Positions 1 to 34,163 of a DNA stretch of 34,163 nucleotides are shown here, one piece after another. Position numbers and translations under genes: made by a program. Position 1 is the stretch's first letter, and each line of letters starts with the position of its first letter. The notes beneath the pieces were generated by a model. That model saw only the letters and a list, made by a program, of their open reading frames with translations, made no database searches and had not been told where the DNA came from. The stretch comes from Pseudomonadota bacterium (GTDB taxonomy: Bacteria; Desulfobacterota; Binatia; UBA1149), in NCBI GenBank assembly GCA_014382245.1, contig JACNKC010000035.1, positions 1-34,163 of the forward strand. Direction: 5' to 3'.

Positions 1-1717
1 GCGCCGCCCGGGCCAGCCCCTCGGACACGGTGTAACGCGTCGTCCAGATTGGTATCCCCTGCACCCGGGCCGCAGCCCCCTGCCTGGCAGCGGAGTTGAG
101 AGATTGTACCCCTTCTTCACTCGGAAGAGGGTCTTCTTTGCCGTACAGCATTCCGGGCCACTCCTCGACGTAAATGCAGTATAGCGTGTTTTCACCCATA
201 CCCTTCACCCTCGCCAGCGCCTCTGCCACTACCCCGGAGCTTTCCCCGCGTACGGCCACAAGGGTCGAGCTCGTGTACAGCGGCTTCAAATCCGCTGCCA
301 TCGCGAGATTGACTATCTCTGCCTGTACCTCGGGGGCGTGGGCCTCGCCCCGTTCTGACCGACGAAGGTCTTCGCGCGACACCGACGGAATGTGATGGAT
401 CGCTTCTTTAATCCAACCTTCTCTCAGTGCGATGCCGTAGATCATGCCGGCGGTGGCTATGCCCCCGCCAAAGGCAGTCGCCAGTGGTTTCTCTACTATG
501 TTGACCAGCCAGGCCACCACCACCATCGTGGTCGGCACCAGGCCCACCAGGAACACCCAACCACGCTTCCTGTCGCGCCAGCGCAGAAGGTCGAGTCCAC
601 CCGACTCGATGGTAAACGCGCCCAGCAGGCCGAAGGCGTACATATCGCCCAGCACGCCCATCTCGCCCTGGGTGACCAGCACAATCGCGATGGGCACGAT
701 GGTGGCCACCAGTATGGCTATGTGCGGAGTGTTGAAGCGCCGATTACGTCGCATCATGCGACGGGGGACGTAGTGCAAGTCGGCCAGTTTCAAGAAAACG
801 TGGTAGGCACCGATGATGGCCGTGTTGGCCGCGAACAGCAGCAGCGACGCAGCGGTGAACACCACCGCCGTCGACAAGAACTGCACGTTGGTCTGGGCCG
901 CGAGGTCAGAAATGAAACGTTCGCTGCCCGGTATCGATACGTTGGCACCCACTTTTGCCACCGACAGCAAGGTCAGCATGGGCGAGGTCAACAGTATGGT
1001 GATTATCACACCCACCATGGCGAACATGGCCGTGCGCTTGACCGGTTGCCGCAACACCGGCGACAGCTGGCTGATGCTCTCCAGTCCCGAAAAAGCCAAC
1101 CACGCCGCTCCGAAACCGACCAACAGCTCTCGCATACCCAGCTCGCGAACGCCGTCAAAAAGACTGAACAGTGTTTTCCAGCCCTCGAGATCGAGGCTGG
1201 TGAGCATGACCAGCAGCACGACCATGTTGGTGAGGAAGGAGGCCACTGCCATCACCAGCGAGAGCCTCGCGCTCTCGCGCACGCCCACGATGTTGACCGC
1301 CGCCAGCAGCCCCAGGCCCAGGCAGGCAAAAAAGGGTACGTTGCTCGCCACGGTCGGGAAAACACTCGACAGGTAATAGAAACCCGAAGTGGACGAGATC
1401 GCGCAGGTCAGGAAGAAATCCACCGTGATGAACATCCCGCCCAGGGCGCCCATTCGTTCCCCGAAGGCCATCTCGCCGATCGCCACCACGCCGCCGCCGT
1501 TGGGCGTGCGCTCCACGATCTCTATGTACTTGATAGAGATGAGCACAAATCCCACCGAAGTGAGCAGAACGAAGAAAGGAGCGTTGGTGCCTACCAGTTC
1601 GAACAGTATGCCCGGCACGTAGTAGACCGATGTCCCGATATCACAGAACACCACGGCCCATGCCAGCAACCACGTAAGCTGCCGTGCGCCGTCCTGGGAA
1701 GAATTGGATGCAGCCAA
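1..1717 (-). CDS. APC-superfamily amino acid permease with C-terminal USP-like domain (partial, runs off left edge)
   Basis: This is a membrane transporter of the amino acid/polyamine/organocation superfamily, probably an amino acid/proton carrier. Reading the minus strand gives one open frame of more than 570 codons. Near the N terminus it shows the helix-1 motif FCDIGTSVYYVPGIL, then many hydrophobic segments of about 20 residues, and a charged loop RRMMRRNRRFNTP typical of APC carriers. After the last membrane segments, roughly the final 130 visible residues are soluble and alternate strand and helix (STLVAVRG, then NTLYCIYVEEWPG). This resembles a universal-stress-protein fold, a known fusion in this family. 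The C terminus lies outside the window. There is no in-frame ATG near the start. TTG at 1717 is my choice because the preceding in-frame stop at 1748-1750 ends the upstream gene, but this start is uncertain. The substrate cannot be predicted. Confidence 0.82.
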   Translation of the reverse strand, partial: MAASNSSQDGARQLTWLLAWAVVFCDIGTSVYYVPGILFELVGTNAPFFVLLTSVGFVLISIKYIEIVERTPNGGGVVAIGEMAFGERMGALGGMFITVDFFLTCAISSTSGFYYLSSVFPTVASNVPFFACLGLGLLAAVNIVGVRESARLSLVMAVASFLTNMVVLLVMLTSLDLEGWKTLFSLFDGVRELGMRELLVGFGAAWLAFSGLESISQLSPVLRQPVKRTAMFAMVGVIITILLTSPMLTLLSVAKVGANVSIPGSERFISDLAAQTNVQFLSTAVVFTAASLLLFAANTAIIGAYHVFLKLADLHYVPRRMMRRNRRFNTPHIAILVATIVPIAIVLVTQGEMGVLGDMYAFGLLGAFTIESGGLDLLRWRDRKRGWVFLVGLVPTTMVVVAWLVNIVEKPLATAFGGGIATAGMIYGIALREGWIKEAIHHIPSVSREDLRRSERGEAHAPEVQAEIVNLAMAADLKPLYTSSTLVAVRGESSGVVAEALARVKGMGENTLYCIYVEEWPGMLYGKEDPLPSEEGVQSLNSAARQGAAARVQGIPIWTTRYTVSEGLARAA

Positions 1718-1747
1718 CAGACCAGCGGGGCAAAGACCGTCGGCTAC

Positions 1748-3847
1748 TCAGGCCTGCTCGAGTTGCAACAGCAACTCTTCGCGCCCGGTCACCGGGGCCG
1801 AACACGACGTACCCCGGCAAAGCCAGGCCGTCGGAACTCCCTCGGCATTATTTTTACCGCGAACGGGGGCTGGGAGCCAGCTTTCGCCTGTGCCATCTGA
1901 CAGGGAAAGTATCTCGAGACCCGGCAGGGGATATGCGAGCGCCTCGGCGGTCAGCGATCCGACTCCGTCCTGCAACGGCGCGGAGGGCAACGGCTTCTCG
2001 CCACGGATGACCAGCAAGGACCTGCCGCTGAGCGTCGCCAGGGTCACCCCGAGCAGGGCCGCTCCACCGTGGGGGTTGGCCAGGGCTGTCCCCAGCAGAG
2101 CCTCGCGTGAACGTTCAGCCGCCTCAAACCAGTGTTCCTCGGCCGTAAAAAGATACAGCCTGTCGAGCAATTCCACGGCAACCGCGTTGCCCGACGGGAC
2201 TGCCGAATCCCAGGCTTCGCGGGTGCGCGCAAGCGGTGTATCTGCTCCCGCCTGGGAAAAATAGAACCCGCCCTCGGCGTGGGCAAAACGGTCGAGCAGT
2301 CCCTGCCCCAAAGCCTTCGCTTCGTCGAGAAAGCGCGGTTGTGAAGTAGCCGTAAACAGTTCCAGGCAAGCGCGGCCCATGAAGGCGTAGTCGTCGAGGA
2401 AAGCCCCCACCCGTGCCGAGCCGCCGGCGTGCAGGTGCAGCAGGCCACCGTCGCCGTCGCGCATCTGCGACAACACGAAGTCGACAGCAGCCTGCGCGTC
2501 AGCTACCAGGTCAGCACGACCGGCTGCCCGGCCGGTAGCCGCCATCGCCGCTGCGGCCAGCCCGTTCCAGTCGGCCATCACCTTGTCGTCTCTTGTCGGA
2601 GCAACCCTGTCCTGCCGCCGTGCCAGCATGGCGGGCAGCACCCTGCCAAGAAGTTCGCGGTCGCCGGCCGATGGCTCACCCGCGAGGGCCTCCAACCTGA
2701 TAACGTTGCCAGGCTCCGGGGCGCCACCCCCTTCCCAGTTTCCGGCTTCGCTCACGTCGAGCAGTTCGCAAGCCCGGGCAAAGTCGGCTGGCGCCACCGC
2801 GTCGGCCAATTGCTCGCGGGTCCAGGTATAGAAAATGCCTTCCACGCCTTCACTGTCAGCGTCGAGGGTGGCCGCAAAACCACCGCCCGGCAAGCGCATA
2901 TCACGCCTGAGCCAGTCGAGGGTGGAAACCGCGACCTCGAGATACCGCCCATGGCCGGTCAGCTTCCAGGCCCCGAGGTAGCTGGCCGCCAGTGAAGCCT
3001 GGTCGTAAAGCATCTTTTCAAAATGGGGAACGTGCCAGACCCGGTCTACCGAGTAGCGATGGAAGCCACCGCCCACGTGGTCGTGCAGGCCGCCGTCGGC
3101 CATCGAGTCCCAGCTCAACCGCAGCAATGCACGGCGCTTGTCGTCGGCTTCGTGCGCCTCGGCTGCCAGGAGCAGGTCGAGCGCGCTGCAGGACGGAAAC
3201 TTGGGCTGGCTGCCAAAACCCCCGTGCTCGCTGTCCACGGTTTCGAGCAGGCCATCGGCCACGCGCAGCAAGCGGCCAGCATCAACGGCGCGAGCAGCGT
3301 CCCTGTCGCTCGCCATTTCACGCCGCAACCAGTCCGCGGTCTTGGCGGCACTTTCGCTGACCTCGTCGCGTCGGTCGTTCCAAGCCCTGGCCACTCCCGC
3401 CAGCACCCGGCCAAAACCAGGCAACTGGCCGCGGTCCTCGGGCGGAAAATACGTGCCGGCGTAAAACGGCTCGAGACCCGGAGTAAGAAAAACCGTCATC
3501 GGCCAGCCTCCGTGACCGGTCATGGCCTGCACCGCGCGCATATAGAGTTGGTCAAGGTCAGGGCGTTCTTCGCGGTCGACCTTGATGCACACGAACAGCT
3601 CGTTCATCTGTGCGGCCAGAGTCGGATTCTCGAAGGTCTCGCGCTCCATGACGTGACACCAGTGGCAAGCCGAGTAACCAATGCTGAGCAGGACGGGGAG
3701 CTGTTCCTGCCGCGCTCGCGCCAGCGCCGCCTCACCCCAGGGCTGCCAGGCCACGGGGTTCTCCGCGTGTTGCTGCAGGTAAAGGCTGGGCTCGTCCGAA
3801 AGGCGATTTACCGCGGTCTTATTCGACACAGGGCTGGCCATGGGCAA
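1748..3847 (-). CDS. YyaL/SPATA20-like thioredoxin-domain (DUF255) protein
   Basis: The 699-residue protein belongs to the widespread YyaL/SPATA20 family: an N-terminal thioredoxin-like domain joined to an (alpha/alpha)-barrel resembling N-acyl-glucosamine 2-epimerases and glycosidases. Its biochemical role is not established. The opening [18 protein letters not shown] and the CHWCH motif at residues 61-65 (two cysteines spaced as in thioredoxins) are family hallmarks, as are [11 protein letters not shown] at about 114-124 and [10 protein letters not shown] in the barrel. Full length is as expected (about 650-700). An ATG two codons inside (3841) is an alternative start. It lies 61 bases after atpC on the same strand and is followed by the permease in the same frame after a single TGA. 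It could share a transcript with either neighbour, but no functional link is evident. Confidence 0.9.
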
Positions 3848-3856
3848 GCATAATCA

Positions 3857-3899
3857 TGGACCTCAAAAGTCCACAATGATAGGCGGGCCCCGTGGGCCC
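3857..3899 (-). terminator. Two small inverted repeats after atpC, possible weak terminator
   Basis: Between atpC and the YyaL-like gene are two adjacent inverted repeats: GGGCCC/GGGCCC (3885-3890 and 3894-3899, loop of three) and TGGAC/GTCCA (3857-3861 and 3869-3873). On the transcript (minus strand) the first hairpin comes right after the atpC stop. No uninterrupted U run follows, so this is at best a weak or processing-type end of the F1 operon. Confidence 0.3.
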
Positions 3900-3908
3900 T
3901 CCGCGCGG

Positions 3909-4307
3909 CTAGGAGCCCGTCCCCAGCTGCGCCTCGGCCAGCTTGAGAGCCAGCAGCGCAGCCTCGGTGGCTTCCGTATCGGCCGCCGGATCGTCGAGTG
4001 TCGCCTGGGCCTGGTCGCGGTCGCGCGCTGCCGCCTCGGCGTCAATTTCGCCTGCCGGTTGGGCGCTGTCGGCGAGTACGGTGACCGTATCGTCCACGAC
4101 CTCGGCGTAGCCGCCGCTCACTACCAGCTCGTGCTTGTCGCCCCTTGCGTCGGTGTAACTGAGCACGCCGGTGTCCAGTCCGCCAAGAAAGGTAACGTGC
4201 TCGGGCAGTACGCCGAATTCACCGGCGATGCCCGGGGCCGTGAGTTCACTGACCTCGGTATCGGCCAGCACCCTTTCCGGGGTCACTATGCGCAAGCGAA
4301 GGCTCAC
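3909..4307 (-). CDS. atpC: F1FO ATP synthase epsilon subunit
   Basis: The central-stalk subunit that couples the rotor to the c ring and can restrain ATP hydrolysis. The 132-residue protein begins SLRLRIVTPERVLADTEVSELTAPG and continues GEFGVLPEHVTFLGGLDTG, the conserved beta-sandwich of epsilon. The C-terminal third (about 90-130) is a charged, alanine-rich helical hairpin. Length matches the family (130-140). The start is GTG, one base beyond the atpD stop, which indicates tight translational coupling. It is the last gene of the F1/stalk operon. Confidence 0.95.
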   Translation of the reverse strand: MSLRLRIVTPERVLADTEVSELTAPGIAGEFGVLPEHVTFLGGLDTGVLSYTDARGDKHELVVSGGYAEVVDDTVTVLADSAQPAGEIDAEAAARDRDQAQATLDDPAADTEATEAALLALKLAEAQLGTGS

Positions 4308-4308
4308 G

Positions 4309-5796
<1,488 letters not shown>

Positions 5797-6690
5797 TTAA
5801 CCGTTGAGTGCCTCGGCTCCGGCGATGATCTCCATGAGCTCACCGGTAATCGTTGCCTGCCTCGCCTTGTTCATCTGCAGTGTCAGCGCGTCCATCATCT
5901 CGCCAGCGTTACGCGTGGCGCTGTCCATTGCCGTCATGCGTGCGCCGTGTTCACTCGCGGCCCCTTCGAGCATTGCCTGGTAGACGGTGGTCTCCAGGTA
6001 ACGGGGCAACAAGCCCGCCAGCAGTTCCTCGGCGCCCGGCTCAAACAGGTAGTCGGTGGCCTCATCGTCGCCCTCGGCGCTTACAGCGTCACCGTCCTGC
6101 TGCGACGATGCCTCGCCTCGATCGATGGGCAGTATCTGCCGGGTGCGCACTATCTGGGTCATGGCCGATTTAAACTCAGAGTAAACCAGGTACACCGAGC
6201 CGGCGTCGCCCTCGGTAAACAAGCGGGCAGCCTCGGCTGAAACTTCGCGCGCGAGCTCCAGGCTCACCCCGCCAGGCACGTTGACGTGCGCAGTCAGAAC
6301 GCGATCGCTGCGGTTCTTGAAATAGTCGTTGCCCCGCCGCCCGCAAATGGTGAGCGAAGAACCCTCTCCCTGCTCAGATGCCATGAAAGCCTCTGCGGCC
6401 TTGGAAAGGTTGGTGTTGTAGGCTCCGCAAAGTCCCCGGTCCGACGTGATCAGCAGCACGTGCACGGGCGCATCGCTGCCCTCGCCCAGAAATGGATGCG
6501 AGGAAGCCTCGACCCTGTTGGCCAGGTTGGCCAGCAGCGACTGGAGCTTTTCAGAATACGGACGCGACGCGGCCACCTGGTCTTCCGCCCTGCGCAGCTT
6601 GGCGGCCGACACCATCTTCATGGCCCGCGTTATCTGCTGGGTGCTGCGCACCGAAGAAATGCGCTTACGGATGTCTTTGAGGTTGGCCAT
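5797..6690 (-). CDS. atpG: F1FO ATP synthase gamma subunit
   Basis: The rotating central shaft of F1. At 297 residues it is close to the usual 285-300. The N-terminal helix reads MANLKDIRKRISSVRSTQQI followed by TRAMKMVSAAKLRRA, and the C-terminal helix includes LTLQMNKARQATITGEL and a closing GAEAL. These two ends form the coiled-coil shaft. A short acidic stretch around residues 196-215 (QQDGDAVSAEGDDEATD) is an insertion in the globular domain. It lies 28 bases after atpA in the operon. Confidence 0.97.
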   Translation of the reverse strand: MANLKDIRKRISSVRSTQQITRAMKMVSAAKLRRAEDQVAASRPYSEKLQSLLANLANRVEASSHPFLGEGSDAPVHVLLITSDRGLCGAYNTNLSKAAEAFMASEQGEGSSLTICGRRGNDYFKNRSDRVLTAHVNVPGGVSLELAREVSAEAARLFTEGDAGSVYLVYSEFKSAMTQIVRTRQILPIDRGEASSQQDGDAVSAEGDDEATDYLFEPGAEELLAGLLPRYLETTVYQAMLEGAASEHGARMTAMDSATRNAGEMMDALTLQMNKARQATITGELMEIIAGAEALNG

Positions 6691-6718
6691 CGTAGTTTCT
6701 GGTCAGCAGCGCGACGGT

Positions 6719-8230
6719 TCAGGCCGCGAAGACTCCCTGGAACTGCTCAAGCGCCGCGTCGAGCTTCGCCTTGAGATCGTCATCGAGTTCTTGTTTCTCG
6801 GCTATGGCCGGCAGCAACTCGGCATGCGAGTTGTCGAGGTAACTCATCAACTCGCTTTCGTAGCGCCCCACATCCGAGGGGCCGACATCGCCCATCAATC
6901 CGTTGGTCGCCGCGTAGAGAATCACCACCTGCCGCTCGATGGGCATTGGCTCGTACTGTCCCTGCTTGAGCACTTCGACGAGCAGTTCGCCCTGGGCCAG
7001 CTGTTTCTGGGTGGCGGCGTCAAGATCTGATCCGAACTGCGCAAAGGCCGCCATCTCGCGAAACTGGGCAAGATCGAGGCGCAGTGTCCCCGCGACTTTT
7101 TTCATCGCCTTGACCTGGGCCGCGCCACCCACTCGAGAAACCGACAGGCCCACGTTCACCGCGGGGCGAACGCCTGAAAAGAACAGGTCCGACTCGAGGT
7201 ATATCGGCCCGTCGGTGATCGAGATAACGGTGGTAGGAATATAAGCCGCCACGTCGCCCGCCTGGGGCTCGGTGAGAGGCAGGGCCGTGAGCGAACCTCC
7301 TCCCACTGAGTCATTCATCTTGGCCGCACGCTCGAGGAGACGCGAGTGCAGGTAGAACACATCACCCGGGTAGGCCTCGCGTCCCGGCGGCCGTCTGAGC
7401 AGTAACGACAACTGGCGATAAGCGGTGGCCTGCTTGGACAGGTCATCGTAAATGATCAAGGCGTGCTGGCCGTTGTCGCGAAAATACTCACCCATGGCCA
7501 CGCCGGCGTAGGCCGCGAGAAACTGCAGCGGTGCCGCCTCCGAGGCCGTGGCCGAAACCACTATAGTGTAGTCCATCGAGCCGTGTTTCTTGAGGCGGTC
7601 TACCACCTGCGCCACCGAAGACCGCTTCTGGCCGATGGCGACGTATATGCAGACCACGTCGCCGCCCTTCTGGTTAATGATCGTGTCTATGGCCACCGCG
7701 GTCTTGCCGGTCTGTCGGTCTCCGATGATCAGCTCGCGCTGACCGCGGCCGATAGGGATCATCGAATCAACGGCCTTGATACCCGTCTGCAACGGTTCGT
7801 TGACAGACTGGCGATCGACGATGCCCGGCGCCTTGACCTCGATGCGGCGGTTCTCGCTGCTGTCGATATCACCCAGTCCGTCTATCGGCTGGCCAAGCGC
7901 GTTGACCACCCGCCCGAGCAGGCCCTTGCCCACCGGAACCTCGGCGATACGACCGGTGCGCTTTACCTCACCGCCCTCGGCAATTTTTTCCGGGTCACCG
8001 AACACGGCCGCGCCAACGTTGTCCTCTTCGAGGTTCAACGCCATGCCGTAAATACCACCCTCGAACTCAAGCAGTTCGCCCAGGGCGACGCGGTCGAGTC
8101 CGTGTATGCGGGCGATACCGTCGGCGCTCGAAAGCACGCGACCGGTTTCACGGATCTCAACCTCGCGGTCAAAGTCCCGTATCTGGTCCCTGATAATATC
8201 GCTGATCTCTGATGCCCTGATCTGCATCAC
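6719..8230 (-). CDS. atpA: F1FO ATP synthase alpha subunit
   Basis: Regulatory, non-catalytic nucleotide-binding subunit of F1. Its arginine finger completes the catalytic site on beta. The protein is 503 residues, normal for the family. The N terminus [14 protein letters not shown] binds the delta subunit. The P-loop GDRQTGKT lies at about 170-177, and the signature [14 protein letters not shown], with the arginine finger in SRVG, lies at about 360-375. A second methionine at residue 2 is an alternative start. It lies between atpH (95-base gap) and atpG. Confidence 0.98.
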
Positions 8231-8325
8231 TTCTCCCTCGGGTCGTGTTGCCCGATTTCCCTGTTGTCTTTTTCAGTCGTCATTTCTGCGTTCGCACTTC
8301 TTCCGGGGCACTCGACCAACGATAC

Positions 8326-8877
8326 TCAGTCGTTTCCGCCCATGCTGCGGGCCAACCTTCGCAAGCGCGTGCGCACGCTACCGTCAAAAACGCGTCCCTG
8401 CACTTCTACTTCGACCCCGCCCAGCAGGCCAGGATCAACCTCGAGCTCAGGCATCACGGTGCCGCCTGTCCGGCCACCAGCGAGATCGGCAAAACGCTGT
8501 GCGATGGAATCGAGCTCGTCCGCCGTAAGTTCGCTGGCCGACCTGACCGCGATTCTTACGCGACCCTCGACCTCGTCCTCCATGGCGCGGTAACACTCAT
8601 CTATGGCCGGCAGTTCGGCCAGCCGGTCCTTCTTGGCGAGCAACCTGACGAAACGCCCTATCGTTGAACCCTCGCCCGCAGCCGCCACCATGGCAGCTGC
8701 AATTTGCTGCCGCTGGGCAAGGCCCATGCGGCCAGCAGCCAGCTGGTCGCCTTCCAACCGGTCCAGGCCATCAGCGAGCTGCGCCAGGTCCTGCCCGGTT
8801 TCCTGCACCCGGTTTTCTTCGCCGGCCAATGAAAACAGGGCCCGGGCGTAGCGCCGTGCTGCGGCTCCCGAAATCAC
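8326..8877 (-). CDS. atpH: F1FO ATP synthase delta subunit
   Basis: Peripheral-stalk protein (OSCP homologue) that joins the b/b' dimer to the top of F1. The 183 residues begin MISGAAARRYARALFSLAGE, the conserved N-terminal helix of delta, and end with the conserved beta region of VDPGLLGGVEVEV type. The start is GTG and overlaps the atpF stop as GTGA, so translation is coupled. Length is usual (175-185). Confidence 0.95.
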   Translation of the reverse strand: MISGAAARRYARALFSLAGEENRVQETGQDLAQLADGLDRLEGDQLAAGRMGLAQRQQIAAAMVAAAGEGSTIGRFVRLLAKKDRLAELPAIDECYRAMEDEVEGRVRIAVRSASELTADELDSIAQRFADLAGGRTGGTVMPELEVDPGLLGGVEVEVQGRVFDGSVRTRLRRLARSMGGND

Positions 8878-9521
8878 TGGAGGCTGTTCTCCCCGGTCGT
8901 CTTCTCGGCTGCCGATACTTCTTTGAGAAACTCTTCGATCAGGCGGTTACGATCGGCGTCGCCGAGCTTGCTGGCCAGTGTCGTAGAGGCCAGCTCAGCA
9001 GCCAGCCGCGCGGCCTCCGCACGTAACTCGGCACGCGCTGTCTCGTAGTCACTTTGCGCGGTGCGACCGGCTTCGGTAAGCATGCGCGCGGCAGCTTCAC
9101 GCGCCGCCACGAGCAATCGCTTGCCGTCGGCCTCGGCCATGGCCCTGAGCTCGGCAGTCAATTCTTCGCGCGCCTGGTCAAGACCCGCCAGCTTTTCCTG
9201 GTACTCGGCCTGCACGCGCTCGGCTTCTTCCTTTGCGCGTGCGGCGGCCGACATGGCTTCCACGAGTTCCTTGCGACGAGAGGCGAGAAAATCGCGCAGC
9301 GGCGCCGAGGTAAAACGGTGGAACAGGAACACGAACAGGCAGAAGTTGAATACCGAAGCTCCCAGGTTGAACCAGTCGCCACTGCTGAGGAGATGCTCGC
9401 CGGCGTGACCGGCATCGCCGGCGGCCAGTGCAAAACCGGCTCCCGTGAAAACAGCCACCAGTGTAGCGGCAGCCGAAAAAACTGCGGGACGGGCAAGCCG
9501 AGCTGCGCGGGTTCCGTTCAC
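8874..9521 (-). CDS. atpF: F1FO ATP synthase subunit b with an extra N-terminal hydrophobic segment
   Basis: Membrane-anchored peripheral stalk of FO. The 215 residues are longer than the 156 of E. coli b because of the N terminus: a basic start, then a hydrophobic stretch (about 12-33, ending ALAAGDAG) that looks like a cleavable signal peptide. After it come the true membrane segment WFNLGASVFNFCLFVFLFH (about 49-67) and a long alanine/glutamate/arginine-rich coiled coil to the end. This arrangement is known in deltaproteobacterial-type b subunits. The GTG start overlaps the stop of the preceding gene as GTGA, and its own stop overlaps atpH the same way. With the upstream b' gene it would form a b/b' heterodimer. 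Confidence 0.93.
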   Translation of the reverse strand: MNGTRAARLARPAVFSAAATLVAVFTGAGFALAAGDAGHAGEHLLSSGDWFNLGASVFNFCLFVFLFHRFTSAPLRDFLASRRKELVEAMSAAARAKEEAERVQAEYQEKLAGLDQAREELTAELRAMAEADGKRLLVAAREAAARMLTEAGRTAQSDYETARAELRAEAARLAAELASTTLASKLGDADRNRLIEEFLKEVSAAEKTTGENSLQ

Positions 9522-9946
9522 GATTGCCCACCGAGGACGGCCTTGACCATCGCGTCTGCCATCTCTTCTGATTGCGCCTTCAAGCTGTTGCGCGCCTCGT
9601 CGCGGCTCTGCCAGACTTCCTTCCTGAGTGCGGCCAGGTTGCTGGCGGCCTCTTCGCGGGCCTTCTCTAGGATCGCGGCCTCGTCTACGCGCGCCTGGCT
9701 CCTGACTTCTTCGGCAGCCACCTGGGCCTGGGCCCTGCTGGCCTTGAGCTCCTGCTCGTAGCGCTCGTTCATCTGCTGGGCTTCTTCGCGACCGCTGGCG
9801 GCAAGGTCCTGGTCGCCGGCCGTGCGCTGTTCGCGCTCCTCGAGCAGGCGCCCGAAAGGCTCAAACAACAGCCGATTGAGCAGGTAAGCGAGCACAAAAA
9901 AGCTTACCAGCTGAATGATAAAGGGAGCTTGCAGTTCGAAATTCAT
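9518..9946 (-). CDS. F1FO ATP synthase subunit b' (second stalk subunit)
   Basis: A second b-type peripheral stalk protein (b', AtpF2/AtpX type). The 142 residues begin with one membrane segment, FIIQLVSFFVLAYLLNRLLF (about 9-28), then a charged coiled coil with EEREQRTAGDQDLAASGREE and alanine-rich heptads. It is the first gene of the F1/stalk operon, which runs b'-b-delta-alpha-gamma-beta-epsilon. Paired b genes are seen in photosynthetic and many deltaproteobacterial-type bacteria. ATG start; the stop overlaps atpF as GTGA. Confidence 0.92.
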   Translation of the reverse strand: MNFELQAPFIIQLVSFFVLAYLLNRLLFEPFGRLLEEREQRTAGDQDLAASGREEAQQMNERYEQELKASRAQAQVAAEEVRSQARVDEAAILEKAREEAASNLAALRKEVWQSRDEARNSLKAQSEEMADAMVKAVLGGQS

Positions 9947-10083
9947 CTATCGAACGGTCCAGTCAAAAGATCCTGTCTCAAGGTCACAGCGCAGTGGAGG
10001 TAACGACGCCGATAACCGGTTTGTAGATCAAAACGGGCCCTTCCAGCGCCCAACGCGCCGGAGCCTCGCGGCCCAACCTTGTT

Positions 10084-10112
10084 TGGCTAACACCGCCCGA
10101 AGAGCTTGTCAA
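10084..10112 (-). promoter_or_regulatory. Candidate sigma-70-type promoter for the F1/stalk operon
   Basis: On the minus strand a perfect TTGACA (complement of 10107-10112) is followed after exactly 17 bases by TAGCCA (complement of 10084-10089), about 140 bases upstream of the b' start. The -35 is consensus and the -10 is weak (two or three matches). It sits just beyond the parB stop. Transcription could also continue from parAB. Confidence 0.33.
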
Positions 10113-10141
10113 AACTGCTCGCGGGCGAAGACCCGGCAGGG

Positions 10142-11107
10142 TCAACCCAGCAACCGATCGGCCAGCCCGCTAAGCTCTTCTTCCGAGTAGAACTCGATCT
10201 CCACGCGCCCACCCCTGCCCTTGCGACGTACCCGCACGCGGGTGGATAGCGCACGCCCGAGACGCTCCTCCAGCCCACCTGTTTCGAGCTCTGCAGGGCC
10301 ATCCTTAGAGCCGGCCTGCTCCCCATGGTCGGAGGCACTGTCAGCCTGGGCATCGGTGATACGGCGCACTTCTTTCTCCGTCTGCCTGACCGACAGACCC
10401 CGTTTGCACACGCTCTTTGCCGTCTTTATCTGCAGGGCAGCGGTCGGCAGGGCGAGCAACGCGCGGGCGTGCCCCTCGCTCAACTCCGAGCTCTCGAGCA
10501 GTTCTTTGATCGGCGCCGGCAAGCCTATCAAGCGCAATGAGTTGGCTACGCTTGCACGCGACTTACCCACCCGCCTGCCGACATCCTCCTGGGTGTAGCC
10601 GTACTCGTTGATCAGTCGCCGATAAGCCGAAGCCTCTTCCAGGGGCGCGAGGTCCTGCCTCTGTATATTCTCAACGAGCGCAAGTTCGACCAGCTCGGCC
10701 TCGGAAACCTCTTCGCGCACGATGACCGGCACCTGCTTCAGACCAGCCAGTGTGGCCGCACGCAGGCGGCGTTCGCCGGCTATGACTTCGTAGCCACCCT
10801 TGCTGCGGGTAACAACCAGCGGCTGTATGATACCGTTCTGCTTGATCGAATCCGCGAGCTCGCGCATCGGCTGCTCATCAAAATTGCGCCGTGGCTGACC
10901 GCGGCCCGCCCATATGCGCTCGACATCCACCAGGCCCTGGCCCTTGGGCCAGGTCGGCAGGCCGCCAGCGGTCTGGCCATCAACCCCCGGCCCTGCTTCT
11001 ATCCGCCCAGGGCTTTCTGATGACGCGTCGTCGGGCTCAGGTTCATTGGCAGTGGCCGCCCCGAATATCGCGTCAAGCCCTTTGCCCAGTGCTTGTCTCC
11101 TGCTCAC
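10142..11107 (-). CDS. parB: Chromosome partitioning protein ParB
   Basis: CTP-dependent DNA clamp that loads at parS sites and spreads, organising the origin for segregation with ParA and SMC. The 321-residue protein opens MSRRQALGKGLDAIF, the conserved ParA-interacting N terminus. It has the CTP-binding motifs GERRLRAA (111-118) and ENIQRQDLAPLEEA (146-159), then the helix-turn-helix (YTQEDVGRRVGKSRASVANSLRL) that reads parS. A low-complexity linker and a basic dimerisation end follow. The start is GTG with AGGAGG five bases upstream, inside the last codons of parA, so the 35-base overlap is real. Confidence 0.96.
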   Translation of the reverse strand: MSRRQALGKGLDAIFGAATANEPEPDDASSESPGRIEAGPGVDGQTAGGLPTWPKGQGLVDVERIWAGRGQPRRNFDEQPMRELADSIKQNGIIQPLVVTRSKGGYEVIAGERRLRAATLAGLKQVPVIVREEVSEAELVELALVENIQRQDLAPLEEASAYRRLINEYGYTQEDVGRRVGKSRASVANSLRLIGLPAPIKELLESSELSEGHARALLALPTAALQIKTAKSVCKRGLSVRQTEKEVRRITDAQADSASDHGEQAGSKDGPAELETGGLEERLGRALSTRVRVRRKGRGGRVEIEFYSEEELSGLADRLLG

Positions 11108-11903
11108 TGTGTCCTCCTGCCCGACTCTCCGACGAGCTTGTTTTTAATACTTTCATCAGTAATTCTTCGCCTGCCGCGCGGTAGGCTTCGGCCCCCTTCG
11201 ACGCCGGGTCGTACAAGAGCACCGGCAAACCGTGCGAAGGGCTCTCACTTATCCGGACGTTGCGCGGGATGACCGTGCTCAACACCAGGCTCTGAAAATG
11301 ATTCCTCACCTGCTCGGCCACCTGCCGGCTGAGCGTGGTACGACCATCAAACATTGTCAGCAGTATGCCGTCCACCACCAGCGCCGGGTTGAAAGCGCCG
11401 CGTATGCGCTCCACCGTGTCGAGTAGGCCGGTCAACCCCTCGAGTGCGTAGTACTCGCACTGCAATGGGATGAGTACCGAGTCGGCCGCCGACAACGCAT
11501 TGACCGTGATCATCCCCAGCGAAGGAGGGCAGTCTATAAGAACGCATTCATAGCCAGACCGTACTTCTTCAAGCTTCTCGCGCAGGCGGTATTCCCTGGC
11601 TTCTTCGCTGATAAGTTCAAGCTCGGCCCCCGCCAGGCTGCGGTCAGCAGGAATAACGTCGAGTTCGGCGAGCCCGGTGGTGCACAGGGCCGATGAAGCG
11701 GGCGTGTTGTTAACGAGGACGTCGTAGACCGTGGCCCCACTGCTGCTGCTGGCTCCGACCCCGCTTGAAGCGCTGCCCTGTGAATCAAGATCGACGAGCA
11801 GCGTCCGGTGGCCGGTCAGGGCCAGTGCAGCAGCCATGTTGACGGCGGTCGTGGTTTTACCCACACCACCTTTCTGATTCGCTACCGCTACTATGCGCCC
11901 CAT
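11073..11903 (-). CDS. parA: Chromosome partitioning ATPase ParA (Soj type)
   Basis: Deviant Walker ATPase that binds DNA non-specifically and moves ParB-parS complexes apart. The protein has 276 residues. The N terminus GRIVAVANQKGGVGKTTTAV contains the deviant Walker A box (KGGVGKT, 11-17). VLIDCPPSLG at about 127-136 is the Walker B region, and later segments match Soj. The ATG is preceded by GAGGAG about 15 bases upstream. It is the first gene of parAB, 250 bases after rsmG, and the gap carries two parS sites. Confidence 0.97.
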   Translation of the reverse strand: MGRIVAVANQKGGVGKTTTAVNMAAALALTGHRTLLVDLDSQGSASSGVGASSSSGATVYDVLVNNTPASSALCTTGLAELDVIPADRSLAGAELELISEEAREYRLREKLEEVRSGYECVLIDCPPSLGMITVNALSAADSVLIPLQCEYYALEGLTGLLDTVERIRGAFNPALVVDGILLTMFDGRTTLSRQVAEQVRNHFQSLVLSTVIPRNVRISESPSHGLPVLLYDPASKGAEAYRAAGEELLMKVLKTSSSESRAGGHSEQETSTGQRA

Positions 11904-12042
11904 CGACCCATCCGCTCTTCTCCTCTTGGAATTATCACGCTAGAAGCCTGATTGCGAGCCTTCTGGGCACAGCGGCGGGCACATTCAGCGATACAGACGG
12001 CTTTATACCGATCCAGGGGAGGATCTCATTCCGGCTGAGAAT

Positions 12043-12058
12043 TGTTTCACGTGAAACA
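12043..12058. promoter_or_regulatory. parS centromere site 1
   Basis: This is a perfect 16-bp palindromic match to the universal ParB-binding site TGTTTCACGTGAAACA. It lies about 140 bases upstream of the parA start, in the parA-rsmG gap. An isolated half site, GTGAAAC, occurs at 12093-12099 between the two full sites. Confidence 0.95.
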
Positions 12059-12125
12059 TCTAGCGGAAGCAAAACAGCGCTGAGACCGACTTGTGAAACG
12101 ATCTGCCACGGACTGAGCCGGAAAT

Positions 12126-12141
12126 TGTTTCACGTGAAACA
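12126..12141. promoter_or_regulatory. parS centromere site 2
   Basis: A second perfect TGTTTCACGTGAAACA, 83 bases from the first and only 13 bases beyond the rsmG stop codon. The pair and the adjacent parAB genes make this a ParB loading zone about 17 kb from the presumed origin. Confidence 0.95.
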
Positions 12142-12154
12142 ATCTGGCGACGGT

Positions 12155-12793
12155 TCAGCCCTGGCCGTCGTCGTTCAGGCGATAAACGAAGAGCCGGCGG
12201 CCACCGGCCCGGCCGATATCGTAATCCCGCTGCCTCTCGAATTGCAGACCGCTTTGCCCGGGATCGGGCTGAGCGGCAGCCCCGCCGGCCATGACCAGCA
12301 GGTGCCCCCCCTCGCGAAGCAAACCCGCCCCCGTCTCCAAGAAACGATGCGGGGCCTGAAACGCCCGCGACACCACCGCGTCAAAGCGCCGATCCCGAAC
12401 CCCGGGAGATTCGACGTCCTCGTTGATCACGCTGCAGTTGGTCAGCCGACAGCACCTGATTACCTGCTCCAGGAAACCCGCCCGCTTGCGGCGTTTCTCA
12501 ACCAGGGTCACGCGTACGCCCGGCAGAACCACCGCCAGGGGCACACCGGGCAAGCCTGCGCCGCTTCCGAGGTCAACAATGTCGCTGCAGCCCGAAAGGC
12601 AATCTACCAGGGCCAGCGAATCAAGCAGCTGGGCTTCTACCGCCTGCTCTCGGGGGATAGCTGTGAGCCGCTGGACCCGGTTCCAACGGTAAAGCTCGTC
12701 GAGAAAATCTATCAAACTCCGCGCGAGCTGGTCGTCCAGAGCCAGCCCCAACGAGGCTGCTCCAGACTGCAGCCTGGAGAGCTCGCCTTTCAT
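12155..12793 (-). CDS. rsmG: 16S rRNA (guanine-527-N7) methyltransferase RsmG
   Basis: S-adenosylmethionine-dependent methyltransferase acting on G527 of 16S rRNA (formerly GidB). The 212 residues include the helical start, then WNRVQRLTAIPREQAVEAQLLDSL, the SAM-binding loop VDLGSGAGLPGVPLAV (about 92-107) and a later RFDAVVSRAF segment, all typical of RsmG. The ATG start overlaps the mnmG stop as ATGA. It sits between mnmG and parA, as in many bacteria. Nothing is unusual. Confidence 0.95.
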   Translation of the reverse strand: MKGELSRLQSGAASLGLALDDQLARSLIDFLDELYRWNRVQRLTAIPREQAVEAQLLDSLALVDCLSGCSDIVDLGSGAGLPGVPLAVVLPGVRVTLVEKRRKRAGFLEQVIRCCRLTNCSVINEDVESPGVRDRRFDAVVSRAFQAPHRFLETGAGLLREGGHLLVMAGGAAAQPDPGQSGLQFERQRDYDIGRAGGRRLFVYRLNDDGQG

Positions 12794-14679
12794 GCACTGC
12801 GTTTTTTGAGATGAATCGCGATGGCCGACACCGAGGCCGGCGTCAGGCCACTTACCCGGGAGACCTGCCCCAGCGAAGCAGGCCTGATACGCGCTAGTTT
12901 CTCCCGGGCCTCGGCCGACAAGCCCTCGACGGCCTGGTAGTCAAAATCCTCGGACAGGGAGGTACCCTCAAGCTTCTTCATGCGTTCAACCTCTTCGCTC
13001 TGGCGGCCGAGGTAGCCATCGTAGGCGGCCTCGGTCTGCACCAGGGCTTCCAGGTCAGGCTCGACTCGGGGAAGGGCAGTCAAACCAGCCCGTTCAACCA
13101 GGCGCCTGAGAAGCTGGTAGTCAATCGCAGGCCGCCTGAGCATCTCCCAGCAACTGGTAGAGCCGGTAGGCACCGCTAACCCCACCTCAGCAAGGCCGGC
13201 TCGAAGCTCGCCGTCTGGATTGAGCCGGGTTGACTTCAGGGCCGCGGTGGCCCGGCGCAAGCCGCTCTCCCTGCGCTCAAGCGAGGCCAGCCGCTTGCCA
13301 CTCAGCACGCCGATCGACCGCGCGTGGGCGGCGAGCCTCAGGTCAGCGTTGTCCTCTCTGAGCAGCAATCGATATTCGGCCCTCGAAGTGAACATACGGT
13401 AGGGTTCGCCCTCAACACCCCGGGTAACGAGATCGTCTATCATCACGCCAATGTATGCCTCATCGCGAGCCAGCAGCAGGGCATCGCTACCCGACACCAG
13501 GCGCACGGCGTTGATGCCTGCCATCAGGCCCTGGGCGGCGGCCTCTTCGTAGCCAGTGGTTCCGTTGATCTGACCGGCCAGGAACAGTCCGCCCAGCACC
13601 CGGGTCTCCAGGGATGGACCGAGCTGGATGGGCTCCACGTAGTCGTACTCTATGGCGTAGCCCGGCCTGACAATGATGGCCTGCTCCAGCCCCTCGATAC
13701 TGCGCACGAACTGTTCCTGCACCTCCAGCGGCAAGGCGGTCGACAGCCCGTTGGGATAAACCTCGTCGCTGTCCAGGCCTTCGGGTTCAAGAAAGATCCG
13801 ATGAGTATCCCGCTCGGGAAAGCGTACGACCTTGTCCTCCAGGGCCGGACAGTAGCGGGGACCGCCGCAGTCTATCGTGCCGTTGTACATTGGCGATTTC
13901 TGGAGGTTATCGCTTATGATGCGATGCGTCATGCGATTGGTCGCGGTGAGGTAACAGCTCAGCTGCTGCAGGGGAGGGTCGATGTCGTCAAAAGAAAAAG
14001 TCGGCATGTCCGGGTCGCCCGGCTGCTCGACCAGACGATCCCAGGCTATGCTGCGCGCCGACAGCCGCGGGCAGGTACCCGTCTTCAACCTGCCGGTGAG
14101 CAGGCCGACATCGCGCAACGAAGCGCTCAACCCGTGCGAGGCCCGGTCGCCGGCCCGACCGCCGCTGCTCTGCCTGTGGCCTTCGCGGATCAGGCCCTCC
14201 AGAAAAGTGCCCGTGGTAACGATCACAGCAGGCGCAAAGTAAGCTTGGCCGCCGCCGCTCATCACGCCCTGCACCCGGCCAGCATCGTGCAGGAGTTCGG
14301 TGACCTCGCCTTCAAGCAGGGTAAGCCCTTGCGTGGCACGGGCCACCTGCGTCATGTGGCGACTGTAAAGCAGCTTGTCGGCCTGGGCGCGGGTGGCCTG
14401 CACCGCTGGGCCCTTGCGCGTGTTCAAGCGGCGGAACTGTATGCCGCACTCGTCAATGGCACGTCCCATCTCGCCACCGAGGGCATCGATCTCGCGCACC
14501 AGGTGGCCCTTGCCTATGCCGCCGATCGCCGGGTTACATGACATGCGTGCAAGTCGGTCCGAGTCCATGGTCACGAGCAGCGTGCGACAACCCGAACGCG
14601 CCACCACCAGCGCAGCTTCCATGCCGGCGTGCCCTGCGCCGATGACGATTACGTCATAATCTGTATCCCTGCTTCCCAT
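12790..14679 (-). CDS. mnmG: tRNA uridine-34 5-carboxymethylaminomethyl modification enzyme MnmG (GidA)
   Basis: FAD-dependent partner of MnmE that builds the carboxymethylaminomethyl group on wobble uridine 34 of certain tRNAs. The 629 residues match the family length. The dinucleotide-binding motif VIGAGHAGMEAALVVARSG lies at about 11-29. CNPAIGGIGKGHLVREIDAL (48-67) and GQINGTTGYEEAAAQGLMAG (about 375) are the two MnmG signatures. The C-terminal helical domain ends with LTPASVSAIAIHLKKR, which contacts MnmE and tRNA. It lies 20 bases after mnmE and overlaps rsmG by four bases. Confidence 0.97.
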   Translation of the reverse strand: MGSRDTDYDVIVIGAGHAGMEAALVVARSGCRTLLVTMDSDRLARMSCNPAIGGIGKGHLVREIDALGGEMGRAIDECGIQFRRLNTRKGPAVQATRAQADKLLYSRHMTQVARATQGLTLLEGEVTELLHDAGRVQGVMSGGGQAYFAPAVIVTTGTFLEGLIREGHRQSSGGRAGDRASHGLSASLRDVGLLTGRLKTGTCPRLSARSIAWDRLVEQPGDPDMPTFSFDDIDPPLQQLSCYLTATNRMTHRIISDNLQKSPMYNGTIDCGGPRYCPALEDKVVRFPERDTHRIFLEPEGLDSDEVYPNGLSTALPLEVQEQFVRSIEGLEQAIIVRPGYAIEYDYVEPIQLGPSLETRVLGGLFLAGQINGTTGYEEAAAQGLMAGINAVRLVSGSDALLLARDEAYIGVMIDDLVTRGVEGEPYRMFTSRAEYRLLLREDNADLRLAAHARSIGVLSGKRLASLERRESGLRRATAALKSTRLNPDGELRAGLAEVGLAVPTGSTSCWEMLRRPAIDYQLLRRLVERAGLTALPRVEPDLEALVQTEAAYDGYLGRQSEEVERMKKLEGTSLSEDFDYQAVEGLSAEAREKLARIRPASLGQVSRVSGLTPASVSAIAIHLKKRSA

Positions 14680-14699
14680 TGCCTCGGCTGCCGGCTCTC

Positions 14700-16091
14700 T
14701 TACTTGCCCACGCAGAACTCAGAAAATATCACGTCCAGGATCTCTTCGTTATCCAGGACCTCGGTAAGCGCCGACAGCCCTTCGAGCCCCTGCCGTAGCT
14801 CGAAGGCGAGCAACTCGCTACCGGCTCGGTCGCGCAACAGGCCACTGGCCTGCTGCAATGCGAGCGCAGCCTTTTCAAGCGAAACGCGGTGCCGCTCCCT
14901 GCCCATGAAGGCGGGCTGCCCGGGCTCGCCCAGTACACTGTTGAGCTTACCGCGAACGGTCTCGGCCAACTGCTCGCAGCCTTCGCCCGACAGCGCCGAC
15001 ACCCCGAGCACCGGGGCTCCATCGGCGGCCTGCGACAGGCGCGCGCTGTCCAGCGAGCAACCGAGGTCGAGCTTGTTGAGCAACAACAGGTCAGCTCCAG
15101 CGGCAAGCTCAATATTGGCCTCCAGCAGTTCAGGCCGCGAACCGTCCACCACCAACACACGCAGGTCGGCCTCCTGCATGGCCTGTCGACTACGCTCGGT
15201 GGCGGCACGGTCCAGGTCGGTCATGTTCATGCCCGTGTCCCCGACCAGGTACTCGCCCAGGCCGGCGGTGTCGGTCATCACCAGCGCGAGGCCGGCAAGT
15301 TCGACGGTCTCCTGTACGCAATCGCGCGTGGTTCCGGCTTCGCTTGAGACGAGCACCCTGCCGTGCCCGAGCAGGGCGTTGAAGAGACTCGACTTACCGG
15401 CATTGGGCAAGCCGTAGAGCACCAGTCGACAGCCCTCGCGCAAGCGACGGCCGAGGGTGAAAGAGTCGAGCAACGAGGCAACTTCGGATTGCAGACCTGC
15501 CAGCGCCTGCAGCGACGCCTCCGGATCGGGTTCTCCGATTTCGTCTTCGCTGAAATCAACGTCGGCTTCGGCCGCCGCGAGCAACCCGCACAGCTGCTCC
15601 CTGAGCGAAGCCAGCCTGGCCGACAGGCCGCCCTGCAACTGCTCCCAGGCGGCTTCAGCCGCCTGGCCGGCAGGTGCGTTTATGAGATCGATCAAGGCCT
15701 CGGCCTGGCTCAGGTCCATGCGGCCGTTGAGTACCGCCCGGCGCGTGAACTCGCCCCTGTCGGCAGGCCTGGCACCGGCTGCGTGCACCGCGCCCATGAT
15801 TTTCTCTACCACCACGGGCGAGCCGTGGCACTGGATCTCCAGGCAGTCTTCGCCGGTAAAACTACGGGGGCCCGGCATCACGACGCACAACACTTCGTCA
15901 ATCGGGCGTCCGCTGCCGGGGTCGACCGCGGTGCCGTGGCTGAGCTTCCAGGGCTGAAGGGGCCGGTCGGAGGCCGGTCGAAAAACCGCCGCAGCTATGG
16001 CCGGTACAAGCGTCCCGCTGACCCTCACGACGGCTATCGCCGCTGTCCCTGCGGCCGTAGCGCAGGCAGCGATCGTGTCGGTCTTGTACAA
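14700..16091 (-). CDS. mnmE: tRNA modification GTPase MnmE (TrmE)
   Basis: Potassium-activated GTPase that works with MnmG on the tRNA wobble uridine. The protein has 463 residues. The N-terminal folate-binding domain begins YKTDTIAACATAAGTAAIAV. The inserted G domain carries G1 GLPNAGKSS (about 228), G2 GTTRDCV, G3 DTAG and NKLD. The last four residues are CVGK, the C-(I/L/V)-GK motif whose cysteine is catalytically essential. The only sensible start is TTG at 16091, because the conserved N terminus begins there and no clear Shine-Dalgarno site is visible. It lies 14 bases after jag. Confidence 0.96.
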   Translation of the reverse strand: MYKTDTIAACATAAGTAAIAVVRVSGTLVPAIAAAVFRPASDRPLQPWKLSHGTAVDPGSGRPIDEVLCVVMPGPRSFTGEDCLEIQCHGSPVVVEKIMGAVHAAGARPADRGEFTRRAVLNGRMDLSQAEALIDLINAPAGQAAEAAWEQLQGGLSARLASLREQLCGLLAAAEADVDFSEDEIGEPDPEASLQALAGLQSEVASLLDSFTLGRRLREGCRLVLYGLPNAGKSSLFNALLGHGRVLVSSEAGTTRDCVQETVELAGLALVMTDTAGLGEYLVGDTGMNMTDLDRAATERSRQAMQEADLRVLVVDGSRPELLEANIELAAGADLLLLNKLDLGCSLDSARLSQAADGAPVLGVSALSGEGCEQLAETVRGKLNSVLGEPGQPAFMGRERHRVSLEKAALALQQASGLLRDRAGSELLAFELRQGLEGLSALTEVLDNEEILDVIFSEFCVGK

Positions 16092-16105
16092 GGGCGCCGC
16101 CCCGC

Positions 16106-17302
16106 TCAGGCAGCCACCGGAACGGGAGCGTGACTGTCAATTTCCTGGTCCTGGCCGAACTCGCCTTCGCTGACCACGGCCTCATCCACAACCGGCAACA
16201 TGCGTATCTTACGATAAAAGCCAGAGCCCAGTACTCGCAGCTTCAGGCCCTCGGTCTCGGCCAGGGCGCCCTGAAAAACCCGCCGGTCCGCCGGGCTCAT
16301 GGCCGCCAGCTGAACGCCCTTTACCTCGTTGATCACCTGCTCGCCCAGCCTGGCTGCAAGACCTTCAAGCACGGTGGTCCGCAGCGCACGGTAGTCGCCT
16401 ATATCGACGGTGACGCGCAGACGATCAGCCCGCTCGCCCTTGTGAATCATGCGGTTGAGCAAGTGCTCCAGAGCGTCCAGACACTCGGCCTCGGGGCCGA
16501 CCAGCATGGCGTCGGTTTCGGACCTGACCCTCACCACGACTTCGTTGCCATCGTCTACGAGGCTGGCGCTCACCCGGCCTGGAAAACCCATGGACGCGAT
16601 CAACTGGCCCATGAGTTCAGCTCCGCGATCGCAAAGTTTTAATTTTTCCTCTTCGCTCAAGGGTGGCGAGGGGGCCTGCTTCTCCGGTTGCTTCTCGGGC
16701 TTTTTCTCGCGCTGGCGGCTGGGTTGCTGGCTGTCGGCCTGTTGCTGCTGGCCGTCGGATTGCTGGCTCTCGGACTGCTGGCCACCACCCTGGCCACCTC
16801 GGCCCCTGCCACGACGGCCACGCCGACGCCGACTACCACTGCGGGATTCCTGGTTGCCACCCTGGGCCTGGTTGCCACCCTGGCGAGAAGCGTTGCCTCC
16901 GTCCGCAGCCGAAGCTCCACCACCACGATTCCTGTTGTCGTCGCGCTTCTTGTCGTCGCGCTTCTTGTCGTCGCGCTTCTTGTCATCACGCCGTCCACGG
17001 CCGCCACCCTCTCGGCGATTGCCGCCATGAGAAGCTCCACCATCACCTTCGCCACCACGACGACGTCCGCGCCGCCGACGCCCACTTTGCTCGGCCATGT
17101 CATAACTCTGGCCGTCCTCCATGACACCCGGACGGGGCGTTGCCCGCACCTGGGCACGACGGGCGCCCACGCCAAGGAACCCCTTGCGCGGATGCCGCTG
17201 TATTTTTATCTCAACACGATCACGAGTCAGCCCAAGCTGATTAAGAGCCAACTGAATGGCTTCTTCGACCGTAACTCCCTGTACCTCGACGCTATCTGAC
17301 AT
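16106..17302 (-). CDS. jag: Jag/KhpB-type protein with a long RG/KD/Q-rich linker
   Basis: The gene between yidC and mnmE is normally jag (SpoIIIJ-associated), an RNA-binding protein. Three parts are visible in the 398 residues. The Jag_N domain (1-54) has the RKGFLGVGARRA motif. A low-complexity linker (about 57-215) is rich in arginine-glycine, has a DDKKR repeat at 106-121 and then glutamine/serine/lysine. A KH (about 217-298) plus R3H (about 300-370) region follows. The KH loop that is normally GxxG reads GPEA (269-272), and the R3H core that is normally RxxxH reads RRVFQ (340-344), so both nucleic-acid-binding signatures are altered. The linker makes it much longer than the roughly 200 residues of Bacillus Jag. 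The ATG start is clear. Confidence 0.88.
   Translation of the reverse strand: MSDSVEVQGVTVEEAIQLALNQLGLTRDRVEIKIQRHPRKGFLGVGARRAQVRATPRPGVMEDGQSYDMAEQSGRRRRGRRRGGEGDGGASHGGNRREGGGRGRRDDKKRDDKKRDDKKRDDNRNRGGGASAADGGNASRQGGNQAQGGNQESRSGSRRRRGRRGRGRGGQGGGQQSESQQSDGQQQQADSQQPSRQREKKPEKQPEKQAPSPPLSEEEKLKLCDRGAELMGQLIASMGFPGRVSASLVDDGNEVVVRVRSETDAMLVGPEAECLDALEHLLNRMIHKGERADRLRVTVDIGDYRALRTTVLEGLAARLGEQVINEVKGVQLAAMSPADRRVFQGALAETEGLKLRVLGSGFYRKIRMLPVVDEAVVSEGEFGQDQEIDSHAPVPVAA
16936..16995 (-). repeat. 15-bp tandem repeat encoding DDKKR in jag
   Basis: Three exact copies of TGTCGTCGCGCTTCT (plus strand; 16936-16950, 16951-16965, 16966-16980) are followed by a degenerate fourth. The unit is a multiple of three and adds DDKKR modules to the Jag linker without changing frame. 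Copy number could vary between strains through slippage. Confidence 0.9.
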
Positions 17303-17309
17303 CGGCTTA

Positions 17310-18977
17310 TTACTCCTGTGTCCGCTGCCGGTTGGTGTGGTACTGCTGCGCGATTGAAAGCAGGTTATTCGTGAACCAGTACAACACCAGGCCGGAGGGA
17401 AAGTTTACAAACATGACTGTGAAAACGACGGGCATGAGCATCATCATCTTCTGCTGGGCGGGATCTCCCATGCTCGGGGTCATGCGCTGTTGGAGGACCA
17501 TGCTGGCCCCCATGAACAGGGTCATGACCGGTATTCCGGGCGGGGAGACAAAAGGAATGGCCAGGCTACCGAGTCTGTCGGGCTGCGACAGGTCGGTCAT
17601 CCAGCCTATGAAAGGGGCGTGACGTAGCTCGATTGCCTGCATGAGCGCGTTGTACAAGCCCAGGAACACGGGAATCTGCACCACCATCGGCAGGCAACCC
17701 GAAAGCGGGTTCACCTTGTGACGGCGATAGAGCTCCATCATTTCGCGATTGAGGGTCTCGCGATCATCTTTATACTTTTCCTGTATCTTCTTGAGCTCAG
17801 GCTGCACTTTCTGCATGGCCTTCATGGCGTGGGCCTGTCGCTTGTTTACAGGGTAGAACAGCACCCTCACGCCCAGCGTCAGCAGCAATATCGCCACCCC
17901 GAAATTACCCACGTAGCGCTCCAGGAAAATAAGCGCCTCGAGCATCGGTCGGGCTATGGCCGAAAACCAGCCAAGGTCGATTGCCGCGTCGAGCGAATGG
18001 CCGACGTCTTCGAGCAGGTGCAGCCGCTTGGGCCCAACGAACATGCTCCAGGCCAGGCTGTCGGCGCCGTCCTCCCACAGGGTGACTTCGCCCAGGCCTG
18101 ATCCCGCGGCGGCAACAAACCGCAGCGCTGTAGTTTCGGGCGGAAAAAATGCCGCCATGAAATAGTGGCTCGCGTAGCCCGCCCAGGTGATCTGGCCCAG
18201 CTGGATCAGGGGCTCTTCGAGCCCCGACGCCGCGCTTGCCTCGAGCTCACCGTCTATGAACCCCACGGGCCCTTCTGTCCCCGCAAAGCGATTGGCCTGT
18301 TGACCCAACTGCCGGGTCCAGGACAAGCCGGTTGAACGACTACCCTCGGCCTTTACCTCGAGCTCTACGTCAAGAACGTAAGAACCCCCGTACAAGGTCA
18401 CCCGCTTGGTTATCTCTTCGCCCGCCGGGCCCTGGCCACGCATGACCACTGCCGTATCGGCCCCGAGCTTCTGCACGTCCAGTTCGTATACAATGTTTCG
18501 GTCGTCGCGCGGCTGGCCCTCGCCGTCAGTCCAGTAGGCACCGAGCGGCAGCAGGCTGCCGGCGGTTACCATGTCGAGCAGGTCGCTATCGCCCGAGTTC
18601 GTTTCATTGAACTCTCGCAGCCTGTAGTGGCGCAGCCTGCCTCCCTGCGAAGTAAACACGACCTCGACGAGATCGCTGGAAAGCTCGGCCAGCTGTTCGA
18701 CACTTCCTGGCGTGAGATGAATGGGGTCGGCCAGCAACCCGCGGGCTTCAACCGGAGGCAGCTTCAGTGCCGGTACCGGGGCCGTCGGTGACACCGGCGG
18801 CGGGATGACCGCTCCCGATAAATCACCACCCGCAGGGGCGCTGCCAAGGTCGGGTTGCAGCCTCCCGGCTTGCTGTTGGCCGGGGGAAACCTGCGGTTGA
18901 GGCGCAAAAAGATACTGGTAGCCAACCAGGATCCCGACCGAAAGTATAAATGCTAGTAGTGCTCTCTGTTCCACCAA
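17310..18977 (-). CDS. yidC: Membrane protein insertase YidC
   Basis: YidC/Oxa1/Alb3-family insertase of the inner membrane, used for FO subunits and other membrane proteins. The protein is 555 residues, Gram-negative type. TM1 is LLAFILSVGILVGYQYLFA (about 7-25). A proline-rich tether follows, then a large periplasmic beta domain (about 75-320). The conserved core begins at GVAILLLTLGVRVLFYP, whose arginine is the substrate-binding one, and continues through PLSGCLPMVVQIPVFLGLY and FPSGLVLYWFTNNLLSIAQQ. The start is TTG (18977) or the next codon GTG (18974). It lies seven bases upstream of jag and 37 after yidD. Confidence 0.96.
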   Translation of the reverse strand: MVEQRALLAFILSVGILVGYQYLFAPQPQVSPGQQQAGRLQPDLGSAPAGGDLSGAVIPPPVSPTAPVPALKLPPVEARGLLADPIHLTPGSVEQLAELSSDLVEVVFTSQGGRLRHYRLREFNETNSGDSDLLDMVTAGSLLPLGAYWTDGEGQPRDDRNIVYELDVQKLGADTAVVMRGQGPAGEEITKRVTLYGGSYVLDVELEVKAEGSRSTGLSWTRQLGQQANRFAGTEGPVGFIDGELEASAASGLEEPLIQLGQITWAGYASHYFMAAFFPPETTALRFVAAAGSGLGEVTLWEDGADSLAWSMFVGPKRLHLLEDVGHSLDAAIDLGWFSAIARPMLEALIFLERYVGNFGVAILLLTLGVRVLFYPVNKRQAHAMKAMQKVQPELKKIQEKYKDDRETLNREMMELYRRHKVNPLSGCLPMVVQIPVFLGLYNALMQAIELRHAPFIGWMTDLSQPDRLGSLAIPFVSPPGIPVMTLFMGASMVLQQRMTPSMGDPAQQKMMMLMPVVFTVMFVNFPSGLVLYWFTNNLLSIAQQYHTNRQRTQE

Positions 18978-19014
18978 GCGGCCCCATTTTAAGGCCGCAA
19001 CCTGGCTCTTGGTT

Positions 19015-19290
19015 TCAACCCACTGGGTCGTAACCCCCGTCGGTGAACGGGTGACAACGGGCCAATCGCGACAGCGCTCGTGCGCTGCCTGAAATCGGTC
19101 CGTATCTATCTATCGCGGTCATGGCATAGGCGGAGCAACTGGGATGGTAACGACAACTGGGTCCGAGTAGCGGGGATAAAACGGCACGGTAGACGCGGAT
19201 CACAAAGACCAGCGCGGCCGCTGTAAAAGCAGCACAACTGGCACCGATAATCGCCAGGCGGCCAAGCCCGGCCGCTGGCGGATCGGCCAT
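19015..19290 (-). CDS. yidD: Membrane protein insertion efficiency factor YidD
   Basis: Small membrane-associated protein that assists YidC-dependent insertion. The conserved core [17 protein letters not shown], then [11 protein letters not shown], and the late [14 protein letters not shown] identify the family. An N-terminal hydrophobic segment ([19 protein letters not shown]) is present. A longer frame opens at 19350 but would overlap rnpA by about 47 bases. The ATG at 19290 has GGAGG seven bases upstream and lies just after the rnpA stop, so I chose it, giving 91 residues. Confidence 0.92.
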
Positions 19291-19303
19291 CACCAGGCCT
19301 CCG

Positions 19304-19645
19304 TCATTCGGTGTTAATGCCCACGAGGGCCGCAAGTTCCGTTTCAACATCCCTGTAACTCAAGCTGTCAGCACCCGCTCTGGCTATGACTACGAAATCG
19401 TGAGCCGGCTGCAGTTTGTTATAATTTAACCTGAAAAATTCTCTGACTCTTCGCTTAATACTATTCCTTTTGACCGCCGAGCCTACCCTGCGACTCACCG
19501 TTATGCCCAGCCTGACGTCCTCCGTCGGCCCGGGACAAGCGATCAAAACAAAATGCGGTCCCCTCTTACCGCGATTTCCTCGCTGGATCCGCAGAAACTC
19601 AGCACGCTTGCGCAAACGACGAGAGCGGGGGTAAGTAAGCTCCAT
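19304..19645 (-). CDS. rnpA: Ribonuclease P protein component
   Basis: Protein subunit of RNase P, which matures tRNA 5' ends together with its RNA (not in this window). The signature [14 protein letters not shown] lies in the middle, preceded by [13 protein letters not shown], and the start [21 protein letters not shown] is typical. The chosen ATG at 19645 has GGAG nine bases upstream and gives 113 residues. An ATG at 19660 (118 residues) is possible, but its AAGGA element is only one base away. It follows rpmH by about 55 bases, the usual order. Confidence 0.94.
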
Positions 19646-19701
19646 GTGCCTGAGCTCCATGTCCTTGAGACCCGTATCCCGTCGGCTTGTCAGCCCGCCT
19701 G

Positions 19702-19863
19702 TCAGCCCCTGGCCCGCTTGGGAGGGGTGGAGACCGCAAGGCGTTTGCGCCCTTTGGCGCGACGATTTCTGATCACGCTACGCCCGCCTGGAGATGACAT
19801 ACGCGCCCTGAACCCATGCCGCCGACGGCGACTCTGATTGCTAGGTTGATAGGTTCTTTTCAC
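19702..19863 (-). CDS. rpmH: Ribosomal protein L34
   Basis: L34 of the large ribosomal subunit. Reading from GTG at 19863 gives 53 residues, beginning [20 protein letters not shown] and containing the [18 protein letters not shown] core. GGGAG lies eight bases upstream of the GTG, and all L34 proteins begin (M)KRT, which decides the start against a longer upstream ATG at 19929. A short tail (STPPKRARG) exceeds the usual 44-46 residues. It is the first gene of the rpmH-rnpA-yidD-yidC run. Confidence 0.95.
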
Positions 19864-20070
19864 GTTTTCAGCTCCCATCTGGACCTTGCGCAGAGTTCTA
19901 CGCAGCATCCAGCCGGGCAAAGCTGTCACAGCAATTCTATCTTGTCAATTGTACACCGCCTGGAGCAACGGCGCAGTTATTCTATATTTCAGGGGTTTAG
20001 CGCCGCCGGGGCTGCTATCAAGGGGCTACGGGCGCAGGCCGAAGAGAATCCTGGCGGGCCCGCGTCCGGC
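19864..20070 (-). promoter_or_regulatory. Leader and promoter region of rpmH
   Basis: A 207-base gap between the gpsA stop and rpmH. The half nearest rpmH is clearly AT-richer than the genes. On the minus strand it holds TACAAT, an overlapping TTGACA (complement of 19943-19948) and TAGAAT within about 20 bases. They look like promoter pieces, but no pair has ideal 16-18 base spacing, so the exact start point cannot be named. I see no coding sequence or RNA gene here. Confidence 0.4.
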
Positions 20071-21099
20071 TCAGTGAAACTCGGGTTTGAGACTGCGGCC
20101 GAGCAGCTCCGAGAGGGCCTGGGACGGGGCCATGCCGTTGTAAAGCACCTCGTAGCAGGTCTCGACTATGGGCATTTCGACACCGTGCCTGTCTGCCAGC
20201 ATCTTGACCGAGCGCGTATTGCGCACGCCCTCCACCACCATGCGCATGCTGCCCAGTATCTGCTCCACGTCCTCGCCGCGACCTATCCGCAGGCCGAACT
20301 GGCGGTTGCGGCTCAGGTCACCCCTTCAGGGCAGCACCCGGGCGCCCCGTCCCGCCAAGGCCCCCCGGGTTTCGGGGCGTGCGCCCAGCGCCGCGGCCAG
20401 GGCGCGCTGTTCCGCCAGGTCCCCTGGGATCCGGTCGGCCCGCGCGGTGTGTCCCCGGCCCCTCCCATCGCCGGCGCCCGTGGCAATGGCAATGACGTTC
20501 TTCACCACGCCGCCCACCTCGACACCGGTCACGTCGGTGCTGCTGTAAACCCTCAGGTTGGGAGACGCAAAGTTGTGCTGGATGCTCTCGGCGGTCTCCT
20601 GGTCTGCGGCCGCGGCTACCACCACGGTGGGCATTCCGGCCACTACTTCGGTGGCAAAGCTTGGTCCTGACAGGACACCAACGCGCGGCATCACGGCGCT
20701 GCCGTCACCCTGCCGTTGCGCGGCGAGGCATTCGCCAATTACCGCGGTCATGGTGGCACAGCTTTCGTCTTCGATGCCCTTGGATGCCGAGACCACCACC
20801 GCGTCGTCTGCAATCCACGGAGCCACCGCAGTCATGGTCTCGCGCATAGCGTGCGAGGGCACAACCGCCACCACGAGACTGGCGCCAGCGAGCGCCTGCT
20901 CGGCATCACTGGTGGCCTTGAGATCTTCGTTGAGTTTCAGCCCGGGCAGGTAGACCGGGTTCTCGTGCCTGCCGTTGACCGCGGCTGCGACTTCTTTGCC
21001 CCGCGACCAGAGTACCGTTTCGTGGCCATTACCCGCCAGCAGGCTGGCCAGGGCTGTTCCCCAGCTACCAGCGCCCAGTACCGCAGCCTTCACGGGCAC
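20071..21099 (-). pseudogene. gpsA: Glycerol-3-phosphate dehydrogenase [NAD(P)+] with an in-frame stop
   Basis: GpsA reduces dihydroxyacetone phosphate to sn-glycerol-3-phosphate for phospholipid synthesis. The N-terminal NAD domain (VLGAGSWGTALA at 7-18), SASKGIEDE, SGPSFATEV and the catalytic lysine in GGVVKNVIAIATG (K200) are normal. Residues 208-257 then become abnormal: conserved leucines read as arginine (CGG/AGG for CTG), and TGA at 20326-20328 replaces the cysteine codon of the VLTCTGDLSRNR motif. After the stop the same frame continues normally (GDLSRNRQFGLRIG, then EQILGSMRMVVEGVRNTRSV) to a proper end at 20071. No frameshift is needed: the two parts are in register and together give the normal 342 codons. 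The start is GTG. This is either a decayed gene or a local sequence error; I favour error. Confidence 0.85.
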
Positions 21100-21104
21100 G
21101 GCGC

Positions 21105-23588
21105 CTAGTCTCCCTCTTCGAGTGTTTCTTGATCGGCCAGCGACTCGGTGTCGACCTCGGCCACCAGCGCCACCGAGGCCACTTGCTCGCCACTGCCGGA
21201 GTCTACCTTCACCAGGCGCACGCCCTGGGTCTGGCGCCCGATGACACGAATGTCGCCCACGCCCATGCGAATGAGCTTGCCGCCGTCTGTGACCAGCACG
21301 ACGTCGTCGTCAACATCGGCGATCTGCACCACTCCCACGACCTGGCCGGTCTTGGGGGTAACCTTCATAGTGTAAACACCCTTGGCGCCGCGCTTCACCA
21401 GCCGATAGGTCTCTATCTTGCTGCGCTTGCCGTATCCGTTGGCTGATACCGTGAGCAGCGTGGCTCCAACCTCGACGACCTCCATCGACACCACGACATC
21501 GCCCTTACCCAGGGTGGCACCGCGCACACCACCGGCCGTACGACCCATCGAACGAACATCGCTCTCCTTGAAACGCACCAGCATTCCGTTGCGGGTGGAC
21601 AGCGCCATTTCCTTGGAGCCGTTGGTGATGCGCACCGAGATTAACTCGTCATTGCCCGCCAGGTTTATGGCCCTTATGCCGTTAGTGCGGGGACGCGAAA
21701 AGTCCATCAGCGGCGTTTTCTTCACCGTCCCGGCACGCGTCGCAAAAAACACGAACTGCTCCTTGGTGAACTCGCGCACCGCGAGAAACGCCGACAACTC
21801 CTCACCCGGCTGAAGGGCCAACAGGTTCACTATCGCCTTGCCGCGGGCCACGCGTCCGGCCTGCGGCAGCTCGTGGACCTTCCGCCAGTACACCCGGCCA
21901 CGGTTGGTGAAAAACATCAGGTAGGAGTGGGTGGAGGCCACGAACATGTGCTCGATGAAGTCCTCGCCCTTGGTCCCGGCCCCGGTTTTGCCGCGGCCAC
22001 CGCGCCTCTGCTGCCTGTACAGCGAAGTCGCGTTGCGCTTGATGTAGCCCTCGTGGGAGACGGTGACCACCATCTCTTCGTCCACGATCATGTCCTCGAT
22101 GCCGATGTCGTCGGTAGCGTCGGCTATCTCGGTACGACGTTCGTCGCCGTATTTCAGCGCCAGCTCTTCGAGCTCGGTGGAAATAATTTTTAACACCTCG
22201 GCCTTGTCCGAGAGTATTTTCTTCAGCCGGCGTATCAGCGCACGAACTTCCTTGTGCTCTTCGAGAATCTTGTCGCGCTCGAGTCCGGTCAAGCGCTGCA
22301 GGCGCATGTCGAGGATGGCCTGGGCCTGCACCAATGACAGCTTGAACTTCTTGATCAGCTGCTCTCTTGCGACAACGGCGTCCTTGGCCTTGCGGATGAG
22401 CTTGATGACCGCGTCGAGGTTGTCCAGCGCGATCTTGAGGCCTTCGAGTATATGCAACCTCGCCTCGGCCTTGCGCAGGTCAAAGGCAGTGGCCCGGGTA
22501 ACCATCTCGCGCCGGTGATCAATAAAGTGAGCGAGTGCCGACTTGAGATTGAGCACCTTGGGCACGCCGTCCACCAGGGCGACCATGCGCACCGAGAAAG
22601 TCTGCTGCATCTGCGTGTGCTTGTAGAGGTTGTTGAGCACCACCAGGGGTACAGCGTCCTTCTTGAGTTCAACCACGATGCGCATTCCATCACGGTCCGA
22701 TTCGTCACGAAGATCGGAGATACCTTCGATTTTCTTGGCGTTGACCAACAGCGCAATCTTCTCGATCAGCGACGACTTGTTCACCTGGTAGGGGATCTCG
22801 TTGATCACGATGCGCGAGCGCCCGGTACGTGAATCGGTCTCGGAGCTGGCGTTGGCCCGTACCTGCAGCTTGGCCCGCCCGGTCTGGTAGGCTTCCTTGA
22901 TGGGCGCCCTTCCGGATATGGTGGCACCGGTAGGGAAATCCGGCCCCTTCACGTGCTTCATAAGCCCACCGATCGATATATCAGGGTCGTCGATGAGAGC
23001 GCGCAGCGCAGCGCAGATTTCGCCCAGGTTGTGGGGAGGGATCGACGTTGTCATACCCACCGCGATACCGGTCGCACCGTTGATGAGCAGGTTGGGTACG
23101 CGCGAAGGCATGACCGTGGGCTCGGCCGTGCTGCCATCGTAGTTGGGAACAAACTCGACTGTTTCCTTGTCGATGTCGACGAGCATTTCGCCCGCCAGCC
23201 GCGACATGCGGATCTCGGTGTAACGCATGGCTGCAGCAGCGTCGCCGTCCACCGAACCAAAGTTGCCCTGCCCGTCAACGAGCAGGTAGCGCAACGAAAA
23301 ATCCTGGGCCATGCGAACGATGGTGTCGTAAACCGCCTGGTCACCGTGCGGGTGATATTTACCGATAACGTCACCGACCACGCGCGCCGATTTTTTCGGC
23401 GGCTTATTCCAGTCGTTGCTAAGATCGTGCATCGCGTAGAGCACGCGACGGTGTACGGGTTTTAATCCATCGCGTACGTCGGGTAACGCGCGACCGATGA
23501 TGACACTCATCGCGTAGTCCACGAAGGACGTGCGCATCTCGTCTTTGATTTCTATGGGTAGCTCGGGGCGGCGTACGTTAGCTTCCAT
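21105..23588 (-). CDS. gyrA: DNA gyrase subunit A
   Basis: Breakage-reunion subunit of gyrase. The protein is 827 residues. The N terminus has [21 protein letters not shown]. The catalytic tyrosine is Y123 in [11 protein letters not shown]. The quinolone-determining stretch reads [14 protein letters not shown], with glutamine where E. coli has Ser83. The GyrA box QRRGGRG, needed for DNA wrapping and negative supercoiling, is present at about residue 550 before the beta-pinwheel domain. This box supports gyrase rather than topoisomerase IV (ParC). It lies 11 bases after gyrB and just upstream of gpsA. Confidence 0.97.
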
Positions 23589-23599
23589 GCTTTATACCG

Positions 23600-26305
<2,706 letters not shown>

Positions 26306-27430
26306 TCATATACGCATCGGCATAACGACGTAGCAGTAGTCCTTGTCGATTCCCCTCACGACACCGGGGCTGAACTGATCCTTGAGAGAAATCTCGACGT
26401 TCTCGTTGTCCGGAAGCACGTTGAGAACGTCGAGAAGGTAGCGGCTGTTAAAGCCAATCTCGATCTCATCGCCCCCGTACTTGACCTTAACATCCTCGCT
26501 GGCTTCGCCCAGGTCCGGGTTATTGGCCGACACCTCCAGAGAATCCTCCTGGACATTCAACTTGATGCCGCGGGCCCGCTCACTCGAAAGCAGGGACACC
26601 CTTCGTACGGTCTGCAGCAGGCTGTCCCGCTCGGCTACCATCAGGTGTGGAACCTTTTTTGGTACGACCTGGTTGTAGTCGGGAAAATTACCCTCGACCA
26701 GGCGCATGCTCATTATCGCGCTGCCCGCCTCGAGGAAGGCCTCGTTGCCGGTGATCGATAGCTTGACGCCTGCTTCCGGGTCTAAGTCGGCAAGTATCCT
26801 GGCGGTTTCATGGAGGCCCTTGCGGGGCAGGATCACCCCGGTAGGAATTTCACCGCTGCCGCTCTTTTTTTCTATCATCGCCAGGCGATGACCGTCGGTA
26901 GCCACCATCCTGAGCAAGCCGCCACCGGAGGCCGACTCCAGGTAAATCCCGGCCAGGTTGGACCTCGTGTCGTCGGTGGACACGGCAAAGATGGTTTTCT
27001 GTATCATGTCCAGAAGATCGTTGGCCTTGAACGAAAGAACCGTCGTGTCGCTACCGTTTCCCGGTGAATCGGTGACCCCGGGATGGTCGGAAGGGTCAAT
27101 TCCCATCAGCTTGAAGTCTGATCGACCATAAGCCACTTCGACCCAGCTGTTCTTGAGAACCTTCAGCTTGAGATCGCTACCCTCTGGAGCCTCTCTCACG
27201 ATTTCGAACAACTTACGGGCCGATACTGCCACTACGCCGGCTTTCTTTACCCGGGCCGGGCAGGACTGGCGCAGCCCGATTTCAAGATCGCTGGCCAGGA
27301 CGATTACAGAGTCTGAATCTGTTTGGAGCACCACGTTAGTGAGCACCGCCATCGAGTGTCTTCGGTCGACCACTCCCTGGCAGCGGCTGAGTACGGTAAG
27401 GAAGGATTCTCTTTCTAAGGTTATCTCCAT
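26306..27430 (-). CDS. dnaN: DNA polymerase III beta subunit (sliding clamp)
   Basis: Ring-shaped processivity clamp of the replicase. The 374 residues begin MEITLERESFLTVLSRCQGV and VDRRHSMAVLTNVVLQ and end with DQFSPGVVRGIDKDYCYVVMPMRI, the canonical clamp end MP(M/V)R. Three repeated clamp domains fit the length (366-375). The ATG has GAGG five bases upstream. It is separated from dnaA by 208 AT-rich bases carrying a likely promoter. Confidence 0.97.
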   Translation of the reverse strand: MEITLERESFLTVLSRCQGVVDRRHSMAVLTNVVLQTDSDSVIVLASDLEIGLRQSCPARVKKAGVVAVSARKLFEIVREAPEGSDLKLKVLKNSWVEVAYGRSDFKLMGIDPSDHPGVTDSPGNGSDTTVLSFKANDLLDMIQKTIFAVSTDDTRSNLAGIYLESASGGGLLRMVATDGHRLAMIEKKSGSGEIPTGVILPRKGLHETARILADLDPEAGVKLSITGNEAFLEAGSAIMSMRLVEGNFPDYNQVVPKKVPHLMVAERDSLLQTVRRVSLLSSERARGIKLNVQEDSLEVSANNPDLGEASEDVKVKYGGDEIEIGFNSRYLLDVLNVLPDNENVEISLKDQFSPGVVRGIDKDYCYVVMPMRI

Positions 27431-27638
27431 GCGGACCTCTTCAGTAATAAAGGAATAGTCTTATCCTGTTACTGTTGTTAGATGCCAACTTTCGAGGGAT
27501 AAGCTCGTAAGTTGTTGTATTGATGTAATATTATATGCACAGCAAGCCTGTGCGCTTTCTGCTGACAATGTGAGCGCAACTTCTTTTTCGGTGTCGGGGC
27601 TGCGATAGGCAAACTCTCCGCACAGCCGAACGCATAAC
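27431..27638. other. dnaA-dnaN intergenic region: candidate DNA-unwinding element and dnaN promoter
   Basis: The 208-base gap is conspicuously AT-rich for this GC-rich window. Bases 27508-27537 are about 80 percent A+T (24 of 30). On the minus strand a perfect TATAAT (complement of 27530-27535) lies about 100 bases before dnaN, and a palindrome lies directly upstream of it. A perfect DnaA box sits at the dnaA end of the gap. The stretch could act as dnaN promoter, origin unwinding element, or both. Confidence 0.5.
27537..27553. promoter_or_regulatory. Palindrome overlapping the dnaN promoter spacer (candidate operator)
   Basis: GCACAG-CAAGC-CTGTGC is a perfect 6-bp inverted repeat with a 5-bp centre. 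It ends two bases upstream (minus-strand sense) of a perfect TATAAT. Its position between -10 and -35 is typical of a repressor site, but the binding protein is unknown. Confidence 0.35.
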
Positions 27639-27647
27639 TTATCCACA
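27639..27647 (+). promoter_or_regulatory. DnaA box downstream of dnaA
   Basis: Perfect TTATCCACA. The first three bases are also the complement of the dnaA stop codon TAA. It lies about 100 bases from the AT-rich stretch in the dnaA-dnaN gap. Confidence 0.85.
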
Positions 27648-29012
27648 GCCTATCATCCTCGTCACAGTGTCGATCAGATCGCGAAAACGGGGGTCGTCGC
27701 TGCGCTTATTTTCGACCACCCGGCAGGCGTGGACCACGGTAGAGTGGTCGCGGCCACCGAGGAACTCACCGATGCTGGGAAACGAAGCGCCGGCGTGGTT
27801 GCGCATGATGTACATGGCTACCTGCCTTGCTTCGGCCACTTTCTTGGTGCGCCGTCGCGCCGCCAGTTCTCCGGGCCTGAGACCGAAGTGGCGGCTGACC
27901 CCGGTGGCTATGTCCTCGAGGCCGATTTCCTTATGGTCATTGCCGCCGCTGGTGGCGAGTAGTTCCCTGGCCAGGTCCAGTGTCAGTTCACTGCGGTTCA
28001 ACGAAGCGTAAGCACTCAATCGGGTGAGTGCGCCCTCCAGATCACGGACGTTGGAGTCAATCTGAGAGGCCACGTAGCTCATCACCTCGTCGGGCACGCT
28101 GATGTGCTCGGCCTGGGCTTTGCGCCGCAGAATGGCCACGCGGGTTTCCGCGTCGGGTGACTGGATGTCGGCCACCAGGCCCCAGCCGAAGCGGTTGCAG
28201 AGCCGTTCTTCAACACCCTGTATCTCGTTGGGAAACTTGTCCGAGGTCAGCACGATCTGCTTGCCGCTGTCATAGAGCGCGTTGAAGACGTGAAAGAATT
28301 CTTCCTGGGTACGCTCGCGGCCGGCGAGAAACTGTACGTCGTCGACCACGAGTACGTCCATGCGGCGAACGCGGTTTTTGAATTCCTGCACGCGGTTGCG
28401 GGATATGGCGTCGATGAGCTGGTTGGTGAAGCTGTCGGTGGACAGGAACAACACCCGCGCGTTGGGGTCAGAGTCGACGATGGCGTTGCCGATGGCGTTT
28501 GCCAGGTGAGTTTTACCCAGTCCTACGCCACCAAAAATAAAGAAGGGGTTGTAAAGCGCGCCGGGCTGCCCGGCCACCGCGCGGGCGGCGGCATGTGCAA
28601 ACTGGTTGCTGGGGCCGATCACGAAGTTGCCGAAATCGTAGCGGGCGAGGAAGCCCCCGGGTCGTCGCGCAGGAGGTTTTCTGACTTTCCGGCTGGCCTT
28701 GGCCGTCTCGTCGGCAAACAGGTTTCCCTGGGCCGGCTGCTCGTCGCAGACAAGGCGCAGGGTGTTCCGTTGTCCACTGGCCTCGGTCCAGGCTGTGGAT
28801 ATGTCGTCGAGAAAGTTCTCCTCTATCCAGGACGCACAGAGCCGGTTGGGGACAGTGATTTCCAGCGCCCCGTCGGGTGCCGGACGCGTTTTCATAGGCT
28901 CAATCCAGGATTCGAAGTCCTCATCGGACACAACCGCCCTGAGCGAGCTAACGACTTGATTCCAAAGGGTTTTAAAGTTGGACGACGGGGCGTTTTCCAC
29001 AACAGTTACCAA
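27639..29012 (-). CDS. dnaA: Chromosomal replication initiator protein DnaA
   Basis: AAA+ initiator that binds DnaA boxes and opens the origin. The protein has 457 residues. Domain I begins with LWNQVVSSLRAVVSDEDFESWI, and domain II is a short basic linker. Domain III has Walker A FGGVGLGKTHLANAIG (about 160-175), Walker B VLVVDDVQFLAGRERTQEEFFH and arginine-finger segments. Domain IV ends with the box-recognition motif GGRDHSTVVHACR. No ATG is available at the conserved N terminus. TTG at 29012 or GTG at 29000 must be used, and neither has a good Shine-Dalgarno site. DnaA boxes lie directly upstream. Confidence 0.97.
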   Translation of the reverse strand: MVTVVENAPSSNFKTLWNQVVSSLRAVVSDEDFESWIEPMKTRPAPDGALEITVPNRLCASWIEENFLDDISTAWTEASGQRNTLRLVCDEQPAQGNLFADETAKASRKVRKPPARRPGGFLARYDFGNFVIGPSNQFAHAAARAVAGQPGALYNPFFIFGGVGLGKTHLANAIGNAIVDSDPNARVLFLSTDSFTNQLIDAISRNRVQEFKNRVRRMDVLVVDDVQFLAGRERTQEEFFHVFNALYDSGKQIVLTSDKFPNEIQGVEERLCNRFGWGLVADIQSPDAETRVAILRRKAQAEHISVPDEVMSYVASQIDSNVRDLEGALTRLSAYASLNRSELTLDLARELLATSGGNDHKEIGLEDIATGVSRHFGLRPGELAARRRTKKVAEARQVAMYIMRNHAGASFPSIGEFLGGRDHSTVVHACRVVENKRSDDPRFRDLIDTVTRMIGCG

Positions 29013-29023
29013 ACTTAGACACA

Positions 29024-29049
29024 GGGTTATCCACAGCTGTTGATAACCC
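29024..29049. promoter_or_regulatory. 26-bp palindrome made of two facing DnaA boxes
   Basis: TTATCCACA (29027-29035, plus) and TTATCAACA (complement of 29038-29046) face each other with two bases between. The flanking GGG and CCC extend the symmetry, so 12 of 13 positions pair. This would place two DnaA molecules head to head, about 15-35 bases upstream of the dnaA start. Confidence 0.88.
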
Positions 29050-29072
29050 GCATCGCGGGGCCGCGGTGGAAC

Positions 29073-29081
29073 TTATCCACA
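29073..29081 (+). promoter_or_regulatory. DnaA box
   Basis: Perfect TTATCCACA, 27 bases beyond the paired boxes and in the same orientation as the first of them. Confidence 0.88.
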
Positions 29082-29260
29082 GGGGCACCGTTGCTTGCCA
29101 ATAGGTCCAAACGCGTGGAGTTTCAAGAGCGGTACGCAACGCGCGAGACAAGTATGCGAGAAACAAGCAGAGTTGAATGCAGGTTCGGTCGGTGCCATCG
29201 GTTGGTGTGAGCGGCACTCGCCTCGGGGCAGGGCCGCAAGCCTGGGAGGACGAGCTGAAA

Positions 29261-30532
29261 ATGGAAGCAAAGCCGGATTCGGCGGAACTGTTTGAACGTG
29301 CGTGCCGTTGCATGCCCGGCGGCGTCAACTCGCCGGTGAGGGCCTGGTCGGCGGTGGGTGGTGTTCCACGCATCGTGGAGTCTGCGGCGGGTGTTGAGCT
29401 CTGCGATGTTGATGGCTGCAGGTACCTGGATTTTACGGCCTCCTGGGGACCGCTGATCGCTGGCCACGCCCACCCGCGGGTGGTCGAGTCGGTGTCAGCA
29501 GCTCTGGAAAAGGGCAGCAGTTTCGGCGCCACAACGCGTGGCGAAATAGAGCTTGCCGAGCGTTTGTGCGGCCGTTTTTCCTCGCTGGAGAAGCTGCGCC
29601 TGGTCAGTTCCGGCACAGAGGCGACCATGAGCGCGCTGCGCCTGGCGCGGGCGGCCACCGGCCGCGACTCGGTAGTCAAGTTTGCCGGTTGTTATCACGG
29701 CCACAGCGACGGGCTACTGGTGCGAGCGGGTTCGGGCGCCACCACCCTGGGCATTCCAGACAGCCCGGGTGTGCCGGCGGCCGTGGGTGGGCTTACGCGG
29801 GTGGCACGCTACAACGACCTCGAATCGGTGCGCGCCGCCTGCGACGGCGAGGTTGCCGCAGTCATCGTGGAGCCGGTGGCCGGCAACATGGGAGTGGTGC
29901 CGCCGCGCGAAGGCTTTCTGGAGGGCCTGCGCAAGATAACCGAATCAACCGGGGCGCTGTTGATCTTTGACGAGGTGATAACCGGCTTGCGCCTGTCGCC
30001 CGGTGGATGGCAACAGTTGTCGGGGGTGACGCCCGACCTGACCTGCCTCGGCAAGGTGATAGGCGGTGGCCTGCCGGTGGGTGCCTACGGCGGGCGCGCT
30101 GACCTCATGGACCAGGGGGCACCCGGCGGCCCGGTCTACCAGGGGGGCACACTGTCGGGCAATCCCTTGGCCGCGGCCGCCGGCCTGGCCACCCTCGACC
30201 TGCTCGAGGAAGACGGCAGCTACGAGAGACTCGAGGAGCTTGGCAAGCGACTGGGCAACGGCTTGGCGCAGGCGCTGGCGGGCAACGGTTGCGTGCAGCG
30301 AGTCGGCTCGATGCTGACGCTGTTTTTCGGCGTCGCCGGCGTGGACGATTACGACGACGCACTAAGCCTGGACGCCGATGCATACGGGCGCTTCTTCCAC
30401 GCGATGCTGGACCGCGGGGTGTGGCTGCCGCCGTCGGGCTACGAGGCCTGGTTCGTGTCGATGGCTCACAGCGATGAGCATGTCGACCGTGCGGTCGAAG
30501 CAGCCGGCGGCGCGATGGCGGAGATCCTGTGA
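29261..30532 (+). CDS. hemL: Glutamate-1-semialdehyde 2,1-aminomutase
   Basis: PLP enzyme converting glutamate-1-semialdehyde to 5-aminolevulinate in the C5 route to haem. The ATG at 29261 has GGAGG about ten bases upstream and gives 423 residues, normal for HemL. With this start the PLP lysine in CLGKVIGGGLPVGAYGG is K265, the same number as in characterised enzymes. A frame open from 29177 would add 28 unconserved residues. Other motifs are FERACRCMPGGVNSPVRA, VSSGTEATMSALRLARA and FDEVITGLR. Its stop overlaps the next gene (GTGA), so it probably heads an operon with the FO genes. Confidence 0.96.
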   Translation: MEAKPDSAELFERACRCMPGGVNSPVRAWSAVGGVPRIVESAAGVELCDVDGCRYLDFTASWGPLIAGHAHPRVVESVSAALEKGSSFGATTRGEIELAERLCGRFSSLEKLRLVSSGTEATMSALRLARAATGRDSVVKFAGCYHGHSDGLLVRAGSGATTLGIPDSPGVPAAVGGLTRVARYNDLESVRAACDGEVAAVIVEPVAGNMGVVPPREGFLEGLRKITESTGALLIFDEVITGLRLSPGGWQQLSGVTPDLTCLGKVIGGGLPVGAYGGRADLMDQGAPGGPVYQGGTLSGNPLAAAAGLATLDLLEEDGSYERLEELGKRLGNGLAQALAGNGCVQRVGSMLTLFFGVAGVDDYDDALSLDADAYGRFFHAMLDRGVWLPPSGYEAWFVSMAHSDEHVDRAVEAAGGAMAEIL

Positions 30533-30558
30533 ACGGGCCCGGCGTGAACGGGCCCGGT
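30529..30558 (+). repeat. 15-bp direct duplication at the hemL/atpZ junction
   Basis: GTGAACGGGCCCGGC is followed directly by GTGAACGGGCCCGGT, which differs only in the last base. Each copy carries its own GTG codon in the frame of the AtpZ-like gene, giving the N terminus NGPGVNGPGV. Confidence 0.9.
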
Positions 30559-30819
30559 GTAAACGAGGACCGGGTCGGCTCGCTCAAGGCCCTTGGACTT
30601 GGCTGGAGCCTGGGCTGGCGCGTGGTGGCCGGCGCCCTGCTGGGCTACCTGGCCGATGCTTACCTGGGCAGCGGGCCCTGGCTCGCGCTGTTGGGCGGGC
30701 TGGGGGCAATGGTAAGCGGCGTGCGTAACATGTTGTCCGTGTTGGGCCCCGACCCAGCGCAGGACCCGGCAAGGGGCGCGGGTAGTTCACCACCGGGGTC
30801 GAGCGATGAAGGCACTTGA
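30529..30819 (+). CDS. AtpZ/AtpI-like small ATP synthase accessory membrane protein
   Basis: The 96-residue protein has two hydrophobic segments with the family pattern GYLADAYLGSGPWLALLGGLGAMVSGVRNML, known from AtpZ (ATPase_gene1). AtpZ proteins precede atpI and are thought to help assembly, c-ring formation or Mg2+ supply; the exact role is unsettled. The likely start is GTG at 30529, overlapping the hemL stop as GTGA. A second GTG at 30544 begins the next copy of a 15-base duplication and is equally possible. It overlaps atpI by 14 bases. Confidence 0.8.
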   Translation: MNGPGVNGPGVNEDRVGSLKALGLGWSLGWRVVAGALLGYLADAYLGSGPWLALLGGLGAMVSGVRNMLSVLGPDPAQDPARGAGSSPPGSSDEGT

Positions 30820-31231
30820 TCTCGTAGAGCGCGATACGTCGCTGCTCGTGTTGGCACTGGCCGTGGCCAGCTGGGTCGCCGGGCTCGGCAACGCCATCAG
30901 CGTGTTGCTGGGTGGCGGTTTCATGGTCATCAACTTTCGCGTGATACGGATGTTGGTCGCCCGGGCGCTCGGTGGCCGCAAGCAGGCCGTGGCCGAGGGC
31001 ACAAGCGTTGGAGCCGAGCCGCCGCCAGGGCGGCGAACCTGGCCACTGTTTGTTGGTAAGCTGTTACTTGGAATTGCGCTTATAGCCGGTGTGCTGTACC
31101 AGTTTCCCGTTGAGCCGCTGTCGTTTGCCGCGGGTACGACGGCCCTCCTGCTGGTCATATTGCTGCGGGGGCTCAGCGGTGGCCTGGCAGACGAAGCCGG
31201 CACGAGCGAAAGCAGCCCGACGGAGAACTGA
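30806..31231 (+). CDS. atpI: ATP synthase subunit I (AtpI-like)
   Basis: The 141-residue hydrophobic protein lies directly before atpB. Predicted membrane segments are about 13-31 (LLVLALAVASWVAGLGNAI), 33-50 (LLGGGFMVINFRVIRML), 82-98 (FVGKLLLGIALIAGVLY) and 106-123 (SFAAGTTALLLVILL), the four-helix plan of the ATP_synt_I family. A proline/glycine-rich loop separates the pairs. AtpI is a non-structural assembly factor for the c ring. Family assignment rests on topology and position more than on a sharp motif. Confidence 0.75.
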   Translation: MKALDLVERDTSLLVLALAVASWVAGLGNAISVLLGGGFMVINFRVIRMLVARALGGRKQAVAEGTSVGAEPPPGRRTWPLFVGKLLLGIALIAGVLYQFPVEPLSFAAGTTALLLVILLRGLSGGLADEAGTSESSPTEN

Positions 31232-31233
31232 CA

Positions 31234-32040
31234 TTGAACGGCAAAGTGAGAAAGACCACCCCTGGGTCGCTGTTTATCGGCCTGGCTACAGCCTTCACGT
31301 TGGCCGTTGTCCTGGTAGAGCCGGCCCGCGCATCGGGCGGAGTGACGTGGTTTGCTCTCATCCCCGGAGTCAACACCATCTGGCCCCACACCGTGGGTGC
31401 CACCCTGGTATCGTTGCTCCTGGTTTTGTTTGCCTGGGCCGCCGGGCGCCAGCTCGAAGCCGCGCGCGGGCGCGGCACGGCCCTGGTACCCGACGAGAAC
31501 CTGAGCCTGCGCAATGCGGCCGAGCTCCTGGTCGGCGCCGTTCACTCGATGACCGAGGGCGTCCTGGGTAAACCGGGCAAGCAGTACGCGGCCCTCTTCG
31601 GCACGTTTTTCATTTTCATACTGATGGCCAACCTGCTCGGTCTGGTGCCGGGGTTTGCTCCGCCCACCGACAACTTCAACATTACTTTTGCACTGGGCAT
31701 CGCGTCGTTTCTCGGTTTCAACGCCATCGGCATACGCCGGCAGGGCCTGGTCAATTACGCCAAGCACTTTGTAGGCCCGGTGTGGTGGCTGGCGGTTCTC
31801 ATGATCCCGCTCGAACTCATAGACAACATGGTTCGCCCAGCGTCGCTCGCTCTTCGACTCGCGGGCAACATGACCGGCGACCATCTCGTGCTGTCGATTT
31901 TTACCGATCTCACCAAGTTCGTGATCCCGGTGGTCTTCTATTTTCTGGGGGCTTTCGTGTCCCTGGTACAAGCTTTCGTGTTCACCCTGCTTTCAATCAT
32001 CTACGTGTCGCTGGCCGTTGGCCACGCCGACGAGCACTGA
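31234..32040 (+). CDS. atpB: F1FO ATP synthase subunit a
   Basis: Stator of FO that forms the proton half-channels next to the c ring. The protein is 268 residues. The key arginine lies in the helix ELIDNMVRPASLALRLAGNM (the R of ALRLAGNM), and the last helix reads FTLLSIIYVSLAVGHADEH. TNDNFNIT-like PPTDNFNITFALG and GLVPGF are also conserved. The start is TTG at 31234, three bases after the atpI stop. A GTG twelve bases further on is possible. Confidence 0.95.
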   Translation: MNGKVRKTTPGSLFIGLATAFTLAVVLVEPARASGGVTWFALIPGVNTIWPHTVGATLVSLLLVLFAWAAGRQLEAARGRGTALVPDENLSLRNAAELLVGAVHSMTEGVLGKPGKQYAALFGTFFIFILMANLLGLVPGFAPPTDNFNITFALGIASFLGFNAIGIRRQGLVNYAKHFVGPVWWLAVLMIPLELIDNMVRPASLALRLAGNMTGDHLVLSIFTDLTKFVIPVVFYFLGAFVSLVQAFVFTLLSIIYVSLAVGHADEH

Positions 32041-32157
32041 TTGGACGACGACTTTCAAGGGTGGAATTCGAAACAACTTCGTTGCGGTCGGTGTTGATAG
32101 AGGAGTGGTTGGTAGAGGAAAGAGGATGGATGTCGGGCCGTAAAAACGCAGCGTGAT

Positions 32158-32163
32158 AAGGAG
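32158..32163 (+). promoter_or_regulatory. Strong Shine-Dalgarno site for atpE
   Basis: AAGGAG followed by six A/T bases before the ATG is one of the strongest ribosome sites in this window. It fits the need for many more c than a subunits from one mRNA. Confidence 0.75.
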
Positions 32164-32169
32164 AAAATA

Positions 32170-32490
32170 ATGAAGAAGATGAAGACTTTTATATATGCGG
32201 CAACTGCTTTCGTGGCTGCATCGCTGGTGGCTACACCGGCGATGGCTGCCGATGGCGGTGGTGGTGGCGGTGGAATGATAGCGCTGGCGGCAGGCATCTG
32301 CATGGGCGTGGCGGCTTTCGGCGCGGCGCTCGGCCAGGGCCAGGCCGTGGCAGCGGCCATGGAGTCGATAGGGCGTAACCCCAACTCGGCCGACCGCATC
32401 CAGACACCGATGATCATCGGTATCGCTTTCATGGAAGCACTGGGCATTTACGCCCTGGTGGTTGCCTTCCTGCTGCAGGCCAAGATCTGA
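32170..32490 (+). CDS. atpE: F1FO ATP synthase subunit c with signal-peptide-like N terminus
   Basis: Rotor ring subunit of FO. The 106 residues exceed the usual 75-90 because of an N-terminal basic and hydrophobic segment, MKKMKTFIYAATAFVAAS, ending in TPAMA-A. It resembles a cleavable signal peptide, known in some deltaproteobacterial c subunits. Seven glycines (29-35) follow. The polar loop between the helices reads ESIGRNPNSADRI, and the ion-binding glutamate is E89 in FMEALGIYALVV. Q56 and Y94 match residues of sodium-binding rings, but position 90 is alanine rather than serine or threonine. It sits 129 bases after atpB; that gap holds only the ribosome site. It is followed by a terminator. 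Confidence 0.95.
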   Translation: MKKMKTFIYAATAFVAASLVATPAMAADGGGGGGGMIALAAGICMGVAAFGAALGQGQAVAAAMESIGRNPNSADRIQTPMIIGIAFMEALGIYALVVAFLLQAKI

Positions 32491-32509
32491 CAGGCGGGAT
32501 ATTGACCTG

Positions 32510-32570
32510 GCCAACGGGCTGCCGTTGGCTGGTAAACTGGCGGGGATCGACAGCGGTCCCCGCCTTTTTT
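32510..32570 (+). terminator. Rho-independent terminator after atpE (double hairpin)
   Basis: Two hairpins follow atpE. The first is GCCAACGG-GCTG-CCGTTGGC (32510-32529), a perfect 8-bp stem. The second is GGCGGGGA (32539-32546) paired with TCCCCGCC (32557-32564), 8 bp with a 10-base loop, then six T (32565-32570). The second is a textbook intrinsic terminator for the hemL-atpZIBE operon. It lies just before the convergent pyrE. Confidence 0.9.
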
Positions 32571-32586
32571 ATGAGCTGTTCGCGGG

Positions 32587-33150
32587 CTATTGCCCGGCCG
32601 CTTCTATCTCGGCCCTGGTTGCCAGTGCCACCACCGAGTCGCAACGCTCCGCGAGGCGGGACATACCGTTGTTCTCCTGGCGGTCGACCACGGTGACGAT
32701 GAGCGAGACCCGGCCGCCGGCTTCTTCCACGGCGTCGACGGCTTGGAGCGTCGAGCCACCGGTGGTGACCACGTCCTCCACGAGGGCGATGCGCGCTTCG
32801 GGGCGAAAACGGCCGTCGAGTTTTGCTGCCGTGCCGTGATCCTTGACGTCACGGCGAACAAAGAAGCCCTCCAGCGGCTGGCCCAGGCGAGCGGCCTCGC
32901 ACAGCGCTACCGAAACCAGGGGCACTGCGCCCACCGCCATGCCGCCGACCAGTTCGATCTCGTTGGCAAGCAGGATCTCGGCCACGGCCGTTCCCAGGAG
33001 GCACGCTCCCTGCGAGGACATGACGGTCTGCTTTACGTCGACGTAGAAGTCGCTGGTCTGCCCCGAGGCCAGAGTGAAACTGCCGCGTCGCCACGAGAGG
33101 CGGGCGAGCAGTGCTGCTACATCGGCCCGTGTGTTGGTCGTTTCGGCCAT
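32587..33150 (-). CDS. pyrE: Orotate phosphoribosyltransferase
   Basis: Transfers phosphoribose from PRPP to orotate, forming OMP in pyrimidine synthesis. At 187 residues it is slightly short but complete. The N-terminal region reads SFTLASGQTSDFYVDVKQT. FFVRRDVKDHGTAAKLDG covers the catalytic loop, and IALVEDVVTTGGSTLQAVDA is the PRPP-binding motif. The ATG start is 19 bases after the acyl-CoA dehydrogenase stop on the same strand, so they may be cotranscribed. It converges with atpE. Confidence 0.93.
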   Translation of the reverse strand: MAETTNTRADVAALLARLSWRRGSFTLASGQTSDFYVDVKQTVMSSQGACLLGTAVAEILLANEIELVGGMAVGAVPLVSVALCEAARLGQPLEGFFVRRDVKDHGTAAKLDGRFRPEARIALVEDVVTTGGSTLQAVDAVEEAGGRVSLIVTVVDRQENNGMSRLAERCDSVVALATRAEIEAAGQ

Positions 33151-33169
33151 CGTTATCTATCCCAGCGTG

Positions 33170-34163
<994 letters not shown>

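Follow-up and report, generated by a model that had tools for sequence, protein, structure and literature searches.

A facing pair of DnaA boxes upstream of dnaA in a Binatia bacterium, and its probable place in a bipartite replication origin

A 26-bp palindrome located just upstream of dnaA is built of two facing DnaA boxes separated by 2 bp, and a tandem third box lies 3 bp from the pair. This triad is probably the dnaA-side half of a bipartite replication origin that flanks dnaA, as well as an operator of dnaA, the strands opening on the other side of the gene, in the dnaA-dnaN spacer. The stretch of DNA analysed (34,163 bases, referred to as the window) comes from a genome placed in Candidatus Binatota, class Binatia, order UBA1149 (the order name was deduced from relatives). 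No paper combining 'Binatota' and 'DnaA' was found in the literature searched.

The dnaA locus and its DnaA boxes

The gene was identified as dnaA by its Pfam DnaA domains and by a TIGR00362 score above the cut-off. A domain search showed dnaN and gyrB to come after it, and an 827-aa open frame that follows these two occupies the place expected of gyrA. When the leaders of relatives from the order were read by eye, a GTG followed by a codon for E or D was common to them; GTG at 29000 is therefore a likelier start than TTG at 29012, and dnaA probably begins there. The dyad would consequently lie 24-49 nt upstream of the start, and not 15-35 bases upstream as the first-pass annotation had it. 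On the right, dnaA diverges from an Aminotran_3 gene that, from its family and context, we take to be hemL. The start of this gene at 29261 was picked by eye on account of a Shine-Dalgarno-like GGAGGA, the longest frame beginning at 29177. A divergent hemL flanks dnaA in 50 of 51 Binatia loci (the exception, G037, has no hemL match), and a co-oriented dnaN does so in 50 of 51 (in the exception, G012, the contig ends before dnaN). The strand switch at which the palindrome had been placed is this hemL/dnaA divergence, and is conserved accordingly.

Table 1. Features of the dnaA locus in the window (coordinates are window positions).
Feature	Position	Strand	Remarks
Trinucleotide array TAA CAA CAG TAA CAG	27466..27480	-	strand-reversed relative to canonical DnaA-trios
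Degenerate DnaA box TTATCCCTC	27494..27502	-	3 mismatches; in dnaA-dnaN spacer
dnaA-dnaN spacer	27431..27638	.	proposed unwinding half of origin
DnaA box TTATCCACA	27639..27647	+	also encodes the end of dnaA (Cys-Gly-stop)
dnaA	27639..29000	-	probable start GTG 29000; stop codon included
DnaA box TTTTCCACA	28993..29001	+	overlaps the dnaA start codon
Weak tandem third box TTAGACACA	29015..29023	+	2 mismatches; 3 bp from the near box of the dyad
26-bp dyad (facing DnaA-box pair, 2-bp gap)	29024..29049	.	core of the conserved triad
DnaA box TTATCCACA	29027..29035	+	first box of the dyad
DnaA box TTATCAACA	29038..29046	-	second box of the dyad; 1 mismatch
Perfect DnaA box TTATCCACA	29073..29081	+	26 nt past the second dyad box
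hemL (Aminotran_3)	29261..30532	+	divergent neighbour of dnaA, right side

The sequence of the dyad on the + strand is GGGTTATCCACAGCTGTTGATAACCC, and 12 of its 13 pairs match. Both this near-perfect palindrome and the additional perfect box at 29073 agree with the first-pass annotation; two boxes, TTAGACACA and TTTTCCACA, were absent from it. The dyad was found by a script, a repeat finder having missed it, probably since its one mismatch breaks the exact seed. It is the sole 26-bp dyad in the window with at least 12 matching pairs, and only one of 40 shuffles contained one. The motif TTWTNCACA occurs four times in the window (0.78 expected; 4 of 100 shuffles reached four). DnaA boxes are present on both sides of dnaA, at 28993-29081 upstream and at 27639-27647 and 27494-27502 downstream. 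Among the 13 loci of the order, the box at 29073 was found in the window's genus only (G000, G001 and G002). The downstream box TGTGGATAA at 27639-27647 coincides with the last codons and the stop of dnaA; inspection by eye detected a box coding for this Cys-Gly-stop in 7 of 12 order loci (G000, G001, G002, G003, G005, G007 and G011). A consensus scan of positions 28900-29260 identified no sigma-70-like promoter, which counts against the proposed operator and origin half.

Conservation of the box spacing

A match was obtained in 56 of 58 genomes (G014 and G053 had none). G018, G036, G043, G048 and G051 were left out of the dnaA-locus analysis, which covered 51 Binatia loci, box pairs being counted in the last 220 nt of each. 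Facing boxes separated by exactly 2 bp were present in 39 of the 51 loci when up to four mismatches in total were allowed, and in 35 when the limit was three. Each of the other facing gaps from 0 to 20 bp was seen in 0-6 loci, except for a gap of 14 bp (29 and 23 loci at the same two limits), which corresponds to the first box paired with the tandem third box. This third box was positioned exactly 3 bp from the second in 31 of the 39 pair-bearing loci, and in none of them at offsets 0-2 or 4-7. The conservation of the 2-bp gap across Binatia dnaA loci argues that the palindrome is not random and, together with the fixed position of the third box, makes this geometry the norm of the lineage. 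The first-pass annotation had considered the 2-bp gap unusual and had proposed conservation of the palindrome in relatives as a check; the gap proved conserved, and hence ordinary in this class.

The pair was found (up to four mismatches) in all 13 loci of order UBA1149. Outside the order it was present in 22 of 23 loci from families mostly with one DnaA, and in 4 of 15 from families mostly with two, counts that are uncorrected for relatedness. The two-DnaA families whose dnaA leaders mostly lacked it were f9, f11, f13 and f15. Altogether, 12 of the 51 Binatia loci had no facing pair at this limit, which counts against the bipartite reading. A search of 247 phylum genomes for perfect facing pairs with gaps of 0-12 bp gave 17 genomes, and the gaps were only of 2 bp (10 genomes) or 5 bp (seven genomes). 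All ten gap-2 pairs were upstream of dnaA, three of them within Binatia (G013, G025 and G032) and seven, just upstream of the gene, outside the class. For the gap-5 pairs (L216-L222, from G205, G081, G152, G294, G175, G075 and G147), no dnaA match was detected within the 4-5 kb fetched around any of the seven; five had a further box (up to one mismatch) 2-14 bp beyond the pair. An outgroup of 73 named loci (L046-L118; the titles of most point to Bacteroidota, and some are Binatia or close kin) contained gap-2 facing pairs, at up to two mismatches in total, in three cases (L046, L053 and L057), none of them titled Bacteroidota.

The dnaA-dnaN side of the locus

The genome assembly consists of 129 contigs, and GC skew was computed locally on the 34-kb window. 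The cumulative minimum was found at 27252, at the dnaA-dnaN junction; because of this position, dnaA has the skew of the right arm while being transcribed like the genes on the left. In the genomes of the order the minimum was on the dnaN side in eight of the eight examined, no more than 0.7 kb from the 3' end of dnaA in five (G000, G002, G003, G005 and G006) and 5-10 kb from it in G004, G009 and G010. Among four class relatives, G052 and G056 had it about 6 kb away, also on the dnaN side. Of the other two, G021 had its local minimum upstream of dnaA, at a distance of 0.16 kb, and in G027 no local minimum stood out clearly; both results count against the bipartite reading. In G027, which is a single contig, 20 sampled stretches gave a cumulative curve that is noisy and carries little weight; it was lowest at the 2.40-Mb sample, and dnaA lies just after it, at 2.437 Mb.

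Within the 34 kb, the least stable 100-bp segment begins at position 27437, inside the dnaA-dnaN spacer. Positions 29024-29081 are of average stability, 22% of 100-bp segments and 40% of 40-bp segments being at least as weak. Since both the skew minimum and the weakest stretch fall at dnaA-dnaN, a bipartite origin, its unwinding site 1.5 kb from the palindrome, is the better reading. The first-pass annotation had suggested that the palindrome could serve origin binding and autoregulation, and had regarded a skew minimum located elsewhere as evidence to the contrary. Such a displacement, of 1.5 kb, was partly borne out: the reading as DnaA sites fits their conservation and place, but the opening of the strands is better placed at the other end of the gene.

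The spacer before dnaN was scanned in 50 loci (12 from the order and 38 from other Binatia; G012, whose contig stops short of dnaN, was excluded), a canonical module being defined as a box with four or more canonical DnaA-trios in a row no further than 18 nt from it. Such modules were present in 12 of the 38 other Binatia loci, compared with 0.00 expected from resampling; that of G027 reads TTATCCACA TATCCACA GGCC CTACTACTACTATTA. None of the 12 order loci, the window included, reached four trios of the canonical arrangement (DnaA-box, spacer and 3'-GAT-5' trios). The window's own spacer contains a degenerate box only and no canonical trio, which counts against the bipartite reading. Runs of at least four reversed units, whose central base on the box strand is A, were detected in 7 of the 12 order loci (0.07 expected) and in 5 of the 38 loci of other families (0.20 expected). 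These arrays start 13-14 nt after the box match in six of the seven order loci, the distance in G003 being 9 nt; the array of the window begins 13 nt after the degenerate box. Since these are short runs in AT-rich DNA, the claim of a reversed array is drawn from conservation among loci and not from the window by itself. On this basis, the array of order UBA1149 sits on the strand opposite to that used in other Binatia, and its strand appears to have changed. The motifs TTGT or TTATT were present on the T-rich strand of 10 of the 12 order spacers. In the spacers of family f7 (L022, L021 and L016), an AT-rich stretch is bordered on one side by a canonical trio run and on the opposite side by a reversed run, AAGTAGTAGTAA, the two arranged as if facing each other.

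The numbering of DnaA residues was taken from PDB chain 8btg, which we assume to be B. subtilis DnaA and whose numbering fits. The trio-contacting residues of the B. subtilis protein, as listed in a passage of PMC10721633, are N187, I190, I193, R202 and E228; the window's DnaA has N, I, I, K and E at these positions. The position of N187 is occupied by N in 12 of 13 DnaA proteins of the order (T in one) and in 23 of 23 from single-DnaA families, and that of R202 by K in 13 of 13 and 20 of 23, respectively. At the position of I193 all 13 DnaA proteins of the order have I, as against L in 20 of 23 of the single-DnaA families elsewhere. Judged from these alignments, the strand of the array differs while most of the predicted trio contacts are unchanged. 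DnaA may read the array from its opposite side, may use it much as E. coli DnaA uses its own, or may not read it at all.

A second full-length DnaA is encoded outside the window (G000:C108:105-1457, L032); it is 35% identical to the window's and passes the TIGR00362 cut-off. Each of the 13 genomes of the order has a second DnaA match, either complete or fragmented. In the 11 proteins examined the box-contact motif RDHST is replaced by RNH[TS]S, and the position of N187 holds R (10 proteins) or Q (one); the Walker motifs are intact in the five that were aligned. No DnaA box with up to one mismatch was found near this gene in the window's genus. In G002 it adjoins ilvB/nuoG-like genes.

Readings of the locus and comparison with known systems

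The window has the features of a bipartite oriC of the B. subtilis type, namely boxes on both sides of dnaA, a weak AT-rich half and a skew minimum at the locus; the conserved boxes in the dnaA leader are those expected of a dnaA operator. DnaA would bind the leader at a triad of fixed geometry (box, 2 bp, facing box, 3 bp, tandem box), which would form the upstream (oriC1/dnaA-operator) half of a Bacillus-like bipartite chromosome origin. DnaA bound there would most likely repress the transcription of dnaA, and may touch DnaA on the dnaA-dnaN half via looping, the strands most likely opening in the AT-rich spacer.

That the palindrome is instead the core of a single-part origin, the strands opening there, as a literal reading of the first-pass annotation would have it, seems improbable. 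Perfect boxes do cluster at 28993-29081, at a conserved strand switch, and the skew minimum of the class relative G021 lies just upstream of dnaA; however, the palindrome region is neither AT-rich nor weak, the minimum of the window is at 27252, and it is towards dnaN that relatives carry their box and trio modules. It is conceivable, though rather unlikely, that the dnaA leader of Binatota carries a fixed dyad-plus-one DnaA switch whose head-to-head pair is purely a repression or titration site set apart from unwinding, because two DnaA molecules seated head-to-head could not extend the usual head-to-tail filament, and that the strand of the UBA1149 array was swapped, relative to sister families, without changing most of the base-capture residues. 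If so, UBA1149 would offer a naturally occurring deviant, or reversed, DnaA-trio.

The dyad might also work as such, beyond offering two protein sites, as an RNA hairpin in the dnaA leader (controlling translation or the transcript) or as a DNA cruciform. The leader of the window folds into a hairpin at the dyad, and the bases flanking it are complementary in 24 of 39 loci at -1/+1 (P 0.003) and in 23 of 39 at -2/+2 (P 0.0006), compared with shuffling among loci, a test that ignores relatedness. Yet no excess of complementarity was seen within the boxes or the gap, the fold was only mildly better than that of shuffled sequences (z -1.8; 11 of 200 as good), and a hairpin does not explain a tandem third box at a fixed spacing. 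Little probability is therefore left to this explanation, although the weak excess of complementary flanks may leave room for some role of the dyad itself. Control of the divergent hemL, or of both genes, with little connection to the origin, is very unlikely. Although 50 of 51 Binatia loci keep the divergent hemL, in pair-bearing loci the triad is close to dnaA, and in the window some 210 bp separate it from the likelier hemL start; the stretches searched in the seven gap-2 genomes outside Binatia yielded no hemL match. As for chance, DnaA boxes are to be expected near dnaA and their number in the window is by itself only mildly unusual; nevertheless, the exact spacing in 39 of 51 loci, set against near-zero counts at almost all other spacings, makes a fortuitous palindrome hardly credible.

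The proposed bipartite origin with an operator in the dnaA leader has its direct precedent in that of B. subtilis, in which, according to a passage of PMC4207641, incA/incB and the dnaA promoter lie upstream of dnaA, and incC and the DUE downstream. As in the parts of PMC4207641 and PMC6669920 that describe that origin, boxes occur here on both sides of dnaA, the upstream half contains the leader or promoter, and the downstream half has the weak DNA and, in related Binatia families, DnaA-trios. The upstream half differs in being a compact triad, whereas an excerpt of PMC8235120 reports 13 boxes for incAB. A further difference is that here the neighbour of dnaA is hemL. B. subtilis, we believe, also has a facing box pair before dnaA, with a gap of 3 bp.

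The oriC1/oriC2 arrangement of Clostridioides difficile is likewise bipartite around dnaA. Its oriC2 has a trio CACCTACTACTATTACTACTATGA before dnaN, as given in a section of PMC7561715, and in this it is like G027, G021 and G034; the window's order differs from it in having no canonical run of at least four trios (0 of 12 loci). Modules made of a box and trios are known from C. difficile oriC2 and B. subtilis incC, as passages of PMC7561715, PMC6669920 and PMC8287927 indicate. In the E. coli oriC, the DUE by box R1 (box, 14 nt and TAATAAGAG on the box strand) resembles the arrays of order UBA1149. Extracts of PMC5742627 describe E. coli DnaA as binding the T-rich strand via TTGT and TTATT, motifs needed there; the E. 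coli oriC differs in being away from dnaA, as mentioned in a part of PMC8287927. Several bacteria are documented to autoregulate dnaA, repressing it through DnaA boxes located in its promoter or leader (a passage of PMC8203912); like the autoregulation sites of E. coli, B. subtilis and others, the candidate boxes of the triad lie in the dnaA leader.

Origins of this kind are already known; what makes the Binatota case a variant is its fixed spacing together with the strand-swapped array. The analysis assigns an uncultured phylum's origin to the bipartite class, with a likely DnaA operator in which spacing is conserved to the exact base throughout a class, and points to a lineage in which the strand of a DnaA-trio-like array appears to have changed. 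Deviant trios were anticipated, in a passage of PMC8287927, by Pelliciari et al., and the sequences described here would permit a direct test of them.
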